From a virus: a DNA stretch of 38,057 nucleotides. A program made the translations under genes and the position numbers. Below are positions 1-38,057 of this stretch, one piece after another (position 1 is the stretch's first letter; every line of letters starts with the position of its first letter). The stretch covers positions 1-38,057 of the IMG/VR virus record IMGVR_UViG_3300034198_006175, one strand, 5' to 3'. The notes beneath the pieces are model-generated. The model was not told the origin of the DNA. It was given only the letters and a program-made list of their open reading frames with translations, and did not search any database.

Positions 1-78
1 GGTTTCCTTCTCTGCGTAAACTTTCTGTGCTGCTTTAATCACAGAAAGCTTTTCAATCAGCTCATTAATTTCTTCCAT
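1..78 (-). CDS. Partial CDS, N-terminal 26 residues of an unknown protein
   Basis: Only the first 26 codons lie in the window; the gene runs off the left edge. The ATG is at 78, two bases after the stop of the upstream gene (TGA-CG-ATG), so translation is probably coupled. The visible part begins MEEINELIEKLSVIKAAQ and looks helical and charged. Too little is present to name a function. It continues the leftward operon that begins with the primase-helicase. Confidence 0.6.
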   Translation of the reverse strand, partial: MEEINELIEKLSVIKAAQKVYAEKET

Positions 79-80
79 CG

Positions 81-320
81 TCAAACTCCAGAAGCAACAG
101 CAGTGGTCTTGAAGCCGTGGTCAATCAAACTGGTGATTTCATGCAAGGAGGATCGCCAGTGACGTTCGCCTTTCTTGTCACGAACACCATACAGGATTCG
201 CGACAAAGGCCTTGGCCCACGATCTGGCGTGGAATATCCATGGTGCTGAAGCACCTCCACAAGCGTTCCGTTGTGATCAATGGAAGGAAGCTGGTCGGGG
301 TTTGGTGGAGCGGTAGGCAT
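81..320 (-). CDS. Hypothetical small protein (79 aa)
   Basis: No family recognised. The protein is soluble and basic (about 16 Lys, Arg and His), has a Pro-rich start, and contains a stretch like a small winged-helix or DNA-contact region (LVEVLQHHGYSTP, then LSRILYGVRDKKGERHW). It is followed at two bases by the next leftward gene, which supports it as a real operon member. The frame stays open upstream to about 507 but offers no ATG, GTG or TTG there, so the ATG at 320 is the only usable start; no clear Shine-Dalgarno precedes it. The roughly 200 bases to its right (321-517) hold no convincing gene. Confidence 0.55.
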   Translation of the reverse strand: MPTAPPNPDQLPSIDHNGTLVEVLQHHGYSTPDRGPRPLSRILYGVRDKKGERHWRSSLHEITSLIDHGFKTTAVASGV

Positions 321-517
321 TGGACGACGTTGATGTCGTAGCCAATATAGAGAAGAAGAGGGGAATTGTAAAGAGCGCCAATCGAATGACGGCCTTGGGG
401 GCCTACCCTCGCGAACGGCGCTCTGGCGAAGGATGCCGAAGAGCTGGAACGATGAAAAAGAACGGGACGACTCTACGCACCCCCACCAAGCTCAAATGTG
501 CCAATTCAGCAACTGGT

Positions 518-778
518 CTATGAGGACCAGCCGAAGCCCTTGCCGGACAACGGGCTAGCAGCCGGAGCGTTCTCTTCTTGCTCAGGCTCGTCATCGATGT
601 CGACAACAGCGTCTTCAGCCTGCTCAGGCTCGTCACTAAAGTCAACGATCACCCTTTCAGCAGTTGCTGAAACCGTCTCTGACGGTGAAACTGTTTGCAC
701 AATTTCTTCCACAGAAAAAGGAGCCTCGATGGACTCCTCCTTCTTATTATTTCCAAAATTTTTGTCCCAGATGATCAT
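518..778 (-). CDS. Small acidic protein with internal duplication (86 aa)
   Basis: This gene follows the primase-helicase by 25 bases, so it is probably co-transcribed and may act in replication. Asp and Glu far outnumber Lys and Arg. The middle is duplicated: DFSDEPEQAEDAVV is followed by DIDDEPEQEENA. The DNA shows it too: the same 15 bases occur at 579-593 and 621-635, 42 bases (14 codons) apart. The C-terminus ends GKGFGWSS. Such an acidic low-complexity chain could mimic DNA or bind a basic partner, but no family was recognised and this is only inference. A hairpin ends directly before its ATG. Confidence 0.6.
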   Translation of the reverse strand: MIIWDKNFGNNKKEESIEAPFSVEEIVQTVSPSETVSATAERVIVDFSDEPEQAEDAVVDIDDEPEQEENAPAASPLSGKGFGWSS

Positions 779-797
779 GGCAGTTATTACAACTGCC
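779..797 (-). promoter_or_regulatory. Perfect inverted repeat abutting a start codon
   Basis: On the minus strand the 19 bases GGCAGTTGTAATAACTGCC are followed at once by the ATG of the acidic 86-residue protein. The arms are 7 bp and perfect, with a 5-base loop. No U-run follows, so it is not an ordinary terminator. In mRNA it would occupy the place of the ribosome binding site, suggesting translational control or an RNA-processing site. It could instead be a DNA operator. Confidence 0.5.
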
Positions 798-803
798 TAT
801 AGT

Positions 804-2777
804 TTAGAAGAAATCGTCGGGATTCTCTGTTATCGCTACCAATTCAACCTTCGGCTCATCGTCAAGGCTAAAGTCTGGCTCCTGGTATTCCCAAGAGTGA
901 TAGAGCCGTTGCTGTTCTCCATTGGGACCATTAGCAAAGCTACTGGTGATCAAACCTTGCCTACGTGCCACTTCCAGCATCTTGCCCGTTGATGAGTTGT
1001 CCCAAGTGCCGGACATGGCTGCCACTTGCTGCTTTGTGAGTCGGTCAGTCTTGCGCATGTTGACAGTGTTCACCACTTGATCCAACTCTTCTAGGGATCC
1101 TCCCTGTGGTCCCGCATAACGCCAGCCGTAAGAAAGCGTGTCGCGCTGCAATACGTGCTTACCGGTGAGGCCGCTCCTGCTCTTCAACCATTCAAGAACA
1201 AATTGGTTTGGGTCGCCATTGTTTTCGGCGCGAGTGAGCTTCACCACTTCACTAACGTTGTCAACAAAACTAGTGGAATCTCGAAGGCCACCACTCTTGT
1301 TTAAATGGTGCAAGATGATGATGCTGCATTTGTATTGATTGGCAATATCCCGAAGACCATAAATCACGTCACCGGCATTACTCTTCACTAAGTCCACGTC
1401 CATGCCAGCGAGACAGGCAGTGAGGGAGTCAATGGCAACAAAGGCTGGCCGGTTCTTCCTCACGTAGTCTTCAAGCTGCTTCATGTGACCAAAGCGCCAG
1501 TTCTCCCAGAAGGCAATAGATCCAGCTTCCAGACCAGCATCCTTGAAGCCAATCACACCAAGTTTTTCGCTGGTGTCCACCAATGGTTCGTCACTTTGAA
1601 TGATGAGGCTCTTGCCCTTGTGGCAGCGTCTTCCGCTCCATGGTTGACCCAGAGCAATGTTGAGAGCCCAGTTGTAGACAATGGTGCTTTTGCCTGTGCC
1701 GCCAGATGCAGCAAGGAGCATTACGCTACCAAGCGGCATGATGCCAGCAATTAACCATTCCCTACATTGATCGGCATTGGCAATGGTGAGGGCATCAATG
1801 GTTTCAATTTCTTCCTTGCCATAAATGCGACTCTTTGCTTCATCAATAATCTTGTCGATGTTGGCCTGGCTCATCTTCACACCACGCAGCTCCAGCCAAT
1901 TGGCAGTTTCGTAGGTGATGCGAGCATCATTGGCATAGAGCCCTACGAAGTTTTCAACAGTGGAGATGATTTCTTCGTAGGCAGGCTTGCCATCCTTGCC
2001 GGAATGCTTTCCCTTGGAGACGATGGAGGCAAGTAGATCGTCTTTAGTGACGCCTTCGGCAATGTAGTCAGCAAGATCCAGACCGTTGCCGCTGGGCAGG
2101 TTTTGCCATTCCCAAGAGCGCGGATCGGCATAAAGCCACTGTGCCCCAGGGTTATCGGCCTCCACTTCCTTCATGAAAGCAACGCCCTGCTCATCCCTGT
2201 CGGGAGCCAGGACTAGCTTCTGATTTTTGAAGAGGCTGGCGTAGTCGCCATTAGTGCGGTATTGCTTGCTGCCACCCAGAAAGGTGACGGAGGGCAGACC
2301 AATGGACCAGACGGCCTGGCAGGTGAGTTCACCCTCGACCACGACAATGGGCAAGCCGGTTTTAGCGCTCTCGGCAATTGCCTCCTCATACATAAAGGGA
2401 AGGATGTTGGCCTTCACCTCTTGGAGCTGCGTCTTGTGGCCAGTGGCGTTGTGATCAATGGTGGGAAATTCTTGCCAGATGCGCTTGCTGCCAGAAGTGT
2501 CGTCGCGGTGAACAAGCACCACTTCGCTCCCAGATTGGTTCCTGTATGGGAATGAATAGACACCGGCCTCCCTCGGCGGCTTTTCCCATCGCACCATTGG
2601 AGCAAGCACGTTTCTCACTTCGGCGCGGTGCGCAGGGGATGGGTCGTGCCAGCAGGAGTAGGCGCCGTTCTTTTTGTTAACCGAAAAGTCGTTGTTCCCG
2701 CAGGCGGGACAGATGTATTTGCCTGATTCCTTGCTGGGCTCCAGTTGGTCCAGAAAGTCCAGGATCGAGAACGACAT
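804..2777 (-). CDS. DNA primase-helicase (zinc finger, Toprim, RecA-like ATPase)
   Basis: This is a replication protein that should make RNA primers and unwind DNA at the fork. A zinc motif comes first (C23, C26, C42, H44). A Toprim domain follows at about 140-215, with the VVEGE motif (E148) and PDRD (D193, D195) as metal ligands. A RecA-like AAA_25 ATPase lies at about 340-560, with Walker A GGTGKST (359-365), Walker B FVAID (446-450) and IIILHH (486-491). The last about 90 residues look like a winged helix plus an acidic tail ending NPDDFF. At 657 residues it is in the usual range for bifunctional phage enzymes. It is the first gene of the leftward operon, with its ATG beside the divergent control region. 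No replicative polymerase is seen here; it presumably lies further left. Confidence 0.93.
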   Translation of the reverse strand: MSFSILDFLDQLEPSKESGKYICPACGNNDFSVNKKNGAYSCWHDPSPAHRAEVRNVLAPMVRWEKPPREAGVYSFPYRNQSGSEVVLVHRDDTSGSKRIWQEFPTIDHNATGHKTQLQEVKANILPFMYEEAIAESAKTGLPIVVVEGELTCQAVWSIGLPSVTFLGGSKQYRTNGDYASLFKNQKLVLAPDRDEQGVAFMKEVEADNPGAQWLYADPRSWEWQNLPSGNGLDLADYIAEGVTKDDLLASIVSKGKHSGKDGKPAYEEIISTVENFVGLYANDARITYETANWLELRGVKMSQANIDKIIDEAKSRIYGKEEIETIDALTIANADQCREWLIAGIMPLGSVMLLAASGGTGKSTIVYNWALNIALGQPWSGRRCHKGKSLIIQSDEPLVDTSEKLGVIGFKDAGLEAGSIAFWENWRFGHMKQLEDYVRKNRPAFVAIDSLTACLAGMDVDLVKSNAGDVIYGLRDIANQYKCSIIILHHLNKSGGLRDSTSFVDNVSEVVKLTRAENNGDPNQFVLEWLKSRSGLTGKHVLQRDTLSYGWRYAGPQGGSLEELDQVVNTVNMRKTDRLTKQQVAAMSGTWDNSSTGKMLEVARRQGLITSSFANGPNGEQQRLYHSWEYQEPDFSLDDEPKVELVAITENPDDFF

Positions 2778-2843
2778 GAAAGGTGGTACGTGGTATGCCG
2801 CTTTGCATCATCGCATCCAAGGTGGTTTCCTGCAATCCCTGTA

Positions 2844-2864
2844 GCTATAAGGCATCCTTATCGC
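2844..2864. promoter_or_regulatory. Palindrome in divergent control region, candidate operator
   Basis: The core ATAAGG-CAT-CCTTAT (2847-2861) is a perfect 6+3+6 inverted repeat. Two further base pairs match outside one mismatch, giving a 21-base near-palindrome. It sits in the 147-base gap between the leftward primase-helicase gene and the rightward regulator gene. TATAAG within it resembles a -10 box on the plus strand, but I found no well-placed -35. Ribbon-helix-helix proteins bind short palindromes, and the adjacent gene encodes one, so autoregulation is a fair guess. Confidence 0.45.
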
Positions 2865-2924
2865 CCAATGGGTTGCTTGAAGGCTTCTTGCGGGTATTGT
2901 GGGGAGGAACCACGGCGCCACTGC

Positions 2925-3173
2925 ATGCCGAAATCCAGTTACGACAGCCCCAAAACCAAAAGGCATTTCACGCTTACGCAGGATGCCGTTGACCACTTAG
3001 ACAGCATTGCTTCAGAAGCCAAGCTGTCCCGTAGCGAAGCGTTAGAGCGCCTCATCCGCGCCACTCCCATATGGGAAGGCTCCGCAAGTCTTTCTAATGG
3101 GGCCTGGTCCCTATGCGTGGACTACACCGCTCCCGAACTCCCCACTTCTCTTGATGACTATGAAAATCTCTGA
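2925..3173 (+). CDS. Ribbon-helix-helix (CopG/Arc-like) DNA-binding protein
   Basis: This 82-residue protein has the layout of a ribbon-helix-helix fold in its first half. A basic strand (KTKRHFTLT, about 10-18) is followed by helix DAVDHLDSIASEAKL and helix SRSEALERLIRA. The C-terminal half is specific to this protein and acidic. The frame is open further upstream, but the ATG at 2925 is chosen because the fold begins there and GGGGAGGA lies 17 bases upstream; the spacing is longer than ideal. Its place as first gene of the rightward block, next to a palindrome and facing the primase-helicase gene, suggests it controls the divergent early promoters. Confidence 0.7.
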   Translation: MPKSSYDSPKTKRHFTLTQDAVDHLDSIASEAKLSRSEALERLIRATPIWEGSASLSNGAWSLCVDYTAPELPTSLDDYENL

Positions 3174-3426
3174 ACTGATTCAAGCCCTTCAAAGCGCCTA
3201 CGTCATGGACCATGAAGACATGGAAGTGGTGCTCTGTTTTGAGGAGGGTGCCATGGAAGAAGGTTTTGATTGGAAGCACGTTGAAGGCATTACGGACGTG
3301 CGAGTGACTCGTGATTGGCCGTTGCCTGGCGATAGCCTTGTCAACCACGAGGAGAAGATTACCAACAAAGTGGTCATCATGTATGACCTCATTCAAAACC
3401 TGGACAGTTCTGTTCCCGAATTGTAA
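3160..3426 (+). CDS. Hypothetical phage protein (88 aa), MKISELIQAL type
   Basis: The start MKISELIQALQSAY matches a common N-terminal pattern of small phage and bacterial proteins of unknown function, in which a short helix is followed by beta strands (MEVVLCFEEG, VRVTRDWPLPG, NKVVIMYDLIQ). It overlaps the 3' end of the regulator gene by 14 bases in another frame. An in-frame ATG at 3154 is an alternative start; neither has a clear Shine-Dalgarno, so translation is probably coupled to the gene before. Function unknown. Confidence 0.65.
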   Translation: MKISELIQALQSAYVMDHEDMEVVLCFEEGAMEEGFDWKHVEGITDVRVTRDWPLPGDSLVNHEEKITNKVVIMYDLIQNLDSSVPEL

Positions 3427-3466
3427 AGTGACCCAGTCTTGTTTTTCCGACATCTTTTCTTTTCCC

Positions 3467-4378
3467 ATGGACCTTACCTCCCCCGCATCACTAGCTCTAT
3501 CTGACCGCATGAATGGTCTGTTCAGCCCTCTGGAAATCACCCCTGAACAGTTCACCAAAGCTTACATGCTGCCCATTGGCGAGCACGTTGAGAAAAACTA
3601 CAAAGGACTCTCCTATTTGTCCTGGCCTTTTGCTTTCCGCTACCTCAAGGAGCAATTTCCCACGTTGTTCGTGGCATTTGAGGAGAGCACAATGGGGTGG
3701 CCGGTGTTTGGCCAGACTGGCTGCTGGATTCTGCGGGCCTACCTTACAGATGGTTGCCGTCGCACTCCTGCGTTGGTCTTTCCATTGATGGACAACAAGC
3801 ACAATGCAGTTAAGGAGCTTGATGCTCGTCAAGTGAGCGACAACATTCAACGGGCCAGTGTCAAGTGTATTGCTACTTTTACGGGCCTTGGTCTCAAGCT
3901 TTATTCCGGCGAAGACATTCCCACTGCTGACGATGGCAACGTACAAACTGCGCCCAAACTCCCCCTCCAACAGGAGAGCAAGAAACCAGCAGCGGTATCG
4001 CAACAGGACAAGTCGCCTGCTACAACAAGCATTCCTGCTACTGGAGGAACGGGGACTGTTGCCTTCAATGGCAAAGAAGCCCTCACAGCCTTTTGCAAAG
4101 CCAATCCTCTTCAGTACGGAGAAGAGCGGGCAAGTCTTTTAGCTGCCAAAACTGCCTTGGAAAGCCTTGGCCTTTCCAAAGGTGACGATCTCAAAGACGC
4201 TCATATGCTCGCCAATGCAATCATTGCAATGGTATCGGCATGGGTGAAGGAGAAAGGCATCAAGATTACCAAGGCGGCCATGACACAGGAGATTGCCACT
4301 CTTCGTTCTATCTGTGCCGAAGGCACCACTGAGCAGGCCATTAAAGGAGTGGAAGTATTCGTTGCGGGAAAGCTTTAG
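3467..4378 (+). CDS. Single-strand annealing protein, DUF1071/Sak3-like
   Basis: This is a likely recombinase that anneals complementary single strands, of the Rad52-like phage group. The DUF1071 hallmarks run from about 47 to 152: GLSYLSWPFAFRYLKEQFP near the start, and the end motif IQRASVKCIATFTGLGLKLYSGEDIP (its first half at 127-139). A Pro/Gln/Ser/Thr-rich linker (155-200) leads to a helical C-terminal domain (200-303) that is probably specific to this group. The ATG at 3467 is chosen because the domain follows it closely; the open frame extends upstream inside another gene. The exonuclease gene about 700 bases downstream is the expected partner, as in Red-type systems. Confidence in the family is high; activity is inferred. 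Confidence 0.8.
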   Translation: MDLTSPASLALSDRMNGLFSPLEITPEQFTKAYMLPIGEHVEKNYKGLSYLSWPFAFRYLKEQFPTLFVAFEESTMGWPVFGQTGCWILRAYLTDGCRRTPALVFPLMDNKHNAVKELDARQVSDNIQRASVKCIATFTGLGLKLYSGEDIPTADDGNVQTAPKLPLQQESKKPAAVSQQDKSPATTSIPATGGTGTVAFNGKEALTAFCKANPLQYGEERASLLAAKTALESLGLSKGDDLKDAHMLANAIIAMVSAWVKEKGIKITKAAMTQEIATLRSICAEGTTEQAIKGVEVFVAGKL

Positions 4379-4457
4379 ACCTGGCGGCAGTTCGCTTGGC
4401 TCTTGTTTTCAAGGGCCAAATTGTCACCAATTCTGAAGGCAGCCCTCTTGATGAATC

Positions 4458-4601
4458 ATGGCTCTCTCAGTTACATTTTCCATTGTGATTGGCAGTGTCT
4501 TATTGCTGCTAATCCTTTCATCAATTGTTTACCTTCTTGAGACTATTTACCAATGGACGATCAAGATCAAAGAAAATTTCCCACGAAAGAACAATGGATG
4601 A
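4458..4601 (+). CDS. Small single-pass membrane protein (47 aa)
   Basis: The sequence starts MALSVTFSIVIGSVLLLLIL and continues SSIVYLLETIY, giving one strong transmembrane helix over about residues 5-28. A basic cytoplasmic tail follows (KIKENFPRKNNG). It overlaps the next gene by 49 bases in a different frame. No family is recognised. Small membrane proteins in early phage blocks often act on the host membrane, but nothing here shows which target. Confidence 0.5.
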   Translation: MALSVTFSIVIGSVLLLLILSSIVYLLETIYQWTIKIKENFPRKNNG

Positions 4602-4720
4602 GTGCATGGGAATCAGCGCATGTTGCATATGCTTCTGACCCGGACCCTTCAGAAAATTATTTGTGCAGGGTTTTGCTATGGCAAGCCAATCGTGTGTGTT
4701 GGGGGGAAGTTCTGAAGTGA
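4553..4720 (+). CDS. Small hypothetical protein (55 aa)
   Basis: The protein starts MDDQDQRKFPTKEQWMSAWE and ends RVLLWQANRVCWGEVLK. It is Trp-rich (four Trp in 55 residues) and soluble. It overlaps the membrane protein gene upstream and the zinc-ribbon gene downstream in other frames, a tight packing typical of phage early genes. Coding is plausible but not certain, since no family or clear ribosome binding site was found. Confidence 0.4.
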   Translation: MDDQDQRKFPTKEQWMSAWESAHVAYASDPDPSENYLCRVLLWQANRVCWGEVLK

Positions 4721-4977
4721 CCAGCTTTTCGGACATTAAAAACTGCCCAGAGTGTGGAAGCCTATGGCACGACAAGCCCATTCCAGAAGAAAGCCAGCAC
4801 TTTTTTGGTGGCTCCAAATGGTTCTCCAGGGTGATCTACCTATCGTCTTGGCGTGAAGATCGTGGCTATGCCTGGCAATGTCCAGACTGTGGCACCACTT
4901 GGGACCGTGGTACTGGCGCCATCATTGACCATTACAAAGTTGACATGCAAAGCCCCCTTGCTCCTCCTAAACCATGA
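4678..4977 (+). CDS. Zinc-ribbon protein (99 aa)
   Basis: Two CPxCG knuckles (C23-x2-C26 and C68-x2-C71) should hold one zinc ion. The second is followed by GTTWDRG, as in many zinc ribbons. Between the knuckles lies an aromatic stretch (HFFGGSKWFSRVIYLSSW). The ATG at 4678 is preceded at about 8 bases by CAGGG; an in-frame ATG at 4663 would add five residues. The stop overlaps the next start as ATGA. A role in nucleic-acid or protein binding is likely from the fold; the partner is unknown. Confidence 0.7.
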   Translation: MASQSCVLGGSSEVTSFSDIKNCPECGSLWHDKPIPEESQHFFGGSKWFSRVIYLSSWREDRGYAWQCPDCGTTWDRGTGAIIDHYKVDMQSPLAPPKP

Positions 4978-5108
4978 AAGCCATCATTGCTCTGATTGTC
5001 GTTGCATTTGGCCTGCCAGCAGGGGCTTGCAATGAGCCTATCACCTATTCCGGCACATGCCCCCTTGGCTACTACCGCTCTGGGGGGTATTGTGTGAAGA
5101 ACAAATGA
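4974..5108 (+). CDS. Small exported Cys-containing peptide (44 aa)
   Basis: The N-terminus MKAIIALIVVAFGLPAGAC reads as a short signal peptide with probable cleavage after AGA, leaving Cys first. This is close to, but not, a canonical lipobox because Leu is missing at -3. The mature part is only about 26 residues and carries three Cys, including GTCPLGYYRSGGYCVKNK, a pattern seen in short secreted peptides. Its ATG overlaps the stop of the zinc-ribbon gene (ATGA). It could be a periplasmic or envelope-acting peptide; no function is shown. Confidence 0.5.
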   Translation: MKAIIALIVVAFGLPAGACNEPITYSGTCPLGYYRSGGYCVKNK

Positions 5109-5115
5109 TGTTCCA

Positions 5116-5880
5116 ATGAAGTTCAAGCAGTTTGTCCCGGACCGAATTCAACTGGACAAACGTCGCTATTACAAGGTGCCAGAGGGCTTGGACCATGTAC
5201 CTGCGGGCTTGGTTCTGCCCTCTGTTACGACCGTAGCCGGAGCATGCTCACCAGTGGGCAAGATCATGGCTCTCATTAACTGGCGGAAACGAGTGGGCGA
5301 TGCAGAGGCCAACCGTCGCACCATGGGTTCCATTGATCGTGGCGTGTGGTTACACGGCGTTTTGGAGGATCTATGGAATGGGGAGGATATTGAGCATCAT
5401 CTTGAGGCCAAAAGCAAATATCGCCCCTATTTCCATTCCATCGAACCCTTCCTAGAAACCATTGACGAGCCGTTGCTAGTGGAGAGCGCCATTGCCTATT
5501 TTAATTCTGAGTTGCAAATTGGCTATTCCGGCACCTTCGACATGCTGGCCACCATGAAGAATGGCAACATTGCCCTCCTCGATTGGAAGACCAGCTACAA
5601 GCGCAAACTCGACTGCTACCTAGCTGATTACAAAATGCAACTTGGAGCCTACGCACAGGCCCTTGAGCAAATGTACTCTATTGAAATTAACGAAGCCTAT
5701 TGCGCCATCTCCATCTACGATCCAGACACGGGAGAGGGCGAAGAGGCGCAAATCGTAACAATGGATGGTTGTGATCTCGCCTGCCAGGCAGCCATCATGA
5801 ACGACAAAACTCGCCGGTACTTTGACGAATTCTATCCAGGAGGCAAACCCTTCACCATCACTGTTGACAAGGGCGCTTGA
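5116..5880 (+). CDS. PD-(D/E)XK exonuclease (RecB/Cas4-like)
   Basis: This 254-residue nuclease has the full PD-(D/E)XK core. H80 lies in GVWLHGVLE, E123 in LVESAI, D142 in GTFDML, then D156-x-K158 in LLDWKTS, and the QxxxY motif at Q175 and Y179 (MQLGAYAQAL). An N-terminal LPSVTTV-to-INWRKRVG segment is typical of phage recombination exonucleases of this type. With the DUF1071 annealing protein upstream it would form a two-part recombination system: the nuclease makes single strands that the partner anneals. Small unrelated genes separate the two. Its last codons contain a strong promoter for the next gene. Confidence 0.88.
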   Translation: MKFKQFVPDRIQLDKRRYYKVPEGLDHVPAGLVLPSVTTVAGACSPVGKIMALINWRKRVGDAEANRRTMGSIDRGVWLHGVLEDLWNGEDIEHHLEAKSKYRPYFHSIEPFLETIDEPLLVESAIAYFNSELQIGYSGTFDMLATMKNGNIALLDWKTSYKRKLDCYLADYKMQLGAYAQALEQMYSIEINEAYCAISIYDPDTGEGEEAQIVTMDGCDLACQAAIMNDKTRRYFDEFYPGGKPFTITVDKGA

Positions 5881-5892
5881 AGCCTCTATATT
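5864..5892 (+). promoter_or_regulatory. Consensus sigma70-type promoter
   Basis: TTGACA (5864-5869), a 17-base spacer, and TATATT (5887-5892) match the bacterial vegetative consensus, with 6/6 and 5/6 matches. The -35 box lies inside the last codons of the exonuclease gene. Transcription should start near 5899 and leave about 40 bases of leader carrying AAGGAG before the GTG at 5938. It is the best promoter I can see in the window and would drive the nucleotide-metabolism genes with host RNA polymerase. Confidence 0.75.
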
Positions 5893-5937
5893 TGGCCAGC
5901 CCTCACGGGCATCTAACATCCTCCAAGGAGCAACACC

Positions 5938-6201
5938 GTGGCAAATCGCCCCACTATTACCGCCGCCATTGATCTCACCCCTGACCTTCTCAATGCATTG
6001 AAGAAGGCTGGTGCTAATGATCGTGGCAACTACAGCCTCGACATGGCTGTATGGCCCAACGAAAGGATGACCTCTGAGCGCTCCCCGAGTTTCACCGGTT
6101 CCGTCAAGATCAAGGGCGACAAGGAAGGCCCTAAGGGCTACGCTTCCGTGTGGCAGAGCGACGATGGCGGCGGCAGCAGCAGCTCCACCGATCTGTTCTG
6201 A
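5938..6201 (+). CDS. Small early protein with acidic Phe-ended tail (87 aa)
   Basis: The gene starts with GTG at 5938, with AAGGAG about 9 bases upstream and a consensus promoter just before, so it is likely strongly expressed. The first about 30 residues (ITAAIDLTPDLLNALKKAG) form a helix. Beta strands follow: SLDMAVWPNER, SFTGSVKIKG, GYASVWQSDD. The pattern recalls small phage proteins of the DUF736-like type, though I cannot confirm this. The C-terminus is a Gly/Ser linker ending STDLF. Acidic, Phe-ended tails are typical of single-stranded DNA-binding proteins, and no classical SSB is visible in the window. An SSB-like role is a hypothesis only. Confidence 0.75.
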   Translation: MANRPTITAAIDLTPDLLNALKKAGANDRGNYSLDMAVWPNERMTSERSPSFTGSVKIKGDKEGPKGYASVWQSDDGGGSSSSTDLF

Positions 6202-6205
6202 AGTC

Positions 6206-6409
6206 ATGAGCAATAAAGACCCTGGTTCCATGCTGGTAGGTTTATTGCTCGCAATTCCCATTCAAGGATTCCTTCTCTTCTTGATGGCATGGCCCCTTTG
6301 GTGGGGCCTTTTGCCATTGTTTCCTTGGTTGGAAATGGTGCGCTTCGGAGCTGCCGTGGCTTCTGGCTCAATGATCCTTCGCTTTATCTTCAATCGTGAC
6401 GCTGCTTAA
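6206..6409 (+). CDS. Small membrane protein (67 aa)
   Basis: The protein starts MSNKDPGSMLVGLLLAIPIQ. It has two or three hydrophobic helices: LVGLLLAIPIQGFLLFLMAW, then PLWWGLLPLFPWLEM, and FGAAVASGSMILRFIF. It begins four bases after the preceding stop and overlaps the dCTP-deaminase-like gene by 14 bases. The frame is open further upstream inside the previous gene, but the ATG at 6206 fits the operon spacing. The family is not recognised; a role at the host membrane is likely from hydropathy only. Confidence 0.6.
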   Translation: MSNKDPGSMLVGLLLAIPIQGFLLFLMAWPLWWGLLPLFPWLEMVRFGAAVASGSMILRFIFNRDAA

Positions 6410-6989
6410 CGACAAGCAAATTGCCAAGCTTGCGGAGAACGACATCTTCATGCCTTTCGTGGGCGAGAAGATGCGAACTCTTGATGATGGCACCAAAGCC
6501 ATTTCATACGGCCTGTCCCAAGCTGGTTATGACATTCGGCTGTCTCCTGACCATTTTCTTGTTGTTGACGGCAAAACTGTCAAGGGAACCAACAAGGGTG
6601 AATTGGATGCCAAGCTTTTTAATAGCACCATCCCGTATGAAGCCCCATTAATCCACAGCAACGGTGGTGAGTATTTTCGCTTGCCTCCCCATAGCTATGG
6701 CCTTGGTACAAGCTACGAGCTTATCTCCATGCCTAGCAATGTCATTGGCATTTGCGATGGTAAATCCACTTACGCTCGCTGCGGCATCATCATCAACGTG
6801 ACGCCCATCGAACCTGGGTGGGCCGGTCATCTCACGATTAGCATCTCCAACCCCACTGCTTTTCCAGCACGCATCTATGCGAACGAAGGTATTGTGCAAG
6901 TGATGCTCATGGAGATCGAGGAAGTGGGACGGGCCTATACTGGCAACTACCAGAACCAAGGGGCTAACGTACAGTTAGCTGCTGTTTAA
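6396..6989 (+). CDS. dCTP deaminase/dUTPase-family protein with altered active site
   Basis: The 197-residue length and fold markers fit the trimeric dCTP deaminase family: SQAGYDIRLS (41-50), GKSTYARCG (122-130, matching GRSSLAR with R128), VTPIEPGWAGH (135-145) and the end motif YQNQG. In active deaminases the strand after GxG reads LE followed by a hydrophobic residue and N, where Glu is the general base (E138 in E. coli Dcd). Here it reads TISISN with Ser149 at that place, as in the dUTPase strand MISVWN. Deamination may therefore be lost. It could be a dUTPase, a nucleotide-binding regulator, or a divergent enzyme. The start is a GTG overlapping the previous gene. Confidence 0.8.
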   Translation: MTLLNDKQIAKLAENDIFMPFVGEKMRTLDDGTKAISYGLSQAGYDIRLSPDHFLVVDGKTVKGTNKGELDAKLFNSTIPYEAPLIHSNGGEYFRLPPHSYGLGTSYELISMPSNVIGICDGKSTYARCGIIINVTPIEPGWAGHLTISISNPTAFPARIYANEGIVQVMLMEIEEVGRAYTGNYQNQGANVQLAAV

Positions 6990-6991
6990 TA

Positions 6992-7366
6992 GTGAGTGCT
7001 CTTGAAGATCAATTCCTGGGACTATGGCAGGCTCACAATCCTTCCCTTCCATTGGAAAGAGAGTTTAGTGAGATTGACGCCTGGGAGAAGGATTTTCAAG
7101 AGCGCCATGCCAAATCAAAACGTTCCAAACGCTACCGCCTAGATTTTGCTCATCCCGACTCTCGCACTGGCATCGAAATCCAAGGTGGCGTTTACATGCG
7201 TGGCCGTCACGTCACTGGCAGTGGCTATGAAAGAGACTGTCGCAAATACAATCTTGCTTATACAAGCGACTGGACGATCTTTCTGCTCACGGCTACCATG
7301 GCCAAAGACGCCTTCTGGCACGCGCTGATTGCTGGGCACATTCAGCAAGCTCAAGTGCTTCCTTGA
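6992..7366 (+). CDS. Small PD-(D/E)XK endonuclease (Vsr/DUF559-like)
   Basis: This 124-residue nuclease-like protein has the short endonuclease core. R49-x-D51 lies in YRLDFAHP and E62-x-Q64 in GIEIQGGVY, then RGRHVTGSGYERDCRKYN, ending in TSDWTIFLLT. Vsr-type and DUF559 nucleases share this order (D, ExQ, then a HxxG...D..K.N helix). It could nick mismatches, resolve branched DNA, or cut host DNA. The start is a GTG at 6992, two bases after the previous stop. Its last 74 bases overlap a minus-strand gene tail to tail. Confidence 0.7.
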   Translation: MSALEDQFLGLWQAHNPSLPLEREFSEIDAWEKDFQERHAKSKRSKRYRLDFAHPDSRTGIEIQGGVYMRGRHVTGSGYERDCRKYNLAYTSDWTIFLLTATMAKDAFWHALIAGHIQQAQVLP

Positions 7367-7649
7367 TAATGGCATCAGCAGCTTCCAAGTCTGTTTCTTG
7401 CTTGGCCATCGCCTGACGAAGCTGGATGTTTTCTAACATAAGACTTTGCACTGCCGTCTGCATGGATGACCAGCCAGTCAGCAAATTCTGTGCCACTTCA
7501 CGAAGCTTTGCATTGTCGTGGCATTCTGCAATGGCCTTTCTGTTGACGGTCAAAGAGAATTCACGTTCTGCCGAATGCTCGAATGGACCCATCATCGCAA
7601 CTCTACTTTTGCCATTGTAAACCAATTCCACCGGAACGCAAAAAGTCAT
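7293..7649 (-). CDS. Coiled-coil hypothetical protein on the opposite strand (118 aa)
   Basis: This is a lone minus-strand gene inside the rightward block. The N-terminal half is beta-like (TFCVPVELVYNGKSRVAMMG, then EREFSLTVNRKAI). The C-terminal half is a long helix with coiled-coil spacing (MQTAVQSLMLENIQLRQAM, then ETDLEAADAIIKEALELAE). Composition looks coding, and the plus strand has no good gene at 7367-7647. It may start at 7649, where its ATG shares CATG with the divergent gene. The family is unknown. A longer in-frame start at 7700 is less likely. Confidence 0.55.
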   Translation of the reverse strand: MTFCVPVELVYNGKSRVAMMGPFEHSAEREFSLTVNRKAIAECHDNAKLREVAQNLLTGWSSMQTAVQSLMLENIQLRQAMAKQETDLEAADAIIKEALELAECAQQSARARRRLWPW

Positions 7650-8004
7650 GCGTAAATTATCGTTTGCAGTCTTTAGGCTACAACCAAGAGGGCATAGCAA
7701 GCAATTTGTACGACGTGTGGAAAATGGCGAGAATCCCGAAATCTTGTGTCCGGCTTCCCGGCGTTATAAGCTGAGGAGCGTTCCAAAAGGCTATGACTGG
7801 CAAGAGGGAGAACGAGTGGCGCTGGTCGCCCTCACGGGGGCTGGTGTGGTGCCAACGTCCATCTACGGCACATTCGTGGGCATCGACAGAAGCAATGGAA
7901 GGAAAGCTGCAATGGTCCAATGGGACAAAAAAACTGCTCACGTCAGTGGTACAGTGGCATTTCAACGAATCCGCCCCATTGCGTTGATCCTCGACCATGA
8001 TTGA
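7648..8004 (+). CDS. Hypothetical protein (118 aa), SH3-like C-terminal half
   Basis: No family is recognised. The C-terminal part (about 50-112) reads like a small beta barrel: WQEGERVALVALTGAGVV, then YGTFVGIDRSNGRKAAMVQW, then VSGTVAFQRIRPI. Such KOW/SH3-like modules often bind nucleic acid or protein. The N-terminal about 40 residues are basic and less protein-like, so the true start may be later, for example the in-frame GTG at 7714. The stop overlaps the ThyX start by 8 bases, which supports the reading frame. Confidence 0.55.
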   Translation: MRKLSFAVFRLQPRGHSKQFVRRVENGENPEILCPASRRYKLRSVPKGYDWQEGERVALVALTGAGVVPTSIYGTFVGIDRSNGRKAAMVQWDKKTAHVSGTVAFQRIRPIALILDHD

Positions 8005-8719
8005 TTTGCGCCTTCCGCCCCCCATTGACCCCTTGAACGATGGGAAAAGTTATTTGTGCCTCATTGATGCAATGGGGAACAGTCTGTCCATTGTGAACGA
8101 TGCCAGGCAAAGCCTTGATGGTCATTCCGAGGAATGGTCCGAGCGTGATGCAAAACTCCTCAAGTATTTAATCAAGCACCAGCACACAAGCCCATTTCGT
8201 GGTGTTGTCTTTAAATGGATGGTGAAGGCCCCATTGTTCATTGCTCGGCAATGGTACAAACACACCATTGCGTCCACTTACGTGGACGACCAGCTTGGCT
8301 GGAATGAGAAGAGCTTCCGCTATTGTCCGGCCCAAGATGCAGAATTTTATGTGCCTGCTAAGTTTGCTTCACAGGCCGCTAGCAACAGACAAGCCTCTGG
8401 AGAGCCACTTGATTCACGGGGGCAGGCCATGGCAACTCAGATTTATACGAAGACTGTGGAGGAAAGCAGGCAAGCTTATGATGCGCTCCTAGCCGCTGGT
8501 GTAAGCCGTGAGCAGGCTCGTGGCGTGCTGCCTCCATGCATGTACACGAGCTTCGTCTGGACCTGCTCCCTGCAAGCTCTGCTGCATTTCATTAGCCTCC
8601 GCATTAGCAAGGGAGCTCAGCATGAAATTGCTGTTTATGCCGAGGCCCTTCTTAAACTGGCCGAACCCATCGCCCCTGAAGCCTTCGAGGCGTTTGCCGA
8701 AAACAACTACCAATTCTGA
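7997..8719 (+). CDS. thyX: FAD-dependent thymidylate synthase ThyX
   Basis: ThyX makes dTMP from dUMP with FAD, NADPH and methylene-tetrahydrofolate. The 240-residue protein has HTSPFRG (63-69, usually HxSPFEH), RQW (84-86) and NEKSFRY (103-109). RGVLPP (175-180) and SLRISKGAQHEI (200-211) are standard late motifs. The signature between them is unusual: RHR is replaced by KHT (88-90), and about nine residues (around YVDDQLGW) are inserted before NExS. Similar divergence may exist in phage and cyanobacterial ThyX proteins, which I cannot check here. It belongs with the dCTP-deaminase-like and DUF3310 genes in dTTP supply. Confidence 0.9.
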   Translation: MIDLRLPPPIDPLNDGKSYLCLIDAMGNSLSIVNDARQSLDGHSEEWSERDAKLLKYLIKHQHTSPFRGVVFKWMVKAPLFIARQWYKHTIASTYVDDQLGWNEKSFRYCPAQDAEFYVPAKFASQAASNRQASGEPLDSRGQAMATQIYTKTVEESRQAYDALLAAGVSREQARGVLPPCMYTSFVWTCSLQALLHFISLRISKGAQHEIAVYAEALLKLAEPIAPEAFEAFAENNYQF

Positions 8720-8721
8720 TC

Positions 8722-9123
8722 ATGCACGACTCCGTAAACAGCCCCAGCCATTACGCCAAAGGTGGCATTGAAAGCATTGAAGCTATTCAAGCTTCGATGA
8801 GCGGGGAAGCCTTCAAAGGCTTCCTGAAGGGAAATTGCCAGAAATATTTATGGCGCTATGAGAATAAAAATGGCAAGGAAGATTTGCTTAAATGCCAATG
8901 GTATTTAAACAAGCTCATTGAAACAGTGGAGGCCGATGAAGAATTCTCTCACACCGTTAAAGACATTGCAGCAAGATTTCTTGATCATGCCGTGATGGTG
9001 CCTACAGACGATGCTGAACCTACCGACCCCGATGCCTACATGATTAGCGGCTGCCCATCCGTTCGCCATGGCCCCCCAGAACGCTTAGATGCAAATTGGT
9101 GGACTAAGCCGCACACCAAATAA
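8722..9123 (+). CDS. DUF3310 protein (T7 gp1.7/SaV-like), possible nucleotide kinase
   Basis: The N-terminal 70 residues carry the DUF3310 pattern: VNSPSHYAKGGIESIEAI, then FLKGNCQKYLWRYENKNG and EDLLKCQWYLNKLIE. As I recall, phage T7 gp1.7, which has dTMP/dGMP kinase activity, is grouped here, so a role in nucleotide supply is plausible next to ThyX. The remaining about 60 residues are specific and end in a Trp-rich KPHTK tail. It begins two bases after the ThyX stop (TGA-TC-ATG). It is the last gene before the plus-strand terminator. Confidence 0.78.
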   Translation: MHDSVNSPSHYAKGGIESIEAIQASMSGEAFKGFLKGNCQKYLWRYENKNGKEDLLKCQWYLNKLIETVEADEEFSHTVKDIAARFLDHAVMVPTDDAEPTDPDAYMISGCPSVRHGPPERLDANWWTKPHTK

Positions 9124-9586
9124 TAGAGAGGGGGCCCAAAGCCCCCTTTTCTTTTGATTCATGAATGGGCAATGCACGTTGCGTTGCCTGGCACCAAGCT
9201 TCCCAATCAGACAGATCAGTGTGAGCGCTAACAAAACTATTGGAATGAATCCAGCCCATCAAAATAAGCTCACGTTCTTCTGTCCAGAATTCTTTCGGTC
9301 GCCACCATTCAAACAACGGCAGGCTTCCCTTGCTTGCATTACACGAGAGACAAGATGGGCTATTGTTCCATTTTGCAAAGTGCGGTCCACCTTTGCTCTT
9401 GGGGACGATGTGATCAATCGTAAGCTTCTCGCTCCACTTCCCGCAATAGGCACAGGCACAATGACCAAATGGTCCTCTTGTGGGGAAGTCTTCAAAAATG
9501 CTTTTGCGGTAACGACGCTTGGCCTCGCCAGGGCGTAGTTCGGAGAGAGATTGAAGGAGTTCTTCGGGTCCATTTCTCATCCCCAT
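9104..9586 (-). CDS. HNH endonuclease (free-standing)
   Basis: The 160-residue protein has a compact HNH core with two zinc knuckles. C45-x2-C48 is followed by LTIDHIVPKSKGG (D58, H59) and then N74/N75-SPSCLSCNASKGS (C79, C82, N83). The N-terminal 30 residues are basic. It lies alone on the minus strand between two plus-strand blocks, as mobile HNH genes often do, and no interrupted gene is visible next to it. The start could be the ATG at 9586 or at 9580. Its last about 15 codons read through the plus-strand terminator hairpin, so the original stop may have been nearer. Confidence 0.85.
   Translation of the reverse strand: MGMRNGPEELLQSLSELRPGEAKRRYRKSIFEDFPTRGPFGHCACAYCGKWSEKLTIDHIVPKSKGGPHFAKWNNSPSCLSCNASKGSLPLFEWWRPKEFWTEERELILMGWIHSNSFVSAHTDLSDWEAWCQATQRALPIHESKEKGALGPLSIIWCAA
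9128..9155 (+). terminator. Intrinsic terminator after the DUF3310 gene
   Basis: GGGGGC-CCAAA-GCCCCC (9130-9146) forms a 6-bp GC stem with a 5-base loop, extended by one A-T pair. TTTTCTTTT follows at 9147-9155. It lies 6 bases after the stop at 9123 and should end the nucleotide-metabolism transcript. It also lies inside the 3' end of the opposing HNH reading frame. Confidence 0.85.
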
Positions 9587-9610
9587 AGTGATACTGAACT
9601 GGCTTCCATA

Positions 9611-9652
9611 CAGTTTAAACTGCCAAAGTTAACGATGGCGATTGTGTAGAAT
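9611..9652 (+). promoter_or_regulatory. Candidate lysis-cassette promoter with perfect palindrome
   Basis: CAGTTTAAACTG (9611-9622) is a perfect 12-base palindrome in the short gap between the HNH start and the first lysis-block gene. TAGAAT (9647-9652) could be a -10 box, with AT-rich DNA after it, but no good -35 lies at the right distance. An activator bound at the palindrome could explain a weak -35. This is a candidate only. Confidence 0.35.
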
Positions 9653-9674
9653 ATAAAAAAAACAGCAACGAACA

Positions 9675-9884
9675 ATGCAGTCTTGGCAAGAAAGCATGAT
9701 GAACTTTGCAGCGACCGTCACTGCAGGCATGCTGCTTGCTAGTGGCGGCATGATGGTCACTGTTGGCAATCAACAAGTGAAGATTGCCACGCAAGTGGAA
9801 AGCATTGCTGAAAAGCTGGACGAACTAACAAATAGCATGAAGGGGATCGAAGGAAGAGTGCGCGATTTGGAAATCAAACGCTAA
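9675..9884 (+). CDS. Membrane protein with coiled coil, holin-like candidate (69 aa)
   Basis: One transmembrane helix lies near the N-terminus (FAATVTAGMLLASGGMMVTVG, the first 20 at about 11-30). A helix with heptad spacing follows (IATQVESIAEKLDELTNSM, then GIEGRVRDLEIKR). The protein sits at the head of the block that holds the C39-like peptidase. A one-helix membrane protein with a coiled-coil tail in that setting suggests a holin, antiholin or spanin-like part. The order (helix first, coil after) differs from XhlA-type proteins. The role is inferred from context only. Confidence 0.7.
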   Translation: MQSWQESMMNFAATVTAGMLLASGGMMVTVGNQQVKIATQVESIAEKLDELTNSMKGIEGRVRDLEIKR

Positions 9885-9908
9885 GCTAAGGAAAAAGCAG
9901 AATTCCCC

Positions 9909-10055
9909 ATGACCCCTGCAGAACTCATGCTCATCGGCGGTATCGTCGTTGGCGCCATTGAAACCATCATCGCCGCTCTTCCCATCAAGCCCAACAGCAC
10001 TGTTGAGCTAATTCTTGCCATCGCCAAGTCCATTTTTAAGACCAAGCTTAAGTAG
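9909..10055 (+). CDS. Small hydrophobic protein, holin candidate (48 aa)
   Basis: The protein starts MTPAELMLIGGIVVGAIETI. It has one or two short hydrophobic helices (LIGGIVVGAIETIIAALP, then TVELILAIAKSIF) and a basic end (KTKLK). This size and charge pattern fits small holins. It lies between the membrane/coiled-coil protein and the C39-like peptidase, and AAGGAAAA precedes it by about 14 bases. The stop is 14 bases before the peptidase gene, which has its own strong Shine-Dalgarno. Confidence 0.55.
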   Translation: MTPAELMLIGGIVVGAIETIIAALPIKPNSTVELILAIAKSIFKTKLK

Positions 10056-10069
10056 GAGAGGAGGTAGGC

Positions 10070-10762
10070 ATGTCTGGCTCCGTTCGCCTTTCTGATTTGT
10101 TCAAATATTACAAGCAAGGACTGCCGTATCAAAGTGCTGCCGTGCAATTGCTTGAAGAGCAGCTCATGAAGACTGCTCCTGAATTGATGAGCAAAAATAA
10201 CGAATGGTTTAAGGTTTGGAGTCAGACTGGAAAGCAAAAATCTCCGATCCTGTCCGTACCCTACGAATGGCAACGTGACAACAAAAGTGGCTCTGGCGGT
10301 CGTGAATGCTTTAGCAGCAGCTCCGCCATGGTCGCAAAGTTCTATGGAAAAGTGGGCAGTGATGACGAGTACAACAGCATTCGCGCTCGTTACGGGGACA
10401 CCACTGATTCCAGCGCTCAACTAAAGGCTTTGCAACACCTAGGACTCCAGGCGGAATTCAAGCAAAACATGGGCCTAGAAGCCCTTGAAAAGGAGCTGAA
10501 AGAGGGTCGTCCAGTGCTGGTTGGATGGTTGCATCATGGGAGCTATAAAGCCCCCTCTGGAGGCGGTCACTGGAGCGTGGCAGTGGGCTTTGATGCGCTT
10601 TCCATCGTTCACAACGACCCGTATGGCACAGCAGACGTGATTCATGGTGGATACATCAGTGGCGAAGGCGGCAAATGTGTTTACTATGGGAAGAAATATT
10701 GGGCTCCCCGCTGGACTGTTGAGGGGCCCAATTCTGGCTGGGCTGTACTGGTCAAACCATGA
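10070..10762 (+). CDS. C39-like cysteine peptidase, candidate endolysin
   Basis: The 230-residue protein has a papain-like C39 fold pattern. Cys80 lies in SGSGGRECFSSSSAMVAKFY, His167 in SGGGHWSVAVGFD, and Asp183 in IVHNDPYG. It lacks a signal peptide. The start has one of the best Shine-Dalgarno sites here (GGAGAGGAGGT just before the ATG), so it should be well translated. Small membrane proteins surround it, which suggests it is the lysin that cuts peptide bridges in the cell wall. It could instead be a virion or processing peptidase. The N-terminal about 55 residues are helical and of unknown role. Confidence 0.78.
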   Translation: MSGSVRLSDLFKYYKQGLPYQSAAVQLLEEQLMKTAPELMSKNNEWFKVWSQTGKQKSPILSVPYEWQRDNKSGSGGRECFSSSSAMVAKFYGKVGSDDEYNSIRARYGDTTDSSAQLKALQHLGLQAEFKQNMGLEALEKELKEGRPVLVGWLHHGSYKAPSGGGHWSVAVGFDALSIVHNDPYGTADVIHGGYISGEGGKCVYYGKKYWAPRWTVEGPNSGWAVLVKP

Positions 10763-11157
10763 CGCTATCAGCACTGATCAATGCTCTGCTTTATGAGCTG
10801 GCAATTTGGTTGGTGCTAATGCGTCCTTCAATGGCCTTTAACCCCTGGCTCTCCAGGCTTATTGTTTGGTGCCGTCCTGATTGGACTGAATGGAAAACAC
10901 GGCAAATCATGAAGGATGTTGACAGGCAAACTGTCAAAATTGTGGAGCAATGGGAGAAAGAGGAGCGCATTGAGAATGCTGCAACATTAGCCGAGCAAGC
11001 CAAGCAACTTTATCCACATGCCATCGTCACCCCATTGCCCGACGCCGTTGTTCCTTCAGTATTGATCCAGCAGGAGGCAGCAGAAGACGCCAGTAATGAA
11101 GTGAAGGCATTAGGCGGCGAAATGAGGATCACCTACAAGTTTGACGAGCTACAATAG
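10759..11157 (+). CDS. Membrane-anchored hypothetical protein, spanin-like candidate (132 aa)
   Basis: An N-terminal helix (ALINALLYELAIWLVLM, about 5-21) anchors the protein. A helical stretch with charged heptads follows (VDRQTVKIVEQWEKEERIEN, 52-71), then a Pro/Val-rich part and a soluble end. Its ATG overlaps the peptidase stop (ATGA), so the two are co-translated. An inner-membrane anchor plus coil downstream of a lysin recalls an i-spanin, but no overlapping o-spanin lipoprotein is seen. Confidence 0.65.
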   Translation: MTLSALINALLYELAIWLVLMRPSMAFNPWLSRLIVWCRPDWTEWKTRQIMKDVDRQTVKIVEQWEKEERIENAATLAEQAKQLYPHAIVTPLPDAVVPSVLIQQEAAEDASNEVKALGGEMRITYKFDELQ

Positions 11158-11176
11158 AGCGAGATTCTTATTGGTC

Positions 11177-11302
11177 ATGGAAATTGTCGTTGGCCTATTT
11201 ATGCTCACCACCGGCATTTTCATGACTGGACGCTTGTATCATTTGAATTGTCATCAGCGGGCTCAACAAACGCCCCTTGCTCATCATCAATACCACGACT
11301 AA
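11177..11302 (+). CDS. Tiny single-pass membrane protein (41 aa)
   Basis: MEIVVGLFMLTTGIFMTGRL gives a transmembrane helix at the N-terminus, followed by a His-rich tail (HLNCHQ, then HHQYHD). It lies 20 bases after the preceding gene and overlaps the end of the opposing 122-residue gene by 83 bases. It may be the last gene of the lysis block. There is no family match and only weak start evidence, so it is tentative. Confidence 0.35.
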   Translation: MEIVVGLFMLTTGIFMTGRLYHLNCHQRAQQTPLAHHQYHD

Positions 11303-11588
11303 TTAGATTATGCAAATGCATGTAGTGATTTAGGCCATCGCCATAGTCAATGTTGAAAATATCGTACATTGCGTAGCGGTAGCTACCTTTGTCTTTTACA
11401 TCAGCCTTGTAAATTAATTTGCAAATTTGCCGAAAAGCCCGCGCTCTTTCATCCATTGAAAGACTGTCCCACCAGGCGTCGTCTTCGGCAGACTGAATCA
11501 AATCAGCATGGTGCCACGCTTCGCGAAAAGCCCTCATCCCTGGACTGTTTAAAAAGTCTTGCATTGACATCCCTGGCAAGACTGGCAC
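11220..11588 (-). CDS. Hypothetical acidic protein at the end of the tail operon (122 aa)
   Basis: This is the last gene of the leftward structural block. It has a helical, aromatic middle (WHHADLIQSAEDDAWWDSL, then ERARAFRQICKLIYKA) and an acidic disordered end (DDEQGAFVEPADDNSND). The start given is a GTG; ATGs at 11570 and 11564 are alternatives, the latter with AGGGATG just upstream. Function is unknown. Its 3' end converges on the plus-strand block. Confidence 0.65.
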   Translation of the reverse strand: MPVLPGMSMQDFLNSPGMRAFREAWHHADLIQSAEDDAWWDSLSMDERARAFRQICKLIYKADVKDKGSYRYAMYDIFNIDYGDGLNHYMHLHNLISRGIDDEQGAFVEPADDNSNDTSVQS

Positions 11589-11623
11589 TATAGCACCGTT
11601 AGCCTCCGCCCTCTCGCAATGCG

Positions 11624-13882
11624 CTAAAAATTAATAGTTCGCCGACGTGTTTTGAACGTGCGTGCATCACTGCCGACCACAAGAAATTCGCCAGCAACGG
11701 ATTGGAGTTTATTAGAACCAAGCAACATAACGCCATTGCCTACAAGAGTAAAACTTCCAACGGTTGCGATGATTTGCTGTTGCTTTCTTAGGCCAATTTC
11801 TTGCCCGGTAAGCGCAAAAACACCAGCATTTGAAGCGGAAAGTCGGGTGGCAAGCAGGTTGAATGGATTGCCGGTGACGGAGAAAACACCTCTTTCCGTC
11901 GTCAACATTCGCGTATGTCTAAAGGTTGCAGCATTGCCACTTAATGCATAAACCCTGGTATTTGCAATTAAAGTGCAACCTTTAAGCAATCCAGCCGCCT
12001 TGCCGGTGAGGGCAAATGTTCCCGCAACTGCGGTAAGCGTTCTAAATGGAACGTTTTTGATTAGGTTTGCATTGCTACCATTAACCGCAAAAGAGCCAGT
12101 GGTTGCAATAATGCTTCTATTTACCCTGAAAGTTGCAGCCCTACCTGTCTCGTTAAAAGTGCCAGGCTCGCAAGCAAGGCGATGCCCTTGGAGAAGTATT
12201 GCAGCTCTGCCAACAAGAGCAAATGTTCCCACGCTTGCAGTCAATGTTCGGAATGGCGTGGCAATAGCGAAAGTGGCATTGCCACCACTTACAGTGAATG
12301 CGCCGGGAGATCCAATGACTCTTTGGTTAACTCTGAATGTTGCAATGTTTCCTGTTTCGTTGAAAGTACCAGGCTCGCCAGTAATACGACGTGTTCGGAG
12401 AAGTGCTGCGGCATTACCAGTAAGAGCAAATGTTCCCGCATTTGCTGCAAGCGTTCGGAATGGTGTGGCAATAACAAAGTTGGCAGTATTACCAACAAGC
12501 GTATAATTATTAGATGCGGCAATTACTCTTCGATCTACTCTTAACGCGGCAGCGTTGCCTGTTTCAGAAAATGCTCCAGTTTCCGCAACGAGGCGATGGG
12601 TTGAGCGAAGTGTTGCAGCGCTGCCAGTAACGGCAAAAGTACCAGCGGCCGCGAGGATATTGCGCTGTCCATTGAAAGTGACAGGATTACCCGTTAGCAA
12701 AAATGTGCCTGGGGCAGCAGAAAGAATCGCATTGCGCTTGAAATCAGCAGCGTTGGCTGTCAAGGCAAAGATGCCATTAGAAGCGACAAGTCTTAAGCCA
12801 CGGGTTAGATTTGCTGGACTCCCGGCAGCAGAAAAGGTTGCTTTGTCTGCAATTAATCGTTGGCCATAATTTAAATTAGCGGCATTTCCCGTTAAGACGA
12901 GAGAACCATTTGCACCAAATATACGCTTTTGATTATTAAATCCTGCTCCAGTGCTGCTGACAGTAAAACTGCCAGTGACTGCACCAATAACACTAGTGCG
13001 GATAAAGAAGGCAGCCCTGCCAGTTTCACTGAATATGCCAACGCCAGCGACTAAACGCGGGCCCTTGGCCAGCGACGCAGCTTGGCCGGTCTCGACAAAA
13101 GACCCACTACCGCCAGACAAATAACGTGTGGCTCTTAGTGTTGCAGTGATGCCTGTTATCGCAAAACTGCCGGTAGCGCTAATTAAACGAAGTGCTCGCC
13201 TGAATCCAGCATCATTGCCTGTCTCGGCGAAAGAACCACTTGCGGCAATTAAACGATAATTGCGATTCAAGTTAGCAACGTTGCCAGTGAGCGCAAAAGT
13301 TGCTTTGCTTGCGATTAACCGCCTGCCGTAAATTAAATTAGACGCGCTTCCAGTAAAAGTAAAGACGCCCGCTTCCGCAGCCAGGCGTCGACCTTTGTTG
13401 AGATTGGCAGCATTTCCAACCAGAGCAAAAGTGCCTTGGCTTGCTGTTATCTTGAAGCTACCGTTGAGATTGGCAGCGTTTCCAATCAGAGTAAAATTAC
13501 CTTGACTTGCTGTTATCTTGAAGCCACTGCTGAGATTGGCGGCGTTTCCGGCTAGCGAAAAAGTACCTTTATCGGCAATTAAGCGCCGGTTGTAAATTAA
13601 GCTGGAAGCGTTTCCAGCAAGGGTGAAGATTGCTGTTTCTGCAGCCAATCTTCGGTTTTCACTGAGGCTGGCTGCATTGCCAGTTAATATAAACGTGCCA
13701 ACACTTGCGGCAATTGTATAAGCCGTTGTTGCTGTTGTTGGGCCAACGGCGACAAAAGGTTCGCCAAGGTAGGCAATATCTAAAGTGGTGCTATTAAGCG
13801 CTTTGGCTTCTACATTGACAAATGGTTGGCCTAGATAGACGTAGTCAAGTGTCTCTAAATTGGTGTCACTCGGAAGCGGCAT
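11624..13882 (-). CDS. Tandem-repeat virion protein, 31 x 22 residues (752 aa)
   Basis: After about 55 residues the whole chain is built from 31 copies of a 22-residue unit of the form L-x-A-x-x-G-x-F-x-L-T-G-N-A-A-x-L-x-x-x-R-R; three copies are 25 long. The N-terminus has its own duplicated motif (DYVYLGQPFV and DIAYLGEPFV). The unit looks like two beta strands with a turn, as in a beta solenoid or long fibre shaft. I recall similar repeats in other phage genomes but no named family or known structure. Its place beside tail fibre genes suggests a fibre or adhesion part. The ATG overlaps the end of the preceding gene. Confidence 0.85.
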   Translation of the reverse strand: MPLPSDTNLETLDYVYLGQPFVNVEAKALNSTTLDIAYLGEPFVAVGPTTATTAYTIAASVGTFILTGNAASLSENRRLAAETAIFTLAGNASSLIYNRRLIADKGTFSLAGNAANLSSGFKITASQGNFTLIGNAANLNGSFKITASQGTFALVGNAANLNKGRRLAAEAGVFTFTGSASNLIYGRRLIASKATFALTGNVANLNRNYRLIAASGSFAETGNDAGFRRALRLISATGSFAITGITATLRATRYLSGGSGSFVETGQAASLAKGPRLVAGVGIFSETGRAAFFIRTSVIGAVTGSFTVSSTGAGFNNQKRIFGANGSLVLTGNAANLNYGQRLIADKATFSAAGSPANLTRGLRLVASNGIFALTANAADFKRNAILSAAPGTFLLTGNPVTFNGQRNILAAAGTFAVTGSAATLRSTHRLVAETGAFSETGNAAALRVDRRVIAASNNYTLVGNTANFVIATPFRTLAANAGTFALTGNAAALLRTRRITGEPGTFNETGNIATFRVNQRVIGSPGAFTVSGGNATFAIATPFRTLTASVGTFALVGRAAILLQGHRLACEPGTFNETGRAATFRVNRSIIATTGSFAVNGSNANLIKNVPFRTLTAVAGTFALTGKAAGLLKGCTLIANTRVYALSGNAATFRHTRMLTTERGVFSVTGNPFNLLATRLSASNAGVFALTGQEIGLRKQQQIIATVGSFTLVGNGVMLLGSNKLQSVAGEFLVVGSDARTFKTRRRTINF
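11630..13717 (-). repeat. Coding tandem repeats, 66-bp unit, 31 copies
   Basis: The DNA repeats with a 66-base period within one reading frame. Neighbouring copies differ at many silent and some coding sites, so the array is old or selected at protein level. Pairs such as the copies encoding ITASQGNFTLIGNAANL and ITASQGTFALVGNAANL (near 13420-13530) are nearly identical, which points to recent local duplication. Copies also alternate by type: every third unit near 12030-12530 carries the extra PFRT residues. Confidence 0.85.
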
Positions 13883-14060
13883 CTGTGGCCTCCTCTGTTG
13901 CCATCAATGAGGCAACATACTGTTGAGCGGCCTCTTGAATTTCCTCCATTGTTGGATAGTTTTGAAACTTCAGCAAAACTGCTTTCTCTTCGGTGATACA
14001 GACACGGGCGTACCATTTGGCAGCAATGTCTTGTTCAACAGCGTGAATGTGATAAGTCAT
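13866..14060 (-). CDS. Small hypothetical protein (64 aa)
   Basis: The protein starts MTYHIHAVEQDIAAKWYARV and ends in an acidic helix (EEIQEAAQQYVASLMATEEA). It lies between the tailspike-like gene (stop at 14063, then TC-ATG) and the repeat protein gene, whose start it overlaps by 17 bases. The frame is open further upstream inside the tailspike gene, but the ATG at 14060 fits the coupling. It may be a chaperone or cap for a neighbouring fibre; this is inference. Confidence 0.6.
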   Translation of the reverse strand: MTYHIHAVEQDIAAKWYARVCITEEKAVLLKFQNYPTMEEIQEAAQQYVASLMATEEATDAASE

Positions 14061-14062
14061 GA

Positions 14063-16510
14063 TTAGGCTTGCGCAATGGTAAGGGCGTCTACCCAGCCGG
14101 AATGGGTGGTGCCACCCCACGCCTCAGCAGTAATTTCCACTACACCTGTTTGCGTTGGAGTGAAAGTAATTGTTTGCTGCTCCCAGGCATTAGTAGTTGA
14201 TACTTGTGCCGATACATCAGTAGTAACCCCTGAAATCTGACCACCCTTGCACATTAACCGCATTGTTAACGCGGCATTGTTTATACGCATTTGCGCCGTT
14301 ATCGTTACCAGGCTATTGGCAGCGCAAGCTACCTTGGCCAGGGGCAGTATGAGTGGGGACAAGTCACTGGCCCGGCTATCAAGAGGTTGCAGCTTCCAGC
14401 TATAACCACTTGCCACATATCGTTCATCAACAGCCGAGCTAATATTCCCCATGTTCGCAAAAATTTTATGATTTCCAGGAGTTTGATCGTGATCTTGAGA
14501 TGCAATCCTGATACCTTGCCCCCCACTAAGACTGACTTCGGTGGCACTGGGGAGATTGCAGTTCATAAGGCTGGCCTCAACCGCGGTGCTGCAACTAATG
14601 GATTGAGTGGCCCCCTGCAATTGCAAATCGTAAAACTTACCGCCAATAGCCCTGATAACTGCGCCAACGCTTTGAACATTATTCATGACAAACGTTGCGG
14701 AACCCCTAATGGTTGAGTAGGAGTCAACGTTAACGTCTAAGGCGGTGCCTCCTGCGCTAACAATTGCGTGCTGGAGGTATAGCTTGCTGATTGCTGAGTT
14801 AAAAGTAATAGCATTTTGGAAAGAACCGGCTACGTGGCCAACCGTCATATCAAGCCCAAAGCAATTGCTAAAACTGAACACACCGTTATTATTATTATTT
14901 AAGGCTGTTATATCGTAAATTACATTGTAACAGGTAGCAATATATAAACCATATTGAAATCTGGAAAAAGCAAATTGTTTAACGTCGAGATAACCAAGGA
15001 AATTCATAGACATACCGTAGCCAGCACCGTTTTGACCGTCAAACCAGCTAACACCATCTTGCGTCGACATGTTTGTGCGATCCCATCCGCCAATATAAAT
15101 AATGCGAGAGGTAATGGAACTACCACCCTCTGGGATAGTGAGTGCTGCTGTGGGGGCTGAGGCTGCAGGGGTAAGCCGAAAAGCTTCTCTCTTCCACGTG
15201 GTTACGGTTCCAGTTGCCCCAAAATACCCCCTCCAGTTAGTGGAGGAGGTGGTGTGCGTGGTGTCAGAATCAAGGACAACTCGTCGTCCATTTATATTTT
15301 GAATGCTCCAAAAAGTCTCGCCTGTAATATTTTTGCCAATGAGGCTGTTGAGAGTCAGTGAGTCAGGGGAGCTAGCTGCCTTACATGCAATAATATTGCT
15401 TAAAATAATAGTTTGAGCCCCAAGGTCAGTATTGACGAACAGGGCAATGCTGTTTATGTTTGAACCCAGGTTAGTGGCAAGATCTACAGTAACTGGCTGC
15501 CAACGGTTCAGCACCACCACAGCAGGAATGGAAATAGTGTTCACAGGGGTTTGACCGAGACTGTCAGAACACAACTGAAGCCTAAGAGAGCCCTGAGTGG
15601 CTAGGGTGCCAGATGTTTGCTGTATCCAAAAAGAAACCTGCTGATACCCGCTTAGATTAAGTGTTCCCGTGGGCCGGTATGCAGCCAGGCCAGTGGTAAA
15701 CCCGGAACTAATGATAAAAACATCCCCGTAGAGATGTTCCCTGGTCGTAGTTGTCAGCGCAGAGCTAACGTTTGCGGAGGCCGTCCATGCTGTCGTGCGT
15801 TGCCCAGTGCTTGCAATATTTTGCGTAACAGCAGTATCCAGTATTACAACAGAGTTAGTGCGCCTCCGGGTAATCCCTCCCGAAGTTCGCACGCCCGCAG
15901 CTACACTCCCATCAAGAGAAAAAGTATTTGCATCAATTACTGTGATCTCCCAGAAACCATTGGCAGTAACTGCTCCCGCAACACCCTCAAGAGTTATAGT
16001 GTCTCCCGTGCTGTACCCATGTGCCGCAAGAGTAATTTGTATGGGAGTGGTATCGGTTGCAGCAGATATTACCTTCGTGTTTTCCACGACACCTGAAGTC
16101 CATTTACCATTTATTCCAAGGCTTGTGGGATAAGGACTCGCTTTAAAGCGAACAGTGTCGCCAGGTGCTACTCGCGCCGCTGTTGCGCCATTCAACATAG
16201 TCGCCCACCGACCTCCGATATAATACAGAGTGTCGGTGGATTGGTTGGCCAAGCTTGTTCCACCAGTTATAGCCGTAATCGTTAGCGAAGTTGTTGATAA
16301 CCGCGCCGTAATTCTGTAAACTGCGTATATAAAGCCGTTAAAAATACTGAGATATTGACCAATCAAAGATCCGTCGTTTGGGAAAGATGCACCAACGCTA
16401 CTAAATGTCGTACTAGCAATGCGGCCATTGGTGCCAGAGGCGAGCAGCGCAAAGCTAGTACCTCCGTAGTTGTCGTTACCACCATCGGGATCTATGTACA
16501 GGGTTGCCAT
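14063..16510 (-). CDS. Tailspike/tail fibre protein with beta-helix (815 aa)
   Basis: The protein starts with a phage-type head (YIDPDGGNDNYGG). Residues about 150-212 form a module read as ITLAAHGYSTGDTITLEGV, then NGFWEITVIDANTFSLDGS, the pattern of the ubiquitin-activating-enzyme FCCH-like domain often found in phage tail proteins. A beta-sandwich comes next (about 220-380). An Asn-rich middle (about 390-680, e.g. YNVIYDITALNNNNNGVFSF) fits a right-handed beta-helix like pectate lyases and tailspikes. The last about 100 residues look like a carbohydrate-binding sandwich. It probably binds or cuts a surface polysaccharide; no catalytic residues can be assigned from sequence alone. Confidence 0.75.
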   Translation of the reverse strand: MATLYIDPDGGNDNYGGTSFALLASGTNGRIASTTFSSVGASFPNDGSLIGQYLSIFNGFIYAVYRITARLSTTSLTITAITGGTSLANQSTDTLYYIGGRWATMLNGATAARVAPGDTVRFKASPYPTSLGINGKWTSGVVENTKVISAATDTTPIQITLAAHGYSTGDTITLEGVAGAVTANGFWEITVIDANTFSLDGSVAAGVRTSGGITRRRTNSVVILDTAVTQNIASTGQRTTAWTASANVSSALTTTTREHLYGDVFIISSGFTTGLAAYRPTGTLNLSGYQQVSFWIQQTSGTLATQGSLRLQLCSDSLGQTPVNTISIPAVVVLNRWQPVTVDLATNLGSNINSIALFVNTDLGAQTIILSNIIACKAASSPDSLTLNSLIGKNITGETFWSIQNINGRRVVLDSDTTHTTSSTNWRGYFGATGTVTTWKREAFRLTPAASAPTAALTIPEGGSSITSRIIYIGGWDRTNMSTQDGVSWFDGQNGAGYGMSMNFLGYLDVKQFAFSRFQYGLYIATCYNVIYDITALNNNNNGVFSFSNCFGLDMTVGHVAGSFQNAITFNSAISKLYLQHAIVSAGGTALDVNVDSYSTIRGSATFVMNNVQSVGAVIRAIGGKFYDLQLQGATQSISCSTAVEASLMNCNLPSATEVSLSGGQGIRIASQDHDQTPGNHKIFANMGNISSAVDERYVASGYSWKLQPLDSRASDLSPLILPLAKVACAANSLVTITAQMRINNAALTMRLMCKGGQISGVTTDVSAQVSTTNAWEQQTITFTPTQTGVVEITAEAWGGTTHSGWVDALTIAQA

Positions 16511-16522
16511 TGGGCTCCCCTA

Positions 16523-16957
16523 TCAAGCAAGAGTCAGGATGCCATTAGCCTGGTCGAGGTCAACTGTGAATGTCTCACCAGTTGCTAGCGTTACGGCGCT
16601 GCCGTAGTCCCAGTAGCCAATCAACGGCTTGGCAGGTGATGTCGGTGTATCGTTATAAAGCACCACCCATTGGAAGGGGCCAACGGCTCCAGTGGCTGTA
16701 ACCACGGGATCCGTGCCACCCACGAATTTAAAAGTGCCGGATGTCTGCGAGCCGGTAATTGTACCAACACTTGTACCACCAGCGGTGTACCCGTTACCAG
16801 CGCTGATTTCAGTGATATTAGCCTTTACCGAGTTAGCTGCACTTGGCGCTGTATTGGTGAGCATCACCTTATAAACGTGAGTGGTGCCAGTTTGCATCTG
16901 GTGGACGCCAGAGGCTACGTCAGCGACAAACTGGTTGAACTTGTTAAATGCGGCCAT
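16523..16957 (-). CDS. Conserved phage structural protein (144 aa)
   Basis: The chain MAAFNKFNQFVADVASGVHQ, with VYKVMLTNTAPSAANSVKA, ITEISAGNGYTAGG and a PLIGYWDYG motif near the end, resembles a widespread small phage virion protein of unknown role. It is beta-rich and has no signal or membrane helix. Among the fibre genes it could be a decoration or adaptor protein. Confidence 0.7.
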   Translation of the reverse strand: MAAFNKFNQFVADVASGVHQMQTGTTHVYKVMLTNTAPSAANSVKANITEISAGNGYTAGGTSVGTITGSQTSGTFKFVGGTDPVVTATGAVGPFQWVVLYNDTPTSPAKPLIGYWDYGSAVTLATGETFTVDLDQANGILTLA

Positions 16958-16989
16958 GACGCTTTGAATTTAATAGACAGATTCTAACA

Positions 16990-17454
16990 CTACACGGCAA
17001 CAGTGATGCTTAGTTCAGTCGGATTGCCGCTAATACTTGAAATTTCAAGCCACAGGAAGTTGTTGGCAGGAATTGGCATGTTCTGGACAGTGGCAGTAGA
17101 AGCAGTGGTCGTGCTGCTCACTACGGTCGAAGCCGTTGCTGCTGTTCCAGCGCTGGAACGATTGGCAGCATACCTTAAGCTATAAGTGACAGACGGACTG
17201 CTTGAGCCTCGCAAGATAGCTGCCACCTGCACTAAGGTCGTACTGGATTGCGTATAAAACAGCGTTAAGTTATCTCCTGCTACTGGGTAGGCAATGGTCA
17301 GGGATTTTGGTGGTCCTGGAGCACCAGACGCGCCTTGAGGGCCGTTTTCACCAGTGACAACCAACTGAACATCGTCACTGCTGACCAATAGTTGAAGTTC
17401 TTCATTGTCAACTAATAATTGAACATCCTCCTTGATGACAACTAAATCATTCAT
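16990..17454 (-). CDS. Collagen-like fibre-associated protein (154 aa)
   Basis: The N-terminus repeats one motif three times (EDVQLLVD, EELQLLVS, DDVQLVVT). Five Gly-X-Y triplets follow (GENGPQGASGAPGPP), which should make a short triple helix. The C-terminal about 100 residues are Ser/Thr-rich beta strands. Short collagen-like stretches join trimeric phage fibre parts. It is a likely small trimeric fibre or tip protein; the target is unknown. Confidence 0.65.
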   Translation of the reverse strand: MNDLVVIKEDVQLLVDNEELQLLVSSDDVQLVVTGENGPQGASGAPGPPKSLTIAYPVAGDNLTLFYTQSSTTLVQVAAILRGSSSPSVTYSLRYAANRSSAGTAATASTVVSSTTTASTATVQNMPIPANNFLWLEISSISGNPTELSITVAV

Positions 17455-17456
17455 GG

Positions 17457-17798
17457 TTAAACTCCGCGCCCAGAAAGTCCTAGATCAATATAAGACGTAC
17501 CTTGCAGCAAATAAGACTTGCTTCCATCGGGTTCAGTCACCAACACGTCGTACTGCCCTTGTTCCGTGATGCCCGATGTCACACTGCTTTGGAGAATTAA
17601 TTTGAAAGTGCCACTGGCCTGATCTGTCCAGGAAGTGGAAAAATTGGCAAGCTTAGCCGTGCCATTCCTGTTCCATAGCTGAGCTGCCACCGTGTAACCG
17701 CTCATGTTTACTGGTACGCCAGAGCCAGTCCTGTATTGCAAGCCAAGGCTAAACGTGGCGCCTTGATGAATTGTAATGTCGTAACGTGCTGGTTCCAT
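17457..17798 (-). CDS. Phage virion protein, BppU-N-like beta domain (113 aa)
   Basis: Single beta domain: YDITIHQGATFSLGLQYRTG, then VNMSGYTVAAQLWNR and GQYDVLVTEPDGSKSYLL. The layout (QGATF start, SGYT strand, D.....P.G....L.G end) matches small N-terminal domains of baseplate proteins and stand-alone virion proteins. It begins 9 bases after the 408-residue gene and ends two bases before the next, so it is co-translated. Function is an attachment or adaptor role by context. Confidence 0.65.
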   Translation of the reverse strand: MEPARYDITIHQGATFSLGLQYRTGSGVPVNMSGYTVAAQLWNRNGTAKLANFSTSWTDQASGTFKLILQSSVTSGITEQGQYDVLVTEPDGSKSYLLQGTSYIDLGLSGRGV

Positions 17799-17807
17799 TT
17801 TGTCAGT

Positions 17808-19034
17808 CTACACTATTTCCACCCAGCCTAATTGTCCCAGGGCCTTAGAGTTTACTTCGCTGTCAACGGTGAGCACAAGGGTATCGCTCACGCCAGAGGC
17901 ATTCACGCCAAGCGCTAAACGAATGGCCGTGTCAATATTGAGATTGACAGACTGCCCTTGTGAAATGATGCCAGTATTGACGATTGTTCCGCCGCTAACG
18001 GCGCTGGCAGTGGTGATAGTTTCAACGTTTCCCCTGCCATTGACCGCAGGGGCCCAAGTGACGCCAGAAAGAGTGGGATTAAGGCGCAGCTTCCATGCCA
18101 CAACATTGGTGCTTTCAGAGGCTACGTCAACTTTTACTGGCAAGATAACATTACCGGTGCGACCGCTGACCATGCGAATACCAGCCGTCACTCGTTCTCC
18201 GCTGGTATTCGGAACACTAGACAGGGAATGATCAATGGAATAGATAGGTCCATCCGGCTCGTAACCACCTTCGCTCAACAAGCTGCAACAAATTTGTTGA
18301 AAAGTAGCCCCACTGGCCTGAGCAGTGCTATTGAAAATTTGATATGAAAATGGGAGGATTGCCGTTTGCATGTATGTTCTACTGAGCCTATTTGCATGGT
18401 TAAATTCGTGGCAATACACAATGGAACCATCAATCACAAAGCCACAACGCACTCTTCCAACACCCAACCATTCAAAATCAGCAGTAAAAATTTGCGCCTT
18501 ACTGAAATCAAGGGCGGGGAAAGTTTCAATGTTCCATTCGGATTGATTGACTACAGTTTCCACCACGCTGCCAGTAGCAAAACTTCTGACGACAAACTGA
18601 AGAGTGGTGCCACTGGCACGCAGCATCACACCATTATTATCGTCAAAATAACCAACTTCTTGAATGAGGCCAGCAGTCAATGGTGCCCCAACAAAACTTT
18701 GCAAAGCAACTAAGCTTTTTCCTGGTTGATACGGAAACCTTTGCTTTGTACGACGAAGAACAGTGTCACCAGAAGCAGTGGTAGTCCGAAGCTCTAGTGT
18801 GCTTGCATTGGTGAGGAAGTTAACATTGCCGCCGCCAGTCGTGATTTCATACCATTGATCAAGCCGCTTGTCAAAGCGCATTGTGCTGTCAAACAGCGTA
18901 TAAGGATTGCTTACACGCTGCCTGCCAAATGCATCTACTGCCCCGCTGTCGGCGCCATAATCAAGAAGATTGCCATATTTGTCAGCAATTACGTGGGTTT
19001 CAAACTGTTCGCCCTGCCTGCTGATTTGACCCAT
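17808..19034 (-). CDS. Phage structural protein (408 aa), fibre or baseplate
   Basis: The protein starts MGQISRQGEQFETHVIADKY. It includes VSNPYTLFDSTMRFDKR and a beta-rich middle (FNHANRLSRTYMQTAILPFS, then SEGGYEPDGP). I recall similar chains annotated as structural proteins in cyanophages. There is no signal peptide. It overlaps the upstream 91-residue gene by 35 bases. Its fold is probably a jelly-roll plus strands; receptor binding is not shown. Confidence 0.7.
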   Translation of the reverse strand: MGQISRQGEQFETHVIADKYGNLLDYGADSGAVDAFGRQRVSNPYTLFDSTMRFDKRLDQWYEITTGGGNVNFLTNASTLELRTTTASGDTVLRRTKQRFPYQPGKSLVALQSFVGAPLTAGLIQEVGYFDDNNGVMLRASGTTLQFVVRSFATGSVVETVVNQSEWNIETFPALDFSKAQIFTADFEWLGVGRVRCGFVIDGSIVYCHEFNHANRLSRTYMQTAILPFSYQIFNSTAQASGATFQQICCSLLSEGGYEPDGPIYSIDHSLSSVPNTSGERVTAGIRMVSGRTGNVILPVKVDVASESTNVVAWKLRLNPTLSGVTWAPAVNGRGNVETITTASAVSGGTIVNTGIISQGQSVNLNIDTAIRLALGVNASGVSDTLVLTVDSEVNSKALGQLGWVEIV

Positions 19035-19275
19035 CGAAATTATCCCTGCCTATATATGCTTCATTATACTCCGTTCCAACGGTTTCCATGGCGCTGTAAA
19101 CAGACGATGGAGCGAAGCCGCAACCAGTGAGGAAATGAGCAAAAGAACGCACTAGCGCCGGAGCATCAGCCAACTGGCATTGATGCGTAATTTCCTCGTA
19201 ACCACAATACCCAGGAATGTCCTGTGTAGATGAAAAACGATGGGAAAAGGAATAACAATTAATGTCGGCAGCCAC
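19000..19275 (-). CDS. Small hypothetical protein (91 aa)
   Basis: The reading frame has a GTG start at 19275 and contains ITHQCQLADAPALVRSFAHF, FLTGCGFAPSSVYSAM and four Cys overall. It overlaps the start of the 408-residue gene by 35 bases. A candidate promoter lies just upstream. No family known; it may be a small chaperone or an early part of the fibre operon. Confidence 0.55.
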   Translation of the reverse strand: MAADINCYSFSHRFSSTQDIPGYCGYEEITHQCQLADAPALVRSFAHFLTGCGFAPSSVYSAMETVGTEYNEAYIGRDNFDGSNQQAGRTV

Positions 19276-19299
19276 GAGGCAAAAGAAAAGACCAGCCAG

Positions 19300-19328
19300 A
19301 AACTAGCCTGTCCTCTTGCCATTGTCAA
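19300..19328 (-). promoter_or_regulatory. Candidate sigma70 promoter inside the fibre cluster
   Basis: On the minus strand TTGACA (19328-19323), a 17-base spacer and TAGTTT (19305-19300) line up before the GTG at 19275. The -35 box is perfect; the -10 matches only 3 of 6. It overlaps the end of the gene for a 47-residue basic protein. It could give extra mRNA for the distal fibre genes. Confidence 0.3.
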
Positions 19329-19468
19329 GACTTTCCTTGGCCCTTGAGGAGCTTCCTGCCATGGCTAGGCTTGCTGCGCTTCCCATTGCCCTGCTTGGTT
19401 AGCTTTGGAGGGCCTGGCTGATGCGAACGCTTGAGAGCTGCACTGCCACCTTTGCTTTTTACTGCCAT
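19325..19468 (-). CDS. Very basic small protein (47 aa)
   Basis: The protein starts MAVKSKGGSAALKRSHQPGP and goes on with PPKLTKQGNGKRSKPSHGRK. About a third of residues are Lys, Arg or His, and there are no acidic residues. Such a chain could bind DNA, RNA or an acidic partner, perhaps inside the virion. It is preceded by a short AT-rich leader and followed by 49 non-coding bases. Similar small Lys-rich proteins occur in cyanophages as I recall. Function unknown. Confidence 0.55.
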   Translation of the reverse strand: MAVKSKGGSAALKRSHQPGPPKLTKQGNGKRSKPSHGRKLLKGQGKS

Positions 19469-19528
19469 TTTGATTGAAAAACAACTTGCTCAGTTTACTG
19501 CATATTCCCGCAGGTGTCGCCTGCTTGC

Positions 19529-19843
19529 CTACCATGGCATGCCGTCGTGAGTTGACGGAGCCAGATAATTGTCGTAAATCGTATTAATTAAGCCCTGCTC
19601 AATGGCATTCTGCTGCTCTTCGCCAAGCGCGGCCAGTAGCCATTCGATGACAAGTTCGCGAGTTAAGTCAATAAATGGAATAGGATGCTCTGAAGCTTTT
19701 AGTCCAATGGTGCCTTCCGCCGAAGTGGCATAAAGGCCTAGAGTTGCGTTCAACTTCCATTCAATAGAGAAAATCATGTCATTCTCTGAATGCCGAACAA
19801 GGTTCGTAATGATCCACTCAAGAACAATATCGTCTACGTTCAT
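19529..19843 (-). CDS. Small virion-associated protein, DUF7936-like (104 aa)
   Basis: Beta-rich protein with MIFSIEWKLNATLGLYATSA, then IPFIDLTRELVIEWLLAALG and EEQQNAIEQGL, and ending THDGMPW. I recall this order (EWK strand, FIDLT, W..ALGEEQ, final PW) in a family of small phage proteins next to fibre genes. The ATG at 19843 overlaps the stop of the preceding fibre gene (ATGA), so this start is better than the TTG two codons upstream. It may help assemble the fibre; that is inference. Confidence 0.65.
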   Translation of the reverse strand: MNVDDIVLEWIITNLVRHSENDMIFSIEWKLNATLGLYATSAEGTIGLKASEHPIPFIDLTRELVIEWLLAALGEEQQNAIEQGLINTIYDNYLAPSTHDGMPW

Positions 19844-21570
19844 GACCAAGTACCAATGGAAGTGTTGCCACCGCTAGCAGCAATTGGCCAAATTCTAAAC
19901 GATGAGCCAACTTGGACTGTATATATGGAGCCAGTAGCGCTTAATTGCACTTGTGGGGTCAGTATGGTGTTCGTGCTGACATGAACCGTGCCTCGCTCCT
20001 GAACATGGACCCATTGGTTTGTTGTTGAAAGTCCACTGCCGACAATTTTTGCCACTTCCGAGTCACGATATCCCACCGTGACGGTCCCGATATCGGACGT
20101 TGTCGAACTGAGTGAAGCTAATGATTGGCCGGTCATGGTTTGCACTCCGCCACCCGTAAGCCCATACAATACGGAAACATTATGAGTGAAAGTATTACTA
20201 GTTTTTCTTATCGTAAATAATAGTTCAAACTCGTACACTGTTGCGCCCTGCACAGATACCCCCACCCCAAGGATTGATTGAGGCGTGGTGACCGTCGAAC
20301 TAAGTTGCCGGGTCGAATTTAAGCGGTAATACTGGTAGGCGGGATATACAGCAAAAGCATTGCCATTCACTCTTCCAGTTAAATAACCCGTGGAAGAAAC
20401 TCTTGCCTTTTCGGCGCCACCTGTAGCAATGCCTAAGCCGCTGCCAGTGTTGTACAGGCCAATTCCAGTGGCACTAGTAAATGCAAGGCCAGGGTTGGTA
20501 GCACTGCCATCCGGGATACTGATTAAAGTGGTGGAAGAAACTGTTTGAGCGCCGAACGCTGGGTCAATCTTGGTGCCAGCAATTGCCGCACTTGCCGAAA
20601 CGTCTGCGTTAACAATGCTGGCATTGCCGCTAATCAACACTGTTCCCGTTTGATTTGGGAAGGTTGCAATTTGATTTGTTGTTAATGTTCCAGGCGTAAT
20701 CTTGACAGAATAACTTCCAACGCCACCAGCGCGACCTGCAATTAAAATTTCATCTTCGGCTGAGGCATTGCGAAATCTTTGCCCCGTTACATTGGTAAAA
20801 ACATTGGCGCCAGTAAAGGCATTGTTGCTTGCCAAGACAACATCACCCGCCACACCAGCACCGCTAGACGCCGCTGTAAGACGCCCTTTTGAATCGACCG
20901 TAATACTTGCATTGGTATAGCTTCCAGGCACTACTGCCGTATTGGCCAATGTTGTACTAAGACTGATATTGGCACTGCCATTGAAAGATCCAGAAGTACC
21001 TGTGGCATCGCCCGTCAAACTAATTGTTCTTCCAGTGGAAAGAGTGGCCGCTGAACCAGTGATACTGATTCCCCAGGTGCCGCTGGTGCCAGCTCCGCCA
21101 AGAGGAGCGTATGTGGCGCCAGCAGAGGTGGTTGTAAGGTATCCAGTGATGGACGCTCCAGCAGGAATCGTAACCGTTCCAGTGAAGGTGGGAGACGCAA
21201 TGGGGGAGTATGCTTGTGCTTTTACGAATGCTGTGGTAGCAATGTTTGTATTATCGTCAGCCGTCGAAGGCGTGGTGGCCGTAGCAGTTGCAAGGGAGGT
21301 TTGACCGGTCACATTAAGAGTGCCGCCAATTGCAGCATTCCCCACAGTGCTTAGGCCGGTCAAGGCGTAAACTGAAGTCAGCTCTTGATAGCTGGTTCCG
21401 TTGTATCGCTGCCAGCGATTAATGGAACTACTCCATGCAACCGCGCCACTGGGAACATTTGTACTGCCAGTGCCATCGAACATCAATGCCGCATCTGTGT
21501 CCCTGCCTTTTAGTTGTGCCAGGACATCGGTATAGAGGCTGCTCGTTGTGGGGTTAGACCAGTTTGCCAT
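19840..21570 (-). CDS. Tail fibre protein (576 aa)
   Basis: Low-complexity Ser/Thr/Ala-rich chain typical of phage fibres. NIATTAFVKAQAYSPIASPT (about 109-128) is a recurring fibre motif, followed by FTGTVTIPAGASI, GDATGTSGSFNG and ITVDSKGRLTAASSG, another common fibre element. The C-terminal about 180 residues (from VYPAYQYYRLNS) are a distinct beta domain that may be the tip. It is one of at least five fibre-like genes downstream of J, and probably forms a trimeric side or tip fibre. Confidence 0.78.
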   Translation of the reverse strand: MANWSNPTTSSLYTDVLAQLKGRDTDAALMFDGTGSTNVPSGAVAWSSSINRWQRYNGTSYQELTSVYALTGLSTVGNAAIGGTLNVTGQTSLATATATTPSTADDNTNIATTAFVKAQAYSPIASPTFTGTVTIPAGASITGYLTTTSAGATYAPLGGAGTSGTWGISITGSAATLSTGRTISLTGDATGTSGSFNGSANISLSTTLANTAVVPGSYTNASITVDSKGRLTAASSGAGVAGDVVLASNNAFTGANVFTNVTGQRFRNASAEDEILIAGRAGGVGSYSVKITPGTLTTNQIATFPNQTGTVLISGNASIVNADVSASAAIAGTKIDPAFGAQTVSSTTLISIPDGSATNPGLAFTSATGIGLYNTGSGLGIATGGAEKARVSSTGYLTGRVNGNAFAVYPAYQYYRLNSTRQLSSTVTTPQSILGVGVSVQGATVYEFELLFTIRKTSNTFTHNVSVLYGLTGGGVQTMTGQSLASLSSTTSDIGTVTVGYRDSEVAKIVGSGLSTTNQWVHVQERGTVHVSTNTILTPQVQLSATGSIYTVQVGSSFRIWPIAASGGNTSIGTWS

Positions 21571-21605
21571 TAGATGCTTACCAAATTAGCGCTGCACATA
21601 TCCTA

Positions 21606-22646
21606 CTAGACTCCACGCGCCTGCCAATAAACAGTGTTGCTTTGCCTTGTCCCGTCATCAGCAAAAACCAAAACCCTGAAGGATGCAGGATTTGCTGCGT
21701 CCGTAAAATTGCAAGTTGCAAATCTGGCCGATGTAGAATTAACTGTCGCAAGAATGGATGTGACTCGGGTGAAAGATTTATTGAAAGAAATTAGCGTTCC
21801 CCCGGAATCCGTGCTTACTGCACTCGCTGAACCGCTGTCAGTGATTAATTTGGTGTCAAATCGAATATTTAAGCCGGTGGCAAGAAGTAAATCATTATTC
21901 CCAGACGAACTAAAGTCATAAAGAATCTTGACGTATCTAAAATTTAATGCAAAAATGCTACTCGTATTTGTGTAGTTGGTCCACGCATCTCCGCTGGCGG
22001 TTTTAACGCTTATAGTTGGCGTTATTATTGTATTACCGACCACATGTGTGTGCGTCAGCGTTGTGGAAATTTTAGAACCCGTAATAATAGAACCATAGTC
22101 AATTATCTCTTCGTAACTTGCGGTGGTGGTAGACGGCAGTGCATAATAGGCATAGCCTGCATTGATTTGGTCCTGGATCGTGGTCCAACTGCGGGAGGTA
22201 AAATGCGTGGCCCATGTTTCAGTTAGGTTCAGATTGACAAGCAGCGCACCGTCCTCGATTAGTGCATTTACCTTTGTTCCGCTAAAAGTAGAATTTTCAT
22301 TGAATTGACTGGTAAAGTCTGGAGGCGACCCAACTTCAACGGTAACCGAACTCGGCAGTCCATAAGACCCACTTGAGTCAACCCCTGCAACCCAGTAGGT
22401 GTACTCACCCTCCGCGTACTCCGTAATAGTCGTAAACGAACCTTGCTTTTGACCAACAACAACACCAGCCTCCCACGTAGATCCACGTCTAATTTCAAAA
22501 TAACTAATGGCGAAAACTGTAGCCACATCTGTCCACGTAAGAGTGACAGTGCTGTCGATAACTCTTGCCGTTACAGTTGGCTGAGACGGACCGTCGACCG
22601 TGTAGTCAAGTGATCCAATAGCGCCAATGTCGTCTTCAAGGTCCAT
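21606..22646 (-). CDS. FnIII-domain tail tip protein, split from J (346 aa)
   Basis: An FnIII domain (about 20-105, with TVTLTWTDVATVFAISYFEI) is followed by a large beta domain that carries YVKILYDFSSSGNNDLLLAT. The FnIII domain closely resembles those in the J protein just upstream (YFEIRRGS here, TYEIRRGS in J). J ends and this gene begins within TAA-TC-ATG. In many phages the two parts form one J chain, so this looks like a split receptor-binding end. No slippery site was found at the junction, so re-initiation is likelier than frameshifting. Confidence 0.72.
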   Translation of the reverse strand: MDLEDDIGAIGSLDYTVDGPSQPTVTARVIDSTVTLTWTDVATVFAISYFEIRRGSTWEAGVVVGQKQGSFTTITEYAEGEYTYWVAGVDSSGSYGLPSSVTVEVGSPPDFTSQFNENSTFSGTKVNALIEDGALLVNLNLTETWATHFTSRSWTTIQDQINAGYAYYALPSTTTASYEEIIDYGSIITGSKISTTLTHTHVVGNTIITPTISVKTASGDAWTNYTNTSSIFALNFRYVKILYDFSSSGNNDLLLATGLNIRFDTKLITDSGSASAVSTDSGGTLISFNKSFTRVTSILATVNSTSARFATCNFTDAANPASFRVLVFADDGTRQSNTVYWQARGV

Positions 22647-22648
22647 GA

Positions 22649-25600
22649 TTATGTGCCCGTAGGATCGCCGACGTTACCAGCCGTATCTTTTGCTGCAACA
22701 AAAAACCTATAGCTTTTTCTTGATGATACGCTTATGTTCGTGGCAGTGCCTGATGTTTTAATAAGTTTTGTATTCGTAGGGCTATCCCAAGTTGGATTGG
22801 GATTTGCAGTTGTAATTTCTGAATATCTAATTTCATGTTCCCTGAGTGGAAGTGTTCCGGCAACTCTTGTCCATGTAAGTGTTATAGCAAGTGATGAGAA
22901 TGGTGAGACTGTCAGGGTTGGGGCGGGTGGCTTGACAATTGTTGCGTCAACGTATGCCGCTTCTCCATATTCATTCGTTGCTTCGTAATATGCCGCCACC
23001 CAAATCCTTTTTGTTCCTATATACCAACCAGACGTGGTGGTTGGAGTTATCTTTGCCGATGTCGCCGTGCCAGCAACGGGTGGAACTGCTTGAGTGCCAC
23101 TGGCAAAGGAAGTGCCAAATCTAATGTGCCACTGTGAGGGAGTCACTAGATTGGCCTTGTTCGCGACCCACCTGACCGTGTAATCGGCCCCGCCAAAGCT
23201 TCCCGTGACCACGGGAGGGGCAAACGAGGCTATTGATGTCATGGTTACCGAAACGGGACTAGATTCCGCTCCGCTCACGTCCACTGTCACCACCCAAAAT
23301 GTCCTTGTACCAGTCCACGTTAGCTTGAATAGCGCAAATACGTCAGAAACCATCGTAACGTAAGTGCTTGACGCATAAGCATCGCCATGAGATATTTTAT
23401 ACCCCTTAATGTTAAAAGTGGTGAGGCTAGCTGGGGCATTCCAGTCCAAATTTGCATCTCCAGCTTTTGTAGGAAACGCACGAAATGATGTAACTGGATT
23501 GGGAGGGAGTGTTGTTATTACTGTAGACGCTGCGGACGTACTGTAAACACCAATGGTGTCAATTGCTTTAATTCTGTAAGTAAAGGTGCCTGGATCAACA
23601 AATCCAAGCTTGTAGGTGGTTGCGTTCACCTGGGTTACGACCGCACTTGTATCCCAGCTATCAGACGAGGAGCCCCTTCTTATTTCATACGTTGAAAAAT
23701 CAATATCGGAAATACCTGTCCAGGACAACGTGGCACCAATGACAGGATCAACAGACGCAGTAAAATTAGTAACGTTTGAAGGCGGTTCTGTTTTACCAAT
23801 AGCGTTTATAGATCCATCAAGCGTATTTACGCTTCCCACTCCATTGGAACCAAGAGATGCAATGGAAAATTCATACAGTCCGCTAGTGATATCCGGGAGG
23901 TCAAAAGATGGCCCGGAAGTATTCGTGGTGGTCCAATTACCAGAGTCTTTGCGATAGCGCACTCGATAACGCACTGCATATTCCGCAGCTTTCCAAGTAA
24001 CAAGAATTTGTGCCCTAACAGATCCGTTGGACACGTAAATATTCTCAGAGGCGCTAAAGTCAATTGGCGAGTCTGGTATTACACTCAAATCACTCACGTC
24101 CTCAAAGACAAGCGGTATATCCCTTTCGACGGAATCATACTTTGATTCGTTGTATGTAAGCGCTGAAATCTCATATTCAATTCCCTTTTGTTCAACCACG
24201 CTAACCACTCTCCATTTTGTTGGCTTGCTACTGTTAGTAGAGTAGATCCATATAGCGTTTGCTTGTGGAGCAGCCGAAAAGGGCGAGCTAACGGTGATAA
24301 TATCTCCAGAAAAATTACTGACCAGCCGTTCTTCAACCAAGCCACTTGGCATAATTACTGATAGACGGGGAGAACCAAATGCTGAAATACTTGTAACATC
24401 ATCAATCTGGATAGTAGTTGTAGTGGCGGATTTAATTCGTCCACCCTTTCTGCTACCAGAGCGCACTGGATCGGCAATTAAAATGACCGAACCGGGTCTA
24501 ATAACCATTCCAGCGTCCATGGAAGTAGTAAAAGTAACCACTTCTGTTTCGAGATTTTCAGATGTTAAAAGCCATTCTCCAAGCCTTCTAGCCTGCCCCC
24601 TGCTTGTACACCCAAACGCTTCAATGTTTTTTTGAGTAACACCGTACTTACTAATTGCATCGCGATCTTCAACGGCCTCGTAAAGATAATCTCTCCTGGC
24701 AATATCAAAATATTTGACAAGCGCTACAGTTGATCTGCTTTTTTGGCTACTTCCGCTGTAAGAAAAGCCGACTTCAGAAACATTAGTTGGATTGAAAAGA
24801 TAGCTTGGTGACGCTGGTGCATCTTGCGCCACCGTAACACTACCGGCAGACCAAAATGGCATCGCCCTGAAGACAGATGCCATGTCATTTATGAGTTGAA
24901 AAGCATCTACTTCTGATTGAATGTTTACATTTAACGAGAAACGTGGTTCATAGCCGCCAAAACCATCTCGCACTCCATGCCTGCCGCCTAGGGTACTGTA
25001 ATCATTAGTCGTGCCCTCGCGGGTGTTAAGCGCTGAGCAATATTGAGATGCTGCGTAAAAAGCAAATTTGTCTAAATTCTCTGCCGTAAAATTTCCTGCA
25101 TTGGCTTTGTCCGCGTCTGTTAATATATAATCGCCGAATCCATAGCGCCGTGAGACCAAAAGGTCGAATAAGCACCAGGCGGGATCTGTGGTGTAAGCAG
25201 CCGCTCCAAAGGTGCCATTCCATACGCCATCATAAATAAGTGCTCCCGTGGCCGGATCGACCGTTGCATTACTAGGAATACGAACCTTGAGACCCTTTAT
25301 CAAATACGACCGGGCAGGGATCGAATTAAACTGCTCAGCGTCAACACGCAGTGCTACGAAGGCTGTATTTGGATACCTCAACTGTGCTGTTTTTACAAGA
25401 GTATAACTTGTCCATTGGAAAGCATTTACCAAGCTTGAAGATGTGGAATTGATAGTATCTCTCGTCACCTTGATATTCACTGGAAAAGCTACATCAGTTA
25501 AGCCCACTCGGTAAGAGACTTGGTATGTGTCACCAGTGCGCCCTGAAATTTGCTTGACAAGTCGAGTTTGATAGCTGGCACTACCAGCGCCCTGTAGTGA

Positions 25601-26089
25601 AATGCTTAGTTGAACTAGTGTGCCAACAATATCACCATTGCTTTTCTGCTCTTGAAGCGCTGGAAATGTAATGGTAACGTTTACAAATTTAACACTGGGA
25701 TCGGTAATTGTGCGAACAATTGGAATGCCGTACTCGACTGTCACACCTACGCTTACTTCACTATAAATTCCTTGCGTTCCGGTGATAGGTGTGGCCTCAA
25801 GGGAGGGTAGGAATGACTGGTCCTGTGTGCCATTCCTTGTAGCCACGGAAACATTCTTAAAGTTATACTGGCCGTTGCTATATAACGGTGTATTGTTCAG
25901 AAAAATTGAGCTTTCGCCATCAACGAGCCCTTGGATTTCACCCTCGCACAATATATCTATAACATTGGCATAGGCAATGCTGTTTAAATTGTCTACGGCT
26001 GTCGTAGGAGTGTAGAAGGCTTGCTGCTGCGCTGCACCACCTTTGCGGTTACCACGGCCACCAGCGCCTGATAAGATTTTGTCGGTCAT
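22649..26089 (-). CDS. Tail tip attachment protein J (central fibre, lambda gpJ-like)
   Basis: This 1146-residue protein is close to lambda gpJ in length (1132). The N-terminal half has tip-attachment features: NVIDILCEGEIQGLVDG, then AWCLFDLLVSRRYGFGDYIL and INDMASVFRAMPFWSAG. From about 690 onward there are four or five FnIII repeats, such as PPSNVTNFTASVDPV, TYEIRRGSSSDSWDTS and PPAPTLTVSPFSSLAITLTW. It follows gpI with an ATGA overlap, as in lambda. It forms the tip spike that meets the host receptor. The extreme C-terminal module appears to be a separate gene downstream. Confidence 0.9.
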   Translation of the reverse strand: MTDKILSGAGGRGNRKGGAAQQQAFYTPTTAVDNLNSIAYANVIDILCEGEIQGLVDGESSIFLNNTPLYSNGQYNFKNVSVATRNGTQDQSFLPSLEATPITGTQGIYSEVSVGVTVEYGIPIVRTITDPSVKFVNVTITFPALQEQKSNGDIVGTLVQLSISLQGAGSASYQTRLVKQISGRTGDTYQVSYRVGLTDVAFPVNIKVTRDTINSTSSSLVNAFQWTSYTLVKTAQLRYPNTAFVALRVDAEQFNSIPARSYLIKGLKVRIPSNATVDPATGALIYDGVWNGTFGAAAYTTDPAWCLFDLLVSRRYGFGDYILTDADKANAGNFTAENLDKFAFYAASQYCSALNTREGTTNDYSTLGGRHGVRDGFGGYEPRFSLNVNIQSEVDAFQLINDMASVFRAMPFWSAGSVTVAQDAPASPSYLFNPTNVSEVGFSYSGSSQKSRSTVALVKYFDIARRDYLYEAVEDRDAISKYGVTQKNIEAFGCTSRGQARRLGEWLLTSENLETEVVTFTTSMDAGMVIRPGSVILIADPVRSGSRKGGRIKSATTTTIQIDDVTSISAFGSPRLSVIMPSGLVEERLVSNFSGDIITVSSPFSAAPQANAIWIYSTNSSKPTKWRVVSVVEQKGIEYEISALTYNESKYDSVERDIPLVFEDVSDLSVIPDSPIDFSASENIYVSNGSVRAQILVTWKAAEYAVRYRVRYRKDSGNWTTTNTSGPSFDLPDITSGLYEFSIASLGSNGVGSVNTLDGSINAIGKTEPPSNVTNFTASVDPVIGATLSWTGISDIDFSTYEIRRGSSSDSWDTSAVVTQVNATTYKLGFVDPGTFTYRIKAIDTIGVYSTSAASTVITTLPPNPVTSFRAFPTKAGDANLDWNAPASLTTFNIKGYKISHGDAYASSTYVTMVSDVFALFKLTWTGTRTFWVVTVDVSGAESSPVSVTMTSIASFAPPVVTGSFGGADYTVRWVANKANLVTPSQWHIRFGTSFASGTQAVPPVAGTATSAKITPTTTSGWYIGTKRIWVAAYYEATNEYGEAAYVDATIVKPPAPTLTVSPFSSLAITLTWTRVAGTLPLREHEIRYSEITTANPNPTWDSPTNTKLIKTSGTATNISVSSRKSYRFFVAAKDTAGNVGDPTGT

Positions 26090-26658
26090 GTTTGCACCAC
26101 GTCAATACCAGCGGAAGCAACGATGGATCCAACGAGCACTTGGCCGTAGCAAATCGGAACTGGCACACCTTGCCGACTTACGTTTTGCACTCCTGAAAAG
26201 CTATATGATAATTTTGGATCTGCTGACTTGTCCTCTCCAGTTTTCATTGAAGGTACTGGCATTAGCAATTGACTGACACCATTCAATGCCAAACTTGCGC
26301 CAATGGTAAAAGCAAGCCCTTTCAGGGCGATGCCAGCAATTGCCCAGGAGCCCGGGATGAAGAATGACAATGTGATGAGCGCCACCCCCAGCAAGATTTT
26401 CCCAAAAGCACCACCGGCCCCCGTGAATACCGGTACAATTGCAATTTCTTGCTGGCCAGCAGGATGATGCAATTCATCTTCGCCCAAATCATAATTGCCA
26501 ACACTCACTCGATAGTGCTTGTTGGCCATGAAGGCTTCTAACTGGGGAAAGTTTGTCACCAAGAATCTAACAGCTTCAGCAGCAGATGCCACTTGAGCCT
26601 CAAAGGTTTGCCTACCTAGGAACTTTGCTAGGGGTCCGTACAGTCTAATAATTCTCAT
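26086..26658 (-). CDS. Tail assembly protein I (lambda gpI-like)
   Basis: The 190-residue protein starts with a ubiquitin-like domain: MRIIRLYGPLAKFLG, then AEAVRFLVTNFPQLEAFM. A hydrophobic middle follows (GKILLGVALITLSFFIPGSW, then AIAGIALKGLAFTIG), and then GVQNVSRQGVPVPICYGQVL, standard in this family. Gene order (L, K, I, J) supports the call. It helps build the tail tip and is absent from most mature tails. It starts four bases after the gpK stop. Confidence 0.88.
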   Translation of the reverse strand: MRIIRLYGPLAKFLGRQTFEAQVASAAEAVRFLVTNFPQLEAFMANKHYRVSVGNYDLGEDELHHPAGQQEIAIVPVFTGAGGAFGKILLGVALITLSFFIPGSWAIAGIALKGLAFTIGASLALNGVSQLLMPVPSMKTGEDKSADPKLSYSFSGVQNVSRQGVPVPICYGQVLVGSIVASAGIDVVQT

Positions 26659-26662
26659 GAGA

Positions 26663-27385
26663 TTAAGAAGACCGCCTTGTCCAATTGTAGAGCCTCAGAC
26701 GCCTTCCAGTGCTCTTTTGAAGCCATGACCCGTACATATCAACACTTGACAGTCGCCCCCTCAAATGATGCAGCAATCGACCGTCTTCCACGATCACTCC
26801 AACATGATTCAATTCGTTTGTTTTTCCTGCAATGGACATCAATATCGCATCACCTTCTTGTAGCTGCTCCCCATCCTCTAGTTCGCGAAAACCTGCATCA
26901 GCCCAGTATTGATCAAACAATGGGCATTCCTCAAACTCTTCTGGAGTTGGCGGACGCTTGTAGTCCGATAAAGTAAAGCCCTGCTGTGCATACCATTGAT
27001 GAACGCAACTCCAGCAATCAAAAACATTCCACACCCATTCCCTTCCAATTAGGTCCGCCTGAAACTCTTCTGGCTTGCACAAGCCCCATTCTTCAGTGAC
27101 TGGATTTACTATATGCCATGGCATTTCCGAATGCTGGCAAGCCATTCTGTCTGCAGCACTGGGGTGCGGTGGGGTGTCTGGATGACTGTGGATGACGGCA
27201 ACGACTGTTCCAGCGGTTTCTGCAGCACAAAAGTCGTCGGGATCCAAAATAAAGTTGGTATTATCCGCGCTGAGATTATTGCACGGCCAGTAGCATTTAC
27301 GTCCCTTGATAACAACAAGAAGGCCACAAGATTCCCTTGGCATCTCTGCCTTGGCATGGTCCATGGCATCAGTTTTCCAAGTCAT
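26663..27385 (-). CDS. Tail tip peptidase K (JAMM + NlpC/P60, lambda gpK-like)
   Basis: Two enzyme domains are fused. The N-terminal JAB/MPN domain has E18 (ESCGLLV) and a complete HxH-x7-S-x2-D zinc motif (H66, H68, S76, D79). The C-terminal NlpC/P60 domain has Cys124 (FDCWSCVHQW), His194 (NHVGVIVE) and His206. In lambda and relatives this protein is part of the tail tip complex and probably cuts cell-wall peptide during entry. The ATG overlaps the gpL-like stop by four bases. Confidence 0.9.
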   Translation of the reverse strand: MTWKTDAMDHAKAEMPRESCGLLVVIKGRKCYWPCNNLSADNTNFILDPDDFCAAETAGTVVAVIHSHPDTPPHPSAADRMACQHSEMPWHIVNPVTEEWGLCKPEEFQADLIGREWVWNVFDCWSCVHQWYAQQGFTLSDYKRPPTPEEFEECPLFDQYWADAGFRELEDGEQLQEGDAILMSIAGKTNELNHVGVIVEDGRLLHHLRGRLSSVDMYGSWLQKSTGRRLRLYNWTRRSS

Positions 27386-28878
27386 ACTAAGAAGCTGGAC
27401 AATCCAGGAAACGCGCCAAATGGCAACAAGCTGCCAGTACGAACAGTATAAAGGTTCTGTCCTCGAAAGCTATAAGTGGATGTAGTTGGCGTCAACGCCT
27501 GATAAATGCTAATTATTCCAATATCCCTGTAAGTGTTTGGCGGGTAGCCAAGGGGCTTACTTGGCGTGACCGAGCTTTCCGAATTAGTAATAGTTGCGAC
27601 TCTTGTATTTGAGTAAATAATGCTATTCGCTTGTTTATCAACGCCTGGGAAAATGTAATCACCGACAACCATGTTGCGAATTGGATCAGCTAGACTCCAA
27701 TTGATGTAAACAGGTGTGCCGGTGGCATACGAAGTGGATGCACCGGTTCTTGTGCCGCGAAGCGTTCCAATGAGTCCAGTGTTGAATGAAATGCTTAAAT
27801 TAACATAGTAATAGCCACCAGTTGGACCAGTAACGCTGGTAACATAAACATCTTCGTCTGTCGGAAGAAAGGGGCCTGACACTATCATTCCGTAAGTGGG
27901 AATTTCACCGCTATTGGGAATTCTGATCTGAAGGCCATCGTTGATCACCAATCCAGACAGCTCCAGATGGCCAGTTGAATTGCTAAACACTGATGTATTG
28001 GTCGATGGCGTGCTAACTGTGAGTGTCAAATTTCCAGTATTCACTGCTGTGACCGTCGTGGACGATGGGGTGAGCCCAAAGCCCCAAATTGTATCCCCCG
28101 GCGAAATTTGCTTAATAGCAGCGGAGTCAACATTGGTAATCACCGAACTGTCCTTTGTTACAAGTCCAATTGTTTGAACTTCCCCAAATCTTGCCCTGCA
28201 GCCGTCAATAGTCTTAGAACAAACATCTTCGGACTGGAATACTGTCAAGGCATTCGTCACTGTGTAATATCTTGCACTCGCATACGTGCATTCCGATGAC
28301 CTATAAATCCATGAACATAAATTACTTAAGCATTGACGTTTTGGTGCTCTGACGCCTTGCAAATCAAAGGCACTTCCGAGGGTGAATTCACAGAGATCCC
28401 TCGTCTCAACTGACTTTTGGATTACATAATAAATTTCTCGTGGCCATTCCGCTGTGCTATCTGGTGTTCCCCATGGATTTACACTGCCCGGAAAATTAAC
28501 GGCGTCCAAGAAACGGGCAAACGTGCGTATGCGAGTTAACTTTGCGCCGATTAAATCATTTCCTGGATTTACTTGCCTAATGGCATCCAAGATAGTGCTA
28601 ATACCTCCGCTTGTATTTGCAATTTTTAACTTTGGCTGGGGAAGCTGACCGTTTCCTGCATACTCAAATCCTTCTACGAGCACGGGAAATGCTGTATAAG
28701 TCTGTCCCGCCCATACTATATTGCGAGTGCCCTCTGTTAATGCATTTGTCCCATCATGAAAATAATAAGAAATAGTGGAGCCATGTAATCTTGCGAATAA
28801 GTCAAGCTTATATAGCTCGATTAACGACGATGGATTTATCTTTTGTGATTCAGCCCTAAGAGATGCGCTGTAAGTCAT
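27382..28878 (-). CDS. Tail tip protein L (lambda gpL-like) with long C-terminal extension
   Basis: The first about 235 residues follow lambda gpL: LIELYKLDLFARLHGSTI, then PVLVEGFEYAGNGQLPQPKL and the Cys region. Cys183, Cys197, Cys220 and Cys227 (and Cys188) are spaced like the [4Fe-4S] ligands of gpL (KRQC, ECTY, DVCSKTIDGC). The protein is 498 residues, about twice lambda gpL (232). The extra about 260 residues are beta-rich (SPGDTIWGFGLTPSSTTV, GLQIRIPNSGEIP) and end in FGAFPGLSSFLV. The extension may add a tip domain. Gene order M-L-K supports the call. Confidence 0.85.
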   Translation of the reverse strand: MTYSASLRAESQKINPSSLIELYKLDLFARLHGSTISYYFHDGTNALTEGTRNIVWAGQTYTAFPVLVEGFEYAGNGQLPQPKLKIANTSGGISTILDAIRQVNPGNDLIGAKLTRIRTFARFLDAVNFPGSVNPWGTPDSTAEWPREIYYVIQKSVETRDLCEFTLGSAFDLQGVRAPKRQCLSNLCSWIYRSSECTYASARYYTVTNALTVFQSEDVCSKTIDGCRARFGEVQTIGLVTKDSSVITNVDSAAIKQISPGDTIWGFGLTPSSTTVTAVNTGNLTLTVSTPSTNTSVFSNSTGHLELSGLVINDGLQIRIPNSGEIPTYGMIVSGPFLPTDEDVYVTSVTGPTGGYYYVNLSISFNTGLIGTLRGTRTGASTSYATGTPVYINWSLADPIRNMVVGDYIFPGVDKQANSIIYSNTRVATITNSESSVTPSKPLGYPPNTYRDIGIISIYQALTPTTSTYSFRGQNLYTVRTGSLLPFGAFPGLSSFLV

Positions 28879-29216
28879 GGCTCAAATACTTGATCAAAAG
28901 TTGCCTGAATGGTTACGCTCCTCACGCTGTCAACACTTTTGGACCAATCGTAACAAATCCATTGATAACTTGTATCCGTGTCTGGAGGCGTCCAGGTGAA
29001 AGAGGCTGCGTCCTCTGCCCGGTCATCGAGGAAGGCTTCTATGGTGGCAGCATCGGCTATGGATACATTCCACGTGAGGCTCCAGCTCTTGGGGTTTTGA
29101 TTGAGTCCCACGGTAACACGTTGAGAATAGCCGTCCCCAAACCTAATCTGTCTTACATTGGGCTTGCTTCCTTTTTGCATTCCGTAGCTTGGAGCAATGG
29201 AGGGGAAAGTGGCCAT
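28875..29216 (-). CDS. Minor tail protein M (lambda gpM-like)
   Basis: The 113-residue protein matches gpM in size and pattern: RQIRFGDGYSQRVTVGLNQN, PKSWSLTWNVSIADAATIEA, FLDDRAEDAASFTWTPP and a final TFDQVFEP. The start overlaps are as in lambda: its stop overlaps the next start (ATGA at 28875-28878). It joins the tape measure to the tip complex. The 56 bases before it, after the tape measure stop, hold no gene I can see. Confidence 0.87.
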   Translation of the reverse strand: MATFPSIAPSYGMQKGSKPNVRQIRFGDGYSQRVTVGLNQNPKSWSLTWNVSIADAATIEAFLDDRAEDAASFTWTPPDTDTSYQWICYDWSKSVDSVRSVTIQATFDQVFEP

Positions 29217-29272
29217 CAGAAATTTAAGGTGATAGTTGTTTGTGCGGGCTGGAGGCTGCAGTAACTGCTTGG

Positions 29273-32200
29273 TTAGCGTCGAGGACCAGAAAGCATGCCA
29301 CCGGGCCTTTGTTGCTTGATCAATTCTGACTGGACAGCGGCGCTAATAGCACGTCCCAATTCATTAGCCTTGTCTTCATCTCCCTCCACTGTACTGCCTT
29401 TTGCGTCAACATTCACTACGACGTTAACAGGACCGTTATTGCCATTACTACCGCCCCTGAGGTTCACTGGAACGCTCTTGCCGTCTGGCAGGGGAATCAC
29501 TGCCTCGTTGTAACGCCCTTCGCCTACAAGGCCCAGCGTGGGGCCTGTGACAACGCCTCCAGAAGCAAAAGCACGGAATCCGCCAGGGGCGATGCCACCA
29601 TTGGCAAAGTAGAACGGAAAGCCAGTGCTGTTTCCAATGGCAGAGCTGAAGTTGGTTCCCAATCCAGTTGTCCCTGGAAACTTAAATCCTCCTCCCATGC
29701 CGCCAAGGACGGGACCAAACAATGACTGGAAGCCTTGGAGGAGCATGGTCCTCATCCATGCCGCAATCATTTGGGCAACCATGTCGAGGAATGAATCTGC
29801 CACGCTTTGGAAGAAACCAGCCAGCGCTTCCCGTGCCGTCATTGAGCCGGAAATGACACCCTTGAAAGCTTGGCCAAAGGAGCCGCCAATGGAATCAGCA
29901 AGCCCTCTGTAGCCATCTCGCAATCTGGTAACAGCGGCCAGTTGCTCTTCGAGCCTAACTTTTTCATCAGCTTGCCCTGGAGTAAGGCCTTCTTGTATGT
30001 ATTTCTGCCTCTGTTCAGCTCGTGGATCAATAATCCCTGCAAGCTCAAGCTGTTTGTTAAGGCTGCTAATGCTAGCGTCGAACTGTTGTTGCCTTTGAAG
30101 AACAAGATTGGCATCTAACGAGTCGTTGTATGCAATCATATTTGCAGTTAATTCGGCAATTTTTTTGGTAGCCTCTTCAGCCTTCATCTTCTTCTCTGTC
30201 ACCATCTTGTTTACCACGCTCACGGCCAAAGCTGTTTTTTCCTCCGTTTCAAATTGCTTCATTTGTTTTTCAATCACATCATCCGAAAGCCCACTCTTCA
30301 TCAATTGACCTTTCTTTTCCAGTAAGCTGTTTTGCAACTTTTGCTCTTCAACAGGAGCAATCGAAGCGGTATATTGAGCCCATGCAATTGCAGACTCGCG
30401 AACGGCTTGCGCGTTTGCAATTTGTACGGCCAAGGATTGCTGGGCCAAGGCTAATTGTGTTTTCTGTATTGCCACTTCATCCCGCTTTTCGCTAGCCAGC
30501 ACCTTGCCTGGTGCCCTGGCGCCTGCCGCAGGCCGTTGCAAGTGGCCCACGTCGTACATTGTTCCGTCCGGCCCACGAACAGATGCTGCATAACCAAGAC
30601 CACCCTTTTCTCCAGCTCCAACCATGCTGTAACCGGCTGCAAGATTCAATGGGGTATTGGCTGGTCCTGCAAGATCGACGCCTCTGTGGTAAGTGCTCGC
30701 CCCTGGTACTGGAGCAGTGCGAGGACCATACGGGCTGGTCATTGTTAATTGTTTCGCCACTGACGAATCAAATAATGCGCGAGCTTGCGATTGGCTGAGG
30801 TATGAACCATCCTGCTTTCTCACATCGAAATGAGCGCCGCCAGAAATACCTGTACTGCCTTGGAGAAGTCCAGTGGCACCAGTAGCCGACATTCCTCCAG
30901 GAAGCGCACCGCCCGCCACGCTTCCTTGTGCTTTGAGCACCTCCTTAGACGCTTCAAGCAAAGCTTTTTGGCGCTTCAGGTCAATATCTGACATCTGCCG
31001 CTCAAACTTAATTGCTTCCCTCTGGAAGCTATTCGCACGAGCGTCTCTCAAGTCAAATTGAGCATTAATCCTGTCCACTGCGTCTTGATGCAATGCATCT
31101 TGACGATCCAATTCTGCTTGCGTAAAATTCTTTGCCAGTGCATCTTGAAGACTGTGATAGCTCTCAAGACTTGTTTTCTTCTTCTTGTCATCTTCTCCTG
31201 ACGGGGGAATTGGCTTGAGCGCAGCTTGAGTTTGCTTGTCGCCAGCCATGGCGATCGCGACGGCATTATCTCTTGTTTTTCTTGCGTCTCGCAAATATTG
31301 ATTGGCCCTTATCATTTCGTCATAAGCGTTTTTAGCGGCTTCCTGCATATTTCCCGCCATTACCGCAACACCCATTTGATTTTCTGGACTTGTAGCCGCT
31401 GCTCCAGCCTTGCCCTTTTCGTATCTTGCTGCGTTTTCTGCTGCAAGTTTATATTTGGCTCTTGCGACTATTGCCTTCGTATTAGCTTCCATGTAGACCT
31501 TGGTGGCATCTTCAACCCGCCCCGATCCCGCTATTTCATCTAAGGTTTTTTTCAAACCCGCCACTTCTTGTTTTGACTTATCTGCTGCTCCGCCAATTTC
31601 CAGAATTTTACCAACCAAGAAATCAAGACCCATTAACAGGCCTCCGATAACGATACCGGTGAGAGCAAGCCTCAGTCCAATTGCAGCAACTCTTGCCACG
31701 CCAGTTGCCTGGGTGAATCCAGTAAGGGAAGCAATGTATCTGTAAACTGATTTTATCGCAGCTTCTAAGCCAGTAACCTCTAGCAATTTAAAAGCTGCTG
31801 TAAGAGTTGCGATGCCAGCCGCTGCAAGCACTGCAGCCCTTCCCAGCGGACTGGCAGCAAATGAAATCGCCAGCGAGATTGCATTGACAACTGCTGGCAG
31901 TAATGTTGCAAAGCGTCCGGCCAGGTCAGCAATTGATGCGCCAGCCGCCCGGATAGAGGGCTCTAGTTGCTTGACAGCCAAATAGAAACCCTGTGCCCTA
32001 GGAGTGAGAGTATTGAACCCCTCCCCGGCAGAAGTAAAAGTGGAAGTAAGAACTTGTACTGTTGACGTAACATCTTTAATTAAGTTATTAATTTCAGGGC
32101 CAAAAGCAGCCGCAATATTGTTAACAACGGGAGTCAGGCTCTCATACATTAATCTCAAATTGTTATTAATTTGATTTACCGCACCCTGCAATGTTTTGGC

Positions 32201-35200
32201 AGCACCCTGTGCAGCAGCCCCAAATTTACCACTCAATAACACGCCAACGTTGTCTAGTACGGCGGCCATTGCTTTGCCCTTAAAGGCGCCATCTTCCATC
32301 GCCTTTGTAAACTCTGGCAAGCTCATTTGAGCAGCCTTGGCAAACAACGAGAGGGCGCCAGGCAAAACATCGCCCAGTTGCCCCTTGACTTCTTCAGCCA
32401 TGATCTGGCCCTTGCTCGCCATTTGCGAGAAGGCATTTGTAACACGATCTACTTGATCAGAGCTAAGACCAAAAGCCGCTGCAGATTGCGAAATACCAGT
32501 GAAGAGACTTTCGATTTGACCTTGATCGAAACCGGCTGGCTGCATGGATGCATACAGACGGACAAAGCCTTGTCTTGCGCTTTCCAAGGGCACGTTAAAG
32601 CGCTGGGCAAGACCCTCGACAAAGGCAAATGATTGTTCAAACGTGCCAGACTCAGCGGTAATTGCTTGAAGTTGGTTCTTGTAAGTAGCCAGTCCCTTGG
32701 CAGCATTAAATGCTTCCCCTGGAACATTTTGCAAGAATGCAATAGCTTTGTAAGCAGTGCCAAATAGCAACACTTGCTTGACGGCATTGCCAAACTCGCC
32801 ACCGAGTTGAGAGATTGCACCGGAAACCGGGAATCGTGCAGTATTTAAAAAACCTTTGGCGCCACTGTATGCATTACCAATTGCGCTCAATCCTTTGTTG
32901 ACAGTGTGATAACCAGCCCCTAGCTGAGTGGATGCTGGACCCATTGGAGGGTTATTGCCTCCGCCACCACTACCGCCGCCGCCGCCGCCAAATCCGCCAT
33001 AACCGAAGCCGCCGTAGGGCCCGCCACCGCCAGCGCCACCAAATCCACCGAATCCGCCACTAGCAGTACCACCCCCACCGCCAAATCCGCCATAGCCAAA
33101 ATTGCTGTAGGCCGCTGCAGGAGGTGCTGCTTTGCGGAACATGCGTTGAATAAAACTAAGTTGCGCTGGTCCATCGGAGGGGAATCCTCCCACGGGGGTC
33201 GCGCCATGGGTTGAAAATCCTCCAGCAGGAACAACGTTCGGAGGCCTGTACTGCCGTCTAATGCCTGCGCTACTTTGCCCGATAGGCGGAAGTAGTCGCT
33301 GACCAGCCACGCGCTCGCCCTGAGATCGAACCATTTCGCTAACAGCCACACGCTCAATATTTCCAGGCTGTAGAGCAGCGTGAAAATCCATTAATTGCGC
33401 AGCGCCAATTTCTAAAACTGCTTTGTAGCCAAGCAGGGCCTGCTTAGTGGCGGCAATTGTTGTTCCATCAGTAAGCCCTTGTATGTCAACAGCGCCTTTA
33501 ATTAAAACATTGTCAAGGAAATCTATCCCTTGATTCACCTTCGCCAATGCCTGGCTTAGCAGAGATATTCTCTGTTCAAGACTATCTTCCCAGCCAGCCG
33601 CTACGCCAGCGCCAACCGCTCTTCCTCCCGCAGCTACGCCCCTGCCGACCGCTCGTCCGCCAACGGAAATACCAGTTCCAAGTGCTGCGGCAATACGCGG
33701 TGCATTCTTTTCTGAAAATAACCTACCTTGCTCAACAGCGGCATTTACAAAATTGCCAGTAGTTTCCTTGAATAATGCATAGGTACTGCCATCCGTCAAG
33801 CCACCAATATCTGTCCGCCCCTTGAGGGCTAACGCATTGACTTGCCCAGGAAGAGATTTAAAAGCATTCCCGACGACAGATGGAACTCCTTTCAACCCAT
33901 CTACGACTCTTACGCCTACTTGCGTGACAGTAAGTTGAGCAGCAGCCGTAATGCCTTGAGTGACCAGCGAACTTGTGAAGCCCTTTGCGGCACCCCCGGC
34001 AAACCCAACTCCAGCGAGACCTGCAGCAGTGATAAGCGCACCTTCTGCGCCGTGCTCAATGACTAATTCTGCAACCTTGACAGCACTGCCAAGAAGAGTT
34101 TCCTTTGCAGGCGACCCAGATAGTATATTCTTGGCCAAGTCAATGGCAGTCGTAATAGATTCCCAGCCACCTGCTGCAACTGATCCAGCCCCCATCATGG
34201 CAAGGCCGCCAGGACTGGCCACTGAGCCAATAGCAGAACTTACGCCAGTGCTTAAGCCTTCCTCACCGGCCTTGACGAGCGCTCCTTTTACTGATTTCGT
34301 AGCGCTTATAGCCAGATTGCTTCCAAACTTAGCCAGGGCACCAGCTTGTACTTCAAATTCAACTTGTACGGCTACCGTTAGATCTAAAGCCTTGTTTTTT
34401 GCGTAACTATCAATGCTTTGAAATACCCTGACTGCTCGGGCGCGAAGGTCGGCTGCTGCCGCGCGCTCCCATTTAGCGCCCCCCTTGATCAAACCCAACC
34501 AGAAGCCGTCAGATGTTTGTTCACCAATGCGTTGGGTCCGTTTCGATGGGGAAGCAATTTCAAGATCCTTCTCCAATCCTTTTATATATGCTTCTGCGTC
34601 TGCTTTCGCCTTGCTTGAAAATTCAGAGGATCCCTTGGAGGCAAAGCCAGCAGAGACGGCATCGGCAACTTTGCCAATTTCCCGAACCATCTTGGTTCTA
34701 TTTTTTGTAATTGCTTCGTTGTAAGCAATTATTCCAGTTTCGGCAGCTTTTTTGTACTGTGCCGCAACATCCTCCGTTGATAGTGCGGAGAGCCCTTGAC
34801 GAATGGTCCTTTGTTTAATCGCTGGCCCATTAACCGCTCCTGCATTGCTGGCTACGGACTGAGCATTCTTAACGGCAGTAGCAGCTTCGCCCCTGAGGGC
34901 CTTGAGCGCGTCCTTTGCGTCTCCTATGGCCGATGTATCTACGGCAAACTTTATCTTTGTCAGAGCCTCAAGGTTCTCCTTTAGGCTCCTGGCTTGCTCA
35001 CTTGCGACACCAAGGGATTTAATTTCAACCTTTAAATTGTATTGGCGCCCGCTAATATTCCTGCCTAACTTATTAAATTCCTCCTGAATACCAAGGCGAT
35101 CAAACTTAATATTGATTGGCAGGTGGTACGAAGACGCAGCCGCTCCGAGAGTCGTGAGCTGGCCCCTGAAATAGTTAAGGTCAAAGCCAACGCTTAGCTT

Positions 35201-35230
35201 AAGCTCTGGACTTCCAGCTCCGACTGCCAT
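29273..35230 (-). CDS. Tail tape measure protein H with M23 peptidase insert (1985 aa)
   Basis: This is the longest gene here; it sets tail length and leads DNA entry. The TIGR02675-type core lies at about 875-1060 (GQIESLFTGISQSAAAFGLS, SSDQVDRVTNAFSQMASKGQ). Two hydrophobic segments at about 1130-1210 (AAVLAAAGIATLTA; LALTGIVIGGLLMGLDFLV) could enter the membrane. Residues about 1460-1575 form an M23 LytM-like peptidase (TSPYGPR, STYHRGVDLAGP, YDVGHLQRP). A Gly-rich tract at about 706-763 (GYGGFGGGGG, GFGGFGGAGGGG) is unusual for a tape measure. The end is a typical tail of the family. At 1.5 angstrom per residue an all-helical tape would be about 300 nm, but the folded inserts shorten that. 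Confidence 0.93.
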   Translation of the reverse strand: MAVGAGSPELKLSVGFDLNYFRGQLTTLGAAASSYHLPINIKFDRLGIQEEFNKLGRNISGRQYNLKVEIKSLGVASEQARSLKENLEALTKIKFAVDTSAIGDAKDALKALRGEAATAVKNAQSVASNAGAVNGPAIKQRTIRQGLSALSTEDVAAQYKKAAETGIIAYNEAITKNRTKMVREIGKVADAVSAGFASKGSSEFSSKAKADAEAYIKGLEKDLEIASPSKRTQRIGEQTSDGFWLGLIKGGAKWERAAAADLRARAVRVFQSIDSYAKNKALDLTVAVQVEFEVQAGALAKFGSNLAISATKSVKGALVKAGEEGLSTGVSSAIGSVASPGGLAMMGAGSVAAGGWESITTAIDLAKNILSGSPAKETLLGSAVKVAELVIEHGAEGALITAAGLAGVGFAGGAAKGFTSSLVTQGITAAAQLTVTQVGVRVVDGLKGVPSVVGNAFKSLPGQVNALALKGRTDIGGLTDGSTYALFKETTGNFVNAAVEQGRLFSEKNAPRIAAALGTGISVGGRAVGRGVAAGGRAVGAGVAAGWEDSLEQRISLLSQALAKVNQGIDFLDNVLIKGAVDIQGLTDGTTIAATKQALLGYKAVLEIGAAQLMDFHAALQPGNIERVAVSEMVRSQGERVAGQRLLPPIGQSSAGIRRQYRPPNVVPAGGFSTHGATPVGGFPSDGPAQLSFIQRMFRKAAPPAAAYSNFGYGGFGGGGGTASGGFGGFGGAGGGGPYGGFGYGGFGGGGGGSGGGGNNPPMGPASTQLGAGYHTVNKGLSAIGNAYSGAKGFLNTARFPVSGAISQLGGEFGNAVKQVLLFGTAYKAIAFLQNVPGEAFNAAKGLATYKNQLQAITAESGTFEQSFAFVEGLAQRFNVPLESARQGFVRLYASMQPAGFDQGQIESLFTGISQSAAAFGLSSDQVDRVTNAFSQMASKGQIMAEEVKGQLGDVLPGALSLFAKAAQMSLPEFTKAMEDGAFKGKAMAAVLDNVGVLLSGKFGAAAQGAAKTLQGAVNQINNNLRLMYESLTPVVNNIAAAFGPEINNLIKDVTSTVQVLTSTFTSAGEGFNTLTPRAQGFYLAVKQLEPSIRAAGASIADLAGRFATLLPAVVNAISLAISFAASPLGRAAVLAAAGIATLTAAFKLLEVTGLEAAIKSVYRYIASLTGFTQATGVARVAAIGLRLALTGIVIGGLLMGLDFLVGKILEIGGAADKSKQEVAGLKKTLDEIAGSGRVEDATKVYMEANTKAIVARAKYKLAAENAARYEKGKAGAAATSPENQMGVAVMAGNMQEAAKNAYDEMIRANQYLRDARKTRDNAVAIAMAGDKQTQAALKPIPPSGEDDKKKKTSLESYHSLQDALAKNFTQAELDRQDALHQDAVDRINAQFDLRDARANSFQREAIKFERQMSDIDLKRQKALLEASKEVLKAQGSVAGGALPGGMSATGATGLLQGSTGISGGAHFDVRKQDGSYLSQSQARALFDSSVAKQLTMTSPYGPRTAPVPGASTYHRGVDLAGPANTPLNLAAGYSMVGAGEKGGLGYAASVRGPDGTMYDVGHLQRPAAGARAPGKVLASEKRDEVAIQKTQLALAQQSLAVQIANAQAVRESAIAWAQYTASIAPVEEQKLQNSLLEKKGQLMKSGLSDDVIEKQMKQFETEEKTALAVSVVNKMVTEKKMKAEEATKKIAELTANMIAYNDSLDANLVLQRQQQFDASISSLNKQLELAGIIDPRAEQRQKYIQEGLTPGQADEKVRLEEQLAAVTRLRDGYRGLADSIGGSFGQAFKGVISGSMTAREALAGFFQSVADSFLDMVAQMIAAWMRTMLLQGFQSLFGPVLGGMGGGFKFPGTTGLGTNFSSAIGNSTGFPFYFANGGIAPGGFRAFASGGVVTGPTLGLVGEGRYNEAVIPLPDGKSVPVNLRGGSNGNNGPVNVVVNVDAKGSTVEGDEDKANELGRAISAAVQSELIKQQRPGGMLSGPRR

Positions 35231-35268
35231 TTTACACGGGCCCTATTGTTTTAAGCATAGCAAATACT

Positions 35269-35673
35269 TCATTCTTCACGCTGTGAAGCCATCTTTAATT
35301 CATCCGCCAACAGGGCTATTACTCGTCCATTCATCCTTCTGGTTTTCATCAATTGCCGCAGCACAGCAAGGCTTTCCGCTGAAACACCGCGATCTTTCCT
35401 GACTCGACGAGTGTCAAATGGAAGATAGTCATTCACGTTTGGCTTCACACTCTTCCCTCCTAAAGCGCCAAGAACTAAAGTGGCCAGCTTCGCGGTAGAG
35501 ATACTACTGATGTTGTATTTTTGCAGGTCGTGATTTTCCAGCCATTGCAGTGCTTTTTTTACATCGTCAACTTTCTGCATGCCAAAATGCTGAGCGTTCC
35601 ATCGCCCATCATTGAGGTCGGAGGCGCATAAGCGATGATAGATGTCGTCCCATTTAGTAAGGGACGCAAGCAC
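35269..35673 (-). CDS. Tail assembly chaperone T part (expressed as GT fusion)
   Basis: In lambda the T part is made only as a G-T fusion by -1 frameshifting. Here the frame of this 134-residue part runs open upstream through 35730, so a shift at the slippery run gives a fusion of about 320 residues (167 from G, 153 from the -1 frame). The chain VLASLTKWDDIYHRLCASDL and the rest are helical and basic. The GTG at 35673 is probably not used alone. The chaperone coats the tape measure before the tube forms. Confidence 0.8.
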   Translation of the reverse strand: MLASLTKWDDIYHRLCASDLNDGRWNAQHFGMQKVDDVKKALQWLENHDLQKYNISSISTAKLATLVLGALGGKSVKPNVNDYLPFDTRRVRKDRGVSAESLAVLRQLMKTRRMNGRVIALLADELKMASQREE

Positions 35674-35690
35674 TGCCTTGGCTTGCTTTT

Positions 35691-36230
35691 CTATTCGTTC
35701 GGTGTGGCAGCAGTCGTCTTCTTCGGTGTTTTTTTTGCGGCTGCCTTTGCCTCCACCTCTTGCTCGCTTCCAATGAAGTCAAGAGCCTTGCTGATAACCT
35801 CCCTAGTGAAGCCAGTAGTGTCTTCCATCGACCAGTCGGGCATTGCTGTCCATACATCGTCGATCAAGCCTTCGCCGCGACAGCGGATAAATGCAGTGAC
35901 CAGTCGTGCATTGTTGCCCTCCACACTGCCCCCGCTACCAATCATGCTGAGAGTTTCCTCCGTGAAGTCACTCAGCAGGTCCATTTCGGAGCCAACACCG
36001 CCGCCCTGCAACAGAGCAAATGCTTCATCAAGGGAAACACCCTTGGCAGCCGCAATGCGCTTTGCCAGTTGAACAGCACGAATAGTGGATTGACTTTGAA
36101 GCTTGGAAATCTCTTCCTGCTCAATAGATTCGGCGACAAGCCAGCCACCCAACTTCTTCATCCGCACGGTCGGGGTGAGGTCGAAATATTGGATTTCCTT
36201 GCTGGCGACTAGAAAGCTATACTTGCTCAT
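35691..36230 (-). CDS. Tail assembly chaperone G (lambda gpG-like)
   Basis: The 179-residue protein sits just before the tape measure gene and has an in-frame slippery run near its end, as gpG has. The middle is helical and holds LQSQSTIRAVQLAKRIAAAK. The C-terminus is a Lys/Ala/Thr-rich tail (AKAAAKKTPKKTTAATPNE). Most product is G alone; a fraction becomes GT. It overlaps the 79-residue gene upstream by 14 bases. Confidence 0.8.
   Translation of the reverse strand: MSKYSFLVASKEIQYFDLTPTVRMKKLGGWLVAESIEQEEISKLQSQSTIRAVQLAKRIAAAKGVSLDEAFALLQGGGVGSEMDLLSDFTEETLSMIGSGGSVEGNNARLVTAFIRCRGEGLIDDVWTAMPDWSMEDTTGFTREVISKALDFIGSEQEVEAKAAAKKTPKKTTAATPNE
35730..35736 (-). promoter_or_regulatory. Slippery heptamer A AAA AAA for -1 frameshift
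   Basis: In the G frame the minus strand reads GC[A AAA AAA] ACA, a run of eight A. The X XXY YYZ rule is met in frame, as in the dnaX-type A AAA AAG site. After a -1 slip the next codons are AAC ACC GAA GAA GAC GAC, and no stop occurs before the T part. It lies 12 codons before the G stop, the usual place for G/GT frameshift sites. No stimulatory structure was assigned. Confidence 0.82.
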
Positions 36231-36456
36231 GGCTTAAAATGTTTAAAGTGGCGTTAAATGCCTTCACTCGTTCGCTTTGAGATTGAAATTCTTTTGGAAT
36301 TTCCACGACGAATGAATGCTTGTCGTTAGCAATTCTAATGGTGGTTTCGAGAATGGACATAAGGCAAAGGATGCCCACCTCTAAGTCGTTGTTGCTCTTC
36401 AGGCAGTTTATGGCATGGACCGAGCCGTCGTCACTCCATAGATAGTCAATTTCCAT
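36217..36456 (-). CDS. Small hypothetical protein in tail module (79 aa)
   Basis: The protein reads MEIDYLWSDDGSVHAINCLK, then LCLMSILETTIRIANDK and FVVEIPKEFQSQSERV. It overlaps the neighbours on both sides (11 and 14 bases), so it is probably co-translated. It is beta at the start and helical at the end. Nothing like it lies at this place in lambda. It may be a small tail completion factor; this is only a guess from position. Confidence 0.55.
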   Translation of the reverse strand: MEIDYLWSDDGSVHAINCLKSNNDLEVGILCLMSILETTIRIANDKHSFVVEIPKEFQSQSERVKAFNATLNILSHEQV

Positions 36457-36913
36457 TAAGAGTCTTTAGCTGGGCCCTGATTCTAAGCACCAATGCCTTG
36501 CCTGGCCCTTTGTGAAAGAATGACGATGGGATGGAAATGTCATCGGTAAAAGGACGCGCTGTTACGTTTGTCCCCTTCCCATAGTGAACGTACCAAGCGT
36601 ACTCCTCCCCTGATGAGTTTTTGGCGTCCCAGTGCCAAGTTGCTTCAATTCCCGATGGCGATTCGTTAATCTTAAAGCTTTCGACCCCGCTTTCGTACAA
36701 CAGTCCATAGTCGTAAATGTCGCGAGGACTGCCAACAACTTCACCAGTCCTTTTGCGTTTTGTTTCATTGTCATATGCCCATCGGCCCATTTCCTTGAAC
36801 TGGTCGTCCCAATGCGCCTCATTGATATCTTCTTTTGCCCATTTCTTGAAGGCATTGGCCAGTGCTTGTTCGAGCGCGGCGGAGTTATGAATTTTGGCAG
36901 AGGTTATTATCAC
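36446..36913 (-). CDS. HK97 gp10-like tail completion/neck protein (155 aa)
   Basis: The pattern ALEQALANAFKKWAKEDI, then SPRDIYDYGLLYESGV, EYAWYVHYGKGTNVTARPFT and a final helix fits HK97-gp10-like or lambda gpZ-like proteins, which finish the tail end that meets the head. The start is a GTG at 36913, two bases after the previous stop (TAG-CG-GTG). Confidence in the family is moderate; position in the module supports it. Confidence 0.65.
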   Translation of the reverse strand: MIITSAKIHNSAALEQALANAFKKWAKEDINEAHWDDQFKEMGRWAYDNETKRKRTGEVVGSPRDIYDYGLLYESGVESFKINESPSGIEATWHWDAKNSSGEEYAWYVHYGKGTNVTARPFTDDISIPSSFFHKGPGKALVLRIRAQLKTLNGN

Positions 36914-36915
36914 CG

Positions 36916-37326
36916 CTATATAGACGGGTAAATGTTGCGAAGAATAGTGTCTGGAATGATAATCCTACAGCGGTCATAGCCCACGTCATCTCCAGGGAGA
37001 AAACGAAATGTACCATCAGGGAACCGTCTGGTCATGCGCTCCATTGCTGTGGCAAGCGTAGAACTGCTACCTGTATATTGCACCAGCATTACCTCCCATT
37101 GCTGTAAAATTCTCAACGTGCCAACCATGACGGTAGGAAGTTGTTCTGGAAATTCTCGAATTGTTACTTCCAGGCCTGTTGCCTTCCAGTCGCTTGGTAC
37201 GCTTTGCCTGCCCACCGTATAAATGGCTGGCACCATGCTTCCGTTGGGAAGCGCATAAGTGCCAATCAAATCGGGACTGGCGCTTAGCAATGTATTAATA
37301 GTGTCTCGAAATTGAACTATGTTCAC
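36916..37326 (-). CDS. Putative tail terminator (gpU-like), 136 aa
   Basis: The protein begins (V/M)NIVQFRDTINTLLSASPD, goes on with LIGTYALPNGSMVPAIYTVG and WEVMLVQYTGSSSTLATAME, and ends IIIPDTILRNIYPSI. Size, fold pattern and place after the major tail gene fit a tail terminator. The GTG at 37326 is the sensible start; the longer open frame would begin at a TTG at 37362 and run through the terminator hairpin. No Shine-Dalgarno is seen, since the terminator U-run lies directly upstream. Confidence 0.6.
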   Translation of the reverse strand: MNIVQFRDTINTLLSASPDLIGTYALPNGSMVPAIYTVGRQSVPSDWKATGLEVTIREFPEQLPTVMVGTLRILQQWEVMLVQYTGSSSTLATAMERMTRRFPDGTFRFLPGDDVGYDRCRIIIPDTILRNIYPSI

Positions 37327-37329
37327 AAT

Positions 37330-37357
37330 AAAAAAAGCCTCCCCGTAAAGGAAGGCT
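37330..37357 (-). terminator. Intrinsic terminator behind the major tail gene
   Basis: On the minus strand AGCCTTCC-TTTACG-GGGAGGCT pairs as an 8-bp stem (one T-G wobble), followed by seven U. It begins 23 bases after the major tail gene stop and ends only 4 bases before the next start. Downstream tail genes must be reached by read-through or by another promoter not found here. Confidence 0.85.
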
Positions 37358-37379
37358 AGCAAAACTATGGAGGAAATGC

Positions 37380-37961
37380 TTAGCTGTTGGGAACAGAAGG
37401 ATTGAGCGTGCCAGAGTTGGTTGCATTCTGGTGAATGCCAATGCGGCTGCGGCTCATCAAGTCGAAGGTAACTTCCACGAGGTTATCAGCAGGATAGCTC
37501 TCGTTGTAGTTCATCACGCGGCTAACAAATGCCACGCGATCATAGAAAAACGTAGTGCCACTAACGCCAAGTTGCTTGTTGATTTCAACGTACACTTCAG
37601 CATCTTTGTCATAGCGAGCAGAGCTGATCACCTGGAATGCTTCGTCAAAAGAGTTGGGAACGAAGACAGTTCCGTCAATATCCTTCTGGAAGTAGGAGGT
37701 GATTGACGCAGTCACGGCAGAAGTCGTGATCACGCTATCAGAGAAGCCGCCGCCGCCAAGGACGTAGAACTCAGTGTTGTTGTCGTTGAAGGCGAGAGAA
37801 GCTGTCGTAGCCGCCTGCAGGGTGTAGAGCGTGGGAGTACCGCTCACGGTAAAGGTAGCGCCGCTCTGCGTGATCACAGGGCGAGCAGTACCGGAAATAG
37901 AGCCAACACGAATGATAACGTCTTGGCTCTTAACCAATTCAGTTGGGTGGTAGAGAGTCAT
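37380..37961 (-). CDS. Major tail tube protein (193 aa)
   Basis: Beta-rich protein of typical tube size, starting MTLYHPTELVKSQDVIIRVG with a middle TEFYVLGGGGFSDSVITTSA and SYFQKDIDGTVFVPNS, and ending MSRSRIGIHQNATNSGTLNP. Position upstream of the terminator, G/GT and tape measure genes supports it. GAGGA lies six bases before the ATG, one of the better ribosome sites, as expected for an abundant protein. It polymerises around the tape measure to form the tube. Confidence 0.82.
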   Translation of the reverse strand: MTLYHPTELVKSQDVIIRVGSISGTARPVITQSGATFTVSGTPTLYTLQAATTASLAFNDNNTEFYVLGGGGFSDSVITTSAVTASITSYFQKDIDGTVFVPNSFDEAFQVISSARYDKDAEVYVEINKQLGVSGTTFFYDRVAFVSRVMNYNESYPADNLVEVTFDLMSRSRIGIHQNATNSGTLNPSVPNS

Positions 37962-37994
37962 TTTTCCTCGATGGGATAAAAAGAAGGAACGGTT

Positions 37995-38011
37995 AAGCGT
38001 TCAAGACGCTT
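37995..38011 (-). other. Inverted repeat at the end of the partial gene
   Basis: AAGCGT-TCAAG-ACGCTT is a perfect 6-bp inverted repeat that spans the stop codon of the partial gene. On the minus strand a C/T-rich stretch (CTTCTTTTTAT) follows about 12 bases later. This spacing is poor for a terminator, so it may be an mRNA-processing site or weak terminator before the major tail gene. Confidence 0.3.
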
Positions 38012-38057
38012 CCTTTGCCAACCAGTCTAAATATTCCTCTGATTGGCGTGCCGAGAA
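38001..38057 (-). CDS. Partial CDS, last 18 residues of an unknown structural gene
   Basis: Only the C-terminal end (FSARQSEEYLDWLAKEAS) and the stop lie in the window; the gene continues to the right. It is upstream of the major tail gene in the same direction, where head-tail joining or completion genes are usual. Nothing more can be said. Confidence 0.55.
   Translation of the reverse strand, partial: FSARQSEEYLDWLAKEAS

Follow-up and report, generated by a model that had tools for sequence, protein, structure and literature searches.

In T5-type phages the lateral fibres are attached by the collar protein LtfC, and the fibre protein LtfA carries an alpha-helical trimerisation bundle (PMC10713586). 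Modular receptor-binding proteins and tailspikes, such as those of Klebsiella phages, join a conserved N-terminal module to an exchangeable distal part with a beta-helical fold (PMC8262889). Both modular fibres and phage adhesins of beta-helical fold are known kinds.

Here we describe a repeat protein gene in the viral record IMGVR_UViG_3300034198_006175 of IMG/VR (positions 1 to 38,057; this whole stretch of 38,057 bases is referred to as the window). As in the lateral fibre systems of T5 and DT57C (PMC10713586), an LtfC-like gene opens the cassette in which the repeat gene lies, and the distal fibre proteins are exchanged among relatives; however, the repeat protein is predicted to be all beta and is tied to the LtfC-like protein by gene order only. 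With the modular tailspikes (PMC8262889) it shares the conserved N-terminal module, the exchangeable distal part and a predicted beta-helical fold, but it has no catalytic or C-terminal specificity domain and is instead an open-ended array of small units whose number varies. Within the libraries and literature searched, the repeat family, the head-module plug-in logic and the variable coil number seem undescribed.

A 22-residue repeat gene at the end of a fibre cassette

The encoded protein, whose ATG is immediately preceded by AGAGGAGG, is composed of a 53-aa head, 31 tandem units and an 8-aa tail (Table 1). Twenty-eight units have 22 aa and three (units 19, 22 and 25) have 25 aa. The earlier note had likewise counted 31 units with three 25-residue variants, and its sum of 31 x 22 + 9 = 691 residues matches our unit table, although the coordinates that it gave (11630-13717) were slightly off, the units occupying 11651-13723 on the minus strand. 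Residue identity within the protein was 0.321 at lag 22, 0.255 at lag 44 and 0.247 at lag 66, compared with a maximum of 0.134 in a shuffle control (n=1000, lags 5-59). The most invariant unit positions are G9, F11 and G15, followed by A18 and A6, and in the window T occupies position 14 in 18/31 units and N position 16 in 17/31. The alternation of unit types noticed earlier corresponds to a three-unit super-repeat formed by units 20-21-22 and 23-24-25. Ends of the RRR(x)(I/V)(L/N)xF kind (RRR-N-V/I-L-I-F type) also close proteins with different heads at L139, L117, L119, L052, L063, L181, L215 and L242.

Table 1 Features of the repeat gene, its cassette and a related fusion protein (positions in the window unless a locus is named)
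Feature	Position	Strand	Basis or remark
Repeat protein gene	11624..13882	minus	intact ORF, ATG start, 752 aa
Head module, residues 1-53	13724..13882	minus	LDYVYLGQPFV + LDIAYLGEPFV, 22 residues apart
31 tandem units, residues 54-744	11651..13723	minus	unit table; lag-22 identity 0.32; AlphaFold2 predicted beta-solenoid
Three-unit super-repeat, two copies (units 20-22, 23-25)	12047..12460	minus	pairwise identity 71-74% for 20/23 and 21/24
C-terminal tail TRRRTINF + stop	11624..11650	minus	similar ends in relatives
1985-aa ORF	29273-35230	minus	tape-measure-like from size and place
Virion structural protein, 408 aa, conserved left neighbour	17808..19034	minus	phrog_1645, E 1e-91; 54 related loci
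LtfC-like protein, 113 aa, cassette head	17457..17798	minus	PF23926 LtfC, 31 bits (cut-off 27)
154-aa cassette protein	16990..17454	minus	found in L126, partly in L139
144-aa protein	16523..16957	minus	phrog_644 (unknown function), PHROG E 5e-13; stays next to the repeat gene in L139
815-aa cassette protein	14063..16510	minus	29 related loci; head-module gene next in most
64-aa gene (MTYHIHAVEQD...)	13866..14060	minus	between 815-aa and repeat genes; similar sequence, same place in most relatives
122-aa gene, conserved right neighbour	11220..11588	minus	abuts 408-aa gene in L129, L130, L131
L082 fusion protein	L082:5484-9524	minus	five or so units after ~1,000-residue tail protein, phrog_1101, E 2e-260

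Along the minus strand, the 1985-aa ORF is followed by genes for a minor tail protein L, a K-like JAB/NlpC protein and a J-like protein, more structural genes and the 408-aa gene, and the cassette then runs LtfC-like, 154, 144, 815, 64, repeat protein and 122, with the tail operon just upstream. An LtfC-like attachment gene within the cassette is what we looked for as the mark of an LtfC-type side tail fibre, and the 113-aa protein also matched phrog_3304 (L-shaped tail fiber protein assembly, E 3e-10). The main GenBank relatives of the 408-aa protein belong to cyanophages (Synechococcus, 34-39% identity), although the tail operon resembles that of lambda. Just past the cassette, at 10070-10762 on the plus strand, lies a papain/C39-like peptidase gene with a phrog_10051 endolysin match.

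Next, we compared 54 relatives fetched through the 408-aa gene. The cassette was missing from L129, L130 and L131, whose 408-aa gene is 78-85% identical to that of the window and is followed by the 122-aa gene after about 40 bases, while in L127, L133, L151 and L166 the LtfC-like gene precedes collagen-like, glycine-rich or tail-fibre-like proteins. A repeat protein was found only in L126 (the L002 contig) and L139/L140 among the 54, many other contigs of which end early. These data indicate that the repeat protein sits in a swappable fibre slot, since the cassette is missing or differently filled in relatives, and that it is non-essential in this group, since the cassette can be absent.

Predicted fold of the array

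Units 1-10 were modelled with AlphaFold2 together with 24 other ten-unit segments (alignment A3, mostly one per locus, no overlaps). The resulting model was all beta, with a mean pLDDT of 91.3 and a pTM of 0.85, and the five models ranged from 79 to 91 in pLDDT. For the full protein the pLDDT was 72, and the strand pattern continued along the array; head residues 1-54 were modelled at low confidence. Neither the ten-unit nor the full-length model contained a helix, and the N-terminal strands and alpha-helical trimerisation bundle of LtfA were not found in models of the repeat protein. Because of the missing helix and the low-confidence head, we do not file the protein as an LtfA homologue.

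A VIA comparison of the model gave 3p4g as the top match (Z 18.3, rmsd 2.2 over 197 residues), followed by secreted beta-helical adhesins (Z 16-17) and phage tailspikes and fibres (Z 12-14). Both 3p4g and the matched secreted adhesins are right-handed beta-helices. The predicted coil stacking is thus shared with MpAFP (3p4g), HxuA (4i84, Z 16.4) and EtpA (8cpk, Z 16.5), but identity to these is only 10-17%, the repeat unit has no calcium loop and the gene context is that of a phage. Foldseek alone gave no match against the PDB at E < 0.1, and the comparison with beta-helices relies on a second look by VIA together with the sequence ladder described below. Among the structures of BFVD, those predicted for the uncultured Caudovirales proteins A0A6J7WAX7 and A0A6J5NQD7 cover the query (TM 0.80, 26-27% identity), although both proteins are longer and carry other domains. 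A profile search of PDB sequences returned the Lap adhesin 6xi3 at E 1e-4, which was rejected as compositional, being a sum of weak stretches with a best i-Evalue of 0.17. The conserved Asp or glycine-aspartate calcium-binding loop of MpAFP-like RTX repeats is absent from the unit table, the repeat protein contains no recognisable trimerisation or receptor-binding domain, and a check for curli gave no curlin Pfam match, the Foldseek rows labelled 'Curlin associated' being weak.

The sequence itself carries a regular ladder. Hydrophobic pairs lie at positions 4/6, 11/13 and 18/20, a spacing of seven that fits three faces, and in the window 168/186 cells (90%) at these positions are hydrophobic, compared with 145/496 at the other positions. 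Charge at these six inward positions is at most 7% family-wide; inward position 13 is Glu in six window units, which is awkward for a solenoid. Of the features expected of a parallel beta-helix or beta-solenoid, stacked parallel strands are thus present in the prediction and an inward hydrophobic ladder in the sequence. The earlier note had proposed stacked beta strands, such as a solenoid shaft, and the prediction (AlphaFold2 pLDDT 91, VIA Z up to 18.3) supports the stacked strands: the array is predicted to fold as a beta-solenoid.

The head module, unit number and spread of the repeat family

The doublet pattern of the head module matched 33 viral stretches, most of them real and most starting proteins with unrelated distal parts. 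Head-module context was examined in 29 loci fetched through the 815-aa gene, and in most of those with enough downstream DNA the order was 815-like gene, 64-aa gene, head-module gene. The distal part consists of 22-residue units in the window, L240, L215 and L242, of a short GTWK repeat in L241, L245, L221, L246, L247, L253, L255, L256 and others, and of something else in L250, L257 and L262. This combination of a common head with varied distal parts suggests, by analogy with the logic of modular receptor-binding proteins (PMC8262889), that the head module is likely a docking part. The 53-aa head is also widespread as an N-terminal tag (L210-L238), standing nearly alone on proteins of about 95 aa that end with three GTWK repeats. 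Other tandem repeats behind the head, TTNPTITLNASGLATTDVAF-like or alanine/serine-rich (L209, L218, L222, L226, L228 and L235), may be further rod types.

Behind the same head, the number of units is 31 in the window, 33 in L002/L240, 19 in L215 and 14 in L242; the earlier note had held that a constant repeat number in all relatives would speak against its reading, and the number proved not to be constant. The L002 repeat protein is 80% identical to that of the window, and at the base level most counterpart units agree at 90-100%. Compared with the window, the L002 array starts with one additional unit and also carries a further block of five, four of which look like units 15-18. Units 20-22 are absent from it, a fused unit 19/22 is present, and two of its units stand where the window has units 3-5. 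Across 24 aligned unit pairs, 19 replacement and 25 synonymous codons were counted, with 1/19 replacements at the six inward positions where about five were expected. Judged from these sequences, point changes look constrained whereas whole units come and go. The block duplication and deletion between the window and L002 agree with the ongoing unit duplication suggested earlier, but for the window itself this was overstated: only the pair 4/5 is nearly identical (85% of bases), and Tandem Repeats Finder reported just 2.6 copies on the DNA, units 3-5 alone looking recently duplicated. Given this strong divergence (median over all pairs, 45% of bases), the array is mostly old.

To find further members, we searched at the DNA level for pairs of GxF/YxLTG units spaced by 22 codons. 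This pattern matched at least 120 IMG/VR stretches, and among the matches listed nearly all hold an ORF with repeated 22-residue spacing. A four-unit-block profile tried as a back-translated scan query was too diverse, and the full-length window protein as query recovered one relative only. In about 1,040 collected units a period of 22 dominates, periods of 20 and 24 are less common, and position 16 is mostly Q. The parts flanking the arrays are highly diverse and include short heads such as MLGFSPLASAPLAD, LamG-like domains and tryptophan-rich or charged ends. Two near-identical 1122-aa proteins on different contigs (L073 and L061) have equal residue numbers and altered units, a natural pair in which to study unit replacement.

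In the GenBank phage collection, relatives occurred in 5 of 50,697 records, and no host is named in any of them; four come from a single spring and the fifth is EBPR siphovirus 2. Four different query members returned this same set. EBPR siphovirus 2 gp72 and the proteins of the Manatee Spring podoviruses share the unit consensus and mostly its spacing, but differ in flanking domains, in having fewer units (8 or so) and in phage type. In the Manatee Spring podoviruses (L003:8935-9669, L005:5000-5734) the open frame continues for about 48 codons ahead of the annotated ATG, a stretch that includes one more unit, so the start is perhaps annotated too late. A bacterial instead of a phage home was also considered: in 257 billion bases of bacterial and archaeal genomes the pattern matched 28 stretches, of which about 14 have real arrays. 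Pfam-A, NCBIfam and PHROGs v4 had no match at cut-off over the window repeat, PHROGs and NCBIfam had nothing for the unit in the other members tried, and no description of the 22-residue repeat family was found in the literature searched. A marginal Lipocalin_4 hit for L139 (23.4 bits, cut-off 22.4) was judged to be chance. One related array is fused to a tail protein (L082), and this speaks for the family being located at the tail, though not directly for the window protein; this fusion also contains a von Willebrand factor A-like domain.

A candidate host-contact fibre and its alternatives

Overall, the repeat protein is probably the distal, exchangeable component of a cassette for a side tail fibre (adhesin), a solenoid rod with a docking head, host-facing outer faces and gain and loss of units. 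Its 31 units would be the stacked coils of a right-handed beta-solenoid with three faces. Beta-solenoids rise about 4.8 A per coil, which would make the rod about 15 nm long. The 53-aa head would anchor this rod to the virion, with the LtfC-like, 815-aa or 64-aa protein of the cassette as a probable partner, while the outward faces, which hold nearly all amino-acid changes between relatives and whose residues would be free to vary, may meet the host. Unequal recombination between units would add or remove whole coils in frame, changing how long the rod is and which faces it exposes while fold and reading frame stay intact.

Because AlphaFold2 is known to give unrealistic solenoids with high confidence when repeats are perfect (PMC11795689), support for this fold was sought outside its model. 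The spread in pLDDT among the five models and the inward Glu residues would suit such an artefact, the array then being a disordered or otherwise folded linker. We regard this as improbable, since the units are imperfect and diverse (only about 32% identical in the window), the three-fold ladder is present in the sequence itself, residue changes avoid it, and the bias has been suggested to be perhaps limited to near-perfect repeats (PMC11795689). If the solenoid is real, its TGN positions might form flat ladders that bind ice or another surface like the antifreeze region of MpAFP, the protein of the top VIA match, and the counts of T14 and N16 in the window fit this. However, fold likeness alone says nothing of function, the calcium-binding loop of MpAFP is missing from the unit and Q prevails at position 16 across the family; an antifreeze role is hardly credible and was set aside.

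The location of the protein also allows other readings. It could be on the virion but outside the tail fibre, as a whisker of the head or neck or as a decoration rod. The adjacent 576-aa and 408-aa genes indeed have hits among PHROGs for head and decoration proteins, and some members of the family occur in podoviruses, which have no long tail, next to genes annotated as capsid or stabilization proteins. We hold this to be unlikely, because an LtfC-like gene for fibre attachment heads the cassette, which is exchanged for collagen-like and tail-fibre-like proteins. It is more doubtful still that the protein is a late product acting on, or leaving, the host surface, for example in superinfection block or cell clumping. 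Secreted bacterial adhesins are among its structural matches and the gene is accessory, being missing in close relatives, but by eye there is no evident signal peptide at the protein start MPLPSDTNLETLDYVYLG, the gene continues the structural genes unbroken and ends the fibre cassette, and a related array is joined to a tail protein in L082.

The side-tail-fibre reading combines a stiff predicted rod with a swappable tail-fibre block, so that the protein is probably a host-contact fibre of variable length. A broader proposal, to which we give somewhat less than even credence, is a plug-in fibre system of uncultured siphophages, in which one head behind a fixed LtfC-like/815-like set carries either a GTWK tail or an open-ended solenoid rod whose length drifts by unequal recombination. 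If this is true, the host-contact part could be swapped or re-lengthened in one step. As the unit occurs in at least 120 uncultured phage stretches, has no entry in the main libraries of protein families and is nearly absent from GenBank phages, many phage proteins labelled 'hypothetical' may in fact be fibre rods. The common head module offers a handle for finding such proteins and for studying how phages swap their host-contact parts, and the variable coil number would let selection on fibre length itself be tested.
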